From NCBI RefSeq assembly GCF_001436695.1, contig NZ_AYZG01000001.1, positions 62,001-126,000 on the forward strand: a stretch of DNA of 64,000 nt, in the 5' to 3' direction. Below the pieces are notes generated by a model that saw only the letters and a list, made by a program, of their open reading frames with translations, did not search any database and was not told where the DNA came from. How positions within the stretch are numbered: position 1 is the first letter of the stretch; the number at the start of each line of letters is the position of its first letter. The position numbers were made by a program, and so were the translations under genes. The DNA is from Lactobacillus taiwanensis DSM 21401. GTDB lineage: Bacteria > Bacillota > Bacilli > Lactobacillales > Lactobacillaceae. Shown in pieces: positions 1 to 64,000 of the stretch.

Positions 1-2391
1 TCTATTAGTTGGCGGGGTTTCCATAACTGAAAGATCTCTTACCCCAACCATTGACATATGAAGAGTACGTGGAATTGGTGTGGCTGTCAAAGTTAAAACA
101 TCAATATTAGCTTTTAATTCCTTTAGTCGCTCCTTGTGTTTAACACCAAAGCGCTGTTCCTCATCTACTATTAGCAAACCAAGATCTTTAAATTTCACAT
201 CTTTTGATAGTAAGCGGTGCGTACCAACTACCATATCAATTTTTCCATTTTTCACGCCTTCAATTATTTCTTTAACTTCTGCTGGAGTTTGGAAACGTGA
301 TAAAAGCGCGCAGTTTACTGGAAAATCTTTAAATCGATCCTGCATATTTTCAAAGTGCTGCTGGGCCAAAATAGTGGTTGGAGCTAAGAAAGCTACCTGC
401 TTTCCATCGCGCATTGCTTTAAAAGCAGCCCGAAGAGCAACCTCTGTTTTACCAAAACCAACATCTCCTACTAATAAACGATCCATTGGTTTTGGTCGTT
501 CCATATCAGCCTTAATTTCTCGAATAGAACGGAGTTGGTCTGGTGTTTCTGGATATGGGAAAGCATCTTCAAATTCTTTTTGTAAATCATCATCAGGTCT
601 AAAGGCAAATCCTTTTTCTGACTCACGTTTTGCGTATAATTCAATTAAATCATCAGCAATATCTTCAACTTTTGATTGAACACGTTTTTTTGTTTTTGCC
701 CATTCTGAACTTCCGAGTTTATTGATATGTGGAACTCTTCCTTCAGAAGCTACATATTTTTGAACTAGGCCTAATTGATCAGCTGGAACAAATAACTGGT
801 CATGATGTTGATAAGTAATAGTAATATAATCGCGCTTTTTACCATCTGACTCTAAAGTTTTTATTCCTTCAAACCGTCCAATACCATGATTAACATGAAC
901 AACGTAATCTCCGGGCTTTAGTTCATTATAGTTTCGCAAACGCTGAGCATTTTCCAGAGTTTTAATTCTCTTTCGATGATGTGGTCTTTGATTAAAGAGT
1001 TCACGTTCAGTTAAATAAACCAAATCTAAACTAGGAATAGCAAATCCATGTGCAAAATCGCCTACAGTTATCTGTGCCTTACTTTCTATAATTTGATCTG
1101 ATTTAACAATTGGAATATCTACACCGTAATCAACTAAATTTTGAGCAATCTGTTTCGCACGCGTTTCTGAATCAGCCTGCAAAATAACCGTGCTTTTCTC
1201 ATTAGCAAAACGTGTTAACTCACTTTTAATCAACGGCATTTGACTAAAAAATTGCTGAACTTCACGTGTAGTAAAGTTAAGAATTTGTTCAAATTTTAAA
1301 CGACCCATTCCCTTTTGAAAAAGCGAGAATAATACTTGTGCCTGTTTCGCTCTTTGAATTACTCGTTCAAAATTATAACGCAATTTTTGACTGTTCAGCA
1401 TTGCACCTGATTTTATTTCTTCAGATATAAATGCTTCATTTTGAGCATCAACATCAGCAACATTCTTCTTAATTGTCTGCCAATCATCAAATAAAAGAAG
1501 TCCATCTTTATTCAAATAGTCGATTAAATTAAATGATTTAGGAAGTAAGTAGTCAATTAAAAATGCATAGTTTTCGGGAAGACCGTTGGCTTGTAATAAA
1601 TCAATCGCCTTTACAAAATGATTTTTTACACTTTCTTCATCGGCAATCGATTCTTTCATGTCTAGCTTGATCTTTTCTGCAGCTTCATGAAGGTTATGAT
1701 CTGAGAATACTCTATCTAATGCTGGCCCGATTGAAATACTTTCTCTTTCTTCTAAACTCCTTTGAGTTGCTGCATCAAATTCTTTTACTGTGTCAACTTC
1801 ATCACCGAAAAATTCAACACGAACCGGATTCTCTTGATCCAAAGGATAAATATCAAGAATATCTCCTCGACGTGCAAATTCTCCAGGCCGGGCTACAATG
1901 CTCTCTCTTCGATATCCAGCATGTATTAGCCAAGTTGTCAATTTATCTAGATCAAATTCAGCTTCTGGCTTAAATACCTGTTTTGTCTTAATGAAGTCTC
2001 GTGGATCACTTAACTTGTATTGTAAAGCTTGAGCAGTTACAACAACAATTCCAGCTCTTTTTTCAGTTAAAAACTGTAATGCTTGTAGCCTTTGACTAAC
2101 TTCATCAGGAGAAGCAGTCGCCGTTTGCGTTGCGATTGTCGCATCAACTGGAAAACTAAACACCATATCATCAGGTAATAAATTTCCTAGTTCATCTAAC
2201 AACGTTTGTGCTTTTTCTTCACTATCTTCTACTAAAATCATAGGCTGCTGCAATTTCTTTAACATCTGCATTAAAACAGCAGCAAATGCTCCTGAATTTA
2301 CGCCTGTTAAAAGCGAACGTTTTTCCTTCGGAGCTTGTTCAATAAATGTATTTAATTCTTTATCTTTATTAAGTAATTCTGTAATATTCAT
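1..2391 (-). CDS. mfd: Transcription-repair coupling factor Mfd (C-terminus cut by window edge)
   Basis: Mfd is an SF2 DNA translocase that removes stalled RNA polymerase and recruits UvrA to transcription-blocking lesions. The frame is open from the ATG at 2391 to the left edge, about 797 codons of a family length near 1150, so the UvrB-like N-terminal part, the RNA-polymerase-interacting domain and the first half of the translocase are present. At the edge it reads METPPTNR, the segment that follows the helicase ATPIPRT motif in this family. It starts two bases after the pth stop codon (TAG-AA-ATG), so translational coupling with pth is likely. The missing C-terminal third lies outside the window. 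Confidence 0.95.
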   Translation of the reverse strand, partial: MNITELLNKDKELNTFIEQAPKEKRSLLTGVNSGAFAAVLMQMLKKLQQPMILVEDSEEKAQTLLDELGNLLPDDMVFSFPVDATIATQTATASPDEVSQRLQALQFLTEKRAGIVVVTAQALQYKLSDPRDFIKTKQVFKPEAEFDLDKLTTWLIHAGYRRESIVARPGEFARRGDILDIYPLDQENPVRVEFFGDEVDTVKEFDAATQRSLEERESISIGPALDRVFSDHNLHEAAEKIKLDMKESIADEESVKNHFVKAIDLLQANGLPENYAFLIDYLLPKSFNLIDYLNKDGLLLFDDWQTIKKNVADVDAQNEAFISEEIKSGAMLNSQKLRYNFERVIQRAKQAQVLFSLFQKGMGRLKFEQILNFTTREVQQFFSQMPLIKSELTRFANEKSTVILQADSETRAKQIAQNLVDYGVDIPIVKSDQIIESKAQITVGDFAHGFAIPSLDLVYLTERELFNQRPHHRKRIKTLENAQRLRNYNELKPGDYVVHVNHGIGRFEGIKTLESDGKKRDYITITYQHHDQLFVPADQLGLVQKYVASEGRVPHINKLGSSEWAKTKKRVQSKVEDIADDLIELYAKRESEKGFAFRPDDDLQKEFEDAFPYPETPDQLRSIREIKADMERPKPMDRLLVGDVGFGKTEVALRAAFKAMRDGKQVAFLAPTTILAQQHFENMQDRFKDFPVNCALLSRFQTPAEVKEIIEGVKNGKIDMVVGTHRLLSKDVKFKDLGLLIVDEEQRFGVKHKERLKELKANIDVLTLTATPIPRTLHMSMVGVRDLSVMETPPTNR

Positions 2392-2393
2392 TT

Positions 2394-2951
2394 CTAATTA
2401 TACTGATTCATTAAATATTGGGCATTCTTCCCCTTAATGAAATCATTAATGACATTTTCACTCACTTCAAAAGCTGCATTCATTAGCTTCTGTTGTTCAT
2501 CATTAAAAGGACTTAATACCCAAGAAACAACACTTTCTTTTTGAGGATGACGAATTCCAATCTTCAAGCGATTAAAATTATTAGTTCCTAAACAAGCCAT
2601 AATACTTTTAATTCCATTATGACCTCCTGATTTTCCATTTGCACGAATTCTAATCTTTCCAATTGGCATATCCATATCATCATGAATAACCAAAATATCT
2701 TCTGGAGCAATTTTAAAGAAATTGGCTACTTGTGCAATTGACTTTCCTGAATCATTCATAAAAGTCTGTGGTTCAAGAAAAATTACATCTTCACCATTGA
2801 TCTTTTGCTTTGTCCATAAGCCATCAAACTTATCCTTATCTAAATTCAAATTATTCTTATTTAAATAATGGTCCAATGCCATAAAACCTGTATTATGCTT
2901 GGTTTTATCATATTTTTTACCGGGATTACCTAAACCTGCAATTAACTTCAT
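2394..2951 (-). CDS. pth: Peptidyl-tRNA hydrolase
   Basis: This 185-residue cytosolic enzyme releases peptides from prematurely dropped peptidyl-tRNAs. It has the normal family length and its hallmark residues: GLGNPG near the start, the catalytic His in the KHNTGF segment (about residue 19), the HDDMD motif near residue 91 and the GGHNG motif near residue 111. It is the first gene of a pth-mfd pair, an arrangement conserved across Firmicutes. The promoter should lie between 2952 and about 3010, which is divergent to the ldh promoter. Confidence 0.97.
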   Translation of the reverse strand: MKLIAGLGNPGKKYDKTKHNTGFMALDHYLNKNNLNLDKDKFDGLWTKQKINGEDVIFLEPQTFMNDSGKSIAQVANFFKIAPEDILVIHDDMDMPIGKIRIRANGKSGGHNGIKSIMACLGTNNFNRLKIGIRHPQKESVVSWVLSPFNDEQQKLMNAAFEVSENVINDFIKGKNAQYLMNQYN

Positions 2952-3077
2952 TGATTTTGCCCTCTTTACCTATTTACTTTTCAAATATATATCTTTTCGC
3001 TCTTGAGATTATAGCACAGGCTTTACTTACAATTAATTAATTGTTTCTTTAATTTCATTTTGTAGAAATTATATTTT

Positions 3078-3105
3078 TAAAATTTAATTTCGAATATGCT
3101 ATAAT
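3078..3105 (+). promoter_or_regulatory. Promoter of ldh
   Basis: An extended -10 element, TATGCTATAAT, has its hexamer at 3100-3105. The TGn extension could compensate for a poor -35. A clear SD (GGAAGGAAG) follows at about 3133 before the ldh ATG at 3151. The extended -10 fits a highly expressed glycolytic end gene. Confidence 0.6.
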
Positions 3106-3147
3106 CTTTATTGTTAAATAAATCACTAATATGGAAGGAAGTATTAG

Positions 3148-4122
<975 letters not shown>

Positions 4123-4139
4123 TTCTTCAACATTTTATT

Positions 4140-4174
4140 GAAAAAGCATTCACTTTGTGTGAGTGCTTTTTCTT
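4140..4174 (+). terminator. Intrinsic terminator of ldh
   Basis: The inverted repeat GAAAAAGCATTCAC / GTGAGTGCTTTTTC has a short loop and ends in a T-rich tract. It lies 18 bases after the ldh stop codon. Confidence 0.9.
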
Positions 4175-4265
4175 TCTCAAAATTAAAGTTGTTTAATCAG
4201 CCTTTAATTTTTATATAAAACTATGGTATAATGGCTTGTAAAATTCAGATGTGTGGAGGAAAATC

Positions 4266-4946
4266 ATGCTAATCAAATCTCTTGTTTATAAAAAAGATTA
4301 CTTAACTACAGTCAATGAAAAAGCCACTCTTGCCGAAGCATTAAAAGTTCTAGAAGATTCTGGCTTTCGTTGTGTTCCTATTTTAGATGATACAGGAACT
4401 ATTTTCCGTGGTAACATTTATAAAATGCATATCTACCGTCATAAGTCTCAAGGCGGCGATATGAATTTGCCAGTAACTTACTTATTAAAAAATGCTACTA
4501 AGACAATCAAAGTAAATTCACCATTTTTCCGTGTATTCTTTAATATTAAAGACCTTCCATACATCGCTGTATTGGATGAAGAAAATCATTTTTACGGAAT
4601 TTTAACTCACTCTCGTTTGCTCGACATGCTTTCTGATGCGTGGAACATTAAGAATGGATCATATGTTTTAACTATTCTTTCCGACAATGATCGTGGTAAT
4701 TTAGTTAAAATGACAAAAATTATTTCTAAGTACAGTAACATTGCTGGTTGTCTAACATTAGATGTTAAAACTGGCGAATTAGTTCGCCGTAACTTATTCA
4801 CGCTTCCTATTGGCGTATCTCGCGAAACCATGACAGCAATTGTAAACCGTCTTGAAAAGAAGGGATTTGTAGTTGCTGAAATTGAAGACCTTCAATCTGG
4901 TCTCACAATTCGAAGTGCAGAACAACCTGGGGAATTAAAAGCCTAG
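4266..4946 (+). CDS. CBS-domain pair plus ACT-like domain protein (possible c-di-AMP-binding CbpA/CbpB type)
   Basis: This is a 226-residue cytosolic protein. Residues 1-130 form a tandem CBS (Bateman) module, and residues about 145-215 look like an ACT domain (a YVLTILSDNDRG start and a REMTAIV-like helix). CBS proteins of this layout in Firmicutes include c-di-AMP sensors, so nucleotide binding is likely, but the ligand cannot be read from sequence. The start at 4266 is chosen because GGAGG sits seven bases upstream; an in-frame ATG at 4251 has no SD. It is convergent with alr and shares a bidirectional terminator with it. Confidence 0.75.
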   Translation: MLIKSLVYKKDYLTTVNEKATLAEALKVLEDSGFRCVPILDDTGTIFRGNIYKMHIYRHKSQGGDMNLPVTYLLKNATKTIKVNSPFFRVFFNIKDLPYIAVLDEENHFYGILTHSRLLDMLSDAWNIKNGSYVLTILSDNDRGNLVKMTKIISKYSNIAGCLTLDVKTGELVRRNLFTLPIGVSRETMTAIVNRLEKKGFVVAEIEDLQSGLTIRSAEQPGELKA

Positions 4947-4962
4947 ATACATTTTTTAATTA

Positions 4963-4997
4963 AAAAGCTCGTTAACCTAATTGGCTAGCGAGCTTTT
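4963..4997. terminator. Bidirectional terminator between the CBS gene and alr
   Basis: The stem AAAAGCTCG / CGAGCTTTT lies between two convergent genes with T-runs on both strands, so it can end transcripts from both sides. Confidence 0.85.
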
Positions 4998-5000
4998 GTT

Positions 5001-6131
5001 TTATTCTTCATAATATGCACGTGGCAAACGATCATTTAACAAACATGCAACTTCATAATGAATCGTATCAACATAATCAGCTGCAGCTTTAATGTTATTT
5101 GGATCATTAGGATTATCAGAAATAATAACTACTTTAGTTCCAAGTGGCATTTCTTTTGGCATTTTAACCATGAATTGATCCATACAAATTCGACCAACAA
5201 TTGGACAGTAAGTATCTCCTACCTTTACTTTAAAGCCTTGGAATTTTCTAATAAATCCATCCGCATAACCAACAGGTACAGTTCCAATAATTGTATCTTC
5301 GTCCGCAACAAATGTAGATCCATATCCGACTCCATCACCTTGATGAATAGTTTTAACGTGAGTTAATTCACTTTCAAAAGATAAAGCTGGATCCAAATCA
5401 ATATTTGACTTCAAATCAGGTGAATCAGGATTCGAAGATGGATTTAAGCCGTAAATACCAATTCCAAAGCGGACTAAATCACTCTTGATTCCATTATGAA
5501 AAATACTTGCCGCAGTATTATCCACATGAATCCATTTGGGCTTAACAGTAAGTATGCTCTTCATATGATTAAACTTTTCACATTGATGTTTAAAGTAAGT
5601 TTCGTCACTACTATCAGCTGAAGCAAAATGAGCAAACATTCCTTCAACAAAGAAATTATTATTGTCTTTAAAAAATTCATTAGCTGCAATAAAATCTGCA
5701 TCTTCGTTAAATCCAATGCGGCCCATACCTGAGTCAACGCCTATATGGATTTTCAATCGTAAATTTGCATCTTTTAAATATTTTTCAGCCTCTTTAAGCC
5801 ACTCCAAGTTTGGAACAGTTAATGATACATCATTTACTGCAGCAATTGGAACATATTCTGGAGAAACAACACCCAAAACCAAAATAGTTTTAGTAATATC
5901 AGCTCGTCTTAACTCTAAAGCTTCATCTAGAATTGCAACACAAAATCCCGCTACACCTACTTCATCTGCAACCTTAGCTACTTTTACAGCTCCATGACCA
6001 TAGCCATTGGCTTTTACTACTGCAAGCATCTTTTGATTGGGTTCTAGATGCTCCATTTCATTTTCAAGATTTCTCTTAATTGCGCCCAAATTTACCTTTA
6101 CTACGGCTGGACGATGAATTCCTGGAACCAT
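5001..6131 (-). CDS. alr: Alanine racemase
   Basis: This PLP enzyme of 376 residues interconverts L- and D-alanine and supplies D-Ala for peptidoglycan and lipoteichoic acid D-alanylation. The PLP lysine lies in [11 protein letters not shown] near residue 39, and the second catalytic residue, Tyr, lies in GVGYGSTF near residue 268. Length is normal. Its ATG overlaps the stop codon of acpS by one base (TAATG) and the SD GGAGG lies inside acpS, so the two genes form one operon with coupled translation. Confidence 0.97.
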
Positions 6132-6490
6132 TAATTTAATTCCTCCAAAACTACAAATGTTATAACCTCATGATCATCATGTGTGATACTAGGAAAAATA
6201 TTTCCAGAAAACTTAGTTGACGTCATTACTGGATGACCTAAATCATCCCATAAAGTTTCAATATCTTGAAAACCAACATATTTACCTAAGCCAGTTCCCA
6301 TTGCTTTAGAAAAAGATTCCTTCAAAGAAAAACGTCCGCCAAGATATTCAACCTTTCGTTTTCCATTTAATTGTTGATATTGTGCAAATTCTTTAGGAGT
6401 TAATACTCTTTTGGCGAATTTGTCACCTTTTTCAACTATCTTCTTCATGCGCTCAACTTCAACTGAGTCAATGCCTACGCCTCTAATCAT
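6131..6490 (-). CDS. acpS: Holo-[acyl-carrier-protein] synthase
   Basis: AcpS transfers 4'-phosphopantetheine from CoA to apo-ACP, activating fatty-acid synthesis. The 119-residue product has the family start [15 protein letters not shown] with the metal-binding Asp, and the [15 protein letters not shown] segment with the second acidic residue. The start at 6490 is preferred because GAGG precedes it at good distance; a longer frame starting at 6508 lacks an SD. It lies upstream of alr, an acpS-alr order widely conserved in lactobacilli and bacilli. Confidence 0.95.
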
Positions 6491-6525
6491 TATTTTTACC
6501 TCACACATTGATACATTATATTACA

Positions 6526-6557
6526 AAAAAGAGCTGTAGCAACTACAGCTCTTTTTA
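6526..6557. terminator. Terminator after cshA
   Basis: A 14-bp perfect stem AAAAAGAGCTGTAG / CTACAGCTCTTTTT has a 3-base loop. It separates the helicase gene from acpS, which must therefore have its own promoter or receive read-through. Confidence 0.9.
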
Positions 6558-6563
6558 ACAAAA

Positions 6564-8021
6564 TCAGTCTTTCTTCTTTATAACGAAGTCATGTTTTCTA
6601 CCACCACGACGAGCATTTGGCTTACGATGATATCTTTCATTTCTATCTCCGCCACGCTTAAAATTACGTTTAAAGTGATGATTATTATTACCATGTTTTG
6701 ATTTAAATGGTAATGGTTTTTCAGGTGTAATCTTCACTTTTACGCTTTCAGCATCTTTAGATAGATCCTTTAATAAAGCTGCAACCAAATCTACCGCGGA
6801 GTAATCATCAAGAAGCTGGGCTGCTCCTTCAGTATATTTAGAAAGATCACTATCTAATAATTCTGCTACCTTTTTATTCGCTGCACTTAATTGTCCCTTA
6901 AAGGCCTCTTCATCAGTTGGTGGTTTAAGTGGCATCATCTTTTTGTGCGTTAATTGTTCAATTGTACGCATGTAGCCAATTTCATTTGGTGTAACAAAAG
7001 TTACTGACATACCATTTTGACCAGCACGTCCAGTTCTACCAATCCGGTGAACATAAGAGTCTGGATCTTGAGGAATGTCATAGTTATAAACATGACTAAC
7101 GCCAGAAATATCCAAACCACGAGCAGCTACATCAGTTGCCACTAATATATCCAATTTACCCTTACGAAATCTTTTCAAAACGCTCATTCTCTTAGCTTGA
7201 GAAAGATCGCCATGAATTCCAGCTGCATTGTATCCACGCGCCTGTAATCCACGCGTTAATTCATCAACACGTCTCTTAGTTCTGCCAAAAATAACGGCAA
7301 GATCAGGATTTTGAACATCAATTAATCGACATAAAATATCAAATTTTTCGTTTTCTTTTGCTCTTACAAAATATTGATCAATTAAGTTAGCCGTTAATTC
7401 TTTTCCTTTAATTTTTACAATTTCAGGATCATTCATAAACTTTTCGCCAATTCGTAAAATTGGTTTTGGCATAGTTGCTGAAAATAACAACGTTTGATGT
7501 CTGCTAGAAGCATAATTTAAAATACTCTCAATATCTTGGATAAAGCCCATATCAAGCATTTCATCTGCTTCATCTAAAACAATTGTCTTTACCTTAGAGA
7601 TGTCAATTGTTCCTCGTTTTAAGTGATCAAGTAAACGTCCCGGCGTTCCCACTAAAATTGCAGGTGTTTGTTTTAAAGCACGAATTTGACGACGAATATC
7701 TGCACCGCCATAAACTACTTGAACACGTGCCTTTTCATCACGACCTAGACGAAAAAGTTCTTCTTGCGTTTGAATAGCCAATTCACGAGTAGGTTCAATA
7801 ATAATTGCTTGAATTGAATCATGTTGCTTATCCAACTTTTGCAAAATTGGTAAACCAAAAGCTGCAGTTTTACCAGTACCAGTTTGTGCTTGACCAATTA
7901 CATCTTTTCCCTCTAAAACTAAAGGAATGGTCTTTTCTTGGATTGGCGTAGCTTCTTCAAAACCTGAGCGTTTAATTGCTTTCAAAATCTCAGGCTTTAA
8001 GTTCATTTCAGAAAATTTCAA
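6564..8021 (-). CDS. cshA: DEAD-box ATP-dependent RNA helicase (CshA type)
   Basis: This 485-residue cytosolic RNA helicase belongs to the family that works in ribosome assembly, cold adaptation and the RNA degradosome. The motifs appear in order: Q motif GFEEATPIQEKTIP, Walker A AQTGTGKT, DEAD in VLDEADEML, SAT in FSATMPK, and RGLDISGV plus HRIGRTGRAG at the end of the second RecA domain. The C-terminal tail after residue 430 is rich in Lys, Arg, His, Asn and Gly, typical of the RNA-binding tails of CshA proteins. It starts 15 bases after the murF stop. Confidence 0.93.
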   Translation of the reverse strand: MKFSEMNLKPEILKAIKRSGFEEATPIQEKTIPLVLEGKDVIGQAQTGTGKTAAFGLPILQKLDKQHDSIQAIIIEPTRELAIQTQEELFRLGRDEKARVQVVYGGADIRRQIRALKQTPAILVGTPGRLLDHLKRGTIDISKVKTIVLDEADEMLDMGFIQDIESILNYASSRHQTLLFSATMPKPILRIGEKFMNDPEIVKIKGKELTANLIDQYFVRAKENEKFDILCRLIDVQNPDLAVIFGRTKRRVDELTRGLQARGYNAAGIHGDLSQAKRMSVLKRFRKGKLDILVATDVAARGLDISGVSHVYNYDIPQDPDSYVHRIGRTGRAGQNGMSVTFVTPNEIGYMRTIEQLTHKKMMPLKPPTDEEAFKGQLSAANKKVAELLDSDLSKYTEGAAQLLDDYSAVDLVAALLKDLSKDAESVKVKITPEKPLPFKSKHGNNNHHFKRNFKRGGDRNERYHRKPNARRGGRKHDFVIKKKD

Positions 8022-8036
8022 ATATCTAATTCCTTC

Positions 8037-9404
8037 CTACATTAGGCGGTCTAAAACCTTTTCTAAATGCATTCCATGTGATCCCTTTAACATAACAATA
8101 TCATTAGGTTTGATATCATTCTTTAAGTCATCAACCATACGATTCATTTCTTCTTGTGAATAGTAATGTAAATTAGCTACTTCATACTTATCTACAAGTG
8201 CATCGTATAAATGCTTCATCTCAGGACCATATAAATATAATTCGTTAATAATTGCTGGATCTAGTGCGTCAGCAAGTGAAGCATGAAGTTCTGAGGATTC
8301 ATCTCCAAGCTCTAACATATCGCCCAACACTGCGATTCTGCGGCCACCATTTTCAACCATTACTTGTCCAAATGATGTCGTAACAGCCTTAACAGCAGTT
8401 GGATTTGAGTTGTAGACATCATCCATAATTGCTTCGCCTACATCACCTTTTTTCCACTGCATTCTATTTGCCGTTGGAGTAAAGTTAGCCAATGCTTGAG
8501 CAATTTGCTCATCGTTTTCACCAAAATGACGGCCAACACTAATAGCTGCAAGAGCGTTTGAAACATTATGCTTGCCAATCATTGGAATCTTAAATTGTTG
8601 CTTTGAATCATTTACTTCAAACGTAGCATGATGCATATAAGATCTAAATGTAGTCGCAAAAATAGTATCTTCTTCTCTAAAGCCAAAAGTACTCTTATCT
8701 TGCTTAATCTTAGCTGCACGTTCTTGTAATAAAGGTTCATCCCCATTGTAGATAAACTTACCGTCTTCTTTTAAGAAATCAGTAATTTCCATCTTTGCAT
8801 CTGCAATCTTATCTCTAGTGCCAAAGAATTCAATATGGGCTTCACCAATCATAGTGATCACACAAACATCAGGTCTTACTAATTCACTTAAGTGATGTAA
8901 TTGGCCAGGACGATCCATTCCCATTTCAAGTACTAAAATTTCAGTAGATGGTTTCATCTCTAAAATTGTTACGGGAACACCAATTTCATTATTAAAATTA
9001 GCTTGTGTCTTATGCACGTTAAATCTCTTAGATAAAACGGCCGCAATCATATCCTTAGTTGTGGTCTTACCATTTGATCCGGTAATTCCAACCACAGTTG
9101 GATTAACTTTGCCTAAATAATATTTAGCTAAAGCTTGAAGTGCAGTTAATGGATCATCAACTTCAACAACCGGCACATCTGTAGGCATACCTTCATGTCC
9201 TTTTTTCCATAAAGTTGCTTCTGCACCATTTGCCATTGCATTAGATACAAAATCATGTCCATCTCTTGCACCTGCTAACGGTACAAACAAAGAATTGGGA
9301 GTCGCTTTTCTTGAGTCAAAAACAACGGATGTAATGACTTTATCTTCTCCCATATTAACTGAACTATTTAATGCTTTAGCGATCTCAGCAAGTTGCATTT
9401 TCAT
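8037..9404 (-). CDS. murF: UDP-N-acetylmuramoyl-tripeptide--D-alanyl-D-alanine ligase
   Basis: MurF adds the D-Ala-D-Ala dipeptide to UDP-MurNAc-tripeptide in the cytoplasm, the last soluble step of peptidoglycan precursor synthesis. The ATP-binding loop GITGSNGKTTTKDM, the NNEIGVP segment and the DDVYNSNPTAVK segment are visible. I choose the ATG at 9404 (455 residues, usual length) because AGGAG lies upstream of it. The frame extends to 9485, but the extra 27 residues are hydrophobic, unlike the family, and lack an SD. cshA follows after 15 bases, so the two are probably cotranscribed. Confidence 0.95.
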   Translation of the reverse strand: MKMQLAEIAKALNSSVNMGEDKVITSVVFDSRKATPNSLFVPLAGARDGHDFVSNAMANGAEATLWKKGHEGMPTDVPVVEVDDPLTALQALAKYYLGKVNPTVVGITGSNGKTTTKDMIAAVLSKRFNVHKTQANFNNEIGVPVTILEMKPSTEILVLEMGMDRPGQLHHLSELVRPDVCVITMIGEAHIEFFGTRDKIADAKMEITDFLKEDGKFIYNGDEPLLQERAAKIKQDKSTFGFREEDTIFATTFRSYMHHATFEVNDSKQQFKIPMIGKHNVSNALAAISVGRHFGENDEQIAQALANFTPTANRMQWKKGDVGEAIMDDVYNSNPTAVKAVTTSFGQVMVENGGRRIAVLGDMLELGDESSELHASLADALDPAIINELYLYGPEMKHLYDALVDKYEVANLHYYSQEEMNRMVDDLKNDIKPNDIVMLKGSHGMHLEKVLDRLM

Positions 9405-9516
9405 AATAAATAAATTACTCCTACCTAAAATTGCATGTATCCCTATTATACTGACTTCTATCTCTAAGAAAAAGGTCACATGCATATCAATAAGAATTAT
9501 ACCACGTTAAGCATAA

Positions 9517-9548
9517 AAAAAGAGCAGTCCAAAGTGGGCTGCTCTTTT
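9517..9548 (-). terminator. Terminator of rpmE2
   Basis: The stem AAAAGAGCAG with TCC, paired to GGG with CTGCTCTTTT, is followed on the minus strand by a T-run. It lies 22 bases after the L31 stop. Confidence 0.85.
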
Positions 9549-9569
9549 CGGTAAAAATACCAAGAATTC

Positions 9570-9821
9570 TTAGTTCTTTGAAGACATACCGTACTTCTTG
9601 TTGAATTTTTCGATACGACCATCTGCTTGAGCAAACTTTTGCTTGCCAGTGTAGAATGGGTGAGAATCTGAAGAAATTTCAACACGAACTAATGGATAAG
9701 TCTTACCTTCGAATTCAACTGTTTCTTCTGGCTTTAAAGTAGAGCCAGCTACGAACTTAGCACCAGTTGCTGAGTCCATGAAAACAACTTCTTGGTAATC
9801 TGGATGAATCCCTTTTCTCAT
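9570..9821 (-). CDS. rpmE2: 50S ribosomal protein L31 type B
   Basis: This 83-residue ribosomal protein begins [12 protein letters not shown], the signature of type B L31. It has no CxxC pair, so it is the zinc-independent form that in many bacteria replaces zinc-binding L31 under zinc limitation. No Zur-type operator was recognised upstream. It is monocistronic, with its own terminator. Confidence 0.96.
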
Positions 9822-9931
9822 TGTTTAATACTCCTTTGCCATGACCAATATTTCAGATCATAGATTATTTCACGACTAGTTAAGAATAGCACCTTTCTAA
9901 CGAGAATTCAAGCTAATTTATAGTTTACCCT

Positions 9932-11569
9932 TTATTCTTCGCTTTCTTTAAGCCTAATCTTTTCATTAACTTTGATTGCAGCCGGATCAATTTTCTCTAA
10001 ACTAGTATCAATAGCTAGTTTATAGAAAATTAACGATACAGCCGCAATTACTAAAAAGTCCCAAGGATAGGTAATCCAGTTTTGTCCTCCAAAACCATCA
10101 CTACCACAATAAGACATAATTGAAATGAATATCAAATAACCTAATAACCAAGCTGCATGTTTAAATTGAGCTTTAAAATTCTTCTTTTGGTATTTGACTT
10201 CATAATAAAAGTAAATTGGGATTCCTAAAACAATTACTAAAATAACTTGAATAGTTGTTGGCCACATTGCCCAATAAATCGCTAAGCTCGTTAAAACAAA
10301 AGTCAAAGGAGCAAACCATTTCATATATGAAGGTTTATACGGTCGATCCAAATCTGGGGCAATCTTTCTTAAAGTAATTGTAGTTACCGGACCAGTTAAA
10401 TAAGCAATTAAAGTTGCACATGTAATAACTGTAGCTAATAAATTCCAGTTTCTAAAAACACTAACTAAAATGATTGCCAAAACTAAATCAGTAACCATTG
10501 CAAAACGAGGTACTAAATAGCGTCTGTTGAGTCTGCTAAGCCAAGCTGGTAAGTGCTTTGTATGCGTCATCGCTGCTAAAGCTCTAGAAGCTGTTGCTAC
10601 AAAGGCTACACCTGTTCCAAAGGGAGAAACAAATGCATCCATATAAAGTAAGATTACTAACCAATTAATCCCTAATAAAATTGCAATGTCTGCAAACGGA
10701 GATGCAAAATTAATTCCATGCCATGAATCTTTAGCAATCATTGCAGGATCTAATGCTCCAATAAAAGCTACCTGAAGCAAAATATAAATTGCTGCCGTTA
10801 TAAACATTGATATTAAAACGCCACGAATAATATTTTTACGCGGATTTTCTAGTTCTCCTCCAATATTAATAACCGTTTGAAAAGCATCATACGACATAAT
10901 AATACCGGCACCAGATGCTGCTTCAAAAATTGCACGACTACCATATGGCATAAATGTTTGCACATCATGACCAAAATTAGCAGGATGAAAACTAGATGCA
11001 AACAGCATGATAATTGTTAACGTAGGCAATAATACCTTAAAGATAGAGATCAAATTAGTGAAATGCGTCATGATCTTAATTGACCAAAAATTAATCAAAG
11101 TAAAGATAATCATAAACGCAAATACTATTAATAATCCAGGTGTAGTAATATTTCCATCTTGCATAAAATGATGAGTCCAGTTAGCCCATTTCCATGGCCA
11201 CGAACTCATATATTGAACTGCAGCTACAGCTTCCATTGGTACCAAAGTTACTAATGAAATCCAATTAGCCCAAGCCGCAATAAAGCCCAGCATTGGTCCA
11301 TGACTGTATTGAGCATACTTACTCATTCCACCGCTTTCAGGAAACATTGTTCCTAATTCAACATAGGTTAAAGCAATTGCGATAATAATAATTGCACCAA
11401 TTATCCAAGACAAAACCGCTGCGGGTCCAGCAATTCTAGCTGCTGAACCAGAGCCAAAAAGCCACCCTGATCCAATTAATGAATTAAGGGCTAACATGAT
11501 TGCTGAAAATAAACTTATTTTATGTCCCTTATTATTCAAATTTTTTCTTACTCCCCCTTTATTAGACAT
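9932..11569 (-). CDS. APC-superfamily amino acid permease
   Basis: This 545-residue integral membrane protein has about 12-14 hydrophobic segments. The N-terminal SLFSAIMLALNSLIGSGWLFG matches the glycine-rich first helix of the APC family, and TYVELGTMFPESGGMSKY is the conserved segment after helix 2. The substrate cannot be assigned. The gene follows the TrpXYZ-like ABC operon on the same strand, but the terminator at 11612-11642 separates them, so it is probably transcribed alone. Confidence 0.85.
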   Translation of the reverse strand: MSNKGGVRKNLNNKGHKISLFSAIMLALNSLIGSGWLFGSGSAARIAGPAAVLSWIIGAIIIIAIALTYVELGTMFPESGGMSKYAQYSHGPMLGFIAAWANWISLVTLVPMEAVAAVQYMSSWPWKWANWTHHFMQDGNITTPGLLIVFAFMIIFTLINFWSIKIMTHFTNLISIFKVLLPTLTIIMLFASSFHPANFGHDVQTFMPYGSRAIFEAASGAGIIMSYDAFQTVINIGGELENPRKNIIRGVLISMFITAAIYILLQVAFIGALDPAMIAKDSWHGINFASPFADIAILLGINWLVILLYMDAFVSPFGTGVAFVATASRALAAMTHTKHLPAWLSRLNRRYLVPRFAMVTDLVLAIILVSVFRNWNLLATVITCATLIAYLTGPVTTITLRKIAPDLDRPYKPSYMKWFAPLTFVLTSLAIYWAMWPTTIQVILVIVLGIPIYFYYEVKYQKKNFKAQFKHAAWLLGYLIFISIMSYCGSDGFGGQNWITYPWDFLVIAAVSLIFYKLAIDTSLEKIDPAAIKVNEKIRLKESEE

Positions 11570-11611
11570 TTAAAATATACCTAAACACAGTTAGAAATCA
11601 TTTTAACCAAA

Positions 11612-11642
11612 AAAACTAGAACCGACAAGCAGCGCTAGTTTT
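11612..11642 (-). terminator. Terminator of the TrpXYZ-like ABC operon
   Basis: The inverted repeat AAAACTAG / CTAGTTTT has a 15-base loop and lies three bases after the ATPase stop codon. On the minus strand it ends in a T-run. Confidence 0.7.
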
Positions 11643-11645
11643 CTA

Positions 11646-12410
11646 TTAATCATCAAAATAAGCATAAAGATCACTTACTTTTAATTTCTTTTTTTCTGGC
11701 TCATTAATATCAACCTTAACTCTCCCATCCTTTAAAACTAAAAGACGATTTCCATATTTTAAAGCATCTTCCATATGGTGCGTAATCATTAAGGCAGTCA
11801 GTTTATTTTCCTTAATCTGCTTATCAGTTACAGCTAATAAATTTTCACTAGTATGTGGATCTAGAGCTGCCGTATGTTCATCTAAGAGTAAAATATCAGG
11901 CCTTTCAATAGTTGCCATCAGAAAGCTCAATGCTTGTCTTTGTCCTCCAGATAAGCCTTCGACAAAGCTATTCAACCGATTTTCTAAACCGTTATTCATC
12001 ACCCTAGCCATTTCTTTAAAATGAGGAATGTTTTCTTTCAATTTTCTAATCTTTAAAAATCTTTTTTTCCCTCTATTGGTGGCTAATAGTAAATTTTCAG
12101 CCACTGTCATTCTTGGAGCAGTTCCCATTTTAGGATCTTGAAAAACTCGTCCAATAAACTGAGTTCTTTTTTCTTCACTCATCTTAGTAATATCTTGACC
12201 ATCATGAAGAATCTGACCGCTATCTGGTTTTAAACTACCTGCAATTGTGTTAAATAATGTAGATTTTCCCGCACCATTAGTTCCAATAATTGTAATAAAA
12301 TCACCAGATTTAATTTTTAAATTAATCCCTTTTAAAATAGGAATAATTTCGCCATCCGCTGTTTTAACAGTAGTTTTTACATCTTTTAATTCTAGAGTTG
12401 ATTTAGTCAT
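11646..12410 (-). CDS. ABC transporter ATPase (TrpZ-like)
   Basis: This is the 254-residue nucleotide-binding subunit of an importer whose partners are the next two genes upstream. Visible motifs are Walker A GTNGAGKST near residue 42, the signature VEGLSGGQRQALS, Walker B DILLLDEHTAALDP, and the H-loop MITHHME. It belongs with the COG1101/COG4120/COG2984 type importers that include streptococcal TrpXYZ, which has been linked to tryptophan uptake. Its start overlaps the permease end by eight bases, so translation is coupled. Confidence 0.88.
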   Translation of the reverse strand: MTKSTLELKDVKTTVKTADGEIIPILKGINLKIKSGDFITIIGTNGAGKSTLFNTIAGSLKPDSGQILHDGQDITKMSEEKRTQFIGRVFQDPKMGTAPRMTVAENLLLATNRGKKRFLKIRKLKENIPHFKEMARVMNNGLENRLNSFVEGLSGGQRQALSFLMATIERPDILLLDEHTAALDPHTSENLLAVTDKQIKENKLTALMITHHMEDALKYGNRLLVLKDGRVKVDINEPEKKKLKVSDLYAYFDD

Positions 12411-13302
12411 GCTTGTTTACACCTCTCTTTATCGGCTTTTTTAAATGCGTAACTTTTTCAAGTTGTGGCAGCATCATGCAAAGTGCCAAGACAATTGAAG
12501 AAATTAAATTCAAATCATTAGCAGAAAATCCTAACTGTAATACTGCTAATAAAATCAAACGATAAATAATACTGCCTAAAGTTACAGCTACTAATCGCTG
12601 ATTTAAAGTTAATTCACCAAATGCTACTTCACCGATGATAATTGAAGCTAGAGCAATAACAATAGTTCCAATTCCCATATTAATATCAGCATAACCATTA
12701 TTTTGCGCAATTAATGCTCCACATAAGGCAACTATTCCGTTTGAAAGCATTAAACCAATAATTACCATAAAATCTGTATGGATACCTAATGATTTCGCCA
12801 TCTTAGGGTTATCACCTGTTGCAATAAACGCTTGACCAAAATCTGTATTTAAAAAGAAAATCAATATCCCAGTAATTACAACTACGATTCCAATTCCTAG
12901 AAAAACACTATTAAAATATTGAGGTAAATTTTCTAAAAATTCATTGTTGAGTAATGTCTTCTTACCAATCAGTGAAATATTAGAACCGCCCATAATTCTT
13001 AAATTAATAGAATAAATTGCCGTCATTGTTAAAATACCAGCAAGTAGAATTGGAATTTTTCCTTTTGTATACAAAAGCCCCGTCACTAATCCAGCTATCA
13101 TTCCTGCAACAAACGCTAATAATGTTGCTAAATAAGGCGACATACCATGTGAAATATTAGCAACAGCAACAGCCGCTCCTAGGGGAAAAGTACCTTCTAC
13201 TGTCATATCAGCAAAATTTAAAATTCTAAAGGTTAAATACAGTCCTAATCCTAAAAGTGCCCATAGTAATCCTTGGCCAATTGCAGATACAATTAAATTC
13301 AT
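12403..13302 (-). CDS. ABC transporter permease (TrpY-like)
   Basis: This 299-residue membrane protein has about eight to nine hydrophobic segments and resembles branched-chain/ribose type permeases of COG4120. The start MNLIVSAIGQGLLWALLGLGLYLTF and the ADMTVEGTFPLGAAV segment are typical of that family. It overlaps the substrate-binding gene by four bases (ATGA) and the ATPase gene by eight, making a tightly coupled three-gene operon. Confidence 0.88.
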   Translation of the reverse strand: MNLIVSAIGQGLLWALLGLGLYLTFRILNFADMTVEGTFPLGAAVAVANISHGMSPYLATLLAFVAGMIAGLVTGLLYTKGKIPILLAGILTMTAIYSINLRIMGGSNISLIGKKTLLNNEFLENLPQYFNSVFLGIGIVVVITGILIFFLNTDFGQAFIATGDNPKMAKSLGIHTDFMVIIGLMLSNGIVALCGALIAQNNGYADINMGIGTIVIALASIIIGEVAFGELTLNQRLVAVTLGSIIYRLILLAVLQLGFSANDLNLISSIVLALCMMLPQLEKVTHLKKPIKRGVNKHD

Positions 13303-14291
13303 TTATATACAACTCCTTTTCTCTGACAATCTTTAAGAAATCTTGCAGGAATTTGCAAATTTAATTTTCTAGCTTCTTTTAAATTAACAATTGGTTCTCC
13401 CGTTTTCACTCTCTCAACTGGTAAAGAACTAACTTTTTTACCCTTTAAAATTTCAATAGTCATCTTTCCAGTCATTTTTCCTAACTCATATTGATTAACA
13501 CTATAAGTTGCAAGACCACCTTGTTTTACCATAGTTGCTGCAGCAGGGAAAATTGGCTTTTTAACAACATTTCCATTTTTAACAAGAGTTTCCATTGCTC
13601 CGGCAATAGTATTGTCAGTTGGAACAATTACAGCGTCTACTTGACTAAACATTTGCTCCGAAACTTGATTAAGATCATTGCTATTAGCAATTGAAAAAGA
13701 CTTTAAATTTATTTCTCTCTTTTTACATTCACGCTCAATCTCATGAAAGCCGCTAACTGCAGAAGAATCACTAGAAGTATAAATTACTCCTAAAGTCTTT
13801 AAATTAGGTAAAAATTCCCTAATTAAATCCAATTGTTGCCTAATTGGAGCAGCATCTGATACACCAGTAATATTTTTTTCGGGATGTCTTTCATTTTTTA
13901 CTAGCCCACTAGTTTTTGGACTTGTTACAGCACCTAAAACTATTGGAATCTTATTGGTTGTATTCGCCAATGCTTGGGCAGCTGGAGTAGTAATTCCAAC
14001 TAATACTCTTGACTCCTCATCAGTTAGCTTTGTTGCCATCGTACGTAAATTACTCTGATCATTATTTGCATTTTGATAGTCAATTTTGATATTTTTTCCA
14101 TTTACGTAGCCCTCTTCTTTCAGCTCATCTCGAAAGCCGCGATATATCTCATCAAGAGCCGGGTGACGCATAAGAGTTAAGACACCAACTCGGGGAATTT
14201 TATTATTTTCTTCTTTTTGTTTATTTTCTCCAAAAAAAGCTATGGTTAGAAAAGCTACTAAAATTACAATTAATCCATACATTCTTTTCAT
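13299..14291 (-). CDS. ABC transporter substrate-binding protein (TrpX-like)
   Basis: This 330-residue extracytoplasmic binding protein (ABC_sub_bind, COG2984) opens with a hydrophobic segment of about residues 4-19. That segment has no lipobox cysteine, so the protein is probably held by an uncleaved signal anchor or released, which is unusual for a Gram-positive binding protein. The core VGVLTLMRHPALDEIY and VGITTPAAQALA is family-typical. Streptococcal TrpX is the closest characterised relative I know. A Trp codon in the leader peptide upstream supports a tryptophan or related aromatic substrate, but that is inference. Confidence 0.85.
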   Translation of the reverse strand: MKRMYGLIVILVAFLTIAFFGENKQKEENNKIPRVGVLTLMRHPALDEIYRGFRDELKEEGYVNGKNIKIDYQNANNDQSNLRTMATKLTDEESRVLVGITTPAAQALANTTNKIPIVLGAVTSPKTSGLVKNERHPEKNITGVSDAAPIRQQLDLIREFLPNLKTLGVIYTSSDSSAVSGFHEIERECKKREINLKSFSIANSNDLNQVSEQMFSQVDAVIVPTDNTIAGAMETLVKNGNVVKKPIFPAAATMVKQGGLATYSVNQYELGKMTGKMTIEILKGKKVSSLPVERVKTGEPIVNLKEARKLNLQIPARFLKDCQRKGVVYK

Positions 14292-14302
14292 AATTTTTCT
14301 CC

Positions 14303-14341
14303 AAAAAAACAGGAATCTATTTTCACATGCAGATTCCTGTT
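14303..14341 (-). terminator. Leader terminator 2 of the TrpX-like operon
   Basis: Perfect arms at 14331-14340 and 14309-14318 (ACAGGAATCT / AGATTCCTGT) have a 12-base loop and are followed by seven T residues on the minus strand. It ends only about 12 bases before the first gene of the operon. Its 5' arm and loop contain TCTGCATG, the same octamer as in the 5' arm of terminator 1. Confidence 0.85.
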
Positions 14342-14353
14342 ACTTTTTTATCA

Positions 14354-14391
14354 CAAAAAGAAAAAGGTCTGCATGTTACTCCATGCAGACC
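14354..14391 (-). terminator. Leader terminator 1 of the TrpX-like operon
   Basis: Perfect 10-bp stem GGTCTGCATG / CATGCAGACC (14382-14391 with 14366-14375), a 6-base loop and a TTTTTCTTTTT tail. It is an intrinsic terminator placed inside the leader, about 70 bases after the leader-peptide stop codon. Confidence 0.88.
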
Positions 14392-14431
14392 ACAATAAAT
14401 ACACAGCCAGCACAGATACAATCTGAATCTT

Positions 14432-14459
14432 TCAGGTTGCATCTTGCTTAACAACCTGA
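14432..14459 (-). promoter_or_regulatory. Leader hairpin A, possible attenuator switch element
   Basis: The arms TCAGGTTG and CAACCTGA (8 bp, 12-base loop) begin one base after the leader-peptide stop codon. The 3' side, ATGCAACC at 14442-14435, can instead pair with GGTCTGCAT at 14391-14383 (8 bp with one bulged C), which would block terminator 1. A ribosome sitting on the stop codon would cover the 5' arm. Confidence 0.6.
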
Positions 14460-14460
14460 T

Positions 14461-14511
14461 TTACTGGCCTTGCCAACGATTAATTTTCATAAACTTAGCT
14501 TGTGTATTCAT
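14461..14511 (-). CDS. Leader peptide with a single Trp codon
   Basis: The 16-codon frame encodes MNTQAKFMKINRWQGQ. It has a strong SD (AAGGAG, nine bases before ATG) and sits about 25 bases downstream of the predicted transcription start. It carries one Trp codon at position 13 (14475-14473), three residues before the C-terminus. A peptide this short, between a consensus promoter and two tandem terminators ahead of a TrpXYZ-type importer, is best explained as a regulatory leader. I do not recognise it as a described family. Confidence 0.65.
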   Translation of the reverse strand: MNTQAKFMKINRWQGQ

Positions 14512-14541
14512 AATTAACTACTCCTTAAAAAATTTAATTAT

Positions 14542-14570
14542 ATTGTAATTGGCTTATATTTTTCTGTCAA
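14542..14570 (-). promoter_or_regulatory. Promoter of the leader and TrpX-like operon
   Basis: TTGACA (14570-14565), a 17-base spacer and TACAAT (14547-14542) give a near-consensus sigma-A promoter. Transcription should start near 14535 and yield a leader of about 240 bases. It lies directly after the glyA stop codon seen from the other side and needs no activator by appearance, which points to control by attenuation. Confidence 0.85.
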
Positions 14571-14576
14571 TAGCTT

Positions 14577-15812
14577 TTATTTGATAGGATATTTCTGAAC
14601 TAAATCCTTAATTCTTTCTTTTGCCTGAGCCAATACTTCTGTATCTTCAGGATTATCCAAAACTTCAATAATTATTTTAGCCACTTCTTTAGCATCAGAT
14701 TCCTTAAAGCCTCGGCTAGTTATTGCTGGTGTTCCAATTCTTAATCCACTAGCAATAAATGGGCTTCGCTTATCACCAGGAATAGACTCTTTGTTAGTTG
14801 TAATATTTACTGAGTCCAGTAAATTTTGGGCATCTTTTCCCGTTATACCAGTATTGGTAATATCAATAATCATCAAGTGGTTATCAGTTCCACCTGAAAT
14901 CACGCGAATCTTTTTGCTATTTTTAAATTCTTCAGCCATGGCTTTCGAATTTTTAATTACTTGATTAATGTATTGGGTAAATTCCGGCTGCAAATCTTCA
15001 TAAAAAGCCTGAGCTTTAGCAGCAATAACATGTTCCAAGGGACCACCTTGTGTACCTGGAAAAAGAGCAGAATCAATTTTTTTACTTAATTCTTTATTAT
15101 TAGATAAAATCATCCCTCCACGTGGACCACGCAAAGTCTTATGGGTAGTGGTAGTTACAACATCAGCAACTGGAAGTGGACTTGGATGAGCACCCACTGC
15201 AACTAAACCTGCAATATGGGCCATATCAACCATTAAATAAGCACCAACTTCATCAGCAATATCGCGAAATTTTTGCCAGTCAATAATTCTGCTATATGCG
15301 GAAGCACCAGCAATAATTAATTTAGGCTTATTTTCTAAAGCAATCTGATGAATTTTATCAAAATCTAACTCTTCAGTTTCTGGATTTAGGTCATAACTAA
15401 CAGAATTAAAAATTTTTCCTGAAAAATTAACTTTTGAGCCATGGGTAAGGTGGCCCCCTGCATCCATTCCCATCCCCAAAATTGTATCTCCTGGTTTTAA
15501 TAGAGCATTGTAAACAGTCATATTAGCTTGTGACCCAGAGTGTGGTTGAACATTCACATATTCTGCATTAAATAATTTTTTAGCATAGTCAATCGCCAAT
15601 TGTTCTACTTGATCAATATATTGACAGCCACCGTAATATCTTTTACCGGGATATCCTTCTGCATATTTATTAGTTAAAACTGAACCTTGTGCTTCTCTGA
15701 CAGCATCGGAAACAATATTTTCTGATGCAATTAACTCTATGGTATCTTCTTGCCTTTTTTCTTCATTCTTAATTGCATCCCAAAGTGCTGGTGCTTTCTC
15801 TCCATAATTCAT
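14577..15812 (-). CDS. glyA: Serine hydroxymethyltransferase
   Basis: This PLP enzyme of 411 residues converts serine and tetrahydrofolate to glycine and 5,10-methylene-tetrahydrofolate. The PLP-lysine motif [14 protein letters not shown] near residue 225, the start [10 protein letters not shown] and the [15 protein letters not shown] segment are all present. It lies upstream of the TrpX-like leader on the same strand without an obvious terminator between them. The leader promoter starts within ten bases of the glyA end, so some read-through into the leader is possible. Confidence 0.97.
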
Positions 15813-15962
15813 CGATTAATTCCTCCCATGCTTTCAGAAACTTTATGCTTTACCAAAATTATACCTTATATTTGTTGTAAATTTAGCTTCAAGGTTTGCT
15901 TTATATTAGAAAGATCTTTTAAAATATAAATAAATACGTTAATAGAAAAGGAGCTTTTTTTA

Positions 15963-17378
15963 ATGAAACAAACCGAATGTACTACTATCTTAGTCGGAAA
16001 AGATGCAACTATTGATGGTTCAACAATGATCGCTCGTAGTGAAGATGGTGGTCGTACTATTATTCCTGAAAGATTCGACGTGGTAATGCCAAAAGATCAA
16101 CCAAAGCACTACGAAAGCGTAATTAGCCATCAAAAGATTGACGACGAAGATCTTCTTCCTAATCCACTTCGCTACACCAGCGCTCCTGATGCATCTGGAG
16201 AAAATGGAATCTGGGCAGCTGCTGGCATCAATTCAGATAATATTGCTATGACTGCAACTGAAACAATTACTACTAACTCACGTATTCAAGGAATCGATCC
16301 CTTGCTTAAAGAAGGCGGCTTAGGTGAAGAAGATTTTGTTACCTTGACCCTTCCTTACATTCACTCTGCATATGAAGGTGTTGAACGTGTAGGTTATCTA
16401 CTTGAAAAGTATGGTACTTACGAAATGAACGGTATGGCCTTTTCTGATAAGAATGAAATTTGGTATCTTGAAACTATTGGTGGACACCACTGGGCTGCTA
16501 GACGTATTCCAGATAATGCTTATGTTATTGCACCTAACCGTTTAAACATTGATGAATTTTATTTTGATGACGATGATTTTGCTTCATCAAAAGATCTTAA
16601 AGATTTAATTGAAGAATATCACTTAAATCCAGATCTCGAAGGCTACAATTTACGTCATATTTTTGGCTCATCAACAATCAAAGATGCTCACTACAATAAT
16701 CCTCGAGCTTGGTACATTCACAATTACTTTGACCCTGATTTTGGCGGCGAACCAAGTGACCAAGATCAACCATTTATTTGCCATGCAAACCGTAAAATCA
16801 GTATTGAAGATATTAAGTGGGCTGAAAGTTCTCACTACCAAGACACTCCTTTTGACGCATACGGTGATCAAGGTAGTGCTGAACAAAAGAAAACTTTCCG
16901 TCCGATTGGTATTAACAGAAACTTTGAAACTCATATTTTACAAATTAGAAATGATGTTCCAGAAAAAATTGCTGGTGTTCAATGGTTAGCATTCGGACCA
17001 AATACTTTTAATAGCATGGTTCCTTTCTACACTAATATCACTACTAGTCCAGCAAGTTTCCAAACTGGTCCTAAGTTTGATTTAAACAAGATCTTTTGGT
17101 TAAACAAATTAACTGCCCAATTAGGTGACACTAATTTCCGCGTTTACGGTGAATTAGAAGCTGACTTTGAACAAAAGAGTCTTGCACAGTGCCATAAGAT
17201 TCAACACGAAACTGATAAAGAAGTCGAGAAATATTCTGGTGATGAACTTCAAGATAAGCTTAATGAAGCAAATCAAAAGATGGCTGATACAGTCTACAAT
17301 AATACTGTCGAATTACTAGGTAACATGGTTAACGAAGGTCACGGATTAATGACTTTGAAATACGATTTACTTGATTAA
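15963..17378 (+). CDS. pepD: C69-family dipeptidase (PepD type)
   Basis: This is a 471-residue cytosolic cysteine dipeptidase of the Ntn-hydrolase family C69. The putative nucleophile is Cys6 in MKQTECTTILVG. The GSTMIARSEDGGRT segment and the PNRLNIDEF segment are characteristic of lactobacillar PepD. There is no signal sequence, fitting an intracellular role in breaking down imported peptides. AAAGGAG precedes the ATG. It is monocistronic, with a terminator directly downstream. Confidence 0.9.
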   Translation: MKQTECTTILVGKDATIDGSTMIARSEDGGRTIIPERFDVVMPKDQPKHYESVISHQKIDDEDLLPNPLRYTSAPDASGENGIWAAAGINSDNIAMTATETITTNSRIQGIDPLLKEGGLGEEDFVTLTLPYIHSAYEGVERVGYLLEKYGTYEMNGMAFSDKNEIWYLETIGGHHWAARRIPDNAYVIAPNRLNIDEFYFDDDDFASSKDLKDLIEEYHLNPDLEGYNLRHIFGSSTIKDAHYNNPRAWYIHNYFDPDFGGEPSDQDQPFICHANRKISIEDIKWAESSHYQDTPFDAYGDQGSAEQKKTFRPIGINRNFETHILQIRNDVPEKIAGVQWLAFGPNTFNSMVPFYTNITTSPASFQTGPKFDLNKIFWLNKLTAQLGDTNFRVYGELEADFEQKSLAQCHKIQHETDKEVEKYSGDELQDKLNEANQKMADTVYNNTVELLGNMVNEGHGLMTLKYDLLD

Positions 17379-17400
17379 TTTGTAAAAATTCATGATATAA

Positions 17401-17436
17401 AAAGAACGTTGAGTGTAAAATTTAACGTTCTTTTTT
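17401..17436 (+). terminator. Terminator of pepD
   Basis: Stem AAAGAACGTT / AACGTTCTTT with a 13-base loop and a T-run, 22 bases after the pepD stop codon. Confidence 0.88.
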
Positions 17437-17558
17437 ATGGTCTAGGATATTATCTCCACTCCATTTTTATTATCAAAAAATTAATAAAAAATTTTGGGTA
17501 TTCTTTGCGTATATATAATATGAAAAATATATCTAAAAGATAAAGAGGAGAACATAAT

Positions 17559-18002
17559 ATGCAAGGAATTTATGAAAATGTTAAAATTATTGGAATATTT
17601 TGTCGCTACGGGATTCAACAAAGTGTTGATAACAATGGAACATTTTATTATCGCCCTATAGTATACATGCGCAATTGTAAGAATCTGAACAATATAGATT
17701 TAAAATTACCAGAATATTTATTATTCAATTTAACTAAAGGATTTAAAGGACTAGGAGTATTAAATCCTGGAACAAAACTTGAAATACACTGTCGTCGTTA
17801 TTTAAAAGAAAAACGTAATGATGGTTATGGTTATCCCACCAATATTGTAATTGCTAATAATCGACCAGCTTTTCCAGATGATCCTAATGTTTTAGCAGGA
17901 ATGATTATGGTTAAAAATCAAGGTAATCCTGAAGCTGAAAACGACCCTATTAATACAGATCTAGTTGAAATATATAAGAATTGGCTAAAAAGTAAAGCGT
18001 AG
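17559..18002 (+). CDS. Hypothetical protein, 147 residues
   Basis: I do not recognise this family. The product is soluble, has no signal peptide or membrane segment, and has a beta-rich N-terminal half (residues 1-90, alternating hydrophobic residues with basic patches such as EIHCRRYLKEKR) and a proline-rich, acidic C-terminal third. This could be a small OB-like or beta-barrel fold, but that is a guess. AGAGGAG stands 10 bases before the ATG and a TATATATAAT -10 lies near 17510, so it is very probably expressed. Confidence 0.65.
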   Translation: MQGIYENVKIIGIFCRYGIQQSVDNNGTFYYRPIVYMRNCKNLNNIDLKLPEYLLFNLTKGFKGLGVLNPGTKLEIHCRRYLKEKRNDGYGYPTNIVIANNRPAFPDDPNVLAGMIMVKNQGNPEAENDPINTDLVEIYKNWLKSKA

Positions 18003-18030
18003 AATAGTAACATTAAAAATTAAATCTTAG

Positions 18031-18483
18031 CTACTTTTTCACTTTCGGTGGACGAAGAGAGCCACGCTTAATTGTAATTGGTAACTGCTTTAAGTCTGCA
18101 TAAACTCTTTCAAGTTCAGCCATAACTTTTTCTTCGTCTAATCCCTTTTCTTCAATTACATCTGCAGCTGCCTTAACGTAATTTCGCTTGTATTTTTTAT
18201 TTATCTCATTCCAATTAACATTTGCAAAATTATTAGCTAACTTTTGATCATATGGCAATTTTTCTTGAAGCATCAAGACGGCAATCACTGGATATCCAGC
18301 ATAGCCTTGCCAATAGCTGGCATTATCATTTGAATGGTACACATCATCATCCCAATCTACTGTGTAAGTTTTGGCTCCATTAGATGAAGTTACTTCTGCC
18401 TGATCTTTTGTTAAATTCACATGTTTATCCACAATTGCAGTATAAGCTTCTAGGATTTTTTGAATTGGTGGTAATTTTTTCAT
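18031..18483 (-). CDS. Hypothetical cytosolic protein, 150 residues
   Basis: This is an unrecognised acidic protein without signal or membrane segments. Residues 40-65 hold a run of Asp, Asn and Tyr (DWDDDVYHSNDNASYW) and residues 85-135 are predicted helical by their charge pattern. The end is basic (KRGSLRPPKVKK). The ATG is preceded by GGAGAG. It lies convergent with the 17.6 kb gene and divergent from the DGD-repeat lipoprotein. Confidence 0.65.
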   Translation of the reverse strand: MKKLPPIQKILEAYTAIVDKHVNLTKDQAEVTSSNGAKTYTVDWDDDVYHSNDNASYWQGYAGYPVIAVLMLQEKLPYDQKLANNFANVNWNEINKKYKRNYVKAAADVIEEKGLDEEKVMAELERVYADLKQLPITIKRGSLRPPKVKK

Positions 18484-18565
18484 AAAATCTCTCCATTATT
18501 CATTTAGTTTACTTCGTTTAATAAATATAAGATAATTAATTCTAACTATATCTTAGGAGTTTATT

Positions 18566-19282
18566 ATGAAAAATAATAATAAAAAGTTTATCTTAATACC
18601 TGTATTATCTTCATTAGTAATCCTGCTTTCAGCTTGCAGTATTATTGTTTCAAACCATGATGACAGTAAATCAGAAATCAAAACCACTATTAGCAATCAC
18701 GGTTTTAATAAACTTGCAGTTTCAGTGGCTATTTCCGATATTTCTGTTAAATACGGAGATAAATATAAAGTCGAATATGCTGGTCCTAAAAATTTAAAAC
18801 CAACTGTTAACAGAAAAAATGGTGCATTAACTATTAAACAATCGGCTCCTGGTATCCACCATATTAATGGAGATCCTACAATTACCATTACAGTGCCTAA
18901 GCAGCTGTTGAAAGATGTGACTTTGTCCACTAATGACGGCGATATTGAAATTGAAAATATTGCAACTACTAATTCAATATCTGTTGATACAAATGATGGC
19001 GATATTGACATCACTAACTTAAAAGCTCCACATGGCAAAATAGATACCAATGATGGCGACATTAACATTAGTAAATTAATCAGCAAAAATGGTTTTAAAG
19101 TTAATACAGATGACGGCGATATCAAGGTAAGTGATTCCACTTTCACCGGTTATAAACTTGACACAAGCGATGGAGATATTAAGGTTAAAGATAGCTCATC
19201 AAGCAGCACTTTTATAGAAAATAAAAATAGCTCCAATGTATTAACTGCTTCTACACAAGACGGCGATATTAAAATCAAATAG
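18566..19282 (+). CDS. DUF4097-type lipoprotein with DGD repeats
   Basis: This is a 238-residue exported lipoprotein with a signal peptide of about residues 1-23 ending in the lipobox LSAC. Residues 85-238 are a right-handed beta-helix-like array in which the motif [N/D]DGDI[E/D/N/K][I/V] returns every 15-25 residues (six copies), typical of the DUF4097 adhesin-like fold. Many relatives are envelope-stress associated or tied to LiaF-like sensing proteins, but no such partner is next to it here. AGGAG precedes the ATG, and a strong terminator follows. Confidence 0.8.
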   Translation: MKNNNKKFILIPVLSSLVILLSACSIIVSNHDDSKSEIKTTISNHGFNKLAVSVAISDISVKYGDKYKVEYAGPKNLKPTVNRKNGALTIKQSAPGIHHINGDPTITITVPKQLLKDVTLSTNDGDIEIENIATTNSISVDTNDGDIDITNLKAPHGKIDTNDGDINISKLISKNGFKVNTDDGDIKVSDSTFTGYKLDTSDGDIKVKDSSSSSTFIENKNSSNVLTASTQDGDIKIK

Positions 19283-19287
19283 TGAGT

Positions 19288-19320
19288 AAAAAGACAGATC
19301 AATATGATCTGTCTTTTTTA
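19288..19320 (+). terminator. Terminator of the DGD-repeat lipoprotein gene
   Basis: Stem AAAAAGACAGATC / GATCTGTCTTTTT with a 5-base loop, five bases after the stop codon. Confidence 0.9.
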
Positions 19321-19363
19321 TGTTTGAAGTATTATTTTCTGATTACTATTTTTTTATCTATTT

Positions 19364-19992
19364 TTAGTCCATATCTATATTATTTGGAAAATGTGCCAAG
19401 CGCTCGTTTTCTACATCTATTTCTTGTTCAATTTCCAATAAGCGATTGTATTTTTCAACACATTCATTACGTGCTGGTGCACCTGATTTTAATTCAGCTG
19501 CATTAGTAGCAACTGTAAAGTCAGCGATAATGTATCTCCAGTTTCACCTGAGCAGTGAGATACCATAGTGGTCATATTATTCTTTCTAGCTAACCTGATC
19601 GCTTCTAAAGTTTCAGTTATCGTACCAATTTAGTTAACCTTAATCAATACCGCGTTACATAGCTTATCTTTAATAGCTTTTCTAACCAGCTTAGGATTAG
19701 TACATACATTATCATCTGCCACTACTTGTATCCTGTTACCAAATTTGGCAGTAAACTTTTCAAAATTATTCCAGTCACAGTCTCCTAAATATCGGTATAG
19801 AGGCTCGTTTTTAGATTTAGCTGCAGCTCTAGCAACTACCATTGAAACACCGAAAATTACTTTAGCGCCAAGCCGCGCCTTATTTGGCGTACCATCTAAA
19901 CCAATCATTAAATTATCAATTGCAGTTTGATTGTATGAACTCTTTTCCCCTAAGACGTTATTAATTTCAATATTAACATTTGTTTCTTTAAT
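19364..19992 (-). pseudogene. Decayed enolase copy
   Basis: The minus strand encodes recognisable enolase in pieces. First comes an N-terminal part around [15 protein letters not shown] and [17 protein letters not shown]. The sequence then jumps (large internal deletion) to [19 protein letters not shown] and LIKVN. A stop codon replaces the usual Gln at 19632. [13 protein letters not shown] and [11 protein letters not shown] follow, then a frameshift near 19530, and [17 protein letters not shown] continues to a stop at 19364. The start, the middle and several active-site segments are missing, so it cannot be functional. It is probably a remnant of a second enolase gene. Confidence 0.88.
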
Positions 19993-20251
19993 CTTTTACC
20001 AAGTACAATTTATTACTTCTAGGAAATTCTATTTTTTGCAATTTTTTTATTCTTTTTAAAACTTCTGCTTCAGTCAAATTATTCCAAACAATTTTGTGAT
20101 AGCCATTTTCAACAACTCGAAAATTATCCCCATTCTTTTCCACAAGAATGCTGCGATCCTTTTTATAAGTTAAAAATTTAAGTTTGTTACCATTACTCAT
20201 CTTTCGCAATTCAATTCGTAAAAGTTTCAATAAATTTTTATTATCAATCAT
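19988..20251 (-). CDS. Hypothetical small basic protein, 87 residues
   Basis: A short Lys/Leu/Asn-rich product with no recognised family and no signal or membrane segment. AGGAATAAAAAATG gives it a reasonable start. Its stop codon overlaps the first surviving bases of the enolase remnant, so its C-terminus was probably set by the deletion that truncated that gene. It may itself be a fragment. Confidence 0.5.
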
Positions 20252-20267
20252 TTTTTATTCCTAACAA

Positions 20268-20298
20268 AAAGAGACAGATTATCTTCCTGTCTCTTAAT
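20268..20298 (-). terminator. Terminator of the AEC carrier gene
   Basis: Stem AGAGACAG / CTGTCTCT; on the minus strand it is followed by TTTTT. It sits 20 bases beyond the carrier stop codon. Confidence 0.8.
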
Positions 20299-20318
20299 TA
20301 TATATACAAAAATTTTCT

Positions 20319-21500
20319 TTAAAACATATGTGCCAAGATTGGTAATAGCCAAATCCAGAAAATACAGCTTACTGCAAAGAATACAGTTGAAACTGCGACT
20401 GAACTTGCACCTTCCTTAACATAAATGTTGTAGCGACTAGAAATAATAATTCCAGAAAATGCTGGTGGCAAACCAGTTGCCAAACAAAGCATTGAAATCT
20501 TAGTAGGATCAGATCCCATACCACAGATATAAGCAGCTGCAACAATTACTGCAGGTGTTAAGAATAATCTGAAGAATGTGTTCCAGATAACTTCTTTATC
20601 AATTGAGAACTTAACTGTAGATAATGCCAAACCTGCTGCTAAGACGGCAACACCAGCGTTAGCCTTAGCAATTAAATCAAAAGTTGGAGCCCAAGAAGTT
20701 GGAATTCTAATACCAATTAAAACTAAAATAACTGCAATCAATGGAGCAGCAGCAACTGGTTGCTTAATTGCATTAATAACAGACTTCAAAGTTGGATTCA
20801 TTGACTTATGAGGCTCATCTGCATGATCAGCAATTTCTGCTCGAGCTAAATCAATTTCACGCTCTATACCTTTTTCTTTCAAGGCCTTTGCTTCAGCATC
20901 AGTAACCGGAATACCATCAGGAATAGTCACCATAACCTTCTTTTTGGTTTTCTTTATGCCTTTGCCTTTTATATCCTCTACTTCTACTTTTGTTCCCTTA
21001 TTACTAGGATTTGAAGTTGCCTGCTTCTTAGTAGCTGCCTGTCCTTTATTGATTAGTGCTAATCCTAAAGGAATAGTAATTGCATTAACTACAATAGATA
21101 CAATACCAATAACTAAGTTAGTCGTTGCATTATTTCCATAAATAGGGTCCAAAACAGCAAAACCAAGGAATCCAATTGTTGGAGAACCTGCAATCAAGGC
21201 ACAAACTGCAGCTTGTTGCGTAGTTCTGTGGAACAACAATTTATCTAAGTAGTAGCTCAACATAAATAGACCTACCACACCAACAATAGAAATTAACGTT
21301 AATATGATATCTTGCGCAAACATTTTTCTGGTAGCTTTAACAATTGAAATGAATAAAGCTGCTGGTAATGCGATATCAAGAACCAATTTGTTTAGTCCTT
21401 GTCTCTGATCATTATCAAAAAAGTAAAACTTTCCGCAGAGATAACCTAGTAACATAATCACCAAAATTGGGATTATGTCGTTAATTAGGATACTAATCAT
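20319..21500 (-). CDS. AEC-family transporter (possible oxalate or malate carrier)
   Basis: This is a 393-residue integral membrane protein of the auxin-efflux-carrier family, with about ten hydrophobic segments in two five-helix repeats. They are split by a long charged cytosolic loop at residues about 155-240 rich in Lys, Glu and Asp. Bacterial members move dicarboxylates or other organic acids. It is divergent from and adjacent to the oxalate operon oxc-frc, so oxalate/formate or related transport is a reasonable inference but not readable from sequence. GAGAGG precedes the ATG. Confidence 0.8.
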   Translation of the reverse strand: MISILINDIIPILVIMLLGYLCGKFYFFDNDQRQGLNKLVLDIALPAALFISIVKATRKMFAQDIILTLISIVGVVGLFMLSYYLDKLLFHRTTQQAAVCALIAGSPTIGFLGFAVLDPIYGNNATTNLVIGIVSIVVNAITIPLGLALINKGQAATKKQATSNPSNKGTKVEVEDIKGKGIKKTKKKVMVTIPDGIPVTDAEAKALKEKGIEREIDLARAEIADHADEPHKSMNPTLKSVINAIKQPVAAAPLIAVILVLIGIRIPTSWAPTFDLIAKANAGVAVLAAGLALSTVKFSIDKEVIWNTFFRLFLTPAVIVAAAYICGMGSDPTKISMLCLATGLPPAFSGIIISSRYNIYVKEGASSVAVSTVFFAVSCIFWIWLLPILAHMF

Positions 21501-21848
21501 CTCTATACCTCTCTTATAATCAGTTCACGGTAAATATTCCTGACGAAATCTTCTTCATCATATAAATATAACCTTAATATAAAAATTAGCAAGCAAAAAT
21601 TTCCGTATTCAATTAAATTAATTATTTAAATTACGATTTATTTGAGTATCAATTTATGAATTAATTTCATAGATAGCTTATTAAAAATAATATATATTTA
21701 AAAAGCAATTTTCCCTATATATAAAAAATTTTTTATCTTTTTTCTTGCTAAACCATTCAAAAAAGTCTATAAATTAACTGAACCCATTCTCATTAAGGGA
21801 CGGCGTTCTTATATAATAAAAAATTATCATTACCATGGAGGTTACGTT
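21501..21848. promoter_or_regulatory. Divergent AT-rich control region between the AEC carrier and oxc
   Basis: These 348 bases hold no gene. The oxc side has a TATAAT at 21812-21817 with a weak -35, followed by TGGAGG ahead of the ATG. The rest is very AT-rich, with several A- and T-tracts between 21590 and 21740 that could bend DNA. In related lactobacilli oxc and frc are induced by oxalate at mildly acid pH. I see no clear dyad that would name a regulator. Confidence 0.5.
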
Positions 21849-23585
21849 ATGGTAGATGACTCTTTAAATAGAACCGGTGCCAGTTTATTAATTGACGCTT
21901 TACAAAAAAATGGTATTAATAACCTATACGGGGTTGTGGGGATTCCAATTACAGATTTAGCAAGATTAGCTGAATTAAGGGGAATGAAGTATTATGGCTT
22001 TCGTCGCGAAGACTCGGCCGTAAATGCTGCCGCAGCTGCAGGATTTTTAACCAAAAATCCTGGTGTAGCAATGACTGTATCGGCTCCAGGATTTTTGAAT
22101 GGACTAACTGCCTTAGCTCAAGCTACTAAAAACTGTTTTCCATTAATTATGATCTCAGGATCTTCAGAACGTCATATTATTGACTTATCTCAAGGTGATT
22201 ACGAAGGATTAGATCAATATAACGTTGCTAAACCTTTCTGTAAGAAAGCTTATCGTGTTGATAGAGCTCAAGATGTTGGTTTAGCAGTTGCACGTGCAAT
22301 TCGTACTGCAGTTTCTGGTAGACCTGGTGGTGTTTACCTTGACTTACCAGCTGACACTATCGCTCAACTTAATGATGATCTTGGTGAAAAGAACATGGGT
22401 GTTTACAAGTTAGTTGACCCAGCTCCATTACAAGAGCCAAGTGATGACGCAATTAATCGTGCCGTTGATATCATCAAACAAGCTAAGAAGCCTTTAATCA
22501 TTCTTGGCAAAGGTGCTGCTTATGATAGAACTGAAAAACAAGTTCAAGAATTGATTAACAAGACTGATATTCCATTTTTGCCAATGTCCATGGCTAAAGG
22601 TGTTGTGCCTGATGACGATAAGCACTCTGCATCTGCAGCTCGTTCATTATCATTAAAGGGTGCCGACGTTGTTATTCTAATTGGTGCTAGATTAAACTGG
22701 ATGCTTTCATACGGAAACGCACCACAATTCAACCCAGATGCTAAATTCATTCAATTAGACATTGATGCAACTCAATTTGATTCTGCACAAAAGATCTCTG
22801 CCCCACTTCAAGGTGACTTAACCTCTATCTTAAACAAATTAGTTCCAGCTCTTACTGCAACTGGATATAAGACCCCTTCCGACTGGCTTGATGCAATTGC
22901 TCAAGATACTGCAAAGAATGATGCTAAGTTTGCTAAGAGAATTAAAGCTGGCGAAACTAACCCAGAATTCGGTTACTATGGTGCTATTGAACCAATTAAT
23001 GACTACTTCCAAGAACACCCTGATACTTATCTGGTAAGTGAAGGTGCTAACACACTTGATATTGGTCGTGACATGATCGGTATGAAACTTCCTCGTCATA
23101 GACTTGATACTGGTACTTGGGGAGTTATGGGCGTTGGCATGGGTTATGCTATCGCAACTGCTATTGAAACTGGCAAACATGTTGTTGCCTTAGATGGTGA
23201 TAGTGCTTTTGGTTTTGACGGTATGGATGTTGAAACAATGTGCCGCTACAATCTCCCAATTACTGTTGTAGTTATTAACAACGGTGGTATTTACAACGGT
23301 ATTGATAATGTTGTTCCTGATCAATTAGGTCCAACTACCCTTGATCCAACTGCTAGATACGATTTAATTGCTAAAGCTTTTGGCGGTGACAATTATTACG
23401 TAACTAATTATCAAGAAATGAAAGATACTTTTGCTACAGCTGTTGAATCTGGTCGTCCAAGTATCATTAATGTTCAAATTGATCCATCAATGGGTAAAGA
23501 ATCTGGTCACATTGGCAATTTGAACCCATCCTTAAACTTAAAGCCGCTTGAAGAAGCTGAACAAGAAAAAATTGATAAGGAGTAA
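21849..23585 (+). CDS. oxc: Oxalyl-CoA decarboxylase
   Basis: This thiamine-diphosphate enzyme of 578 residues decarboxylates oxalyl-CoA to formyl-CoA and CO2. With Frc it forms a cycle that degrades oxalate, consumes a proton and raises internal pH. Seen: the N-terminal VVGIPITDLARLAE substrate-domain start, the RREDSAVNAAAAAGFL segment carrying the cofactor-activating Glu region, and the ThDP/Mg motif GDSAFGFDGMD ending in NNGG near residue 475. Length equals that of known Oxc proteins. The gene is 5 bases ahead of frc in one operon, with strongly biased codons suggesting high expression. Confidence 0.95.
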   Translation: MVDDSLNRTGASLLIDALQKNGINNLYGVVGIPITDLARLAELRGMKYYGFRREDSAVNAAAAAGFLTKNPGVAMTVSAPGFLNGLTALAQATKNCFPLIMISGSSERHIIDLSQGDYEGLDQYNVAKPFCKKAYRVDRAQDVGLAVARAIRTAVSGRPGGVYLDLPADTIAQLNDDLGEKNMGVYKLVDPAPLQEPSDDAINRAVDIIKQAKKPLIILGKGAAYDRTEKQVQELINKTDIPFLPMSMAKGVVPDDDKHSASAARSLSLKGADVVILIGARLNWMLSYGNAPQFNPDAKFIQLDIDATQFDSAQKISAPLQGDLTSILNKLVPALTATGYKTPSDWLDAIAQDTAKNDAKFAKRIKAGETNPEFGYYGAIEPINDYFQEHPDTYLVSEGANTLDIGRDMIGMKLPRHRLDTGTWGVMGVGMGYAIATAIETGKHVVALDGDSAFGFDGMDVETMCRYNLPITVVVINNGGIYNGIDNVVPDQLGPTTLDPTARYDLIAKAFGGDNYYVTNYQEMKDTFATAVESGRPSIINVQIDPSMGKESGHIGNLNPSLNLKPLEEAEQEKIDKE

Positions 23586-23590
23586 TTAAA

Positions 23591-24949
23591 ATGAGTGAAA
23601 ATGAAAAAAACGAACAAAATGAATATGCTCCATTAAAAGGAATTAAAGTCATCGACTGGACTCAAGTACAATCTGGTCCTTCATGTACGCAACTTTTAGC
23701 ATGGTTAGGTGCTGAAGTTATTAAAATTGAACGTACTGACACTGGTGACCCAACTAGAAACGAATTACTTGATATTAAAGATTCTTGGAGTCTTTACTTC
23801 TTACAATTAAACGCAAACAAGAAGTCTTTAACTGTTGATATCAAGGCTCCAGAAGGTAAGAAGATTATGTACGACTTAATTAAGAAAGCCGACGTATTCG
23901 TAGAAAACATTGCTCCTGGTTCTGCTGATAGAAATGGGTTTGGCTGGGATAAGCTTCATGAATTAAATCCTAAATTAATTTATGCTTCATTAAAAGGTTT
24001 CAACCAAGGTTCACGTTTTGAAAACGTTAAAGCTTTTGAACCAGTTGCTCAATCTGCTGGTGGTGCTGCCTCTGCTACTGGTTGGAACAAGGGGCCTAAC
24101 AACGTTCCTACTCAATCAGCTGCTGCTTTAGGTGATTCAAACACTGGTATGCACTTAGCTATTGGTATTTTGGCAGCTTTACTTCAACGCGAACATACTG
24201 GTGAAGGTACTTTTGTTTACCAATCAATGCAAGACGCTGTATTAAACCTTTGCCGTATTAAATTACGTGACCAAATCATGTTAGATAACTTAGGTGCTCT
24301 TCCTCACTATGCAGTCTACCCTGACTGGAAATGGGGCAAAGCAATTCCTCGTGCTGAAAACACTGAAGGTGGTCAAGTTATTGGCTGGACTTACAAGGCC
24401 AAAGGTTGGGAAACTGATCCTAACGCTTACGTTTACATTGTTATTCAAAACGAAAACAAGAATTGGGATAAACTTTGCGAAGCAATGGGTCACCCAGAAT
24501 GGGAAACTGATCCAAGATTTGTTGATTGGCAACACCGTCAATTACACAAAGAAGAACTTTACCCACTAATCGAAGAATACACAAAGCAATACGATAAATA
24601 CACTCTAACTAAAGAACTTGGTGCTGCTGGTGTTCCTGTTGGTCCTGTTCTTGACTGGCATGAACTTGAAAACGATCCAGACTTAAACAAGGATGGCGCT
24701 ATTGTTACTATCAATCAAGGCGGTAATCGTGGTAACTTTAAGACCATCGGTTTACCATTTACTCTTTCAAACTACAAGCCAGTTTACGATAAGGCTCCTG
24801 ACCTAGGTGAGAACAACAAAGAAATTTTGTCTAAGTTAGGTTATGACCCAGATCAAATCGAAGATTTAGTTAACAAAGGCGTTATTTCTAAGGCTAAGGG
24901 TCCTAAGAATCCACGCGTTAAAGTAATTATTGATGGTAAAGAACAATAA
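23591..24949 (+). CDS. frc: Formyl-CoA:oxalate CoA-transferase
   Basis: This class III CoA-transferase of 452 residues moves CoA from formyl-CoA to oxalate, supplying oxalyl-CoA to Oxc. The start PLKGIKVIDWTQVQSGPSC and the segments WLGAEVIKIERTDTGDPTR and LLQREHTGEGTFVYQSMQDAVL are characteristic of Frc. The catalytic Asp is expected in GDSNTGMHLA near residue 180. The C-terminus is about 25 residues longer than in many Frc proteins, with a basic tail. SD AAGGAG lies at the end of oxc. Confidence 0.95.
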   Translation: MSENEKNEQNEYAPLKGIKVIDWTQVQSGPSCTQLLAWLGAEVIKIERTDTGDPTRNELLDIKDSWSLYFLQLNANKKSLTVDIKAPEGKKIMYDLIKKADVFVENIAPGSADRNGFGWDKLHELNPKLIYASLKGFNQGSRFENVKAFEPVAQSAGGAASATGWNKGPNNVPTQSAAALGDSNTGMHLAIGILAALLQREHTGEGTFVYQSMQDAVLNLCRIKLRDQIMLDNLGALPHYAVYPDWKWGKAIPRAENTEGGQVIGWTYKAKGWETDPNAYVYIVIQNENKNWDKLCEAMGHPEWETDPRFVDWQHRQLHKEELYPLIEEYTKQYDKYTLTKELGAAGVPVGPVLDWHELENDPDLNKDGAIVTINQGGNRGNFKTIGLPFTLSNYKPVYDKAPDLGENNKEILSKLGYDPDQIEDLVNKGVISKAKGPKNPRVKVIIDGKEQ

Positions 24950-24971
24950 TTAATATTTGAATACATACAAT

Positions 24972-25006
24972 AAAAAGCGGTTAGAATTGATTTCTAACTG
25001 CTTTTT
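24972..25006 (+). terminator. Terminator of oxc-frc
   Basis: Stem AAAAAGCGGTTAGAA / TTCTAACTGCTTTTT with one bulge and a 5-base loop, 22 bases after the frc stop codon. Confidence 0.9.
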
Positions 25007-25148
25007 ATTGTATCAATTGTTTCCAAATTTTAATAAAGATTAACTAATTTTATAATTCATTAAAACCTTGACTTAATCACTATACTTTCTTTTAAAATGT
25101 AGCTATAATATCATTCAGATATAAATAAAAGAGGTGGATATTTTAGTC

Positions 25149-25661
25149 ATGAAGGATAATTATACAATTGACCATGATATGTATCTTATGAATCATAAAA
25201 ATGGCGATGTTCTAAAGGTAACTGTTGATAATAAAGATAAGTCATTAAAGAATTTGCAGCTTTATCGTCAAGATGGCCTTGGAAATTACTACTATGACAA
25301 AAATTCGCAGTTAAAGCATCAAGATAATTTAGCCACTAAAAAAGACATTGTTAAGGCAAGTAAAGAAATTGGTGCACATAATACCCACCATATCGATAAG
25401 TGGCATCACAAAGTTAAGCCAGTATACAATGCTGAACATAAAATCACTGACTTTGAACCAAAACTAGCCTTAGAGCATCACACTAAGATCAAAAATGCCA
25501 AAAGATATCTGCGTCATTTGAATCATCATCATGCAGATTTCTTATTTAGAGCTAATAAAGGATTGTTAAGACAACCTTTAAATTATCTCAAAGATGCAAT
25601 TTACACTGACCGTAATAAAGAAATGGTTATTGCACATAAGGTACATAAGATTGCTAAATAG
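25149..25661 (+). CDS. Hypothetical His/Lys-rich protein, 170 residues
   Basis: This is an unrecognised soluble protein with many His, Lys and Asp residues (for example LNHHHADFLF near residue 130). It is basic overall and has no signal peptide. The start at 25149 (ATG) is favoured, with AGAGGTGG upstream; an in-frame GTG at 25134 overlaps that SD and is less likely. A strong terminator closes a single-gene unit. Function cannot be inferred. Confidence 0.6.
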   Translation: MKDNYTIDHDMYLMNHKNGDVLKVTVDNKDKSLKNLQLYRQDGLGNYYYDKNSQLKHQDNLATKKDIVKASKEIGAHNTHHIDKWHHKVKPVYNAEHKITDFEPKLALEHHTKIKNAKRYLRHLNHHHADFLFRANKGLLRQPLNYLKDAIYTDRNKEMVIAHKVHKIAK

Positions 25662-25662
25662 C

Positions 25663-25707
25663 AAAAATCCCAATGAAATGTATAAAAACATTTCGTTGGG
25701 ATTTTTT
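25663..25707 (+). terminator. Terminator of the His/Lys-rich gene
   Basis: Long stem AAAATCCCAATGAAATG / CATTTCGTTGGGATTTT with one mismatch, a 7-base loop and a T-run. Confidence 0.9.
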
Positions 25708-25770
25708 GTTAATTATAAACTAATTCTCCGTGCATTCATATTTTTTACACTAAAATTGATACATATCCTA

Positions 25771-26920
25771 CTATTTTTCAGAAATTATGCCATCATTATA
25801 TTTAACTTTTAGCTTAATAACCCGATCCATATGGACCAAGTTAGGATTTTGCCGATACAAAGCTGTCGCAGATTCAAATAACAGATACACTTCTCCATCT
25901 TTACCAATAATCTGCTCTAAATATGGCGGTAAAATAATAGTCTTATCGGCTTGATTTAAATCAAGATTATAGTTTGGTTTGTTCAACTTATTTCTATAAA
26001 ACTAGCAGCTGAGAATTGAAATCGCCATATGACTCAGATAATAAAATATCTTTTCTATCAAAACTAATTCCTTGTATTTGAGAATAGGTTGACCAATTTT
26101 CATCCGGAATAGCTAAATCATTCTCATTCTTATCTTTTTTAAATAAGCCCTTTTTGTTTAATTTATAGCCAAAAAGTTGACCGCCATGAATTTTATCAAA
26201 ATATCCTACATAGATTTTATTTTTATGATATGTCAAATAAGATGTTTTTAAAGGTGCTGCTAGATTAGTCCCATGTTTAAATTTAATAGGTCTTTTCTGC
26301 CTTTTGAAATTATATCTCTCTAATTCCTTTAAACTCAATGATTGAACCTGAGCACGTTGATATTGATTAATTGTTGCAACCCATAGTCTATCGTGATCAT
26401 CATCATAAGTAATACCACCTACATGATCAATATTATTCAGGGCAATAGTTTTTATAAAACGTCCAGTTTTAAAATCTAAGATCCATAGAACTGAATCAAA
26501 TGTTTTACTTTTACTATAAGCTGAAATAATCAAATATTTATGATGAATTATAGCTAATCCTTGTGGATCCATGTCATATGCTATTCCAGGCTGACCTTGA
26601 TTAGGCGGAGTATATTTAATAGCAACAGATTGAATTAGTCCCGGAATCACATAAAAGATAGGCTTTTGCTTAAAATTCAAATTTTTATAGACATCAGGAT
26701 AAGTTTCAAATAGTACTGATTTGAAATCCTTAGTAGAATAAGCTGCGGGGCGAGTACTAGTATTGTCAACTAACGCAGGCTGCGATTTTATAGAGGGATG
26801 ACGGCGCACTTCTTTCTTTTTATAATTAGTCCAAAGCATAAAAAATATTACACATGAAGTTAAAATGATCATTAAAATAATCCAATAATATAACTTTTTG
26901 GATATATTTTTATTTAACAC
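25771..26920 (-). pseudogene. Membrane-anchored extracellular protein, split by a frameshift
   Basis: The upstream part (26920-25994, 308 residues) starts with one transmembrane anchor (residues about 9-31). It continues as an extracellular domain with beta-propeller-like repeats (GIAYDMDPQGLAI, DHVGGITYDDDHDRLWVAT, IQGISFDRKDILLSESYGD) and then stops. The next frame carries on without a gap as NLDLNQADKTIILPPYLEQIIG. Adding one base in the TTTT tract near 26003 would join them as LLVFYRNKLNKPNY, giving about 382 residues. The break is therefore a single-base deletion (or a sequencing error). No named function is recognised. Confidence 0.75.
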
Positions 26921-27082
26921 CCAACATCCCTCGCTTTAGTTTAATAGTCTTTATTATCTATTCTAAAATATTCTTTTCTTACTATCATTTTAATATGCTG
27001 ATTCATGTTAGAATCTAAAGAGTTTAATTTAACTTTATAATCGGCGTAAATCTTTCAAAATAAATATGAGGCTTAATTAATT

Positions 27083-27590
27083 ATGATCGAAATCAAAAAA
27101 ATAACTGTAAATAATAAAAACGATATTAACTTACCCAATCAACCATTCAAAATTTGGGGCAAATTAATTCCAAGTCTTAATAATGGAAAATGGGATTACA
27201 AAATTCAGAAGTTTGCCAAAATATCTCAATAATGTTTTCCAAATGAAAATTATCAATATAATTCAAATTTAATTTATATTGGTGCTTATGATAATAGCCG
27301 TTACATCGGACTAGCTATTTTTAGTAAATCTATGTTTAATTACTTATATTTAGATGACCTAAAAATTGATATAGATTACCGCAGACGTAATATCGGTAGT
27401 CAACTAATTGAAACTGGCCTAAGCGAAGCAAAACAGCTAAATTTACACAATCGCTCAAGATAATAACCTATCAGCTCGTCTTTCTTATTTAAATAATAAG
27501 TTTGAAATTGGCGGCTTCAACAATCGCAATTATCGCGGAACTGCTCAAGAAAGAAAAGCAGATATCTATTTTTATCGAGATTGTAAATAA
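27083..27590 (+). pseudogene. GNAT-family acetyltransferase, broken
   Basis: Translation from the ATG at 27083 gives a GNAT-like protein: IYIGAYDNSRYIGLAIF, LDDLKIDIDYRRRNIGSQLIETGL (the acetyl-CoA loop region R-x-x-x-IG) and, after a shift, IAQDNNLSARLSYLNNKFEIGGF. It is interrupted by a TAA at about 27230 and by a frameshift near 27450, so it is a pseudogene. The substrate is unknown; the layout resembles small resistance-type or amino-group acetyltransferases. Confidence 0.8.
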
Positions 27591-27611
27591 AATTTAATGA
27601 AATAACAGTAT

Positions 27612-27642
27612 AAAAAAGAGCCCGCATTTGCGAGCCCTTTTC
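27612..27642 (-). terminator. Terminator after the amidohydrolase pseudogene
   Basis: The imperfect stem GGGCTCGC / GCGGGCTC has a 4-base loop, and on the minus strand a T-run follows. Confidence 0.65.
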
Positions 27643-27655
27643 TATAGTCGGATTT

Positions 27656-28873
27656 CTAAAATTTTCTTACACCATGTTGATATACCATTTTATCTTTTTG
27701 TTCAACAGAATTTACATTTTCAAGTGGATTCTCTTTTAAAACTAAAAAATCAGCGTATTTTCCTTCTTCAAGAGATCCATACTCATCATCAATCTTCAAT
27801 AATTCTGCCGATCCTAGTCCTCCTGCACGAAGAGCTTGATAATTAGTAGCACCTGCACGTACTAATTCAGTCAATTCTTTTGCTGTATTTTCAAGTGGAT
27901 TCTTGAACGTACCTGCGTCTGTTCCCAAAGCTAGTTTTACGCCAGCTTTAATAGCTTTACCAACATGTGCATAAAACGCATCTACATGCTGACACATTTT
28001 TTGATATGAAAAGTCTGTCATCTTCCCTTTACCATAAACTGCAATTTGATGACCAGCAATTAAAGTTGGCGATAAAAATGTTCCTTGTTTTTTCATAAGA
28101 TCAATATCTTCATCATTAACATAAAAGCCATGTTCGATTGAATCAACACCAGCAACTACAGCATAGTGAATACCTAGCTCGCCTTCTGCATGAGCGCACA
28201 CAGTCATATGCTTAGAATGCGCCTCTTATACCGCTGTCCTCATCTCTTCTAAAGATAATTCCGTATCATCGATTTGATCACCTTGAGACATAATGCCACC
28301 AGTTGCCATTAACTTAATATTTTTGGCTCCCTTTTTAAATTGTTCACGGACAGCCTTACGAACATCATCAGCTGAATTAACAAGGTGAGAATAATTAGGC
28401 GTACCATGACCATATTCTGGGGTTCCCAAAGGTCGATCAGAATGTCCACCTAAAATAGAAACTGGCATTCCTGCTGGTTTCATACCTGGACCTTCGAATG
28501 GAAAATCTTTTCGAATATTATTTAATTTTACATCCACATCATAAGGAGAACCACATCCCCGAAGATATGTAACTCCTCCTCTAAGTCCATTTTTTAAATC
28601 TTCTAATGCTTTATATGTGATCAAGGCCTCTGTTTCAGGATAATGATATTTACTTACGTTAACATAACCAACATGAGTATGCGCATTAATTAACCCAGAC
28701 ATAACATATTGTTTTTTCAGATCTACCTGATGTTCAACAGAATCCTCCATTTTTCCCGAACCAAGCGCCAATAACTTGCCGCTTTCATTATCGACCGTAA
28801 ACCAAGCATTTTCTAGTAATTTATCTTCAATACCTACAAATAGATTACAATTTATAAAAGCAGTTTTTGTCAT
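27656..28873 (-). pseudogene. Metal-dependent amidohydrolase, one nonsense codon
   Basis: This is an imidazolonepropionase/prolidase-like amidohydrolase of about 405 codons. Metal ligands are visible: AHTHVG near residue 63, a likely carboxylated-Lys region IKLMATGG, CAHAEG, IEHGF and the final Asp in GTDAGT. At 28228-28226 a TAA interrupts an otherwise intact frame between LEEMRTAV and EAHSKH, and both halves are in the same phase. The real start is the ATG at 28873, behind GGAGG. It directly follows oppA under the same T-box leader and probably once processed what that protein imports. Confidence 0.85.
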
Positions 28874-28885
28874 CTTTTCCTCCAT

Positions 28886-30514
28886 TTATTTAGTTACATA
28901 AGTGTCTTTAAAGTTAAATTTTCCAAGTGAAAAGCCTAAATCATGTACGTTTTGTCTTACCATCCAAGCTTGACCATCATGAAATAGTGGAGTTAGTGGT
29001 TGTTCATTGTCTAATACTTGTTCTGCTTTAACTAAATATTGCAATCTCTTATTAACGTTCATTTCTTTACTTGATAGATCTAATAAATGATCATATTGCT
29101 TGTTAGACCATTTACCAAAGTTATAATTTTGTCCAGTTGCCATTACACTAAGCATTGCATAAGGATCATTAAACGCAGGATTTAAACCAGTATAGTCTAC
29201 ATCATAATCCCCATTAAGCATCTTACTTACTCTCGTAGTTTTTGGCATTGATTGAACATGAACTTCTACTTTATCACCAAAACTATTCTCAAATTGACTT
29301 TGCACATATTCTAAAACTTTTTTAGAAAGATCATCGTCATCCCCACCTAAAGTGAATTCAACTTTTGATTTGCCAAGTTCTTTTAATCCTTTGTTAAGCA
29401 AATTACGTGCTTCTTTTTTATTAAAATCAGTATACTTACTTGTAGCTTTCTTCTTTGCAAAATAATCATTGAAGTTTACACCATTAACAGTCTCCTGTGG
29501 ACCTGTAAAAGTTGTAGCAACAGTATTTGCACCACCAATAGTAGAGGCTAGTTCTTTACGATTTAAGGCCATTGAAAATGCTCTTCTTAAATTGACATTA
29601 GCCATGTCCTTATTTTTTGAAACATTGTAAGTTAAATATTCAGTTCTATCTAGTTTAAATACTCGGTATTCTGTTTGATGCTTTAATTGCTTGGATGCTT
29701 GCATATCAAGAAATGCACCATCTAGCTTTCCACCTTGATAAAGATTGTAGTCAGTTGAAGGTGTTTTAATTACTGTGTAATTAACAGTATTTAATTTAAC
29801 ATCCTTTTTATCCCAGTAATAATTATTCTTTTTTAGTTTCCAGCTAAGATTTGTACCAGTCCATCCATCACTAACAAATGGACCATTATAAAGCATATAC
29901 TTAGATGCAGTCCCATATTTTGAACCATACTTCTGAACTGCCTTTTCACTAACTGGATTCCAACTTGAAGCTGTCAATGTCTTAAAGTATGGAACGGGAT
30001 GAGTCAAGTGAACTACCAAAGTATGTTTATCTTTTGCTTCTACTCCTAAAGAACTTGGATCTTTTTTCCCTGTCACAACTTCTTTGGCATTCTCAACTGC
30101 TTGATAATTATTTTGTTGCTGTGATTGAGTCTTAGGATCCATCATTCTTCTTAACGAATAAACAAAATCTTGCGCTGTAACAGAATCACCGTTGCTCCAT
30201 TTAGCATTTTTTCTTAACTTAAACGTCCAAGTAAGTCCATCCTTACTTGCAGTTGAAGTTGTAGCCACGCCTGGCTTTACCTTTCCTTTATTATCTACAC
30301 GATTTAATCCTTCAAATACATTTCCAGCTTGTTCTCCACTAGCTGTATCAACCATTTTATTCTGGTCTAAAGTTTGTACTTCTGAAGTTGTCATCCATGA
30401 TAAAGATTTTTCATATTCTTTTGTATTATTTTTTCCATTAGAACAAGCAGTACAGAGTGTTGCCGCGCTCGCCATCATTGCTCCACTTGTCAAAACTTTC
30501 ATCCACTTTTTCAT
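28886..30514 (-). CDS. Oligopeptide ABC transporter substrate-binding lipoprotein (OppA type)
   Basis: This is a 542-residue family 5 extracellular solute-binding protein. The signal peptide (residues 1-23) ends at a lipobox-like TLCTAC, with Cys24 as lipid anchor. The mature domain has the family segments GLTWTFKLRKNAKWSNGDSV and AQDFVYSLRRMMDP. No permease or ATPase genes lie alongside, so it probably works with an Opp system elsewhere. A T-box leader precedes it, so its expression should rise when one uncharged tRNA accumulates. SD AGGGGGAT lies before the ATG. Confidence 0.92.
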   Translation of the reverse strand: MKKWMKVLTSGAMMASAATLCTACSNGKNNTKEYEKSLSWMTTSEVQTLDQNKMVDTASGEQAGNVFEGLNRVDNKGKVKPGVATTSTASKDGLTWTFKLRKNAKWSNGDSVTAQDFVYSLRRMMDPKTQSQQQNNYQAVENAKEVVTGKKDPSSLGVEAKDKHTLVVHLTHPVPYFKTLTASSWNPVSEKAVQKYGSKYGTASKYMLYNGPFVSDGWTGTNLSWKLKKNNYYWDKKDVKLNTVNYTVIKTPSTDYNLYQGGKLDGAFLDMQASKQLKHQTEYRVFKLDRTEYLTYNVSKNKDMANVNLRRAFSMALNRKELASTIGGANTVATTFTGPQETVNGVNFNDYFAKKKATSKYTDFNKKEARNLLNKGLKELGKSKVEFTLGGDDDDLSKKVLEYVQSQFENSFGDKVEVHVQSMPKTTRVSKMLNGDYDVDYTGLNPAFNDPYAMLSVMATGQNYNFGKWSNKQYDHLLDLSSKEMNVNKRLQYLVKAEQVLDNEQPLTPLFHDGQAWMVRQNVHDLGFSLGKFNFKDTYVTK

Positions 30515-30541
30515 ACTAATATCCCCCTCGGATTAGCTAAG

Positions 30542-30806
30542 ATAAACAAAAAACGCCCTACTAGATCAACTTGATCTAATAGGGCGTTTATTACGCGGTA
30601 CCACCTATTCTTCGTTAGCAAAAAATACTAACCTCATGCACGTGCGGCCAATCAAATGATTAGCGATACGTCGCCGCTATAAAGGGCGGCCCCTGAAAAT
30701 ACTAATTGTCGTACTTTCCGCTCAAAGGTGATTTTCACGTAAAACTCGGCCGTCTTCTCACACCAAACGAAGATTCTCTGAAGACCACATTTCATGTTAC
30801 TTTCCT
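30542..30806 (-). ncRNA. T-box leader (tRNA-sensing riboswitch) of the oppA operon
   Basis: On the minus strand, a stem I region with the AG/GNUG-type elements (AGAGAA, TTTGGTGTGAG) near 30785-30755 is followed by the canonical T-box sequence AATAGGTGGTACCGCG at about 30609-30594. A terminator, AACGCCCTA / TAGGGCGTT followed by TTTTTT, lies at 30547-30590. Base pairing of the T-box with uncharged tRNA 3' ends would favour the antiterminator. The specifier lies in GTGAAAATCACC (30738-30727), so candidates are AAT (Asn) or ATC (Ile); I could not decide. Confidence 0.92.
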
Positions 30807-31200
30807 TATCAAAGCTAAACTGTTATTTTTGTTAAAAATAATAATATCAAAAACAAATTATATGTCAATATAAATTTAATAAAAAAATAATTTTAATGTC
30901 ATTTAGATATTCTCTCGTTTCTTTCGATTAACTATGTAAATACAAATTCTTTTTAGTAATTGTGGACGTTTTTTATTTTATAACGAAGTATTTGATTTCT
31001 GTTTCTTGCTTTTTCAATTAATCTCATACTTTGTGATATTTCTACTTATCAATCTATTCAGAATAGTCGCAAGTGCTTCCGCTATCCAAACTTTAGATTA
31101 TCTTTCTGGTAGGTTCCCTTCATAATAATGTAAAGTATTTTTTCAACTAAGCAAAATTTATATTATAATTTTAAGTAATCACTATTTAAGGTAATTACTT
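30807..31200. other. AT-rich intergenic stretch with a possible coding remnant
   Basis: There is no intact gene between the T-box promoter region and the UbiA gene. On the minus strand 31094-31014 reads an uninterrupted coding-like stretch KVWIAEALATILNRLISRN and then stops, with no start codon in frame, which suggests a decayed gene end of unknown family. The promoter of the T-box leader should lie around 30815-30850, and the UbiA promoter lies near 31150-31180. Confidence 0.35.
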
Positions 31201-32112
31201 ATGAAAAAATATTCTATAATTCAAAAATTTAACGCACTTGTTCAAATACAAACAATTATCATTTCAGCCTTACCATATATTATCGGCTCATTAATGGCTA
31301 GTTATTATTATCATCATTTTAATTTAGTCTATTGGCTTTGGCTTTTTATAGCCGTAATTTCTTTTCATTTAGCCGTTAATGGTCATAATCAATATACTGA
31401 TTATCTTCGCTATAAGAAAAATCACGTTACCAGTTACAATAACATTTTAGAAAAATTCGACATTTCTCGAAAATGGGCTAGAAATGTAATTATCTTATTA
31501 ATTCTTGTTTCTGCCACTATTGGTATCATACTAAGCTTTAAAGTTGGCTGGATAATTCTTTTAATTGGTTTCTTCAGCTACTTAATTGGTTATTGTTACT
31601 CAGGCGCCCCTTATCCTATTTTAAAAACTCCCTTCGGCGAACCAGCTTCTGGGATTACAATGGGTTATAACATCACTCTTTTGGGGCTCTATATCAACAT
31701 TTACAATATTCATCCCTTTGATGATTTTTTCTGGGCTAAGGCAATAATTGTTGCCTTCCCTGCGATATTTGTAATTGCTAATGTAATGCTAGCCAATAAT
31801 ATTTGTGACATGGAAGAAGATGTTAAAATTGGTCGTAAAACTCTTCCATATTACATTGGTCATAAGAATGCTTTGATTGTTTTATGCACATATTACGTTT
31901 TAGCATATCTCTTTTTAGTTTTAAGTATTGTCTTGCACTATCTCCCTACTCTTGCTTTATGCAGTTTACTTACCATTCCATTAGTTTATCATTCAACTAG
32001 AACCTTCGTTACGGATCCTCATAAAGAAACTACGTTTAAAGGAATTTTAATGAATGTTTTGTTAGTACTAGTCAGTGAAATCATCTTCTCGCTTATAGGA
32101 TTAATATGGTAA
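31201..32112 (+). CDS. UbiA-family prenyltransferase (MenA-like)
   Basis: This 303-residue membrane protein has about eight hydrophobic segments. The second Asp-rich motif, NNICDMEEDVKIGR (residues 199-212), is canonical for MenA/UbiA enzymes, which attach a polyprenyl chain to an aromatic acceptor. The first motif reads NGHNQYTDY (residues 60-68), where the usual form has NDxxD, so one metal-binding Asp is Gln. The enzyme may still act, or have another acceptor. No other quinone-biosynthesis genes are nearby. A terminator follows. Confidence 0.82.
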   Translation: MKKYSIIQKFNALVQIQTIIISALPYIIGSLMASYYYHHFNLVYWLWLFIAVISFHLAVNGHNQYTDYLRYKKNHVTSYNNILEKFDISRKWARNVIILLILVSATIGIILSFKVGWIILLIGFFSYLIGYCYSGAPYPILKTPFGEPASGITMGYNITLLGLYINIYNIHPFDDFFWAKAIIVAFPAIFVIANVMLANNICDMEEDVKIGRKTLPYYIGHKNALIVLCTYYVLAYLFLVLSIVLHYLPTLALCSLLTIPLVYHSTRTFVTDPHKETTFKGILMNVLLVLVSEIIFSLIGLIW

Positions 32113-32132
32113 TAATTAATCTAAGCATAGTA

Positions 32133-32160
32133 AAAAGCTCGCAATTAATTGCGAGCTTTT
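32133..32160. terminator. Terminator of the UbiA gene
   Basis: Perfect stem AAAAGCTCGCA / TGCGAGCTTTT with a 6-base AT loop. Confidence 0.9.
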
Positions 32161-32204
32161 GTTTATTAATGACCTCGATGTTTTTTTCGACGTTTAATTT
32201 GTTT

Positions 32205-32579
32205 TTATAAAAAGCTCTCTTTTTGCATTTCACGTTTTTTATCTTTATTCATCTTTTTTCTAGTTATTTTCGATTTCTCAAATTGCTTTTTTAAAGCTTG
32301 TTGAGCTTTAGTGCCAATTCCACGTTCCCGAACTTCTTTATGCGCTAATCTTTGAGCTCTTTTCGGGTTAATATGATGCATTACTTCCTTATCTCGAGTT
32401 GATTTGCTAAATTGTAAGTCAGAATAATGCTCATTCACCAAGTTAATTATTTTTGGCATCGTTGGCAATGAAGTTCCCATATTAACTTGAGCTACTTTAT
32501 ACTGAGTACCATCGAATTGTTCAAAAATCGCTTTATAGAATGGTTCATCAAAAATAATAGTTAATACACCTTTAATCAT
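32205..32579 (-). CDS. yjdF: YjdF-family (DUF2992) protein
   Basis: This is a 124-residue soluble protein. The start GVLTIIFDEPFYKAIFE and the KRAQRLAHKEVRERGIGTKAQQALK segment are characteristic of YjdF, whose biochemical role is unsettled; in other Firmicutes it is controlled by a riboswitch that binds azaaromatic compounds. The C-terminal 40 residues are very rich in Lys and Arg. The upstream leader fits that mode of control. AGGAGGGG before the ATG is an unusually strong SD that can be masked by the leader. Confidence 0.85.
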   Translation of the reverse strand: MIKGVLTIIFDEPFYKAIFEQFDGTQYKVAQVNMGTSLPTMPKIINLVNEHYSDLQFSKSTRDKEVMHHINPKRAQRLAHKEVRERGIGTKAQQALKKQFEKSKITRKKMNKDKKREMQKESFL

Positions 32580-32581
32580 TA

Positions 32582-32700
32582 TGTCCCCTCCTAAAAATAA
32601 GAGGAAAGAGGGACATCCTAGGAGGGAAGGTTACTGATATGAATAAATCATACATTCGGACTACCAACCGAATTGTGTTTTTACTTTCCTTAGCGTGTAT
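32582..32700 (-). promoter_or_regulatory. Probable yjdF-motif riboswitch with SD sequestration
   Basis: The 5' leader of yjdF holds a hairpin ATTCGG / CCGAAT near 32677-32656 flanked by AAGGAAAG upstream and a CCTTCC element downstream. Two segments, CCCTCCTA and ATGTCCCTC, can each pair with the SD region TAGGAGGGGACAT just before the ATG. That layout suits translational control. The gene identity makes the yjdF riboswitch class likely, but I could not match a full consensus. Confidence 0.55.
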
Positions 32701-32722
32701 TATAACAAATTATTTATCTTTT

Positions 32723-32773
32723 GTTATCATGATAACAGTGTTATCATAGACCTAAAAAGATAACTCTGTTATC
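32723..32773. promoter_or_regulatory. GATAAC/GTTATC operator array before the tetR gene
   Basis: Two identical-spacing dyads, GATAACAGTGTTATC (32731-32745) and GATAACTCTGTTATC (32759-32773), plus an overlapping GTTATCATGATAAC (32723-32736), precede the TetR start. The paired half-sites at one spacing are what a TetR dimer pair would bind, so autoregulation is likely. Confidence 0.75.
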
Positions 32774-32788
32774 AAGAAAGAAGATAAA

Positions 32789-33322
32789 ATGACAACCGAA
32801 GAAAAAATTATAAATCAAACCATTCATCTAATCGACACTAATGGGTATCAAAACTTAAGTTTACGCAAACTTACAAAGGAACTGGGACTTACAACAGGTG
32901 CTTTTTATAGACATTTCAAAGACAAAAATGAACTATTTCAAAAAGCAGTAATCCAATTATCTAAACGATTTATTGAGCAGATCCCATTAAATGAAGATTA
33001 TTCATCTAAGCAACAGTTACTCATTATTGCTAAAGATATTTGTCAGTCTATAACTATGCATCCCAACCAAATGGACTTCTTATTCTACCAATTGTCAGCA
33101 CTAGATTTATATTCAAATGCTAATCAATATCCCTTTTTGCAGAAAGTAAAAGTTTTAATTACTAATCTTAATTCATCAACTACTCTTTCTGATCAAGATT
33201 TATTTATTCAAATCTGGTCCTTTATTCAAGGATATGCATTACTAATTAAAAATAAAATTACTCGCTATGACGCACAATTAGTGAAATACACTTTAGATCA
33301 ACTTTTGAAAGGAAAAGATTAA
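32789..33322 (+). CDS. TetR/AcrR-family regulator
   Basis: This is a 177-residue repressor-type protein. The N-terminal helix-turn-helix, residues about 8-50 (IDTNGYQNLSLRKLTKELGLTTGAFYRHFKDKNELF), is a textbook TetR DNA-binding domain; the rest is the ligand-binding helical bundle. It is followed after one base by an NAD(P)H:quinone-type oxidoreductase, so the pair is one operon that the regulator likely represses through the GATAAC dyads upstream. The inducer is unknown; quinones or electrophiles are plausible. Confidence 0.9.
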   Translation: MTTEEKIINQTIHLIDTNGYQNLSLRKLTKELGLTTGAFYRHFKDKNELFQKAVIQLSKRFIEQIPLNEDYSSKQQLLIIAKDICQSITMHPNQMDFLFYQLSALDLYSNANQYPFLQKVKVLITNLNSSTTLSDQDLFIQIWSFIQGYALLIKNKITRYDAQLVKYTLDQLLKGKD

Positions 33323-33323
33323 A

Positions 33324-33908
33324 ATGGACTTCTTAATCATCTATTGTCATCCTTATGAAAAAAGTTTTAACCATGCAATTTTAGAATCAGTAAAATCAAA
33401 TTTAGCACATAAGCATAAAAGCTTTAAAGTAATTGACTTGTATCAAGAACAATTTAATCCTATTTATGACAAAGAAGAATTACGTTTATTTCATACTGGT
33501 AAAACTCATGATCTTCTAGTAACAAAATATTTAGATTACTTAAGAGAAGCTTCCGCAATAATTTTTATTACTCCACTTTGGTGGAATAGTGTCCCAGCAA
33601 TGCTTAAAGGTTTCATTGATAAAGTGATGAAAGAAGGAAAAGGATTATCTCATACTGTAAGCAAAACTGGTATTCATGGCGAATTAACCAACATTAAACA
33701 TACTTATGTCCTTACTACTTCAACTTCACCAACATTTTATGTAAAACTCTTTTTGGGAAATGGTATTAAACGAATTTTTGTTAATAAAACTCTAAAGCAA
33801 TTAGGGATGCAAGATCGACATTGGATTCATTTTGGTGGCGTTACAAATTCTACACAACACCAGAGAATAGCTTACTTAACTAAGATTAATCACTATAATT
33901 TTTTATAA
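33324..33908 (+). CDS. NAD(P)H-dependent flavin oxidoreductase (quinone reductase-like, flavodoxin fold)
   Basis: This is a 194-residue cytosolic flavodoxin-fold protein. The FMN-binding start FLIIYCHPYEKSFNHAIL and the TPLWWNSVPAMLKGFIDKVM segment near residue 80 are typical of the NQO/KefF family, which reduces quinones or nitro-compounds by two electrons. It is cotranscribed with the TetR regulator. A degraded second copy of its 3' end lies 1.5 kb downstream, beyond fic. Confidence 0.88.
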   Translation: MDFLIIYCHPYEKSFNHAILESVKSNLAHKHKSFKVIDLYQEQFNPIYDKEELRLFHTGKTHDLLVTKYLDYLREASAIIFITPLWWNSVPAMLKGFIDKVMKEGKGLSHTVSKTGIHGELTNIKHTYVLTTSTSPTFYVKLFLGNGIKRIFVNKTLKQLGMQDRHWIHFGGVTNSTQHQRIAYLTKINHYNFL

Positions 33909-33966
33909 GAATTCTTAATTAAAGCCTTAGTCACTATGACTAAGACTAAAATGTACTCAATGTCAT

Positions 33967-35250
33967 TTATATACTTAATTCATGCTGTTTAGGTTTAGAA
34001 CAAATTTTATTAATCCAATTCATTTGTTCTAGCTGACTAATCGCAGACTTAGTTCGCCTAATGGAAATTCCACTCTCTTTAGAATTTAATTGAATGATAT
34101 CTCTATCTCTAATTCCTAATTCTTTATTTCCAGCAAAAAGTTTAGATTCGGCTAAATAAAAAAGCACAGAGTAAATTGCTTTTTTATCATAATCATCAGT
34201 AAGCGATGCTACTCTTTTCTTAATATTATCTACAATTTGTACTAATTTTTCCTTATCATCACTTAAAGTTGACACTATTTCTTCTTGTTGTGCAACCAAT
34301 AATTTCAACATCGCAACAATAAAAAACGTTAACTCTGCATAATTTTCTGCTTGATCAGCTTCTTTAAATATTCTGTAATATGTCTGAACACGCGAGTGAA
34401 TAGCAGTAGCTACAGAAAAACCAGTAAAATGATCATACTTATGCGAAATGTACGTCGACAATAAATATCTTCCCATTCTTCCATTACCATCTAAGAAAGG
34501 ATGCGTATTTTCAAAAAAGAAATGAGTAATCACGCTCTTATAAATTGGCGGTAAATCATCATTGTTCATAAATTCTATTAAACTAGTCAAAGATTCGTTT
34601 ATGGCTTCTTCTGTCTGCGGAGGAACATGCACCGTATGAAGAGCATCCCCTATCCTTAGTTGTTCTCCCTCTGGCAATTTATCCCTAAACAGTTTTCCGT
34701 TAGGCAATTTGTTTTCTTCAATCTCTCCTTCTAATAGAGTGTCGTAAATATTTCGAAAGTCCTTAAGATTTTCAATTTTAATTAAATGCTCACTCTGAGT
34801 TTCTTGATACATTTTGATAGTTGACTGGAGTCGCTTATGGGAGGGACTTTTTCTATCTCTTTCATTATCACGAATAATTGTACTAATTTCTCCTCGATCA
34901 GTTTCTACTCCCTCTATTTTATTAGTATAGGTAATTTCAGAAACTAACAATGAATTTAAAAATTGTTGTTTGGCAATTCCAGGTAATTTTTTAGCAAGTT
35001 CTTTAATTTGATTGGAATTTTCTCTTAAATTATTTTCCAACTTAATAATTTCTGGTAAATAAACAAAAAATAATGGGTATTTATCAGTTTGGTTTTCTCT
35101 CTTATCGGTTAAGAGTGGATATAAATTTGTTTTAATTGTACTAAATCCATTCAAGCGTGATTGATAAATTTGGTCTATTTCTTCCTGACTTACCATTTGT
35201 GGCTTATGAAGATATTTTTCCTTAGATAATGAATGATATCCTTTCACCAT
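33967..35250 (-). CDS. Fic domain protein (class II, self-inhibited)
   Basis: The Fic core HPFLDGNGRMGR (residues about 250-261) holds the catalytic His and the phosphate-binding Asn and Arg, so AMP transfer from ATP to a hydroxyl side chain of a target protein is expected. TNKIEG near residue 109 matches the inhibitory [S/T]xxxE[G/N] motif, N-terminal to the core, making it class II and probably self-inhibited. The C-terminal 60 residues (ISIRRTKSAISQLEQMNWINK) look like a winged helix, suggesting DNA binding. The ATG at 35250 is used; a GTG at 35262 is in frame. The target is unknown. Confidence 0.87.
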   Translation of the reverse strand: MVKGYHSLSKEKYLHKPQMVSQEEIDQIYQSRLNGFSTIKTNLYPLLTDKRENQTDKYPLFFVYLPEIIKLENNLRENSNQIKELAKKLPGIAKQQFLNSLLVSEITYTNKIEGVETDRGEISTIIRDNERDRKSPSHKRLQSTIKMYQETQSEHLIKIENLKDFRNIYDTLLEGEIEENKLPNGKLFRDKLPEGEQLRIGDALHTVHVPPQTEEAINESLTSLIEFMNNDDLPPIYKSVITHFFFENTHPFLDGNGRMGRYLLSTYISHKYDHFTGFSVATAIHSRVQTYYRIFKEADQAENYAELTFFIVAMLKLLVAQQEEIVSTLSDDKEKLVQIVDNIKKRVASLTDDYDKKAIYSVLFYLAESKLFAGNKELGIRDRDIIQLNSKESGISIRRTKSAISQLEQMNWINKICSKPKQHELSI

Positions 35251-35278
35251 CTTTATACTCACTTTCTTTGTTTATCTT

Positions 35279-35407
35279 TAACAAAAAGATCTTTTGTTAC
35301 TTATCTTATTAAATACTGTAATTAATTATTAACAAAATGCCGGTTTTGTCAATAATCATTTTTATAATTTCGTTTAATTATTAACGAAGGTGGGATTTTG
35401 TTAATAA
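35279..35407. repeat. Three related inverted repeats upstream of fic
   Basis: Within 130 bases stand three dyads with the core AACAAAA...TTTTGTT: 35279-35299 (TAACAAAA, 5-base spacer, TTTTGTTA), 35325-35356 (ATTATTAACAAAA, 6-base spacer, TTTTGTCAATAAT) and 35378-35407 (TTATTAACGAA, 8-base spacer, TTTGTTAATAA). The two outer-promoter copies share TTATTAAC. They look like operators for one regulator of fic. Confidence 0.65.
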
Positions 35408-35524
35408 GATTCTAAAACAATTAGAGATATAAATCACTATTGGATTCATTTTGGTGGTGTCACAAATTCTACACAACACCAGAGAATAGCTTGCTTAACT
35501 AAGATTAATCACTATAATTTTTCC
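35396..35524 (+). pseudogene. Remnant of a second quinone-reductase 3' end
   Basis: This stretch repeats the last about 125 bases of the oxidoreductase gene ending at 33908. The downstream 85 bases differ at only a few positions and the upstream 40 are more diverged. Translated in two frames it reads LLNKILKQLE then [27 protein letters not shown]. It has lost its start and body, so it marks an old tandem duplication or a recombination junction around fic. Confidence 0.88.
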
Positions 35525-35528
35525 TTTC

Positions 35529-35577
35529 GCAACCATTAGTTGCCTACAATGCAATCAAAAAGTGGTTGTCTGCAACC
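35529..35577. promoter_or_regulatory. Dyads around the promoter of the XRE gene
   Basis: GCAACCATTAGTTGC (35529-35543) lies just before a TACAAT -10 (35545-35550), and GGTTGTCTGCAACC (35564-35577) lies just after it. Both dyads share GCAAC/GTTGC half-sites, so autorepression by the XRE protein encoded downstream is likely. Confidence 0.6.
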
Positions 35578-35625
35578 GCGATTTTTAATAAATTGAAATC
35601 AATCAACAAGGAAAGGACAATCCAT

Positions 35626-36603
35626 ATGAGATTAGGTCAAAAAATCACGGAATTACGAAAAAAGAATAATCTTTCTCAAGAAGCCTTAGCTGAAAAAATG
35701 AATGTTAGTCGCCAAGCCGTTTCAAAATGGGAAAGCGATCAATCAATTCCCGATATCGAAAAAATCGTTAACTTGTCAGAATTATTTGGCGTCACCACAG
35801 ATTATTTACTAAAAAGTGGTGCTCCATCTTTTGAAATTAAAACAGTAGACATTCCCGCAGAAGATAAATTACCTATTTTACCTGATGAATTAGTTCAAAA
35901 ATATTTGTCTACTGCCAAAAAGAGTTCACAATTACGTGCTTTGGCAATAGCTCTTGCTATCTTCAGTCCAGCATGTATTAGTTTTTGCAGTGCTCTTTCA
36001 GGGCTCCTAATAGGTGCCAGTGATAAAATGCAATTAATCATTTCACTTATAGGATTTGCTGCAACCATTGTAATTCTTGCAATTGCATGTGGTCTTCTAG
36101 TTTATAGTTTTCTTATTATGCGTGAATTTAAGCAGTTAAATAAACAAAATTTTGACATTATAAAAGAGAAAGAGAGATTAAAGTCTACTATTCAATCATT
36201 TCACCATACTAATGATAAATATTTTGTTTTATCCTGCATCCTAGCAGTCTTAGGTATTATTGGCCCAGTAATGAGTGGTCTCAGCAACTCTAATGGGACA
36301 GTATCTCTTATTGCCTGGGGAATAACTTTCTCAATTTTCAGTGGCACCACATATTTCTTTATATCTTATATAGCGCAACTTCGGTATCTTTCTCTTTTAG
36401 TTAAATACAGAAAGCATCTGCCGTCTAACTTACACAAATTATTTGTTTACGGAAGCTGGATCTATATTCTTTGTATTTTAGGTATAGATTACATTGTTAG
36501 TAGATTTATTGAACCTAATTTTAGCGCTACGGGGGTTTTTTATTTAGGCATTGTCATCTATTGTCTATTTACATATTTTTTCATTAAGGAAAAAGCTAAA
36601 TAA
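35626..36603 (+). CDS. XRE-type regulator with a membrane domain
   Basis: This is a 325-residue protein. Residues 1-62 are a Cro/CI helix-turn-helix ([34 protein letters not shown]). Residues about 115-160, 190-240 and 265-325 hold membrane segments, so it is a membrane-tethered DNA-binding protein. The start at 35626 is set by AAGGAAAGGA; the frame extends 20 codons further without an SD. Its membrane part is related to the HTH-less protein at 42896-43672 (shared [10 protein letters not shown] / FLTARKRSST start and IFSP). The signal it senses is unknown. Confidence 0.82.
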
Positions 36604-36612
36604 GTTTAATAG

Positions 36613-36645
36613 TAAAAGCCCGCGAAATTAATCGCGAGCTTTTTG
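36613..36645 (+). terminator. Terminator of the XRE gene
   Basis: Stem AAAAGCCCGCGA / TCGCGAGCTTTTT with one mismatch and a 6-base loop. Confidence 0.85.
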
Positions 36646-36776
36646 ACTAATCCATATTCTGTTGCAAACAAATTTTCGTTATAATTATATCCGCAGAAAG
36701 TTTTATGAGCGGTGGCTGCTTTTCCTCCTGGAGGTGAGTCCTATGGACCGACATCAATCAGAAAGGGTTCAGCCAC

Positions 36777-36869
36777 ATGAGCGTGTACGAGGCTATCTCG
36801 TTAATGCTGTTGTTTGGTACTTTTGTGTTAGCTTTGCTAACATATATCGACAACCACAACAAAAAATAA
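36777..36869 (+). CDS. Holin-like small toxin (type I toxin-antitoxin candidate)
   Basis: The 30-residue frame starts MSVYEAISLMLLFGTFVLAL, followed by LTYIDNHNKK: one hydrophobic helix with a short charged tail, as in the holin-like toxin (Hol-Tox) family of lactobacilli and bacilli. AAGGG precedes the ATG by nine bases. The mRNA 5' region can fold GTGGCTG onto CAGCCAC just before the start, and an upstream CCTCC can mask GGAGG, as expected for a toxin held off by RNA structure. It lies in an intergenic transcript of about 300 bases with its own promoter and terminator. Confidence 0.75.
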   Translation: MSVYEAISLMLLFGTFVLALLTYIDNHNKK

Positions 36870-36962
36870 AAAACGCCGCTCAATTCATAACTTTGGCAGG
36901 TTTATTGAGTAGGCGCATGTCAACTTTATAACTTTAGCCGCCGCTCTTAAAGCGGGCTGCAT
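36870..36962. ncRNA. Candidate antitoxin or 3' structured part of the toxin transcript
   Basis: After the toxin stop codon the sequence forms a stem CGCC-CTCAAT / ATTGAG-GGCG (about 36873-36915) and contains a near-duplicate of ATAACTTT(G/A)GC about 33 bases apart (36890 and 36929). Type I loci of this family carry a convergent antisense RNA here. I find TTGACA on the minus strand but no good -10, so the antisense promoter is unproven. Confidence 0.4.
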
Positions 36963-36988
36963 GGGAGATCTTCGGATCTCCCTTTTTC
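36963..36988 (+). terminator. Terminator of the toxin transcript
   Basis: Perfect stem GGGAGATC / GATCTCCC with a TTCG tetraloop and a run of T residues: a very strong intrinsic terminator. Confidence 0.93.
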
Positions 36989-37028
36989 TTTATCTAAATT
37001 ATAGCATATTTATTAGTAACTTTGACTT

Positions 37029-37538
37029 TTACTTTGCTCTACTTGGAACTGAAATAGTCGCACTATCAATTATATGACCTTCCATTTTATGCAAAAAGTC
37101 GTTTAACCAATAGCCTTTTTTTAGATCAAGTTTTGTATCTAATGCATACACGGTTAAAGTGTAATAGTGCGTTTTATCAGGAGGCATCGGACCTGTATAG
37201 CCTTCAACTGGGCCAAAATTTTCACCTAAAAACCTGCTAATATTGCTATTATTTCCTTGGACGAAATCAAGGCTGGTATTCTTAGAATGACTAATATTAG
37301 CTGGAACATCTTGAACCGGAAGATTGGCAGCTAACCAGTGAATCCAAGTAAATCCACAGACTGGAACTGAATCAAAATCTCTAAAATATACGGCTAAAGT
37401 TTTTGCATTATCAGGTGCATCAGTAATGAAAATTGGGAAAGATCTACTAGGCTTTCCTTCAATCTTTTGATCAGCATTGGCAAATTTACTGTAGCAATCT
37501 GGAATAAATCCATTCATAGTTGGAATTTCTATTTTCAT
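37029..37538 (-). CDS. YbhB/YbcL-family (PEBP, Raf-kinase-inhibitor-like) protein
   Basis: This is a 169-residue soluble protein with the phosphatidylethanolamine-binding-protein fold: the FTWIHWLAANLP segment near residue 58 and the GYTGPMPPDKTHYYTLTVYALD segment near residue 120 are diagnostic. The physiological role in bacteria is unknown. The start at 37538 has AGGGGA upstream. It shares its orientation with the TetR gene further upstream but is separated by 160 bases. Confidence 0.9.
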   Translation of the reverse strand: MKIEIPTMNGFIPDCYSKFANADQKIEGKPSRSFPIFITDAPDNAKTLAVYFRDFDSVPVCGFTWIHWLAANLPVQDVPANISHSKNTSLDFVQGNNSNISRFLGENFGPVEGYTGPMPPDKTHYYTLTVYALDTKLDLKKGYWLNDFLHKMEGHIIDSATISVPSRAK

Positions 37539-37698
37539 TGACGTATCCCCTAAAACTATCTTTTTAATTATTAGTCTTCTCATGCTACTTCCTATTTAAG
37601 TACAATTATTTCTCAATTGCCAACAAAACTACTTAATTCAATGCTTTAGGCAGCTATCGTGGAGTTCAGCCTAATATACTGTAAATTATTTATACTAT

Positions 37699-38331
37699 CT
37701 ATTTTTTATTTATATTCATAGAAGCTACTGGTGACTCACGTAAAAATGTAAGTATACTCTGACGAACGTCATATGGAGCTAATCTATCACTGTATTCAAG
37801 CAAAACTCTTACCATGCCAATGATACTATGTACAAATACCTGCACACTAATCATCATTCTCATTTGCTCTTTTTCGTCCATTTTTAACTCATCAATATTT
37901 TTCATCTGGCTCATACGCTTCATAATTTCCTCACAACCAGTCTGGAAAATCATATTATAAAAACGCGTATCTCCATTATCCGATAACAAGACTTGTATTT
38001 CTTTTTTATGTGCATAACAAAACTCAATGGTATTTTTTGTTGCATTTAAAATAGTTTCTAACTGATCTTCAAAAGGTGTATCTAAATCAAGCTCTCCTAG
38101 TGAATCACGATCTTTTTCAACATTTTTTAGATACTCTGCAACAAAGCTATCTTCTGTATCTCTTAGTAGATCATTGACATCTGAATAATATTGATAAAAC
38201 GTTCTAGTACTTACGCCAGCTTTATCAATAATATCTTTTACTTTTAGCTCATGCACACTCTTATTTTCCAAGCAGCCTAAAAGAGCAGCAATTAAATTAT
38301 TCTTTGTATTCTGTACTCTAATATCACTCAA
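37699..38331 (-). CDS. TetR-family regulator
   Basis: This is a 210-residue regulator. Residues about 8-55 form the helix-turn-helix (LKVKDIIDKAGVSTRTFYQYYSDVNDLLRD). The C-terminal domain is all helical and ligand-specific. A perfect 17-bp inverted repeat with a 5-base spacer stands about 70 bases upstream of its start and is the obvious candidate operator, probably shared with the divergent gene at 38538. The effector is unknown. Confidence 0.88.
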   Translation of the reverse strand: MSDIRVQNTKNNLIAALLGCLENKSVHELKVKDIIDKAGVSTRTFYQYYSDVNDLLRDTEDSFVAEYLKNVEKDRDSLGELDLDTPFEDQLETILNATKNTIEFCYAHKKEIQVLLSDNGDTRFYNMIFQTGCEEIMKRMSQMKNIDELKMDEKEQMRMMISVQVFVHSIIGMVRVLLEYSDRLAPYDVRQSILTFLRESPVASMNINKK

Positions 38332-38401
38332 ACTTGTTCCTCACTTCTCTTTCCTAGATATTTACCATCTGTAGCTTTCTTTTACTTAATTATTAAAAAT
38401 A

Positions 38402-38440
38402 TTATATCAAAAGTAAAATAACTTTTTACTTTTGATATAA
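38402..38440. promoter_or_regulatory. Perfect 17-bp palindrome between tetR and a divergent gene
   Basis: TTATATCAAAAGTAAAA, a 5-base spacer and its exact complement TTTTACTTTTGATATAA. It lies in the divergent promoter region and is the likely operator of the TetR protein encoded at 37699-38331. Confidence 0.75.
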
Positions 38441-38537
38441 AAAGTTTTTCTTTTTCAACTTAGTTAATATTCATTGTTTTTACTTTTTTCAATTTATATA
38501 CTTTAGGTGCTACAGTTAGAACAGGAATTGATATACG

Positions 38538-38930
38538 ATGATTAATTTAAGCAACAATGATTATCAAATTAACAAAAAAGATCAAAAATTACTTAGACAA
38601 TTTGAAAAACAAGTATTAAATTCTCAAATTTTATATCCTTTTCATCCGATTAGACATATCAATTGCGAATTTTTTCACTTTATTAAAAGTTCCGGAAAAG
38701 ATCTATTAATTGATTTCGTTATGCAGCCACAAAAACGTAATTTGATTTTTTCAGAGCTACTATTTATTAGCTACAAATACTTAACTAAAGTTAGATACGG
38801 CATTGACGACTATTTCCTTAGAAAAAATTGGGTTAATCTGATTAATGTTTCATATACCAACGACATTATTACTAATGTCTCATCTTTCCTAACTAAGATC
38901 GATGAAGCAAATAAGCTTGAGTTTAATTAA
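38538..38930 (+). CDS. Hypothetical protein, 130 residues
   Basis: I do not recognise this family. It is a basic, aromatic-rich soluble protein (many Phe, Tyr, Asn and Lys), with no signal peptide and no clear membrane segment. No good SD is visible before the ATG (GGAATTGATATACG at best), so its expression is uncertain. It is divergent from the TetR gene and may belong to the same regulon. Confidence 0.5.
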   Translation: MINLSNNDYQINKKDQKLLRQFEKQVLNSQILYPFHPIRHINCEFFHFIKSSGKDLLIDFVMQPQKRNLIFSELLFISYKYLTKVRYGIDDYFLRKNWVNLINVSYTNDIITNVSSFLTKIDEANKLEFN

Positions 38931-39180
38931 ATATTATAAAAAGCCTATTAAATCTGAAGTGCCATAGAAAAGTTAGCAGAACACAGAGTTAGGGAAGGAA
39001 ACCGTCTTCTTCAAAGATTCAATCAACACAGTGAATGATATTCTGATAACCAAAGAATCAATACTTTTATATCAATACTAACTAAACTAATCGACTCTCT
39101 TTCATAAAAAGTCTAATATGAGTCATGAGGAAATAACGGTTAGACCGTTAGCTAATTAAGACATTAGTTAAGATTGGTTA
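38931..39180 (+). other. Gene-free region ending in a candidate structured RNA
   Basis: No intact frame is present. At its 3' side consecutive hairpins are seen: TAACGGT / ACCGTTA (39134-39150, 3-base loop) and TTAGCTAAT / ATTAGTTAA (39148-39171, one wobble). ATAACCAA at 39046-39053 can pair with TTGGTTAT at 39174-39181, and a terminator follows at once. This could be a small RNA. On the minus strand around 38950-39060 short coding-like pieces suggest an alternative, a decayed mobile-element end. I saw no promoter. Confidence 0.4.
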
Positions 39181-39183
39181 TAG

Positions 39184-39216
39184 AAAAAAAGCTCCACCAA
39201 AAGTTGGGGCTTTTTT
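39184..39216 (+). terminator. Terminator after the candidate RNA
   Basis: Stem AAAAAAGCTCCA / TTGGGGCTTTTTT with a GU pair and a small loop. No protein gene on the plus strand ends near it, so it serves the candidate RNA or read-through from 38930. Confidence 0.8.
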
Positions 39217-39334
39217 CTTGGTGTATTTTACGCTAGGTTTGCAAACATATAGTGATTAACACAACTAAAAATAATTAAAATGCTATTTACTGTTTTTATT
39301 AATTTCTACCAGTCTAGCATTAGTGTTAAAAAAG

Positions 39335-39372
39335 CAAAAAAAGGCCCCTAGCTTGTAAACTAAGGGTCACTG
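39335..39372 (-). terminator. Terminator of the alcohol dehydrogenase-like gene
   Basis: On the minus strand the stem GTGACCCTTAG / CTAGGGGCC is followed by seven T residues; it starts about 30 bases after the stop codon. Confidence 0.8.
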
Positions 39373-39401
39373 GCAAACAATTAATGCTTGTAAGAACTAT
39401 C

Positions 39402-40427
39402 TTAATTATTCTCCCAGTCAGAAACCACAACTTTTCCAGTCATGTGACCACTTTCCACTAATTTATGAGCCTTGCGTAAATTTGTTGCATTCAAAGGTGT
39501 TAATGACTTAGTCATAGTGCATCTAAGTTTACCACTATCTAACATTTGCGCGATTTTGTCTAAAATATCATGCTGAGTAATCATATCATCTGTTTGATAA
39601 TAGGATTTTGTATACATCCATTCCCATGAAAAGTGTGCTTTCTTTTTAGTTAACAATCTCAAATTAATTGGACGATGGTTTTCAGTAATTGAAACAATGT
39701 GTCCTTCAGGCTTAATTAATTCACACATTTCTTTCCAGTGACCATCTAAATCTTTTAATTCCAAAATATAATCAACATACTTGAAACCTAATTTTCTCAC
39801 TTGTTTTACCAAATCTTCACGGTGATTTACTACATAATCAGCACCATGATCTTGTGTCCATTTGATACTGTCTGGGCGAGATGCAGTAGCAATAACTGTT
39901 AGCCCTGCTAAATGTGCTAGTTGAGTTGCAACGGACCCTACTCCTCCAGCACCATTAATAATTAAAATTGTTTTATGTTGATTATTCTCTTGATTCCAGG
40001 TTAAATCCATTTGTTCAAATAAGGCTTCGTACGCGGTAAGAGAGGTTAAAGGCATTGCGGCTGCTTCATTATCTTTTAAAGTTTCTGGAGCATGACCAAC
40101 TATTCTTTCATCAACCAGTTGATACTCACTATCACTACCTGAGCGAATAAATGAACCTGCATAAAATACACGATCACTAGGTTTAAAAAGGCTAACCTTA
40201 GATCCTACTTCTTCAACTACACCACATGCATCCCAGCCAATTACTTTTGGAGTCTTTAAAACTGAATGTCCTCCTTTTCTTACTCCAATATCTACTGGAT
40301 TGACTGATACTGCATTTACTTTTACCAGCAAATCATGTCCCTTAGCAGTAGGCTTTTTCATTTCAAAGTCAATCAGGCTTTCAGGATCATCAATTTTCAA
40401 ATGTTTTTTAAATCCAATTGCTTTCAT
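39402..40427 (-). CDS. Zinc-less NADPH:quinone reductase-like alcohol dehydrogenase
   Basis: This is a 341-residue MDR-superfamily oxidoreductase. An N-terminal GroES-like domain (VNAVSVNPVDIGVRKGG, VIGWDACGVVEEVG) precedes a Rossmann domain with NGAGGVGSVATQLAHLAG near residue 155. The structural and catalytic zinc Cys clusters are absent, matching the quinone reductase (QOR)/ZADH subgroup. It is divergent from an HxlR regulator, an arrangement known for quinone and electrophile stress systems. SD AGGAGAT precedes the ATG. Confidence 0.9.
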   Translation of the reverse strand: MKAIGFKKHLKIDDPESLIDFEMKKPTAKGHDLLVKVNAVSVNPVDIGVRKGGHSVLKTPKVIGWDACGVVEEVGSKVSLFKPSDRVFYAGSFIRSGSDSEYQLVDERIVGHAPETLKDNEAAAMPLTSLTAYEALFEQMDLTWNQENNQHKTILIINGAGGVGSVATQLAHLAGLTVIATASRPDSIKWTQDHGADYVVNHREDLVKQVRKLGFKYVDYILELKDLDGHWKEMCELIKPEGHIVSITENHRPINLRLLTKKKAHFSWEWMYTKSYYQTDDMITQHDILDKIAQMLDSGKLRCTMTKSLTPLNATNLRKAHKLVESGHMTGKVVVSDWENN

Positions 40428-40447
40428 TTTTATCTCCTTTTCTATTT

Positions 40448-40509
40448 ACTAATTAATTGTAAGTGTAATATAAATAAAAACAAGAAGTGAATTTTTTCTT
40501 ACTAAGTAA
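40448..40509. promoter_or_regulatory. Divergent promoter region with HxlR-type operators
   Basis: TTACTAAGTAA (40499-40509) is an 11-base palindrome, and TTACTAATTAATTGTAA lies near 40446-40462. Both contain the ACT/AGT spacing typical of HxlR-family sites and lie between the regulator and the reductase it probably controls. Confidence 0.6.
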
Positions 40510-40574
40510 CAAATTCTTCCCTAGCTCGATCCAATATAAAGATTTAAAATGAATTATTATATCGAGGTGAGAGA

Positions 40575-40910
40575 ATGCCACATCATATTTATAATTGTGC
40601 CGAAGGTTGTCCTGTTGAAAGCACACTTCAAATTATCTCAGGCAAATGGAAAAGCGTAATTATCTATCATTTAATCAAAGAAAAGAACTGTCGCTTCAAT
40701 GAATTGCAGAAGTTGATGCCTAATTGTTCAAGACGAATGTTATCACTGCAATTAAAAGAATTAGAAAACGATCAAATTATTGCTAAAACGATCTTTCCAA
40801 CCGTGCCGCCTAAAACCAGTTATCAATTAACATCATTAGGTAAAACTCTTACTCCATTAATTCTAGAAATGGAAAAATGGGGAAATAAGTATAATCAATT
40901 ACATGAATAA
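40575..40910 (+). CDS. HxlR-family redox-type regulator
   Basis: This is a 111-residue winged-helix protein. The segment PVESTLQIISGKWKSVIIYHLI and the wing-containing LMPNCSRRMLSLQLKELENDQII are diagnostic of HxlR. Cys8 and Cys12 stand just before the DNA-binding domain (NCAEGCPVE), the position at which YodB/QorR-type proteins sense quinones and diamide. It therefore probably represses the divergent quinone reductase-like gene. GAGGTGAGAG precedes the ATG. Confidence 0.9.
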   Translation: MPHHIYNCAEGCPVESTLQIISGKWKSVIIYHLIKEKNCRFNELQKLMPNCSRRMLSLQLKELENDQIIAKTIFPTVPPKTSYQLTSLGKTLTPLILEMEKWGNKYNQLHE

Positions 40911-40947
40911 AAGCCCTTAGTTTTTATACTAAAGGCTTCTTATTTTG
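40911..40947 (+). terminator. Terminator of the HxlR gene
   Basis: Imperfect stem AAAGCCCTTAG / CTAAAGGCTT followed by TTATTTT, directly at the stop codon. Confidence 0.7.
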
Positions 40948-41154
40948 GCATACTTTGGCAAACATGATACTTCTTCGAATCAAATATCATCTTCTCCAAT
41001 TACTGCTATTACAAAGGTTTTACCATGCATCCCTATTTATATTTTTGGCATACATTTTGACATACAACCTTATCTTTTTTTATTATTTTTGAGCTGGTTT
41101 CATTCCTTTAAATGCTTTTAAATCAAGGTTTACCATTCAAATTACATTGTCTAC
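40948..41154. other. Spacer at the guaA 3' end with direct repeats
   Basis: There is no gene. TTTTGGCATAC occurs at 40943-40953 and 41043-41053, with the near copy TTTTGACATAC at 41056. On the minus strand the repeats read as short coding-like ends (YVKMYAKN, MFAKVCQNK). The 3' end of guaA is a known integration site for genomic islands and ICEs, so this may be the scar of an integrase gene, but that is inference. Confidence 0.35.
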
Positions 41155-42708
41155 TTATTCCCATTCAATAGTGGAAGGTGGCTTACTGGTAATATCGTAG
41201 ACTACGCGGTTGATGTGGTCACATTCATCTACGATTCTAGTAGAAATCTTGCTTAATACCTCCCATGGTAATTTAGCAAAATCAGCAGTCATTCCATCAA
41301 TTGAAGTTACGGCACGAATACCAATCGTGTAGTCATAAGTACGGCCATCCCCCATAACACCAACTGAACGAATACCTGGAAGAACAGTGAAATATTGCCA
41401 AACATCTTCTTGAAGTCCTGCTTTTTTAATTTCATCACGTAAAATTGCATCACTTTCGCGCACAATCTTAAGCTTATCCTCAGTAACTTCGCCAAGAACG
41501 CGAATTCCAAGACCTGGTCCTGGGAATGGTTGACGCCATACTAAATCATGCGGAATGCCTAATTTTTCGCCAAGAACGCGAACTTCATCCTTGAAAAGCT
41601 TACGAAGTGGCTCAATCAATTCAAAATGCATGTCTTTAGGAAGTCCACCAACATTGTGGTGAGATTTGATTGTTTGTGCAGTATTAGTACCTGACTCAAT
41701 GACATCCGTATATAAAGTACCTTGAGCTAAGAAATCAACATCCTTTAACTTCTTAGCTTCTTCATTGAAGACCTCAATAAATTCCTTACCAATGATCTTA
41801 CGCTTTTGTTCAGGATCAGTTACTCCCTTGAGTTCGTTCAAGAAACGTTCTTGTGCGTTAACGCGAATAATGTTAACTCCAAGATCCTTATTCAAAGCTT
41901 TCATTACTTGATCGCCTTCATCTTTACGAAGCATCCCGTGATCAACAAAGATTGCAGTTAACTGATCCCCAATTGCTTTATGGAGTAGAGTTGCCGTAAC
42001 ACTTGAATCTACCCCACCAGAAAGTCCCAAGATAACTTTCTTATCGCCAACTTTTTGACGAATTTCGTCAACTTGCATATCAATAAAGTCATCCATAGTC
42101 CAGTTAGCTTTCGCACCACAAACTTTAAAAGCGAAGTTCTTTAAAATATCTAAACCATATTCTGAATTACGAACTTCAGCATGAAATTGAATACCATAGA
42201 ATTTCTTTTCATCATTGGCTATTGCAGAAATTGGACAATTCTTACTCTTTGCAGTAACCGTAAAACCTTCTGGAGCCTTAGTTACTAAATCTCCATGACT
42301 CATCCAAACGTATTGTTCTTTAGGCAAACCTTCAAATAACACTGCATCGGAATCCGTTACTTCAATATCAGCACGACCATATTCTGAATTATCAGCTTTT
42401 TCAACGTTGCCACCTAGGTCATAACTCATTAATTGCATCCCGTAACAAATACCCAAAATTGGAATGCCAAGCTTAAAAATTTCAGGATCAACTTTTAATG
42501 CACCATCATCATAAACACTGTTTGGTCCACCAGAAAAAATGATTCCCTTTGGATTCATTTTCTTGATCTTATCAATGCTTAAATCATGTGGTAAAAGTTC
42601 TGAATAAATACCAAAGTCACGGATTCGACGAGTAATCAATTGGTTATATTGACTACCAAAATCAAGAACAATAATCTTGTCAAAATCGTTTAGATTAGTC
42701 TTAGACAC
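41155..42708 (-). CDS. guaA: GMP synthase (glutamine-hydrolysing)
   Basis: GuaA is a 517-residue cytosolic enzyme that converts XMP to GMP with glutamine and ATP. The N-terminal class I glutaminase has the nucleophile in GICYGMQLM near residue 94. The ATP-pyrophosphatase loop [12 protein letters not shown] lies near residue 230, and the C-terminal GMPS dimer domain ends with PPSTIEWE. Domain order and length are standard. It is followed on the same strand by no gene; the purine operon xpt-pbuX lies 1 kb away on the other strand. Confidence 0.97.
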
Positions 42709-42895
42709 AATTTTCTCCTTCTAAAAAATAATTCATCCTTATTTACTAGAAACTTTACTAAGAAAAATTCAATTGGTCAATCATTAATTTATAATTTAAT
42801 TTCACAAGCATTAAAATATCGTTCTCATAGTCTGTTATATAAAATTAAAGTAAAACTATATTACTTCAGCTTTATATACAAAAGAGGTGACTTTT

Positions 42896-43672
42896 ATGTC
42901 TGAAAGAGATTATCTATCTCAGTCTTCTGTTCAAGAATTCTTAACTGCAAGAAAACGTAGCTCAACTTTTATTGCTACTGGAGTGATGCTTTGTATTTTT
43001 TCACCGATCACTTTATTGCTTTTAATCAGTCTAACCAAATTAGGTACTCTAACTTCATCCATCAACTTTGCAACCGGAATTGGAGTAATTGCTATACTAG
43101 TTCTCGTTGCCATCGCTACTGCCTGCTTTATTGCCGGTAATTACTGGCTAAAAGTAAACGAAAATTATGAATATGAAGATTGTAATCTTTCCGAGGAATT
43201 GCATAAAAAAATTCTCAAGGAAAGTAGAGATTACGAAAACAAACACTGCATCTTTAAAATTATTGGTATCGCTTTTTGTATTCTGTCTGCTATTCCTCTT
43301 ATGAGTGGTGCTTTATTCACTGATGCTCTCTCCAATAGTCGATTAGATGATTTTATGACTGGCCTTTCTTCAATTACAATTTTTCTTGTTGGTATTGGTG
43401 TCTTTTTCTTGGTTAAAACTAATATTGTTCACGATAGTTTTAATATTATTTTGCAAATAGATGATTATACTACAGAGAAAAAAGCTGGCAAAAAAATCAT
43501 TGAAAAATATGCAAGCATTTATTGGATGATAATTGCTTTTATCTACCTAGCCTACAGCTTTTTGAGCAATAACTGGCAACAAAGCTGGGTTATTTGGCCA
43601 CTCGCAGGCGTGGCATATGGAATTTTCGAAGCAATTTTATCTTTAAAAAAGAAAAAGGCAATTTCAGAGTAG
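42896..43672 (+). CDS. Membrane protein related to the XRE regulator's membrane domain
   Basis: This is a 258-residue protein with about five hydrophobic segments in two hairpins plus a C-terminal helix. Its start (SSVQEFLTARKRSSTFIATGVMLCIFSP) lines up with residues 90-120 of the protein at 35626-36603 ([26 protein letters not shown]), so it is that protein's membrane part without the DNA-binding domain. ATG at 42896 is used, with AGAGGTGA upstream. Function is unknown. It lies divergent from guaA and just upstream of the guanine riboswitch. Confidence 0.7.
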   Translation: MSERDYLSQSSVQEFLTARKRSSTFIATGVMLCIFSPITLLLLISLTKLGTLTSSINFATGIGVIAILVLVAIATACFIAGNYWLKVNENYEYEDCNLSEELHKKILKESRDYENKHCIFKIIGIAFCILSAIPLMSGALFTDALSNSRLDDFMTGLSSITIFLVGIGVFFLVKTNIVHDSFNIILQIDDYTTEKKAGKKIIEKYASIYWMIIAFIYLAYSFLSNNWQQSWVIWPLAGVAYGIFEAILSLKKKKAISE

Positions 43673-43690
43673 CAGCTTCTAAAAAGCTAC

Positions 43691-43719
43691 TTGTGTTCGG
43701 AAAATGATTCTGCTACACT
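43691..43719 (+). promoter_or_regulatory. Promoter of xpt-pbuX
   Basis: TTGTGT (43691-43696), a 17-base spacer ending in TGC and TACACT (43714-43719) make an extended -10 promoter. It lies about 20-30 bases upstream of the aptamer. Confidence 0.7.
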
Positions 43720-43735
43720 CTAAATATCAAAATAT

Positions 43736-43812
43736 CTATATATCGTCGTAATAAGGTCGACAGTTTCTACCCGGAACCAATTAATTCTGGACTATAGGTA
43801 ATCGATGTCATA
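43736..43812 (+). ncRNA. Guanine/xanthine-class purine riboswitch
   Basis: The conserved core is visible: GTTTCTACC in P2/J2-3, P3 as CCGGAA / TTCTGG, and the three-way-junction segment GACTATAG. The specificity base in GACTAT is C, which marks the guanine (not adenine) class. It controls xpt and pbuX through the terminator at 43827-43872. The P2 loop AATAAGG differs a little from the usual ATATGG, so affinity may differ. Confidence 0.92.
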
Positions 43813-43826
43813 AGTAGCAGTACAAA

Positions 43827-43872
43827 GGACTTCTTTTACCCTAATTCACGGGTAGAAGGGGTCTTTTTTTAT
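43827..43872 (+). terminator. Riboswitch-controlled terminator before xpt
   Basis: Stem GGACTTCTTTTACCC / GGGTAGAAGGGGTCTTTTTTT with a short loop. It is the off-state partner of the purine aptamer. Confidence 0.88.
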
Positions 43873-43886
43873 GCAGGAGGAATAAA

Positions 43887-44462
43887 TTGAAATTACTTGA
43901 GGAACGGATTCGCAAAGATGGAGAGGTATTGTATGAAAGCGTTTTAAAAATTAACTCTTTTCTTAATCATCAAGTCGATCCAGAACTTATGATGCAAGTA
44001 GGCAAAGAATTTAAGCGTTTATTTGAAAATGAAAAGATCACTAAAGTTCTTACTTGCGAAGCTTCAGGAATTGCACCTGGTATCATGGCAGCTTATCAAT
44101 TGGGTGTTCCAATGGTTTTTGCAAGAAAGAAAAAGCCATCTACTCTCAACGATGCTGTTTATTGGGCAGACGTATTTTCTTATACCAAAAAAGTTAATAA
44201 CAAAATTTGTGTTGAAAAGAAATTTTTAAGTAGTGATGACCATTTATTAATTATTGACGATTTCTTAGCACATGGTGAAGCTGTTAAGGGAATGCTTAAT
44301 ATTGCCAAACAAGCAGATGCATCTGTAACAGGTGTCGGCGTAGTGGTAGCTAAAGAGTTCCAAGGTGGTAGTGACTGGGTTAAAGAACATGGTTATCGTC
44401 TTGAAGCCTTAGCTAGAATTGCCACCTTTGAGAATAATCAAGTGCATTTTGTAGGAGAATAA
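43887..44462 (+). CDS. xpt: Xanthine phosphoribosyltransferase
   Basis: This 191-residue enzyme converts xanthine and PRPP to XMP (purine salvage). The PRPP-binding loop LIIDDFLAHGEAVKG near residue 125 and the start KLLEERIRKDG are typical. It uses a TTG start codon behind a near-perfect AGGAGG. It is the first gene of a two-gene salvage operon controlled by the riboswitch. Confidence 0.95.
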   Translation: MKLLEERIRKDGEVLYESVLKINSFLNHQVDPELMMQVGKEFKRLFENEKITKVLTCEASGIAPGIMAAYQLGVPMVFARKKKPSTLNDAVYWADVFSYTKKVNNKICVEKKFLSSDDHLLIIDDFLAHGEAVKGMLNIAKQADASVTGVGVVVAKEFQGGSDWVKEHGYRLEALARIATFENNQVHFVGE

Positions 44463-44465
44463 TAA

Positions 44466-45794
44466 ATGAAGCATATGCAAGTTAACCACAAAAAAGCAGC
44501 TCTATTAGGTTTGCAGCACTTATTAGCAATGTACTCAGGAGCGATTGCAGTTCCTCTTTTAATTGGGACAGCTTTAAAATTCAACTCCACACAAATGACT
44601 TATCTAGTTTCAATTGATATTTTCATGTGTGGTTTAGCCACTGCGCTACAGCTCTTCCGTAACCGTTATTTTGGAATTGGCTTGCCAGTTGTCTTAGGAT
44701 GTGCAATTCAAGCAGTTGCTCCTCTTCAAATGATTGGTAAAAAATTTACTATCGGCACAATGTACGGTGCTATTACTGTAGCCGGTATTTTCGTATTTTT
44801 AGTTGCTGGTTATTTTTCAAAAATAAAGAAACTCTTTCCGCCCGTTGTAACAGGAAGTTTAATCACAGTTATCGGGCTTTCCTTAATTCCAGTTTCTATT
44901 CAAAATCTTGGTGGCGGTAATTCTGCAGCTAAAAATTTCGGTGATCCTAAAAATCTTTTAACTGGCTTTATAACTGTAGCAATTATTCTTGCCCTTCAAG
45001 TTTGGGGAAAAGGATTTATCAAATCCATCGCTGTTTTAGTGGGGTTAATTGTAGGAACCCTAATTGCCAGCACTCTTGGTATGGTTTCACTTACTCCAGT
45101 TGCTCAAGCTTCTTGGTTCCACTTACCTCAACCTTTTTACTTTGGAATGCCACAGTTCGAGTGGTCATCTAGTTTAACAATGATCATTATTGCTCTCGTT
45201 TCAATGGTTGAATCTACTGGAGTATTCTTTGCTATTGGTGATTTACTCCACAAAGATATCACAAGCGATGACCTCAAAAAAGGTTATCGTGCTGAAGGGC
45301 TCGCACAGATCCTTGGTGGAATCTTTAACACATTCCCCTACACTACTTTTTCACAAAATGTTGGTTTACTTGAATTATCAGGTATCACTACTAAAAGACC
45401 TATTTACTGGGCATCAGGCTTTTTAATGTTAATGGGATTATTGCCAAAATTTGGTGCCTTAGTAACTATTATTCCAAACTCTGTTTTGGGCGGAGCAATG
45501 TTAGTAATGTTTACTATGATTGCCGTTCAAGGGATGCGGATGCTTAAACGCGTTGATTTTGAGGATACTCGCAATATTTTAATCGTTGCTATTTCAATTG
45601 GCCTCGGCTTAGGCGTTACTGTTTATCCACACGTTTTCCAAGCTTTACCTGAAACTGTTCAGTTACTCCTTGGAAATGGTATTGTTGTAGCTAGTTTAAG
45701 TGCTACTATCCTCAACCTATTATTTAAAGGAAAATCCGGTTTAGAAGAACAACATATCCCTGCTGCACCAGAAAAGATTGAAATACAACATTAA
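44466..45794 (+). CDS. pbuX: Xanthine permease (NCS2 family)
   Basis: This 442-residue, about 14-helix permease of the NCS2/UraA type brings in xanthine. The start GLQHLLAMYSGAIAVPLLIG is the family's first-helix signature, and VESTGVFFAIGDLL and NTFPYTTFSQNVGLLELSG (helices 8-10) carry the conserved substrate-site residues. It starts three bases after xpt, so translation is coupled. Confidence 0.95.
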   Translation: MKHMQVNHKKAALLGLQHLLAMYSGAIAVPLLIGTALKFNSTQMTYLVSIDIFMCGLATALQLFRNRYFGIGLPVVLGCAIQAVAPLQMIGKKFTIGTMYGAITVAGIFVFLVAGYFSKIKKLFPPVVTGSLITVIGLSLIPVSIQNLGGGNSAAKNFGDPKNLLTGFITVAIILALQVWGKGFIKSIAVLVGLIVGTLIASTLGMVSLTPVAQASWFHLPQPFYFGMPQFEWSSSLTMIIIALVSMVESTGVFFAIGDLLHKDITSDDLKKGYRAEGLAQILGGIFNTFPYTTFSQNVGLLELSGITTKRPIYWASGFLMLMGLLPKFGALVTIIPNSVLGGAMLVMFTMIAVQGMRMLKRVDFEDTRNILIVAISIGLGLGVTVYPHVFQALPETVQLLLGNGIVVASLSATILNLLFKGKSGLEEQHIPAAPEKIEIQH

Positions 45795-45839
45795 TTAACA
45801 AAGTCTTAACATCCCCTCTAGGATGTATATCTATAAATA

Positions 45840-45873
45840 AAAAGATTCGAGAAAATATCCTCGAATCTTTTTT
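45840..45873. terminator. Bidirectional terminator between pbuX and asd
   Basis: Stem AAAAGATTCGAG / CTCGAATCTTTTTT with an 8-base loop. It ends two convergent operons, purine salvage and lysine synthesis. Confidence 0.92.
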
Positions 45874-45887
45874 ATTGCTATTTTAGT

Positions 45888-46946
45888 TTATACTAAGTTC
45901 ATTTTTACCAAATATTCTGCATTTTCAACAGTATTCCATGCAGCGCCTTTCAACAAGTTGTCCGCAACTACCCACATATTAAAAGCACCCTTATTTTCAT
46001 AGTCAGGTCTTATCCGGCCAACAAATGTATCACGTGACCCTTCCGCAGTAATCGGCTGTGGATATATTTGATTCTTAATATCATCTTGCAAAACAACCCC
46101 TGGAAAATCTGCAATTGCATTCATAATATCTTGCGCAGTAGCAGCTTCATCTTCCACTGTAAAGTAAACACTTTCTCCATGTGCAATCGGTACTGGAACA
46201 CGAACACAAGTAGCAGTCACCTTAATATCTTGCGAATTTATGTCATTAAGCATAATCTTCTTAGTTTCATGAATCATTTTCCATTCTTCATGAGAATAAC
46301 CATTATCTTCTAAAACATCAATTTGTGGTAACAAGTTAAATGCTAAAGGATAATGTTTTTTATCACCTTTAGTTGGTAAAATTTTTGCACCGTTTTGCAT
46401 ATCTTTACCATCCAAATAGTCCTGAGTTTCCCTTTTTAATTCTTCAATTGCAGCTTGTCCAGCACCAGAAGCTGCTTGATAAGTAGAAACAATGATTTGT
46501 TTCAAGCCAAACTTTCTACGTACTGGTTCAAGTGCCATTACCATTTGAATAGTTGAACAGTTAGGATTAGCAATAATGCCATGGTGATTTTTTAAGGCTT
46601 CTGGATTAACTTCTGGTACTACTAATGGTACATCTTCATCCATTCTAAAAGCACTAGTATTATCAACACAAACCGCTCCACGTTTAACTGCTTCTGGCAG
46701 GAACTTTTTAGAAACTCCACCACCAGCTGATGATAAAACTAAGTCTATTCCATCAAAAGATTCTGGAGTAGTTTCTTCAACAGTTAATTCTTGATCTCTA
46801 AATTTAAGTACTGTTCCAGCTGATCTAGATGAAGCAAGCAATTTAACGCTTTTAACTGGAATCGTTGACTGAGCTAATTGTTCAATCATTCTTCTACCAA
46901 CAGCACCCGTAGCACCTAAAATCGCAACATTATATTCTTTAGTCAT
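45888..46946 (-). CDS. asd: Aspartate-semialdehyde dehydrogenase
   Basis: Asd reduces aspartyl phosphate to aspartate semialdehyde, the branch substrate of DapA. The NADP loop [16 protein letters not shown], the catalytic Cys in [11 protein letters not shown] (about residue 130) and the [10 protein letters not shown] segment are present in about 352 residues. The second ATG (46946) has the better-placed AGAGG and overlaps the end of the upstream aminotransferase. As the last gene of the L-box operon it is regulated by lysine. Confidence 0.95.
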
Positions 46947-48123
46947 CTTCATTATCCTCTTTCAAAAATTCGCTAATCCTTTTCATAGCAATACGTAAGC
47001 TATCATCTGACGAAGCATATGATAAACGTACATATCCTTCGCCACCTGGTCCAAAAGCACTACCAGGAGTAACTCCAACTTTTTTCTTAAAAGCTAAATC
47101 AAGTGCAAATTGCATATCATCTTTACCATATTTTGCCGGAATTTTAGCAAAAATATAAAACGCTCCCTGTGGATTAACAACATCAAAACCGAGATTGGTT
47201 AGTTCATTAAATACAAATTTACGTCTTTTTTCATAAATTTTTCGATATTTTTCAACGTCTTCGTATCCATTATTTAATGCTTCAATAGCGGCAGCTTGAG
47301 AAGAATCAGTTGTTGTAGTTACCATCAATCCATGAACTTTACTTACTTGTTCCATTACCTTTTTAGGGCCAGCAATATAACCTAAACGATAACCAGTCAT
47401 TGCATGAGATTTTGATAAACCTGAAATATATAAAGCACGCTCAGGAATTTCAGTAGCAATTGAATAATGATCAACGCCGTAGGTTAAAGAACTATAGATT
47501 TCATCGGTAATTACATAGAGATGATATTTTCTAATAATCTGAGCTAGCTGTTTAATTTCTTCCTTTGTATATTCAACTCCAGTGGGGTTAGTAGGATAAT
47601 TCAAGATAATCGCTTTTATATTAGGCTCTGTTTTAAGGGTCGTTTCTAATTTTTCAGCCGTCAATTTAAAATTATCGACAGCAGTATTTACAAGTGAATA
47701 TTGCACGCCTGCCAAGTTGGCAACAGGCCAATATAAAGAAAAGACTGGTGTTGGTACTAAAATTTTATCTTCGGGATTAAGCAGAGTAAAAATAGCTGCA
47801 TTAATTGCTTCAGTAGCTCCAACTGTTGCTACAATCTCACTTTCGGGATCATATTTAACTTGAATTTTTTGCGCTAAAAAATTACTGATAGCTTCCAAAA
47901 GCTCCCTTTTTCCTTTTTGAGGAGCATAATGTGAATCATTATTTTTAATACTTTCAATTGCGGCTTGTTTCACGTGTTCTGGCGTATTTAAATCTGGCTC
48001 ACCCAAAGTTAACTTAATAATACCTGGGATTTTTGAAACTTTATTATCAAAAATTCTAATTCCTGATGGCTTTAAATTCTGAACTTTTTCACTAAAATGA
48101 AGATCATTAGCTAATTCTGGCAT
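46939..48123 (-). CDS. patA: N-acetyl-diaminopimelate aminotransferase (class I PLP)
   Basis: This is a 394-residue class I aminotransferase with the PLP lysine in [18 protein letters not shown] near residue 240 and [12 protein letters not shown] near residue 170. Its place in the dap operon, between dapB and asd, supports the acetyl-LL-diaminopimelate transamination step (N-acetyl-2-amino-6-oxopimelate to N-acetyl-DAP), but other substrates cannot be excluded. The ATG at 48123 has GAGG upstream; a GTG at 48135 overlaps that SD. Confidence 0.82.
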
Positions 48124-48138
48124 TTTAGTCCTCACAAT

Positions 48139-48918
48139 CTATAAAATATTCTCTAACCCAATTACCAGTTCATTCAAAGCTGATACCTTTTCAAGAGCAA
48201 CTTTTACCCCACTCATAAATGATTCACGGTCGAAAGAATCTTGTCTGATCGTTAAAGCTTCACCATTTCCTCCAAACAATACTTGTTCATGAGCAATATA
48301 TCCTGGTAAGCGCACTGAATGAATCTTAATTCCTTGATAATCACCACCGCGAACATTTTTTAAACTTTCAACTTCATCAGGAGCTGTTTCATGTTCAGGA
48401 CGATTTTCTGCAATTAACTTTGCGGTACTTAAGGCAGTACCGGACGGAGCATCTTTTTTATCTGCATGATGCATTTCAATAATTTCCACATCTGGAAAGT
48501 ATTTTGCTGCTTCTTTAGCAAATTTCATCAATAAAACTGCTGACATTCCAAAGTTAGGCGCAATTAACCCGCCTACTTGCTCTTTTCTAGATAAAGCAAG
48601 TAATTCTGTTTCTTGATCATCACTTAACCCGGTAGTACCAACAACCGGCGAAATATGATGGTTTAGCGCAAATTTAACATTTTCATATACTGCAGTCGGT
48701 GTTGTAAAATCAATCCAAATATCAGCTATGTCTTCTGGAATTTCACTTATCTGTTTAAAAATTTGAGCAGCTTTTGGTAGAGAATATTTTTCTGGATCAT
48801 TTTTTGCTATCGGACTAAGACCTGCTACGATTTCAAAATCATCCATTTTATTTACCAAATTAACGGCTTTTTGTCCCATTGCGCCGGTAAAACCTGCAAT
48901 TAATACTTTTTTAGTCAT
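48139..48918 (-). CDS. dapB: 4-hydroxy-tetrahydrodipicolinate reductase
   Basis: DapB is an NAD(P)H-dependent reductase in the second committed step of the pathway. The N-terminal [15 protein letters not shown] nucleotide loop and the catalytic [16 protein letters not shown] segment with its Lys are seen; length is 259 residues. Its ATG overlaps dapA's stop by eight bases, and the SD GGAAAAGAAG lies in dapA. Confidence 0.95.
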
Positions 48919-49849
48919 CTTTTTCAACTTCTTTTCCTAAATCCAGTGCTAATTTATTCATCAATGCATCATCACTTAACCCTAATTTTTGAGCAAGGAT
49001 AACTTTTTCTTCATTATTTAAACTAACTAATGGTAAACGGCAATCTCCAGTATTAAATCCTTGCGCATTTAATACTGCTTTAACTGGCGACGGTGATGGA
49101 TACATAAAAAGAGCTGCCATTTTTGGTGTAAGCCAGCGTTGTAATCGAGCAGCTTCAGGGTAATTACCTGCATATAGATTATCGTACATTTTTCTCATTT
49201 GTTTTGAATAAATATGAGAAGCAACTGAAACAACCCCATTAGCCCCAAGCAATCGAGCAGTTAAAGCTTGACTATCTTCACCAGTAAAGACTTGGAAGTC
49301 ACTATCTTTGTGGTCAATAATATATTCCAATTCTTCTAAACTTGCACATTGCTTAATTCCCTTAATATTTTCTACATGAGAAAGTTGTACAATCGTTTCT
49401 TGATTCATCTTTACACCAGTCCGACCAGGGATATTGTAAATTAAAATTGGTAGATTTACATTTTCCGCTACTGCCGTAAAGTGAGCTACCATACTACGTT
49501 GATTAGGTTTGTTATATGGCGGTACCACGATCAAGGCATAGTCTATTCCCTTAATTTTAGCCACTTCATTGGTAAAAGCAACTGTTTCAGCTGTATTATT
49601 ACTTCCAGTCCCAGCAATCACTGGTACTCGTCCATTAACAATTTCACCAAACTTTGTGTAAAGTTCAATTTTTTCGTCATGAGACAATTCAGGTGTTTCA
49701 CCTGTCGTACCACCAATGACAAAACCATTAGTACCTTGATTAATTAAATAATTGGTTAACTTTTTCAAGCTATCAAAATTAATTTTTTTATTTTCACCAA
49801 ATGGTGTCACAATAGCCGTTAACAAATCAGCATCCCTTAATCCTATCAT
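48911..49849 (-). CDS. dapA: 4-hydroxy-tetrahydrodipicolinate synthase
   Basis: DapA condenses pyruvate with aspartate semialdehyde. The Schiff-base lysine lies in [10 protein letters not shown] near residue 163, and [12 protein letters not shown] holds the catalytic Tyr/Arg region (about residue 138). At 312 residues it is about 15-20 residues longer than the common form, with an acidic tail. It is co-directional with dapL two bases upstream; GGAG precedes the ATG. Confidence 0.95.
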
Positions 49850-49851
49850 TT

Positions 49852-51000
49852 TTAATTCTCCATTCTATCAATCAAAAATCTCTTAACTGCGTCAACTCCG
49901 CGCATAATGCTCTTTTCATTAGGTGTTAAAGTAGCTGAATGAAGTTCTGAATCATCTTCTACTCCCAGCCAAAACATTACGCCTGGAAACTTAGCCAATA
50001 AAAAGCCAAAATCTTCTCCTGTCATTGCTGGTGGAGTCTCAATGTATTTAACTTCAGGATTATTTTTCATATATGAAATAAACTTTTTAGTTAATTCAGG
50101 ATCGTTCTCAACTGGCCAATAACCGCCTTGATTTAATTCCAACTTTACTTCCATATTGTAGCTGCGAGCAATTCCCTGACATACATCTCTTAAACGATCA
50201 TCAATTTCTAGAATCATTTTTTGAGTTAGACCCCGAATAGTGCCCTCAATACGTGTATGACCTGCAATTACATTTCGAATCGTTCCTGCTTCAACCTTAC
50301 CCAAAGTGATAACACCACTTTGAATAGGATCAATACTACGCGAAATAATTGTCTGGATTTGCATAATTAAACTAGCACTTGCTACTACGGTATCATTAGC
50401 ATTTTGTGGAAAAGCAGCATGTCCACTTTTACCATTTACATCAATATTAACTTCTGTTGTTCCAGCAAATAAAGTTCCTAGCCGACAGCCAATTGCGCCC
50501 GCTGGTAAATTAGGATTATCATGCAAGCCATAGAATTCATCAGGTTTAAATTGATCATGAAAGATTCCTAGTTCATAAGCCTTTTTACCGCCACTCTCAC
50601 TTTCTTCAGCTGGCTGAAAAAAGAACAATAAATTATCTTTAGGCTGATTTTCACTAAAATAACTCAAAAGTCCTAAGGCAACTGTCATATGAATATCATG
50701 TCCACAAGCATGCATTATATTTGAATGTTTTGAGGAATACGATAGGCCTGTTTTTTCAGTTACTGGTAAAGCATCAATATCTGTACGATAACCAATTGTT
50801 CGCTTAGGATTACTTCCTTTAACCAAGACTAATATTGCCGTTGGTAATTTTTGGGGAATCTCTATTTCTAAATAGTCTTGTTTTAATTGATCAATAATAC
50901 TTAAAAGATAATCATGAGTTTGAAATTCTTTTAGCGCAAGTTCAGGAATTTGATGTAAATGCCGTCTAATTTCAATTAATTCTGCTTCACTTAAAATCAT
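49852..51000 (-). CDS. dapL: N-acetyldiaminopimelate deacetylase
   Basis: This M20-family zinc or cobalt hydrolase of 382 residues removes the acetyl group to give LL-diaminopimelate. The metal ligands appear in [16 protein letters not shown] near residue 98 and in the [10 protein letters not shown] segment. Together with DapH it defines the acetyl branch. It is two bases from dapH and two from dapA, so it is a middle cistron of the L-box operon. Confidence 0.9.
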
Positions 51001-51002
51001 CT

Positions 51003-51713
51003 TTATATCTTTCTTAAATTATCTTCAAGGCCCGTTTTACTTTTAGTCTTTTCGTCAATATTTTTAATAAACTTAGCAGGCACTCCGGCCACCATTGTAT
51101 GAGGAGCAACATCATGCGTTACAATTGCACCAGCTGCAATTACTGAACCTTCACCCACATGAACGCCTTCAATTACAACAGCGTTTGCGCCAATTAAAAC
51201 ATTATCGTCAATTCTGACTGGTTGAGCTGAAGCTGGTTCAATTACACCCGCAAGCACGGCATTTGCACCTATATGACAGTGCTTACCAACAATTGCACGT
51301 CCGCCTAAAACAGCACCCATATCAATCATTGAGTTATCACCAATTTCAGCACCAATATTGATAATGGCACCCATCATAATGACTGCATTTGCACCAATTT
51401 CAACTTGATCACGAATAATTGCTCCTGGTTCAATGCGAGCATTAAACTTTTTCAAATCAAGCAAGGGAACAGCGGAATTTCTAGCATCATTTTCAATCAC
51501 ATAGTCGACTATTTTATCTTTATTATTATCTAAGACTGTCTTAACCATTTTCCAGTCTCCAAAAATCACACCACTATGATCTTCAACAAATGTTTGAATA
51601 TCTTCAGGAAATTTAATTTCACTTAATTGTCCTTTAAGATATACCTTAACAGGGGTCTTTTTAGGGGCATTGCCGATGTAGTTGATAATACTTTGTGCAT
51701 CTAATTTTGTCAT
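51003..51713 (-). CDS. dapH: Tetrahydrodipicolinate N-acetyltransferase
   Basis: This acetyl-CoA-dependent enzyme of 236 residues has a left-handed beta-helix of hexapeptide repeats ([20 protein letters not shown], followed by [19 protein letters not shown]) and a small N-terminal domain. It commits the pathway to acetylated intermediates. It is the second gene of the operon, 18 bases after lysA. Confidence 0.95.
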
Positions 51714-51731
51714 ATTAATCTCTTTTCTAAA

Positions 51732-53036
51732 TTAAACATTATAGCTTTGGTCTAAATGAACTAGATCTACTAAAGACTCACGTTTAATTACAACTTGAGC
51801 CTGACCATTTTCAGCAAATACAACTGCTGGTCGAGGATTTCGATTATAATTTGAAGCCATTGAATAACCATAAGCACCTGTATCTAGCATCGCTAAAATA
51901 TCTCCTGGCTTTACATCTGGAAGTTCTGCATCAGCCAAAATATCTCCAGACTCACAATATTTACCAGCAAGGTGAACCTTTTGAATAGTCTTTTTTCTAG
52001 GATCATTAGCTAAAATAGCTTCATATTTTGCTTGATAAAGTGCAGGACGAATATTGTCGCCCATTCCTCCATCAACTGCTAAATAAGGAATAAGACCAGG
52101 AACATCTTTCCTACTGCCTACTGTATATAAATTGTATCCAGCCGGACCAACAATTGAACGTCCGGGTTCAATATCAATCTCAGGAATTGGAAAATTATTT
52201 TTAGCAGCTTCACTTTTAATTGTTTTAATGATTGCTTTAACAAATTCTTCTGGCTTTAATGGATGATCTTCAGCAACATATTTAATCCCAAAACCGCCAC
52301 CCACATTAATAACTTGAGCAGTATAGTCATGGTTCTTACGCCAAGAAACTGCAATTTCGATTAGCTTGGCCGCTGCCATTTCAAAGCCATTCAACTCAAA
52401 AATTTGTGAACCAATATGAGCATGTAATCCAAGCATGTGCATTCGCGGATTAGCTAAAACTTTTTCTAAGGCCAAATCTGCTTGACCAGATTCAATGTCA
52501 AAACCAAATTTGCTATCAACTTGACCGGTTTGGTCATATTCATGAGTATGAGCTGAAATTCCTGGCGTAACTCTAAGCATGACATTAATCTCACTATTAT
52601 TTTTTTCTAGCACTTCATTAAGTAAGTCAATCTCATAAAAATTATCAATCATAATCTTGCCCACATGTTTTTTTACGGCCATTTCTAATTCTGCTTTAGA
52701 CTTATTATTGCCATGAAAACTAACACGCTCCATTGGAAAGCCAGCCTTTAGTGCTGTATAAAGTTCTCCAGCAGATACAACATCCGTAGATGCACCTTCT
52801 TCACTTGCTACTTGATACATTGCAATTGCCGCAAAGGCTTTGCTGGCATAGCTCACAGCATAATCAACTTGTTCTTCTTCAAAAACTTTCTTAAAAGCTC
52901 TAATTTGATGACGAATTTGATTAACATCGTACACAACAAGTGGTGTCCCGTATTCTCTAGCTAAATCTATACTATCTACACCACCAATAGTTAAATGACC
53001 TACTTGATTAATTTGATTTGTTACTTGCGAGTTCAT
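51732..53036 (-). CDS. lysA: Diaminopimelate decarboxylase
   Basis: This 434-residue PLP enzyme of alanine racemase fold type III makes lysine from meso-DAP. The PLP lysine lies in VSYASKAFA near residue 64, and the specificity segment GKYCESGDIL, with its catalytic Cys, lies near residue 358. It is the first gene behind the L-box, so the riboswitch directly gates the whole operon. The operon also supplies meso-DAP for peptidoglycan where needed, so lysA placement first makes the decarboxylation step the most tightly regulated. Confidence 0.96.
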   Translation of the reverse strand: MNSQVTNQINQVGHLTIGGVDSIDLAREYGTPLVVYDVNQIRHQIRAFKKVFEEEQVDYAVSYASKAFAAIAMYQVASEEGASTDVVSAGELYTALKAGFPMERVSFHGNNKSKAELEMAVKKHVGKIMIDNFYEIDLLNEVLEKNNSEINVMLRVTPGISAHTHEYDQTGQVDSKFGFDIESGQADLALEKVLANPRMHMLGLHAHIGSQIFELNGFEMAAAKLIEIAVSWRKNHDYTAQVINVGGGFGIKYVAEDHPLKPEEFVKAIIKTIKSEAAKNNFPIPEIDIEPGRSIVGPAGYNLYTVGSRKDVPGLIPYLAVDGGMGDNIRPALYQAKYEAILANDPRKKTIQKVHLAGKYCESGDILADAELPDVKPGDILAMLDTGAYGYSMASNYNRNPRPAVVFAENGQAQVVIKRESLVDLVHLDQSYNV

Positions 53037-53079
53037 CTTTCTACCTACATTTCTAAAAAAGTAGAAGCGCTAACAAAAA

Positions 53080-53112
53080 AGTCCATTGTTTGCGCTGAAC
53101 AAACAATGGACT
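53080..53112 (-). terminator. Riboswitch-controlled terminator before lysA
   Basis: Perfect 13-bp stem AGTCCATTGTTTG / CAAACAATGGACT with a 7-base loop and a T-run on the minus strand. Confidence 0.93.
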
Positions 53113-53312
53113 AAAAAAGCTTTTAATCTTATGATCGATAGCGCTCCGCGAATTTTGATTTTCGCGACAGTTTGCAGTCTCTTAAACTACAACCCAGCAA
53201 ATAATATTTCGGCAAGATATTATCACTTCGGCAACTTTCCCTTTCACAATTAATCATAGTTTTGCCAAACTCATAATTGCTACTATTGTCAGTTGCGCCT
53301 CTTCGAATTTAA
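53113..53312 (-). ncRNA. Lysine riboswitch (L-box)
   Basis: On the minus strand the conserved parts appear in order: GAGGCGCAACTGACAATAGTA at the P1/P2 side (53304-53284), GGGAAAGTTGCCGAAG, the GCTGGGTTGTAGTTTAAGA segment, AGACTGC and the closing AGCGCTA. The long P2-P5 arms are present. Lysine binding should favour the terminator at 53080-53112 and shut off lysA to asd. Confidence 0.93.
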
Positions 53313-53316
53313 TTAA

Positions 53317-53345
53317 ATTGTATATTTTATTAAAAAAACAGTCAA
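53317..53345 (-). promoter_or_regulatory. Promoter of the L-box operon
   Basis: TTGACT (53345-53340), a 17-base spacer and TACAAT (53322-53317), an almost perfect sigma-A promoter; transcription starts about ten bases before the aptamer. Confidence 0.88.
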
Positions 53346-53364
53346 GCTTTTACATGAATCTTTA

Positions 53365-53411
53365 ATTTTAATTGCAAGTTTTAAAAATAATGTTAAACTT
53401 GCAATTAAAAT
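53365..53411. repeat. Perfect 17-bp inverted repeat between lysA and lysC promoters
   Basis: The arms at 53365-53381 and 53395-53411 (with core TTTTAATTGCAAGTTT and its complement) are separated by 13 bases. It has no T-run suited to termination and lies upstream of both operons, so an operator of a dimeric regulator is the simplest reading. Confidence 0.7.
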
Positions 53412-53466
53412 ATTTTAACTAAAGCTATCAAAAATAGTTTTAAATAAATCTAAAGGAAGTAGTAAT

Positions 53467-54819
53467 GTGAAAGTAGTAAAATTTGGTGGCAGTTCACTAG
53501 CTACCGGAAAGAGCGTCAATCAAGCAATTAATATTATTTTAGCCGATCCTAGTCGGCAAGTAATGGTAGTCTCCGCACCAGGTAAAAGAAAAAACTCCGA
53601 TACCAAAGTTACCGATCTTTTAATCAAATATGCTAAAAAAGTTCTTAATCATGAGGATTTCAAACAAATCGTAGATGAGATTTTTAGTCGTTATCAAGAT
53701 ATTGGTAAATATTTTCAAGTTGAAGATAAAGAACTTGAGCAACTTAAAAATGCTTTATTATCCTTACCAACACAAATTTATCCAACTGATGATTATCTTA
53801 TTGCTGCTTTCAAAGCTCATGGTGAACGCTTGAACGCTCGTTTGATTACAATGATCCTAAACAAAAAGGGGCTAAAAGCTAAATTTCTCGATCCTTTTGA
53901 TGTCGGCCTAACTGTAACTGGCGAACCAAACGATGCTATTGTCAGTCCTGAAACCTATATCAATCTTGCTAAAGTTGAGTTATCTTCAGAAGAATATATA
54001 GTCTTTCCTGGATTTTTTGGAATGACTCCTTCGGGACATATTGCAACTTTTTCTCGAGGTGGATCTGACATTACAGGGGCAATCTTAGCACGCGGATTAC
54101 ATGCTGATCTATACGAGAATTTCACTGATGTTAATGGAATATTTGCAGCTAATCCTAGCATTATTGAACATCCCGATTCAATTAAACAAATGACTTACCG
54201 TGAAATGCGAGAATTATCGTATGCTGGATTTTCGGTTTTTCATGATGAAGCTCTAATTCCTGCAATTGAAGGAAAAATTCCAATTAACGTAAAAAATACT
54301 AACGACCCTAAAAATGCAGGCACTTTAATTGTTCCTAATCAAAAATTTAAACCGACTAATCCAGTGACGGGCGTAGCCAGCCAAAAACACTTCTCTGCTC
54401 TTTACTTGCATAAATACTTACTCAATAAAGAAGCTGGCTTTACGTTACGAATTTTGCAAATACTTTATAAACACAATATTCCATATGAACACATGCCTTC
54501 TGGAATTGATGACATTACTATTATTTTCAATCGTCAATTTTTAAATGATCAACTAATTGATTTAATTTGCAATGAAATTCAATCTTTAATTAATCCTGAT
54601 CAACTAGAATGGATTGATGACTACGCTATTATCATGGTCGTTGGAGAAGGTATGAAATATCAAGAGAGCATTAGTGCGCAAATTCTTTCTGCACTTAATG
54701 AGCAAAACATTTCTCCACAAATGATTAATCAAGGGGCTTCTCAAATTTCAATTATGATTGGTACTAAAAAAGAAGAAGCCGATCAAGTTGTTAAAACTAT
54801 TTATAAGCAATTTTTCTAG
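53467..54819 (+). CDS. lysC: Aspartate kinase
   Basis: This 450-residue monofunctional aspartokinase phosphorylates aspartate, the entry step of the pathway. The N-terminal KFGGSSLATGKSV (catalytic Lys and Ser), the FSRGGSDITGAILA ATP segment near residue 198, and C-terminal ACT-like regulatory domains (residues about 310-450) are visible. Start is GTG with AAAGGAAG upstream. Unlike its divergent partner operon, no riboswitch lies in its leader. Confidence 0.95.
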   Translation: MKVVKFGGSSLATGKSVNQAINIILADPSRQVMVVSAPGKRKNSDTKVTDLLIKYAKKVLNHEDFKQIVDEIFSRYQDIGKYFQVEDKELEQLKNALLSLPTQIYPTDDYLIAAFKAHGERLNARLITMILNKKGLKAKFLDPFDVGLTVTGEPNDAIVSPETYINLAKVELSSEEYIVFPGFFGMTPSGHIATFSRGGSDITGAILARGLHADLYENFTDVNGIFAANPSIIEHPDSIKQMTYREMRELSYAGFSVFHDEALIPAIEGKIPINVKNTNDPKNAGTLIVPNQKFKPTNPVTGVASQKHFSALYLHKYLLNKEAGFTLRILQILYKHNIPYEHMPSGIDDITIIFNRQFLNDQLIDLICNEIQSLINPDQLEWIDDYAIIMVVGEGMKYQESISAQILSALNEQNISPQMINQGASQISIMIGTKKEEADQVVKTIYKQFF

Positions 54820-54834
54820 AAAGGATGATTTCCC

Positions 54835-55836
54835 ATGACTACTTTATACAAGGTTCACGGTTCTCAAAATCATTTCTTTATTCTTGACCAAACTGAACTT
54901 AATACTCCTCTTTCTGAATCAGAATTAATTGCATTAACTAAAAAAATAACCAATCCACAAAATGGCCTTTTAAATGGAGCCGATGGCGTTTTAGTTATTA
55001 ATAAGGCAACTAGAGATGGTGCTTTGGCGCAAATGCGGGTAATTAATGCCGATGGTAGTGAGGCATCAATGTGTGGTAATGGCCTTAGAACGGTAGCGCG
55101 TTATCTATCAGAAAAATATCATCAAGATAGTTTTTTAGTTGATACGATGAATTCTAATTTATGCGTTCGAAAATATGATGATTTAGCGGTAAGAGTACAT
55201 GCTTTTGCCGTTGAAATCTCACCTGTCTTATTTAATAAAGAAGCATTATCCTTTCAAAATTTGGGTCATGATCGAATTATTGATCAATATTTACCAGAGA
55301 TTTATCCGGGATTGCGTTTTACATCGCTAGCTGTTCCCAACCCTCACTTGATTAGTTTTATGAATCAAGCACAAATTGAAAGTAATATTTTAAAAGAGGT
55401 TGGCGAATATTTAAACAATGAGAATCCTTATTTTAGTGATGGGGTTAATGTTAATTTTGTCCAAATTATTGGTGAAAATCAGTTGTTTGTTCGTACATAT
55501 GAACGCGGTGTTGGCTTTACTAATGCTTGCGGTACAGGAATGTCGGCAAGTTCCTTAGCTTTTTGTTTAACACATCCTAAGAAAGGCATTTTTAATCAAA
55601 AAATTGATGTATACAATCCTGGAGGAAAAGTTCAAACTATTGTTCATCACGAAAATCATTACTACTGGATTGAATTAATTGGTAATGCAACTTTTACTGA
55701 TCAAATTGAGATTAGTGAGTCCGATTTACATCAAGCAGAATTTGCTAATGTCAAAGTCAAAAGTACTGATGAGGAAAAATATTATCAACAATTTAGTAAC
55801 CATCTGCCACTCTTTAATAATTTACAAGCAAATTAA
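54835..55836 (+). CDS. dapF: Diaminopimelate epimerase
   Basis: DapF interconverts LL- and meso-DAP using two cysteines, seen in ASMCGNGLRTVA near residue 83 and NACGTGMSASSLA near residue 236. Length, 333 residues, is longer than the usual 275 because of a C-terminal extension of about 45 residues. Cotranscribed with lysC, 15 bases downstream with an AGAAAGGATG SD. Confidence 0.95.
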   Translation: MTTLYKVHGSQNHFFILDQTELNTPLSESELIALTKKITNPQNGLLNGADGVLVINKATRDGALAQMRVINADGSEASMCGNGLRTVARYLSEKYHQDSFLVDTMNSNLCVRKYDDLAVRVHAFAVEISPVLFNKEALSFQNLGHDRIIDQYLPEIYPGLRFTSLAVPNPHLISFMNQAQIESNILKEVGEYLNNENPYFSDGVNVNFVQIIGENQLFVRTYERGVGFTNACGTGMSASSLAFCLTHPKKGIFNQKIDVYNPGGKVQTIVHHENHYYWIELIGNATFTDQIEISESDLHQAEFANVKVKSTDEEKYYQQFSNHLPLFNNLQAN

Positions 55837-55882
55837 GATATTTCGCTTTTTTCAAATTCGAAAATTATTTAATAATCAACAA

Positions 55883-55921
55883 AAAAACTATGAATTACCA
55901 AAATGATAATTCATAGTTTTT
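55883..55921. terminator. Terminator of lysC-dapF
   Basis: Perfect stem AAAAACTATGAATTA / TAATTCATAGTTTTT with a 9-base loop. Confidence 0.92.
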
Positions 55922-55927
55922 ACTTAC

Positions 55928-56004
55928 TTAAATTAATCTACGATCAAATAATTGAACCATTTCATCAGTTAAATTATGCGCGATAAAGATTACCGTTGCG
56001 GGTT
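55928..56004 (-). pseudogene. Fragment of an ABC-transporter ATPase
   Basis: The minus strand reads PATVIFIAHNLTDEMVQLFDRRLI and a stop; VIFIAH is an H-loop of an ABC ATPase. Only about 24 codons remain, so it is a leftover end from a lost transporter gene next to murA. Confidence 0.75.
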
Positions 56005-56025
56005 TTTATTATTAAAAATTTAATC

Positions 56026-57291
56026 TTAAACATCAATTACAGATACTTCTGCACCTAATTGACGCAATTTTTGTTCGATTCTATCATAACCACGCAAAAT
56101 ATTACCTGCGTTCGAAATAATAGTCTCACCATCAGCCATTAAGCCAGCGAGCATCAAACAAGCTCCTGCCCTAATTTCACCAGCACTAACATGCGCCCCA
56201 TGTAAGTGATGTGTTGGATGAACTAAAATAATATTATCTTCAACATGAATATTGGCACCCATCTTTTGAAGTTCAGGAATATGTCCTACTCGCTTAGGAT
56301 AGATCTGATCAATTACTACACCTTCACCAGTCTTAGCTGTTAAAAGAAGCGGAGTAACTGGTTGCTGCAAATCAGTTGCAAAACCTGGATAAACGTCAGT
56401 TCTAACCTGAACCATCTTTAAGTCACCTGCTGGATACACATAAAGTGAATCTTCATCAGAGTCAATTACTACACCCATTTCCTCTACTTTTGCCAAGTAC
56501 GAATCAAGGTGTTCTTCAATGATATTATGAATTCTAATTCCATCACCAATACATGCAGCTAAAGCTACGTAGGTTCCAGCTTCAATTCGATCGGGGATAA
56601 TAGTATGGGGAGTTTGAGCTTTTAACTCTTCCACTCCCTCAATTCGAATCACATCAGTACCAGCACCACGAATAACGGCTCCCATATTATTTAAAAATGT
56701 CGCTAAATCAATAATTTCAGGCTCTTTAGCTGCATTTTCAATAACGGTTTGACCCTTAGCCATAACGCTAGCCATAATTATGTTCATTGTTGCGCCTACA
56801 GAAGGCATCTTTAAATGAATTTTTGCACCACGAAGCCCAGTTTTAGGGGCTGTAATAATAATTTGATCATTTTCATTCTCAACAGTTGCGCCTAATGCCT
56901 CAAAGCCCTTAATGTGTTGATCGATAGGACGAGGTCCAATATCGTCGCCTCCTGGGAAGCCCACCACAGCTTTGCCAAAACGACCTAACAATGCGCCCAT
57001 AAAGTAGTAAGAGGCTCTCAAGCTCTTAATCTTTCCTGCTGGAAGAGGACTACGCTTAATGTCATCTGGATTTATTCGTAAAGTAGTTTCGTGAAAATCA
57101 CACTTTACATCCATTTCACTAAGTAGATCCATCAAATTATCTACATCAGCAATTCGCGGAACCCCTTCTAGGGTAACAGGAGTCCGCGAAAGTATTGACG
57201 CTGGAATTAATGCTACAGTAGAATTTTTAGCTCCACCGATCCATACGTCGCCCTTCAAGGGCTTTCCACCATGAATAATCATCTGTTTCAT
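56026..57291 (-). CDS. murA: UDP-N-acetylglucosamine 1-carboxyvinyltransferase, Cys-to-Asp variant
   Basis: MurA is the first committed enzyme of peptidoglycan synthesis (421 residues, EPSP-synthase fold). KNSTVALIPA near residue 22 and the RPIDQHIKG loop are normal. In the catalytic loop the motif GGCxIG reads GGDDIG at residues 114-119, so the usual Cys is Asp116. In other species this substitution keeps activity and makes the enzyme insensitive to fosfomycin. It follows pyrG in the order rpoE-pyrG-murA seen in Firmicutes. Confidence 0.95.
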   Translation of the reverse strand: MKQMIIHGGKPLKGDVWIGGAKNSTVALIPASILSRTPVTLEGVPRIADVDNLMDLLSEMDVKCDFHETTLRINPDDIKRSPLPAGKIKSLRASYYFMGALLGRFGKAVVGFPGGDDIGPRPIDQHIKGFEALGATVENENDQIIITAPKTGLRGAKIHLKMPSVGATMNIIMASVMAKGQTVIENAAKEPEIIDLATFLNNMGAVIRGAGTDVIRIEGVEELKAQTPHTIIPDRIEAGTYVALAACIGDGIRIHNIIEEHLDSYLAKVEEMGVVIDSDEDSLYVYPAGDLKMVQVRTDVYPGFATDLQQPVTPLLLTAKTGEGVVIDQIYPKRVGHIPELQKMGANIHVEDNIILVHPTHHLHGAHVSAGEIRAGACLMLAGLMADGETIISNAGNILRGYDRIEQKLRQLGAEVSVIDV

Positions 57292-57365
57292 TGGGGAAAC
57301 AATCCTTTTCTCTATTTGTAATACCCAAATGTATCACAAAATATATTAAATGAAAAACGTAAAAA

Positions 57366-57402
57366 AAACAAGAGAACCCGTATATTATGACTCTCCTGTT
57401 AC
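57366..57402 (-). terminator. Terminator of pyrG
   Basis: Imperfect stem AACAGGAGAG / CTCTTGTT followed by a run of T residues on the minus strand. Confidence 0.6.
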
Positions 57403-57424
57403 CGAAATTTAATTTTTGAAAAGC

Positions 57425-59047
57425 CTAATTAAAATGTTGTGCTGGAAGACCACTTGCTGCACCAATAAAAGCTTTGAACAAACCTTCTGGTCTTTGTGGA
57501 CGACTCAAAAATTCTGGGTGATATTGAGCTGCAATAAAGAACTTTTTATCTGGAATTTCAATAATTTCTACCAAGTGGTTGTCTGGAGAAACACCAGAGA
57601 AAACCATACCGGCCTTTTCAAAGGCTTCACGATATTCATTATTGAATTCATAACGGTGACGGTGTCTTTCTTGAATGACATCTTGATCATCGTAAGCAGC
57701 GCGAGTCTTAGTACCCTTCTTCAATGTAGCTGGGTACAAACCTAAACGAAGAGTTCCACCGATATTTTCTTCATCACGCTTGTCAGCCATGATATCGATA
57801 ATATTATCTTTAGTATCTGGATCTGCTTCTGCACTATTTGCATCTTTTAATCCAAGTACATTTCTAGCAAATTCAACACTTGCCATTTGCATTCCCAAAC
57901 AAATACCTAAGAATGGAATATCATGTTCACGAGCGTATTTAATTGAAGTAATCATTCCTTCAAGTCCACGTGTACCAAAACCACCAGGTACAATTAAACC
58001 ATCTGAATCCTTCATAATGTCTGCAATGTTATCTTCAGTAATGTCTTCTGCTTGGACCTTATTAACTTTAATCTTGGTATCGTATAAGTAACCTGCGTGT
58101 TGCAAAGCATCAGTAACTGAAATATACGCATCTTCAAGTTCTACATACTTACCTACTAAAGTAATTGTAGTCTCATGCTTTAAGTTCTTTGCACGTTCAT
58201 CAAGTTTCTTCCAAGCTTCCATATCTGCTTCTGGTTTTGGACTTTCTAAGTGAAGGAAATCGCAAACCTTTTGATCCATGCCTTGAGATTGGAAAGCAAG
58301 TGGTAAATCAAAAAGTGAAGGAGCATCAATTGATTCAATAATACGATCTACTGGAACATCAGTAAAAGTAGAAATTTTATTCTTCAATTCTTGTGCTACT
58401 GGCTTTTCAGCTCTTAAAACAAGCATGTTAGGCTGAATACCAATACTTCTTAATTCAGCAACAGAGTGTTGCGTTGGCTTAGTTTTCATTTCATGAGCTG
58501 CGTGAAGATAAGGTACTAAAGTACAGTGAATGTACATTACATTTTCTTCACCAACTTCACGACGCATTTGACGAATTGCTTCCATAAATGGCGTTGATTC
58601 AATATCACCTACAGTCCCACCAATTTCAGAGATAATAACATCTGAATCAGTTGTTAAGGCAGCACGCATGATTTTTTTCTTAATCATATCAGTAATATGT
58701 GGAATCACTTGTACAGTTGCACCATGGTAATCACCGCGACGTTCTTTATCAAGCACTTCTTGATAAATTTTACCAGTAGTAACATTAGAATATTTACTTG
58801 TTCTAACATCAACAATTCTTTCGTAGTGACCCAGATCAAGGTCAGCTTCGGTACCATCATCAGTTACATAAACTTCACCGTGTTGATATGGATTCATTGT
58901 ACCTGGATCGATGTTGATATAAGGATCGAACTTTTGCATAGTGACTTTTAAACCACGATTTTTAAGTAAACGTCCTAAACTTGAAGCTGAAATACCTTTA
59001 CCTAGTGATGAAACAACTCCACCAGTTACAAAAATATACTTTGTCAT
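57425..59047 (-). CDS. pyrG: CTP synthase
   Basis: This is a 540-residue enzyme making CTP from UTP with glutamine. An N-terminal synthetase domain ([20 protein letters not shown]-loop) and a C-terminal glutaminase with the nucleophile in GICLGMQMA near residue 382 are present. Conserved downstream of rpoE in Firmicutes. Confidence 0.97.
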
Positions 59048-59089
59048 GCCGTGCTTCCTCTCTTTTCTTTAAATTATTCATTAAAATCA

Positions 59090-59118
59090 AAAAAAAGCTC
59101 CCAAATACATGGGAGCTT
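59090..59118 (-). terminator. Terminator between rpoE and pyrG
   Basis: Stem AAGCTCCCA / TGGGAGCTT followed by eight T residues on the minus strand. It may also act as an attenuator for pyrG, as pyrG of some Firmicutes is regulated by reiterative G addition; no run of G is seen here. Confidence 0.85.
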
Positions 59119-59178
59119 AATTGCACATAGAGTGCCCATACAAAATACTAAAGGGAAATTCTCTTTCCGTCAAGTACT

Positions 59179-59721
59179 TTACTCATCATCGTCATCAAGA
59201 TCATCTTGGTGAAGCTCAGATAATTGACCTTCAATTCCGTCATCTAATTCATTGTCATCGGCATCGTCTAGATCGTCATCTGAATAGTCATCTTCATTGT
59301 TGTCGTCTTCCTCAACGTCCAAATCTTCATCTTCTGGATCATCAGAATCGTAGTCGATAATATCATCATCGTCAGAATCACCAATAAATGCATTAACTTT
59401 CTTATGGTGCTTCTTACGTGGCGCATCTTCTTCATCTTCTGGATGGTTTACTTCTTCATCAACAGATTCATATGGGAACCAAGAACGCAATGCCCAAACA
59501 TTATCACCCATTGAAATGAATTCACCATCAGTGTTCATATCAGTGTAAAATTGTGGCAAACGTTCACGAATTTCTTCGTCACTCTTACCCAGAAAGTTCT
59601 GGACGGCGTTAACGATATCAGCAAAGGCCATCCGCTTGCCGCTATCTTGTAAAATTGCACGAGCAACTTCGATCATTGACAATTCGTCTTTATTTTGACC
59701 TTTAAAATCATCTAACCCCAC
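59179..59721 (-). CDS. rpoE: DNA-directed RNA polymerase delta subunit
   Basis: The delta subunit is a Firmicute-specific accessory subunit that increases promoter selectivity and enzyme recycling. The folded N-terminal domain (residues 1-90, [30 protein letters not shown]) is followed by a long acidic tail of Asp and Glu. The start at 59721 is GTG with AAAGGA upstream and gives the family start [15 protein letters not shown]; a longer frame to 59739 has no SD. Confidence 0.94.
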
Positions 59722-59769
59722 AGTGGCACGTCCTTTCACGTAATCAAGTTATCTAAATTTGCTAAAGAT

Positions 59770-60189
59770 TTATTCTATTATATCAATCTTTATTGCATAG
59801 TTACCTACTAAGTATAGACCAGAAAAGAGATCATATTCAACTTTTAGTTGCATCTTTCCTGGAGAAATTTCAGAAAAATCCAATTTATTAGTTAAAGATT
59901 CTAAATTCATTTGCTTACCAGCAGCTATAACTTTACATTTTCTTTTTTCTCCTGGCTCAAACTTCATTAATGTATGATCACCTTTAATATCGCCTCGCTG
60001 CATCACAAGCTCATGCGGTTTAACCAATAATTTTACCTCAACGTCGCCTTCTTTATTTTTTTCATCATATTTTATACGCCAATCATCACCAATTCTTTCG
60101 ATTGATCCTAAACCGTCTCTTTCAAAAACTGCTGATTCATCTTCTTGATGAATCTCACTAGTAATCTTAATTTCAACTTCCTTACTCAT
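59770..60189 (-). CDS. DUF1934 (YwiB-like) beta-barrel protein
   Basis: This is a 139-residue lipocalin-like protein of unknown function, conserved next to rpoE in Firmicutes. It is all beta strands (VEIKITSEIHQ, VKLLVKPHELVMQRGD, MQLKVEYDLFSGLYLVGNYAIKIDI). AAGGTG precedes the ATG at 60189. It is probably cotranscribed with rpoE. Confidence 0.85.
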   Translation of the reverse strand: MSKEVEIKITSEIHQEDESAVFERDGLGSIERIGDDWRIKYDEKNKEGDVEVKLLVKPHELVMQRGDIKGDHTLMKFEPGEKRKCKVIAAGKQMNLESLTNKLDFSEISPGKMQLKVEYDLFSGLYLVGNYAIKIDIIE

Positions 60190-60302
60190 TATTTTCACCT
60201 TCATCCATACTAAGATAGCCTTAAAGTAGCATTATTGTTATAATCAAGTTAATTATAAGTTAACAGATTTATTTTATTATCCGAGAAAATAGTATAAGAA
60301 AA

Positions 60303-61667
60303 ATGAAAAAATTTCAAAGTAAAAAATTGGATCATGAAAAAGTAGTACGCGATCCAGTTCACAGCTATATTCATGTAAAAGATAAAGTCATTTTAGATAT
60401 TATTAATTCAAAAGAATTTCAGCGCCTACGTCGTATTAAACAATTAGGACCTGCTTCCTATGTCTTTCAAGGTGCAACACATACACGCTTTGAACATAAC
60501 CTAGGGGTATATGAATTAACACGCAGAATTTGTGATATTTTTGAAGAAAAATATCCAAGCAAAGAACCTGGAGACGGATTATGGGATCCAAGCGAAAGAT
60601 TATTAGCTGAATGTGCGGCACTTCTTCATGACATTGGTCACGGTCCTTATTCTCACACCTTTGAACATCTCTTTGGTACTAACCATGAAAAAATGGGCCA
60701 ACAAATCATTACTGACAAAAATACCGAAGTTAATCAAGCATTAAGACAAGTAGGTCCTAACTTTCCAGAATTAGTTGCTAGCGTTATTGCTAAAACTTAT
60801 CCTAACCCTCAAGTAGTTAAATTGATTTCAAGTCAAGCTGATGCTGACAGAATGGACTACCTACTTCGAGACGCTTATTTTACTGGTGTTACTTATGGTA
60901 GTTTTGATCTAACCAGAATTTTAGAAGTTATTCGACCTTACCGTGATGGTATTTGCTTTACAGACAAAGGAATTCACGCTGTAGAAGACTATATCATTAG
61001 TCGCTACCAAATGTATCAACAAGTGTACTTTCATCGTGTAAACCGCTCTATGGAGGTTATTCTCCATCATTTACTTGAAAGAGCTCAAATCATTTATGAA
61101 GAAGGAAAACTTCAAGTTACACCTCAACTAGAAGCTTTTTTAAAAAAAGATTGGACTCTTGAAGATTATCTTAATTTAGATGACGGGGTAATGGAGACTA
61201 ACTTCTTGTTATGGACTAATTCTGGTGACCAAATTCTAGCAGATCTTTCAAGCCGTTATTTATACCGCCACCCACTTGAAAGTGTCAAAATTAATGACGA
61301 TACTAAGAATTTACTACCAAAACTTAAAAATCTAATTAAACAGGCGGGTTTTGATCCTAACTACTACACTGCAACTAATTCAGCCTTTGATGAACCTTAT
61401 GACGCTTATAAACCAACTGGTAAAAATGCCCATAGTCCAATTGAAATTATGCAAACAGATGGTAGTTTAGTAGAACTGTCTGAATTAAGTCCATTAGTTA
61501 AATCATTAAATGGAACTTTACAAGGAGATGAACGTTTCTTCTTTCCAAAAGTAATGGTCAAAGAAACTGATGAACCACAAATTTTTGATCCGATTTATCA
61601 AGAATTTCAAAAGTATATTCGAAACAATACTTTGCGTTATTTAAGACGTCCTAATAAAAAGAAATAG
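60303..61667 (+). CDS. HD-domain phosphohydrolase (YwfO-like)
   Basis: This is a 454-residue HD-superfamily protein. The metal-binding HD residues are seen in RFEHNLGVYELTRRIC and CAALLHDIGHGPYSHTFEHLF (about residues 62-120), with QADADRMDYLLRDAYFTGV downstream, as in dGTPase-related YwfO proteins. The physiological substrate is unresolved. No clear SD precedes the ATG, which sits only a few bases after a TATAAG, so the mRNA leader may be very short. Confidence 0.88.
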   Translation: MKKFQSKKLDHEKVVRDPVHSYIHVKDKVILDIINSKEFQRLRRIKQLGPASYVFQGATHTRFEHNLGVYELTRRICDIFEEKYPSKEPGDGLWDPSERLLAECAALLHDIGHGPYSHTFEHLFGTNHEKMGQQIITDKNTEVNQALRQVGPNFPELVASVIAKTYPNPQVVKLISSQADADRMDYLLRDAYFTGVTYGSFDLTRILEVIRPYRDGICFTDKGIHAVEDYIISRYQMYQQVYFHRVNRSMEVILHHLLERAQIIYEEGKLQVTPQLEAFLKKDWTLEDYLNLDDGVMETNFLLWTNSGDQILADLSSRYLYRHPLESVKINDDTKNLLPKLKNLIKQAGFDPNYYTATNSAFDEPYDAYKPTGKNAHSPIEIMQTDGSLVELSELSPLVKSLNGTLQGDERFFFPKVMVKETDEPQIFDPIYQEFQKYIRNNTLRYLRRPNKKK

Positions 61668-61670
61668 ATT

Positions 61671-61705
61671 AAAAAAGTGCCTTGATTAAAATCAACGCAC
61701 TTTTT
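61671..61705. terminator. Bidirectional terminator between the HD gene and malL
   Basis: Stem AAAAAGTGC...GAT / ATC...GCACTTTTT with small internal loops between two convergent genes. Confidence 0.85.
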
Positions 61706-61706
61706 A

Positions 61707-63323
61707 TTATTCTCTAACTGCAAAAGCTTCATAAGGCTTTAAAGTAATATTCTTTAGCCTATCTCGCTTTTCATAATTACTAATTAAAACCTTTCTAAAA
61801 TCGTTATCTAAATTAAAGTCTTGCTTCTTACCAGATAAGTTGGCAACAATCAGCCACTTTTCATCCCCCAACTTACGCCAAAAAGCTAAAACGTTATCAC
61901 CAGTATTTTCAACTAATTCAAAATTTCCATCCACTACAATTGGATTTTCATGTCTAAGCTTAATTAGTTTTTGATATGTATAAAAAATAGACTCTGGATC
62001 AGATAAAGCTTCTTGGACATTAATGTTTTTATAGTTGGGATTAACTTTAAGCCATGGTGTTCCACTAGTAAAACCTGCATTTTCTTTATTTGACCACTGC
62101 ATTGGTCGTCTAGCGTTATCTCGTCCTTTGACATTAATTGAGTTAATTAGGTCATCTTGCTTATAGCCTTGAGTCAATCTTTCATGATACATATTGATAC
62201 TTTCAATATCTTCGACTTCATCAATAGATGTAACAGGGCAATTTGTCATACCAATTTCTTCGCCATTATAAATATACGGTGTTCCGTGCATTAAATGCAG
62301 TATAATTGCAAACATCTTTGCACTTTGAACACGATATTCTTTATCATTTCCCCAACGAGAAATTACTCTTGGAATATCATGATTTTCCCAAAATAAACTA
62401 TTCCATGCATGATTAAAATCAATTTCTGTCTGCCACTTAACTAGAACTTTTTTCAATTCTCCTAGATCAAGAGCTCGTAAATCCCACTTTTCTTTACCAG
62501 CTTGTTGATCTAAACTTTGGTTTTCAAATTGAAAAACCATTGATAATTCATGGCGAGACGGATCAGAATATTCTTCTGCAATTTTTGGTGTCGCATTCCA
62601 TGTTTCTCCCACAGTCATTAAGTCTTTTCCTGCAAAAGTATGCTCATTCATCTCTTTCAAATATGGATGAAGCATTGGTCCGTTTTCACGAATCTTTTTA
62701 TCTGGATCTTTACCAATTAATTCAATGACATCCATTCTAAATCCGCCAATTCCTTTATCAATCCAGTAATTCATCATGCCGTAAATCTTATTTCTTAATT
62801 CTGGATTCTTCCAGTTTAAATCTGGTTGCTGATCCGCAAAAAAGTGTAAATAATACTGCCCAGTTTTATCATCAAATTTCCAAGCTGAGCCTGAAAACGC
62901 TGATTTCAAATCATTTGGCTCATGTCCATCTACTGGATCACGCCAAATATAAAAATCACGATATGGGCTATTCTTACTTTTCTTTGATTCAATAAACCAA
63001 GGATGTCGATCAGAAGTGTGATTAACTACAAGGTCCATAACGATCCGTATACGATGTTTTTTAGCTTCTCTAATTAGATTATCCATATCCTCCATTGTTC
63101 CATATTGTGGATCGATTTTTTGATAATCAGAAATATCATAGCCATTATCTACTCCAGGTGATAAATAAACTGGCGATAGCCAAATAGCATCAATACCCAA
63201 TTTTTCTAAATATTCCAATCTTGAAATAATACCTGGAATATCTCCGATCCCATCACCATTACTGTCTTGAAAGGATTTTGGATAAACTTGATAAACAACT
63301 GCTTTTTTCCACCAAGGTGTCAT
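61707..63323 (-). CDS. malL: Oligo-1,6-glucosidase / alpha-glucosidase (GH13)
   Basis: This is a 538-residue cytosolic GH13 subfamily 31 enzyme that releases glucose from isomaltose, isomaltulose or short alpha-glucans. GDGIGDIPGIISRLEYL, the nucleophile Asp in GFRMDVIELIG, the acid/base Glu in MTVGETWNAT and the ENHDIPRVISRWG segment are all present. It lies downstream of a maltose-type ABC permease, so it probably acts on sugars imported by that system. Confidence 0.92.
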   Translation of the reverse strand: MTPWWKKAVVYQVYPKSFQDSNGDGIGDIPGIISRLEYLEKLGIDAIWLSPVYLSPGVDNGYDISDYQKIDPQYGTMEDMDNLIREAKKHRIRIVMDLVVNHTSDRHPWFIESKKSKNSPYRDFYIWRDPVDGHEPNDLKSAFSGSAWKFDDKTGQYYLHFFADQQPDLNWKNPELRNKIYGMMNYWIDKGIGGFRMDVIELIGKDPDKKIRENGPMLHPYLKEMNEHTFAGKDLMTVGETWNATPKIAEEYSDPSRHELSMVFQFENQSLDQQAGKEKWDLRALDLGELKKVLVKWQTEIDFNHAWNSLFWENHDIPRVISRWGNDKEYRVQSAKMFAIILHLMHGTPYIYNGEEIGMTNCPVTSIDEVEDIESINMYHERLTQGYKQDDLINSINVKGRDNARRPMQWSNKENAGFTSGTPWLKVNPNYKNINVQEALSDPESIFYTYQKLIKLRHENPIVVDGNFELVENTGDNVLAFWRKLGDEKWLIVANLSGKKQDFNLDNDFRKVLISNYEKRDRLKNITLKPYEAFAVRE

Positions 63324-63340
63324 ATTTTTCTCCTTAAAAT

Positions 63341-63373
63341 AAAAAGCGTCCTGTTAAGACAGGACACTTTTTT
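63341..63373 (-). terminator. Terminator between malG and malL
   Basis: Stem AAAAAGCGTCCTGT / ACAGGACACTTTTTT with one mismatch and a 4-base loop. Confidence 0.9.
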
Positions 63374-63392
63374 CACATAAACTTTAATTTGA

Positions 63393-64000
63393 TTAACCTT
63401 TATCAGCACCTGCTGTAATTCCGTTAACATAGAATTTTTGCATTACAATGAACAAAATCGTAATTGGGATCGCGATGATTACACATCCAGCAATAAACTG
63501 AGTAAAGAATTGTGCCATTGTACCCTTTGCTGAGTGAACCATGTTGTACAGTCCATAGGCAACAGTGTAGGTCTTCGGATTTCCTGAGGTAGAGAGGATA
63601 ATACCTGAGAAAATGAAGTCTACCCATGGAGCCATGAACGAAGTAAGTGCAGTATAAACAATCATTGGCTTTGAAAGTGGTAGTCCAATATGAACAAATA
63701 CTTGCCATTTGTTAGCTCCATCAATTTCAGCAGCCTCATCAATTGCTCGTGGCATTGTGTCAAAGAACCCTTTAGCAATGTAGAAACCAAGGCCAGCGCC
63801 ACCAACATAAACTAAGATCAAACCACCAAGGTTTAGCATATTCAATGCCTTTAAGATGTAGTACAAAGCAATCATGGACATAAAGCCAGGAAACATACCT
63901 AAAACTAAGGCAATTTGCAAAAACGGCTTACGGAAGCGAAAACGTAATCTTGATAATACGTAAGCAACCGCAATCGTTACAAAAGTTGATAAGGTCGCTG
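63393..64000 (-). CDS. malG: Maltose/maltodextrin-type ABC transporter permease MalG (start beyond window)
   Basis: The frame is open to the right edge. The 200 visible residues have about five membrane segments and the permease EAA-type loop DEAAEIDGANKWQVFVHIGLPLSKP near the middle, which docks the ATPase. LVLGMFPGFMSMIALYYIL and the end NGITAGADKG match MalG of Firmicute maltodextrin systems. The N-terminal part and partners lie outside the window. Confidence 0.92.
   Translation of the reverse strand, partial: ATLSTFVTIAVAYVLSRLRFRFRKPFLQIALVLGMFPGFMSMIALYYILKALNMLNLGGLILVYVGGAGLGFYIAKGFFDTMPRAIDEAAEIDGANKWQVFVHIGLPLSKPMIVYTALTSFMAPWVDFIFSGIILSTSGNPKTYTVAYGLYNMVHSAKGTMAQFFTQFIAGCVIIAIPITILFIVMQKFYVNGITAGADKG

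Follow-up and report, generated by a model that had tools for sequence, protein, structure and literature searches.

In the trp, phe, his and leu attenuators of enterobacteria, a short leader peptide with codons for the regulated amino acid is combined with alternative RNA helices and an intrinsic terminator. Firmicutes are thought of chiefly as users of T-boxes and TRAP.

Leader-peptide attenuators have been described in general terms (PMC9413887), and histidine versions, in which His-codon leaders stand before his operons or hisS together with a terminator and an antiterminator, as in the His copies below, have been reported for the Bacillus cereus group, some Eubacteriales and Erysipelotrichales (Rodionov et al. 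2022, PMC9413887) and 5' of hisS paralogues (Naville and Gautheret 2010, PMC2965389); the presence of such attenuators in Firmicutes is therefore no novelty as such. In the available portions of these two papers, no link is made to the trpB motif or to aromatic or Leu versions on one scaffold. The trpB motif (RF04312; SRC-39-1), for which over 900 members are reported, entered the literature as a strong candidate riboswitch having an antiterminator in the right shoulder of P1, and its authors left room for a classic attenuator (PMC11109978). The trpX operon (trpXYZ) of Streptococcus suis is preceded by a Trp T-box (PMC9382623); trpX is not mentioned in the available portion of a T-box survey (PMC2494555).

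Here we analyze the leader of trpX in a 64,000-nt stretch of the Lactobacillus taiwanensis DSM 21401 genome (the window). We conclude that this leader is, with a probability of about 0.9, a ribosome-mediated (leader-peptide) transcription attenuator for tryptophan uptake, a conclusion drawn from sequence comparison and folding. Like the enterobacterial attenuators, it has a short leader with cognate codons, alternative RNA helices and an intrinsic terminator; unlike them, it carries several specificities on one homologous scaffold, in Firmicutes, its OFF helices are nested (a:d' around c:d), and its tandem terminators appear linked. With the trpB motif it shares the hairpins c:d and terminator 1, the location of the antiterminator (right shoulder of P1), and the kind of gene downstream (ABC transporter, trpB); the leader peptide, helices a:d' and b:c, and the second terminator are present in the window and absent from the motif description in the available text (PMC11109978). 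Like the S. suis T-box, as far as that system is described in the available text (PMC9382623), it would turn on the same operon at low charged Trp-tRNA by way of transcription termination; the T-box binds tRNA directly, whereas here the sensor is a leader peptide, and no T-box was found. In the literature searched (mostly open-access, preprints excluded, some sources available in part), we found no description of a leader peptide for the trpB motif or Lactobacillales trpX, and, as far as searched, none of aromatic, His or Leu versions of an RF04312 leader peptide on one scaffold, of a split of the transporter family by leader type, or of a terminator relay. The His copies may overlap with the reported Firmicutes his attenuators.

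Results

Organization of the trpX leader

The whole device lies on the minus strand, between a serine hydroxymethyltransferase gene (14577-15812) and trpX. The regulated gene, trpX (13299-14291), encodes a tryptophan ABC transporter substrate-binding protein (NF041285, NCBIfam; 467.9 bits, cut-off 390), and shares an operon with a permease gene that overlaps it (12403-13302; PF02653) and an ATPase gene (11646-12410; PF00005). The nearest named relatives of the TrpX protein are from uncultured Lactobacillus (96% and 95% identity) and L. johnsonii (94%).

A promoter-like site, TTGACA-17-TACAAT (14542-14570), matches consensus at 11 of 12 positions, and leaders of relatives, inspected by eye, likewise have TTGACA and a −10-like hexamer upstream. 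It is followed by a Shine-Dalgarno sequence, AAGGAG (14521-14526), and by a 16-codon leader peptide gene, MNTQAKFMKINRWQGQ* (14461-14511), which ends just 5' of hairpin A. The sole Trp codon of the leader peptide, at 14475-14473, is the sensor, and its last codons contain segment a (GGCCAG, 14464-14469), the anti-antiterminator, whose partner is d'. Hairpin A consists of segments b (14447-14459) and c (14432-14445), with TCAGGTTG (14459-14452) paired with CAACCTGA; c has either b or d as its partner. Segments d and d' (TTGTATCTGTG-CTGGCT, 14405-14421) have as partners either c and a (OFF) or, as antiterminator, the 5' arm of terminator 1 (ON). Terminator 1 (14391-14366) has 10 bp, followed by TTTTTCTTTTT and a U tract that runs to 14355; we denote its 5' arm and the start of its loop e (14391-14380) and its 3' arm f (14375-14366). 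Terminator 2 (14341-14308) has a T run behind it, and the top of its 5' arm together with its loop (TCTGCATG, from 14333) resembles e and can pair with f. Compared with shuffled sequences, the 246-nt leader is much more strongly structured (z −6.5, 0/200).

The initial annotation had proposed, at the same place, hairpin A, both terminators and two cross-pairings, one between hairpin A and terminator 1 and one between terminators 1 and 2, and all of these are present in the window sequence, read on the minus strand. Missing from it were the leader peptide (14511-14461), the segment at 14421-14405, and a ribosome on the Trp leader as trigger.

The Rfam model RF04312 aligns with the window over its full length (1-107; 47.2 bits, E 5e-6), an alignment that has the layout of the family: a P1 hairpin and then an intrinsic terminator, in a 5' UTR. 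The score is below the gathering cut-off of 59 bits, and we therefore treat the window RNA as a relative of RF04312, not, by Rfam's rule, as a member. Other Rfam families were rejected for this leader, since only RF04312 and chance matches were obtained; a T-box had no match in 14280-14580 at E up to 5, and the T-box of the window lies elsewhere (30577-30821). There is no tRNA gene near the attenuator. Other RNAs in the window are a yjdF (azaaromatic) riboswitch (32593-32694), an rli28-like RNA (36670-36848), and purine (43716-43814) and lysine (53130-53311) riboswitches.

Covariation of two alternative folds

We assessed the two folds in a sequence-only alignment of 24 diverse copies. In the OFF fold (a:d', c:d, e:f), 95.0% of cells are paired, compared with 85.7% for shuffled and 30.5-43.1% for slid versions, and both sides change in 20 of 28 pairs. 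In the ON fold (b:c, d-d':e), 89.5% of cells are paired (shuffled, 85.4%; slid, 27.8-47.9%), and both sides change in 10 of 24 pairs. The a:d' helix (alignment positions 9-15/111-117) has changes on both sides in 5 of 7 pairs; the ON helix d-d':e, taken alone, has 91.7% of cells paired and changes on both sides in 5 of 11 pairs.

We also used a swap test, in which the RNAduplex energy of a segment with its native partner is compared with that of the same segment with partners from other leaders; this test and the folding analysis below used the 37 non-redundant leaders among the 179 copies with a script-called leader. The z values, which are not strict probabilities because many rows are related, were −9.3 for a:d, −11.1 for b:c, −11.8 for c:d, −4.1 for d:e and −16.7 for e:f. 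The covariation of the OFF and ON folds indicates that the antiterminator and terminator helices are mutually exclusive; competition between pairings, as such, had been anticipated in the initial annotation and is supported. The segment that covaries with the 5' arm of terminator 1 is TCTGTGCTGGCT, just downstream of the 3' side of hairpin A (the z of −4.1 above). By this comparative evidence the antiterminator is the segment at 14421-14405, next after hairpin A.

Covariation between terminators 1 and 2

The 3' arm of terminator 1 and the 5' arm and loop of terminator 2 contain CATGCAGA and TCTGCATG, which are complementary at 8 of 8 positions. For Lactobacillus, we tested the pairing of f with terminator 2 in 34 of 43 leaders (the other nine being those in which the script called no pair of terminators 1 and 2), reduced to 27 unique leaders; for leaders outside the genus, we used the 78 of 95 in which both terminators were called, after removal of genus members. 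The hairpins of L024 and L035 were chosen by hand. The pairing of f with terminator 2 gave a z of −4.7 in Lactobacillus (0/5000 permutations; better than swaps in 18 of 27) and −7.7 outside the genus (0/5000; better than swaps in 58 of 78), and f tested against the 75 nt downstream in the 37-leader set gave −5.8. The results indicate that the pairing is conserved and covarying both within and outside Lactobacillus. The octamer shared by the two terminators, which had been thought selected for this pairing, is exact only in the nearest relatives; in other leaders a different sequence preserves the pairing.

Since the link is conserved and covarying, a two-terminator relay is plausible: with e taken by d-d', f is free. 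It is possible, if less likely than a relay, that there is none, and that terminator 2 works on its own, as a second terminator or to protect the mRNA, with its likeness to e a remnant of duplication or gene conversion. Near relatives do have long exact shared stretches (TCTGCATGGA occurs in both terminators of L007-L009), many other Lactobacillus leaders retain about 6 bp, mostly in the loop, and outside Lactobacillus e itself gives a smaller signal with the 5' arm of terminator 2 (z −3.5; 0.3 within the genus), which is perhaps compositional. However, the likeness is confined to the top of the 5' arm and the loop, which in Lactobacillus mimic e (CCTGTA facing TGCAGG in L029; CCTGCA facing TGCGGG in L020); between f and terminator 2's 3' arm there is no link (z 0.3 in Lactobacillus, −0.2 outside), and the f:terminator 2 link persists from clade to clade in changing sequence. 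Pairing of d directly with terminator 2 was rejected, there being no signal in Lactobacillus (z 0.9) or outside it (z 2.1), and this too speaks against that alternative. The pairing of f with terminator 2 may help read-through or may be a by-product of partial duplication. A relay, if real, would be a simple way of sharpening attenuation. A terminator-2-like hairpin was called in only 107 of 167 leaders.

A leader peptide as the probable sensor

In all 43 trpX leaders of the genus that we inspected by eye, a Trp leader peptide lies just 5' of segment b. Among the 194 RF04312-located copies examined first, a script found 179 with a leader that follows a Shine-Dalgarno sequence and contains sensor codons for Trp or Tyr/Phe, vs. 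178 of 3880 dinucleotide shuffles (4.6%). The RF04312 match begins downstream of the leader peptide, and leaders at RF04312 copies are independent evidence; leaders at copies found only with R1, a covariance model built in this analysis, are not, because the R1 training sequences included the sensor region. Seven leaders were missed by the Shine-Dalgarno filter and read by eye (L073, L075, L081, L107, L208, L371 and L382); that of L208 has no clear start codon.

Frequent leader endings are WQSR*, WQSWRR* and QLNNYYFSYFR*. Shortly before the sensor, 129 of 228 unique leaders have LN (often QLN), encoded with all six Leu codons, which indicates selection on the peptide, at the protein level. The Ser codon of WQS or YFSYF, which lies inside segment a, is AGC in 127 of 130 cases, which indicates selection on the RNA. 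The window leader has both the Trp codon and the Shine-Dalgarno sequence, and among relatives the sensor residues match the gene class. This codon-level evidence of coding points to translation of the leader. Two trpX leaders of the genus (L017 and L018) end SWQFK* and WWQFK* and continue into a clearly different set of hairpins; these are a diverged version of the switch.

To relate ribosome position to fold, we folded transcripts ending in the terminator 1 loop, in which the ribosome masked the RNA as far as 13 nt from the first nucleotide of the A-site codon. Over the 37 leaders, antiterminator pairs averaged 1.8 for RNA free of ribosomes, 7.9 for a ribosome whose A site contains the first sensor codon, and 3.9 for one at the stop codon. 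The switch is predicted in 26 of 37 leaders (18 to 27 over footprints of 9-17 nt) and is absent from the folding model in the other 11. When the ribosome was slid along the leader, the within-leader antiterminator peak fell at the Trp codon and the next codon in one-Trp leaders and spanned codons 0 to 3 in WQSW leaders; values climb again past the stop codon, out of reach of a translating ribosome. For the window leader the corresponding numbers of pairs are 0.0 (ribosome-free), 9.3 (Trp codon) and 5.7 (stop codon); since it keeps part of d:e at the stop codon, its OFF state there would be only partly clean. It has one Trp codon, which gives little leverage next to the tandem codons of a classic attenuator.

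Sequence and comparison show the leader, the helices that compete, sensor codons that match their genes, and covariation between f and terminator 2; ribosome stalling, its coordination with RNA polymerase, termination itself and the relay we infer, as follows. With plentiful Trp-tRNA, the ribosome would complete the leader and halt at 14463-14461 or depart, c and/or a would hold d-d', and terminator 1 would form, and then terminator 2. With scarce Trp-tRNA, the ribosome would wait at the single Trp codon and cover segment a; b would then pair with c, the free d-d' would capture the 5' arm of terminator 1, and transcription would proceed into trpX and on into the permease and ATPase genes. Terminator 1's 3' arm, left without its partner, could then bind terminator 2 at the 5' arm and loop, and both terminators would be opened by the same decision. 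Because terminator 1 (−18.3 kcal/mol) is far stronger than d:e (−9.0 kcal/mol), the ON state must be kinetic, and the choice would fall while RNA polymerase is between e and f.

Exchange of sensor codons between gene classes

We tabulated leader class and downstream gene for 279 distinct copies, assigning gene classes by best match to annotated representatives. This set leaves aside 11 R1 loci at places already counted (ten and L303), 13 weak R1 loci (L287-L299), and other R1 loci falling on earlier places; seven of its leaders were read by eye. The leader is of Trp type in 173 copies, Tyr/Phe in 80, His in 11 and Leu in 4, with none of these in 11. Trp leaders precede trpB in 9 of 9 cases and the TrpP-like gene in the one case found; Tyr/Phe leaders precede aroE in 19 of 19 cases and one DAHP synthase gene (L348); His leaders precede hisS or hisZ in 11 of 11 cases. 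NSS transporter genes lie behind Tyr/Phe leaders (15) and Leu leaders (4). Genes for TrpX-family binding proteins lie behind 154 Trp leaders and 35 Tyr/Phe leaders (33 called by script, 2 by eye). A mixed-codon leader, RYYWFS, lies upstream of two transketolase genes (L110 and L111); the transketolase product erythrose 4-phosphate feeds all aromatic amino acids. In another family, f137, for which one copy (L052) had been found previously, there are His runs (HHHR*, HHHH*) 5' of hisZ or hisS and Leu runs (LLLLANLR*) 5' of NSS transporter genes, as well as Tyr/Phe leaders.

The leader codons also predict the transporter cargo, in that binding proteins split by Trp vs. Tyr/Phe leader. In a FastTree tree of 183 binding proteins, with long branches flagged, there is a single change of leader type, on a fully supported branch. 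The NCBI TrpX cut-off is passed by TrpX of the window and by the proteins of L140 and L195, all with Trp leaders, and 7 of 7 Tyr/Phe-leader proteins scanned fall below it (L122, whose protein is cut by the end of its locus, L221, L242, L359, L378, L398 and L389).

Eight of the 11 copies with no such leader (L054, L055, L114, L121, L130, L215, L248 and L278) lie beside unrelated genes and look like chance matches on neighbouring terminators. Two others (L126 and L128, 5' of genes for an SBP_bac_3 protein and an OppA-like protein) have leaders ending NIRLRSQ and NIRLRSR, in which the aromatic codons are replaced, with Leu at the Trp position and Arg at the next; these may represent a sensor variant for Leu or Arg. 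The last (L124) is a weak, doubtful match with a possible Leu-rich leader, LLDLHLFLLI, before a gene that by eye resembles that for an L-2-hydroxyacid dehydrogenase.

Nascent-peptide arrest of the TnaC type, in which the peptide and the free amino acid, not a lack of charged tRNA, would stall the ribosome, is improbable: the protein-level conservation of QLN or LN just before the sensor and the single Trp of some leaders are what such a system would have, but the N-terminal half is otherwise variable, the sensor residues differ (W, Y, F, H, L), HHHH and LLLL runs fit codon sensing, and the regulated genes, being for uptake, synthesis and charging, should rise on starvation.

The proposal made for the trpB motif, that the RNA is itself the receptor for tryptophan or a different amino-acid metabolite, we regard as very unlikely. 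The published candidacy cited above, the strong covariation and the terminator accord with a ligand-binding riboswitch. However, 268 of the 279 copies have a Trp, Tyr/Phe, His or Leu leader, with eight of the remaining 11 set aside above, the gene's amino acid is tracked by the leader codons and not by the RNA core, and genes of all four kinds (Trp, Tyr/Phe, His and Leu) stand behind a common RNA scaffold. Gene-matched sensor codons, covarying alternative folds, and a folding peak at the sensor codon together argue for an attenuator, not a ligand-binding riboswitch. The attenuator reading would give the orphan RNA family RF04312 a concrete mechanism, moving it from riboswitch candidate to leader-peptide attenuator.

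Use of the 3' side of hairpin A as antiterminator for terminator 1, the first step of the cascade in the initial annotation, has hardly any probability left and was rejected: in the window this side (ATGCAACC) does pair with GGTCTGCAT, with one bulge, at −9.7 kcal/mol (vs. −4.9 kcal/mol with relatives' partners), about as strong as d:e, but c:e is unconserved, with a z of −0.7 and an advantage over swaps in 16 of the 37 non-redundant leaders. Of the proposal that one event disables both terminators, the link from terminator 1 to terminator 2 thus stands on covariation, and the step starting from hairpin A does not. The possibility that covariation would extend to the terminator stems alone, and not to the cross-pairings, turned out true for c:e and untrue for f:terminator 2.

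Distribution among Lactobacillales and relatives

An RF04312-based search gave matches in 56 of 151 genomes of the family, 136 of 246 of the order and 12 of 59 of family f137. With R1, matches were obtained in 31 of 96 genomes of family f137 and in 92 of 118 genomes of the order Lactobacillales, so that most sampled genomes of the order carry the translated sensor. From one set of 20 retrieved stretches, L044-L050, remote paralogues or second matches, were left out. Wide spread over the phylum was rejected, with RF04312 matching in 5 and R1, mostly weakly, in 17 of 398 genomes; the strong R1 matches in the phylum set are in G000, G304, G352 and G419.

We lean, by slightly better than even odds, towards a broader view: that one ancestral scaffold is a widespread re-codable Firmicutes sensor with a tandem-terminator relay, and that the trpB motif is this attenuator. 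If so, exchange of sensor codons with matching changes in a:d' would re-address the scaffold to Trp, Tyr/Phe, His or Leu genes, the device would be a translated counterpart of the T-box, and the released 3' arm of terminator 1 would disarm terminator 2.

Three genomes (G678, G726 and G793) contain both a Trp-type and a Tyr/Phe-type copy, separated by about 3 kb (L163/L258, L202/L235 and L158/L251), and each such couple, both types being in one genome, is a natural pair for specificity swaps.

What the first reader, a model, noticed from the sequence alone, without database searches (positions are those of the whole stretch)
14432..14576. Leader peptide with one Trp codon ahead of a TrpXYZ-like importer
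The operon has a near-consensus promoter, then a 16-codon peptide ending RWQGQ with a strong SD, then terminators. T-box control is what is known for Trp uptake in related bacteria, and no T-box is seen here. The Trp codon is 17 bases before hairpin A. By the usual ribosome footprint, a ribosome stalled with Trp in the A site would stop just short of hairpin A, whereas one held at the stop codon would cover its 5' arm. That geometry is closer to a release-controlled arrest (as in TnaC) than to classical starvation attenuation. I do not know of a description of this leader.
Basis: partly seen in the sequence, partly recalled or inferred. Interest (0 to 1): 0.75.

Follow-up and report, generated by a model that had tools for sequence, protein, structure and literature searches.

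The report
Ribosome-read tryptophan attenuator before importer
The leader of this tryptophan importer operon is a ribosome-read on/off switch, and it belongs to a widespread RNA element catalogued as a possible riboswitch whose short peptide gene was overlooked and is reprogrammed in other bacteria, by changing a few codons, to sense histidine, phenylalanine/tyrosine or leucine.

Summary
In detail: on the minus strand there is a promoter (TTGACA-17-TACAAT), a strong SD, a 16-codon peptide MNTQAKFMKINRWQGQ*, then hairpins and two terminators before trpX (NF041285), with no T-box. The RNA after the peptide is a below-threshold match to Rfam RF04312 ("trpB motif", >900 members, published 2024 as a strong riboswitch candidate without mention of an ORF). 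In 98 of 102 non-redundant RF04312 loci an SD-led uORF ends just before the motif (6% in shuffled DNA). Its key codons match the gene downstream: Trp (TrpX, TrpB), His (HisZ, HisC, His-type transporters), Phe/Tyr (SNF, BrnQ, TrpX-like, DAHP synthase), Leu (SNF). The RNA forms a chain of competing helices A:B/B:C/C:D/D:E, plus A':C and, to a second terminator, E:F; covariation supports the first four and A':C, and species-swap tests support all. The first key codon keeps a set distance to A (median 19 nt); the stop codon does not (-22 to +8). This fits starvation attenuation by a ribosome stalled at the key codon and argues against TnaC-like arrest at the stop. No expression data; mechanism inferred.

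The parts
14542..14570 (-). sigma-70-type promoter TTGACA-17-TACAAT
   Evidence: 11 of 12 consensus bases
14521..14526 (-). Shine-Dalgarno AAGGAG of the leader peptide
   Evidence: sequence
14461..14511 (-). uORF / leader peptide MNTQAKFMKINRWQGQ*
   Evidence: homologous uORFs in about 200 related loci, 98/102 versus 6.4% in shuffles
14473..14475 (-). key Trp codon UGG, 16 nt before segment A
14464..14469 (-). segment A' (GGCCAG, last codons of uORF), pairs with 3' part of C in the untranslated leader
   Evidence: MFE folds; A':C native versus swapped p=9e-16; covariation
14451..14459 (-). segment A (UCAGGUUGU), 5' arm of the anti-P1 hairpin A:B
   Evidence: A:B native versus swapped p=2e-18; covariation
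14431..14448 (-). segment B: 5' arm of P1; 14440-14432 also pairs with A
14405..14426 (-). segment C: 3' arm of P1 plus the following GCUGGCU; antiterminator strand
14355..14448 (-). region matching Rfam RF04312 'trpB motif' (P1 + terminator 1), 47.2 bits, gathering 59, E=7e-6
14382..14391 (-). segment D: 5' arm of terminator 1, alternative partner of C
14361..14375 (-). segment E: 3' arm of terminator 1 (14375-14366) and U-tract
14325..14340 (-). segment F: 5' arm and loop of terminator 2; can pair with E (-19.4 kcal/mol)
   Evidence: E:F native versus swapped p=1e-10 in 68 leaders with a second terminator
14303..14318 (-). segment G: 3' arm of terminator 2 and U-tract
   Evidence: -13.0 kcal/mol hairpin
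13299..14291 (-). trpX, tryptophan ABC importer substrate-binding protein
   Evidence: NF041285 equivalog, 467.9 bits versus cut-off 390
12403..13302 (-). importer permease (TrpY-type, PF02653)
11646..12410 (-). importer ATPase (TrpZ-type, PF00005)

Best explanation
This is a ribosome-mediated transcription attenuator that senses charged tRNA-Trp through one Trp codon in a 16-codon leader peptide. (1) When Trp-tRNA is short, the ribosome stalls with the Trp codon in its A site. It covers A' but leaves A free, so A pairs with B, P1 cannot form, C is free to pair with D (antiterminator), terminator 1 is disarmed, and the freed E arm can pair with F and disarm terminator 2; trpXYZ is transcribed. 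(2) When Trp is plentiful, the ribosome reaches the stop codon and covers A. B then pairs with C (P1), terminators D:E and F:G form, and transcription stops. (3) If the leader is not translated, A' pairs with C around A:B, C is again sequestered, and the terminator forms. The pairings and codon register are shown by comparative analysis; the ribosome positions, tRNA sensing and direction of the response are inferred. The same chassis with other key codons serves His, Phe/Tyr and Leu genes across Lactobacillales and Clostridia.
For: An SD-led uORF is nearly universal ahead of RF04312 (98/102 versus 6.4% in shuffles; key codons only in the uORF frame). Key codons agree with the downstream gene: W with TrpX, TrpB and an Opp4A-type binding protein; H with HisZ, HisC, His-type ABC and APC transporters, SBP_bac_3, HisS-like; F/Y with SNF, BrnQ, TrpY-like permease, TrpX-like binding protein, DAHP synthase; L with an SNF paralogue. 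Native versus species-swapped duplex energies favour A:B (100% of 102, p=2e-18), B:C, C:D (p=2e-10) and D:E, but not A:C, A:D, B:D, C:E, B:E or A:E; A':C p=9e-16; E:F p=1e-10. Covariation: cells with a change on both sides are A:B 38 (shuffled 11.5), B:C 59 (23.6), C:D 25 (7.0), D:E 105 (34.5), A':C 21 (6.3); 0/500 shuffles reach any of these, and cells paired (79-89%) drop to 19-63% when slid by 1-3 columns. First key codon to A median 19 nt (IQR 16-19), stop to A from -22 to +8. Prefix folds of the window with the ribosome at Trp give A:B + C:D, at the stop give P1, untranslated gives A':C. The genome has no detectable tryptophan synthase beta subunit, so import is probably needed. RF02863 'sRNA_2410', found by RNA-seq and Northern blot as two transcripts in E. 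faecium (PMC5593968), marks leaders of the same plan with ...FYFSYFR* or ...YYFSYFR* peptides.
Against: No expression, toeprint or starvation data. A single Trp codon is a weak sensor beside tandem codons. At equilibrium the full-length RNA prefers the terminator in every ribosome state, so the switch must act co-transcriptionally; this is normal for attenuators but untested. Transcription and translation are reported to be loosely coupled in B. subtilis (own knowledge), which would be a handicap. The codon after Trp is CAA in 75 of 87 Trp leaders, a conservation the model does not fully explain and an arrest peptide might. B:C and D:E arms were chosen per sequence to maximise pairing, so their swap tests are biased upwards; A:B, C:D and E:F were not chosen against each other. 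Some non-Trp leaders mix aromatic residues or Val, so specificity there is approximate.
Confidence: 0.87

Rival explanations
1. TnaC-like arrest: free tryptophan is bound by the ribosome translating ...RWQGQ, blocks release at the stop codon, the held ribosome covers A, P1 and the terminator form, and the importer is shut off at high Trp.
For: A ribosome held at the stop codon would cover A, and the sign (off at high Trp) is sensible. The residue after Trp is mostly Gln (75/87 Trp leaders).
Against: The stop-to-A distance is not held (-22 to +8) while key-codon-to-A is; in some leaders the stop lies well beyond A. The same chassis carries HHHHH, YYYYY, FFF or LLLL in place of Trp with matching genes. 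The C-terminal Arg codons near the stop (CGT AGA TAG) are accounted for by A':C pairing. There is no Pro before the stop and no TnaC-like Trp-to-Pro spacing.
Confidence: 0.06
2. RF04312 is a metabolite riboswitch, as its discoverers proposed; P1 is part of an aptamer for Trp or a related amino acid and the ORF is incidental.
For: P1 and some flanking bases are well conserved and covary; the published classification is 'strong riboswitch candidate' (PMC11109978).
Against: The uORF is almost universal and in fixed register. Core P1 sequence stays alike across leaders for Trp, His, Phe/Tyr and Leu genes while only the codons change. Conserved P1 bases are those shared with A, A' and D for strand exchange. 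The authors themselves did not exclude a classic attenuator.
Confidence: 0.04
3. The leader is a T-box or tRNA-binding element too diverged to be recognised.
For: T-box control of trpX is reported in Streptococcus suis (PMC9382623).
Against: No T-box at any listed E-value in the leader although one is found elsewhere in the window; the specifier here is in a translated frame.
Confidence: 0.01
4. Ordinary tandem terminators after the upstream glyA gene plus a chance small ORF, with no regulation.
For: Terminator 1 could also stop read-through from the gene upstream (glyA, 14577-15812).
Against: There is a near-consensus promoter between glyA and the leader, and the uORF, key codon and five alternative helices are conserved across families.
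Confidence: 0.02

Closest known systems
Rfam RF04312, trpB ncRNA motif (SRC-39-1; PMC11109978)
   Same: P1 plus intrinsic terminator in the 5' UTR of amino-acid ABC importer or trpB genes in Firmicutes; the window aligns end to end.
   Different: Published as a strong riboswitch candidate, without an ORF, A:B, A':C or E:F. The window scores 47.2 bits against a gathering score of 59. The evidence here recasts the motif as the 3' half of a ribosome-read attenuator.
trp, his and phe leader-peptide attenuators of enterobacteria
   Same: Leader peptide with regulatory codons, mutually exclusive antiterminator and terminator helices, ribosome position as the sensor.
   Different: One Trp codon here instead of a tandem pair; no sequence relation; an extra 5' helix (A:B) so the stalled ribosome acts by leaving A free; apparent second terminator linked by E:F; one chassis reused for several amino acids.
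His leader peptides of Firmicutes (Naville and Gautheret 2010, PMC2965389; Ashniev 2022, PMC9413887)
   Same: His-run leader peptides with attenuator, terminator and antiterminator hairpins ahead of his genes in the Bacillus cereus group, Peptostreptococcaceae and Erysipelotrichales.
   Different: Described only for His genes; no link to RF04312 or to Trp, Phe/Tyr or Leu leaders. Some Clostridia HHHHH leaders found here may be the same loci as Ashniev's.
Rfam RF02863, Enterococcus sRNA_2410 (PMC5593968)
   Same: Leaders matching it in 15 of 15 genomes of one Enterococcus genus-level group carry uORFs such as ...NNFYFSYFR* or ...NTYYFSYFR* and the same P1.
   Different: Named as a small RNA of unknown function; the genes downstream are a TrpX-like binding protein and DAHP synthase.
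TnaC (tna operon)
   Same: Trp-containing leader peptide whose ribosome affects termination.
   Different: TnaC needs a defined peptide, binds free Trp and arrests at the stop codon; here the stop position is free to move and the key codon is exchangeable.
T-box of trpX in Streptococcus suis (PMC9382623)
   Same: Controls the orthologous importer in response to Trp.
   Different: Reads uncharged tRNA directly; no T-box here.

Membership tests
Ribosome-mediated leader-peptide attenuator | Short uORF with SD and regulatory codons for the amino acid of the downstream genes | tested here: met
Ribosome-mediated leader-peptide attenuator | Mutually exclusive helices linking uORF position to an intrinsic terminator | tested here: met
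Ribosome-mediated leader-peptide attenuator | Regulatory codon in fixed register with the first switching segment | tested here: met
   median 19 nt, IQR 16-19
Ribosome-mediated leader-peptide attenuator | Expression rises on starvation for the amino acid and depends on translation of the uORF | not testable with these tools
   needs reporter and toeprint experiments
RF04312 trpB motif | P1 hairpin followed by terminator in the 5' UTR of an importer or trpB gene | tested here: met
RF04312 trpB motif | Score at or above the curated gathering threshold (59 bits) | tested here: not met
   47.2 bits, E=7e-6; other genera of the same order score up to 86.6, so it is filed as a below-threshold relative
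Metabolite riboswitch | Ligand specificity set by a conserved RNA aptamer | tested here: inconclusive
   P1 region alike across leaders for four amino-acid specificities while codons change; binding not testable
TnaC-type arrest peptide | Arrest site at the stop codon in fixed relation to the RNA switch | tested here: not met
   stop-to-A distance -22 to +8
TnaC-type arrest peptide | Conserved arrest residues including the Trp and a Pro before the stop | tested here: not met
   window peptide ends RWQGQ; relatives replace Trp by His, Phe/Tyr or Leu runs
T-box | Rfam RF00230 match with specifier loop and antiterminator | tested here: not met
TrpXYZ importer | TrpX equivalog NF041285 over cut-off with PF02653 permease and ABC ATPase in one operon | tested here: met

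The most novel reading that the evidence does not exclude
RF04312 and RF02863 are parts of one transferable attenuator chassis of Firmicutes. Its amino-acid specificity is set only by a few codons of the leader peptide (Trp, His, Phe/Tyr, Leu so far), and many members use a relay of two terminators in which the freed 3' arm of the first disarms the second (E:F). It would fill the niche held by T-boxes elsewhere and work in bacteria where transcription and translation are thought to be loosely coupled.
Probability: 0.6. Interest if true: 0.75.

Novelty: new variant of a known kind. Interest (0 to 1): 0.68.

Why it matters
A published strong riboswitch candidate with more than 900 members, and a separately named enterococcal small RNA, appear to be one family of translated, codon-programmed attenuators. 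That redirects any ligand hunt, explains the motif's varied gene associations, and lets the codons of the leader predict the substrate of poorly characterised transporters (SNF, BrnQ and TrpX-like proteins in Clostridia and Enterococcus). It also gives a natural test of how ribosome-controlled attenuation works in Firmicutes, where T-boxes and riboswitches are thought to dominate: with one chassis and exchangeable codons, evolution has already done the codon-swap experiment.

Tried and rejected
TnaC-like arrest at the stop codon: rejected on geometry and codon exchange. T-box: none. Riboswitch reading of RF04312: disfavoured. Peptide-level conservation as proof of arrest: the codon after Trp is always CAA when it is Gln, and Arg-Arg-stop is mostly CGT AGA TAG, so RNA-level constraint cannot be separated from peptide-level constraint; the Arg codons are accounted for by A':C. 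False-positive motif hits were set aside: L063, L064 and L129 (no convincing leader; L129 lies ahead of a DNA polymerase-like reading frame and was a chance pattern match) and L284, L293, L294 (motif not located or no convincing uORF). Enterococcus trpX leaders do not match RF02863; that family marks the Phe/Tyr leaders instead. A plasmid search with one leader peptide found nothing. Fusobacteria, where the motif is also reported, were not sampled: no genome handle there was available.

Full report
OBSERVATION. Everything lies on the minus strand. A near-consensus promoter (14570-14542) is followed by an SD (14526-14521), a 16-codon ORF MNTQAKFMKINRWQGQ* (14511-14461), a hairpin A:B (14459-14451 with 14440-14432), a second overlapping hairpin P1, terminator 1 (14391-14366) and terminator 2 (14340-14309), then trpX at 14291. 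The leader folds with z = -7.3 against shuffles. The operon is TrpX (NF041285, over its equivalog cut-off), a PF02653 permease and an ABC ATPase. No tryptophan synthase beta subunit is found in the genome, so tryptophan import is probably needed. No T-box is seen in the leader, although one is found elsewhere in the window.

LINK TO A PUBLISHED MOTIF. A permissive Rfam scan matches 14448-14355 to RF04312, the trpB motif, end to end at 47.2 bits, E = 7e-6, below the gathering score of 59. The motif was published in 2024 as a strong riboswitch candidate with more than 900 members; the authors proposed an amino-acid-related ligand and said a classic attenuator could not be ruled out, and the passages on it do not mention an ORF (PMC11109978). 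I found no later paper on it in the library. RF04312 occurs in 34 of 75 genomes of the genus and 212 of 396 of the order.

A UORF IS PART OF THE MOTIF. In about 200 RF04312 loci the region just upstream carries an SD-led ORF that ends a few bases before P1. In 102 non-redundant loci the count is 98, against 6.4% in dinucleotide shuffles of the same DNA; Trp codons fall in the ORF frame 142 times and 3 and 0 times in the other two. In the genus of the window the peptides end RWQGQ*, RWQFQH*, RWQNR*; in other families of the order they end mostly WQNWRR* or WQSWRR*. In the closest relatives the last six codons are identical and the few changes upstream keep the frame; too few to test synonymous sites there.

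KEY CODONS FOLLOW THE GENE. Trp leaders precede TrpX (171 loci in one protein cluster), TrpB (6) and one Opp4A-type protein. His-run leaders (HHHLHR*, HHHHHR*, HHHHHRLKGL*) precede HisZ, HisC, a HisS-like protein, His-type ABC permeases and binding proteins, and a LysP-like permease in Lactococcus and Clostridia. Phe/Tyr-rich leaders (FFFSFFR*, YYYYYSHYF*, FYFSYFS*) precede SNF symporters, BrnQ-family carriers and TrpY-like permeases. LLLL leaders precede an SNF paralogue. In one Enterococcus group, leaders ending NNFYFSYFR* precede a TrpX-like protein that scores below the TrpX cut-off (340 against 390), and NTYYFSYFR* leaders precede DAHP synthase. Those leaders are Rfam RF02863, sRNA_2410, seen by RNA-seq and as two transcripts on Northern blots in E. 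faecium (PMC5593968). Substrates of these transporters are inferred from the leaders, not shown.

RNA CHAIN. Five segments form a chain of alternatives. With A defined only by the key codon and B by the motif start, native A:B duplexes beat species-swapped ones in all 102 loci; B:C, C:D and D:E also do, and none of the six non-neighbour combinations does. The last codons of the uORF (A') pair with C. In 68 of 102 leaders a second terminator follows (2 of 60 in shuffled controls), and E of the first pairs with F of the second better than in swaps (90%, p = 1e-10), again not for other combinations. Counts on a 52-sequence alignment show changes on both sides well above shuffles for A:B, B:C, C:D, D:E and A':C, with sharp loss when slid by one to three columns. 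Shared ancestry inflates such counts; the slide control and the negative combinations guard against this. Arms of B:C and D:E were chosen per sequence, so those swap tests lean towards pairing.

GEOMETRY. From the first key codon to the start of A the median is 19 nt (IQR 16-19; 16 in the window); in a second, mainly clostridial set it is 23 (IQR 21-25). From the stop to A it ranges from -22 to +8, and in several leaders A lies inside the ORF. A ribosome with the key codon in the A site reaches about 13-15 nt ahead (general knowledge), so A stays free; one at the stop covers A in most leaders, including this one.

MECHANISM. Shown by comparison: uORF, key codon, its register and the competing helices. 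Inferred: starvation stalls the ribosome at the Trp codon, A:B forms, C:D disarms terminator 1 and E:F terminator 2, giving expression; translation to the stop covers A, P1 forms and both terminators act; without translation A':C again leaves the terminator. Prefix folds of the window agree for all three states before terminator 1 is complete. At equilibrium the finished RNA prefers the terminator, so timing of transcription matters, as in other attenuators. In the window E:F (-19.4 kcal/mol, including its intervening stem) is stronger than terminator 2 (-13.0).

The stated geometry is correct, but hairpin A is an anti-P1 helix whose formation allows antitermination; sparing it during starvation and covering it after completion is the logic of attenuation. 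The stop position is not in register, and the key residue is exchangeable, neither of which fits a TnaC-type arrest peptide. The near-constant CAA after the first Trp codon remains unexplained.

NOVELTY. Leader-peptide attenuation is classical; His leaders are known in some Firmicutes (PMC2965389, PMC9413887); the RNA half of this element is catalogued. New here, as far as the library shows, are the uORF of RF04312, its exchangeable codons, the helix chain including A:B, A':C and E:F, and the link to RF02863. I rate it a new variant of a known kind.

Noticed in passing
L295-L314 (Enterococcus-type genomes): Rfam RF02863 sRNA_2410, an experimentally detected enterococcal small RNA, sits on leaders with Phe/Tyr-rich uORFs ahead of a TrpX-like protein or DAHP synthase, so it is probably an attenuator leader.
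   Followed up: partly
L238, L240-L242, L245-L248, L251, L253, L267: BrnQ-family (PF05525) carriers in Clostridia are preceded by Tyr/Phe-rich leaders, which suggests they carry aromatic rather than branched-chain amino acids.
   Followed up: no
L266, L271, L277, L278: SNF symporter paralogues are preceded by LLLL leaders, while other SNF paralogues in the same families have Phe or Tyr leaders; the leader may predict the substrate.
   Followed up: partly
L065, about 440 bases after the motif: A reverse-transcriptase (group II intron-type) reading frame follows the Trp leader in place of an importer gene.
   Followed up: no
L207: A Trp leader (NTRWQSH*) precedes an Opp4A-type oligopeptide-binding protein, hinting at peptide uptake as a Trp source.
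   Followed up: no
Trp leaders in general: The codon after the first Trp is CAA in 75 of 87 leaders with no CAG; not explained by the pairings found.
   Followed up: partly
window 30577-30821 -, 32593-32694 -, 43716-43814 +, 53130-53311 -: Other Rfam cis-elements in the window: T-box, azaaromatic (yjdF), purine and lysine riboswitches.
   Followed up: no
window 36670-36848 +: Match to the Listeria sRNA rli28 family over its gathering score.
   Followed up: no
window 19630-19908 -: Short reading frame resembling an enolase fragment ([18 protein letters not shown]...), probably a remnant.
   Followed up: no
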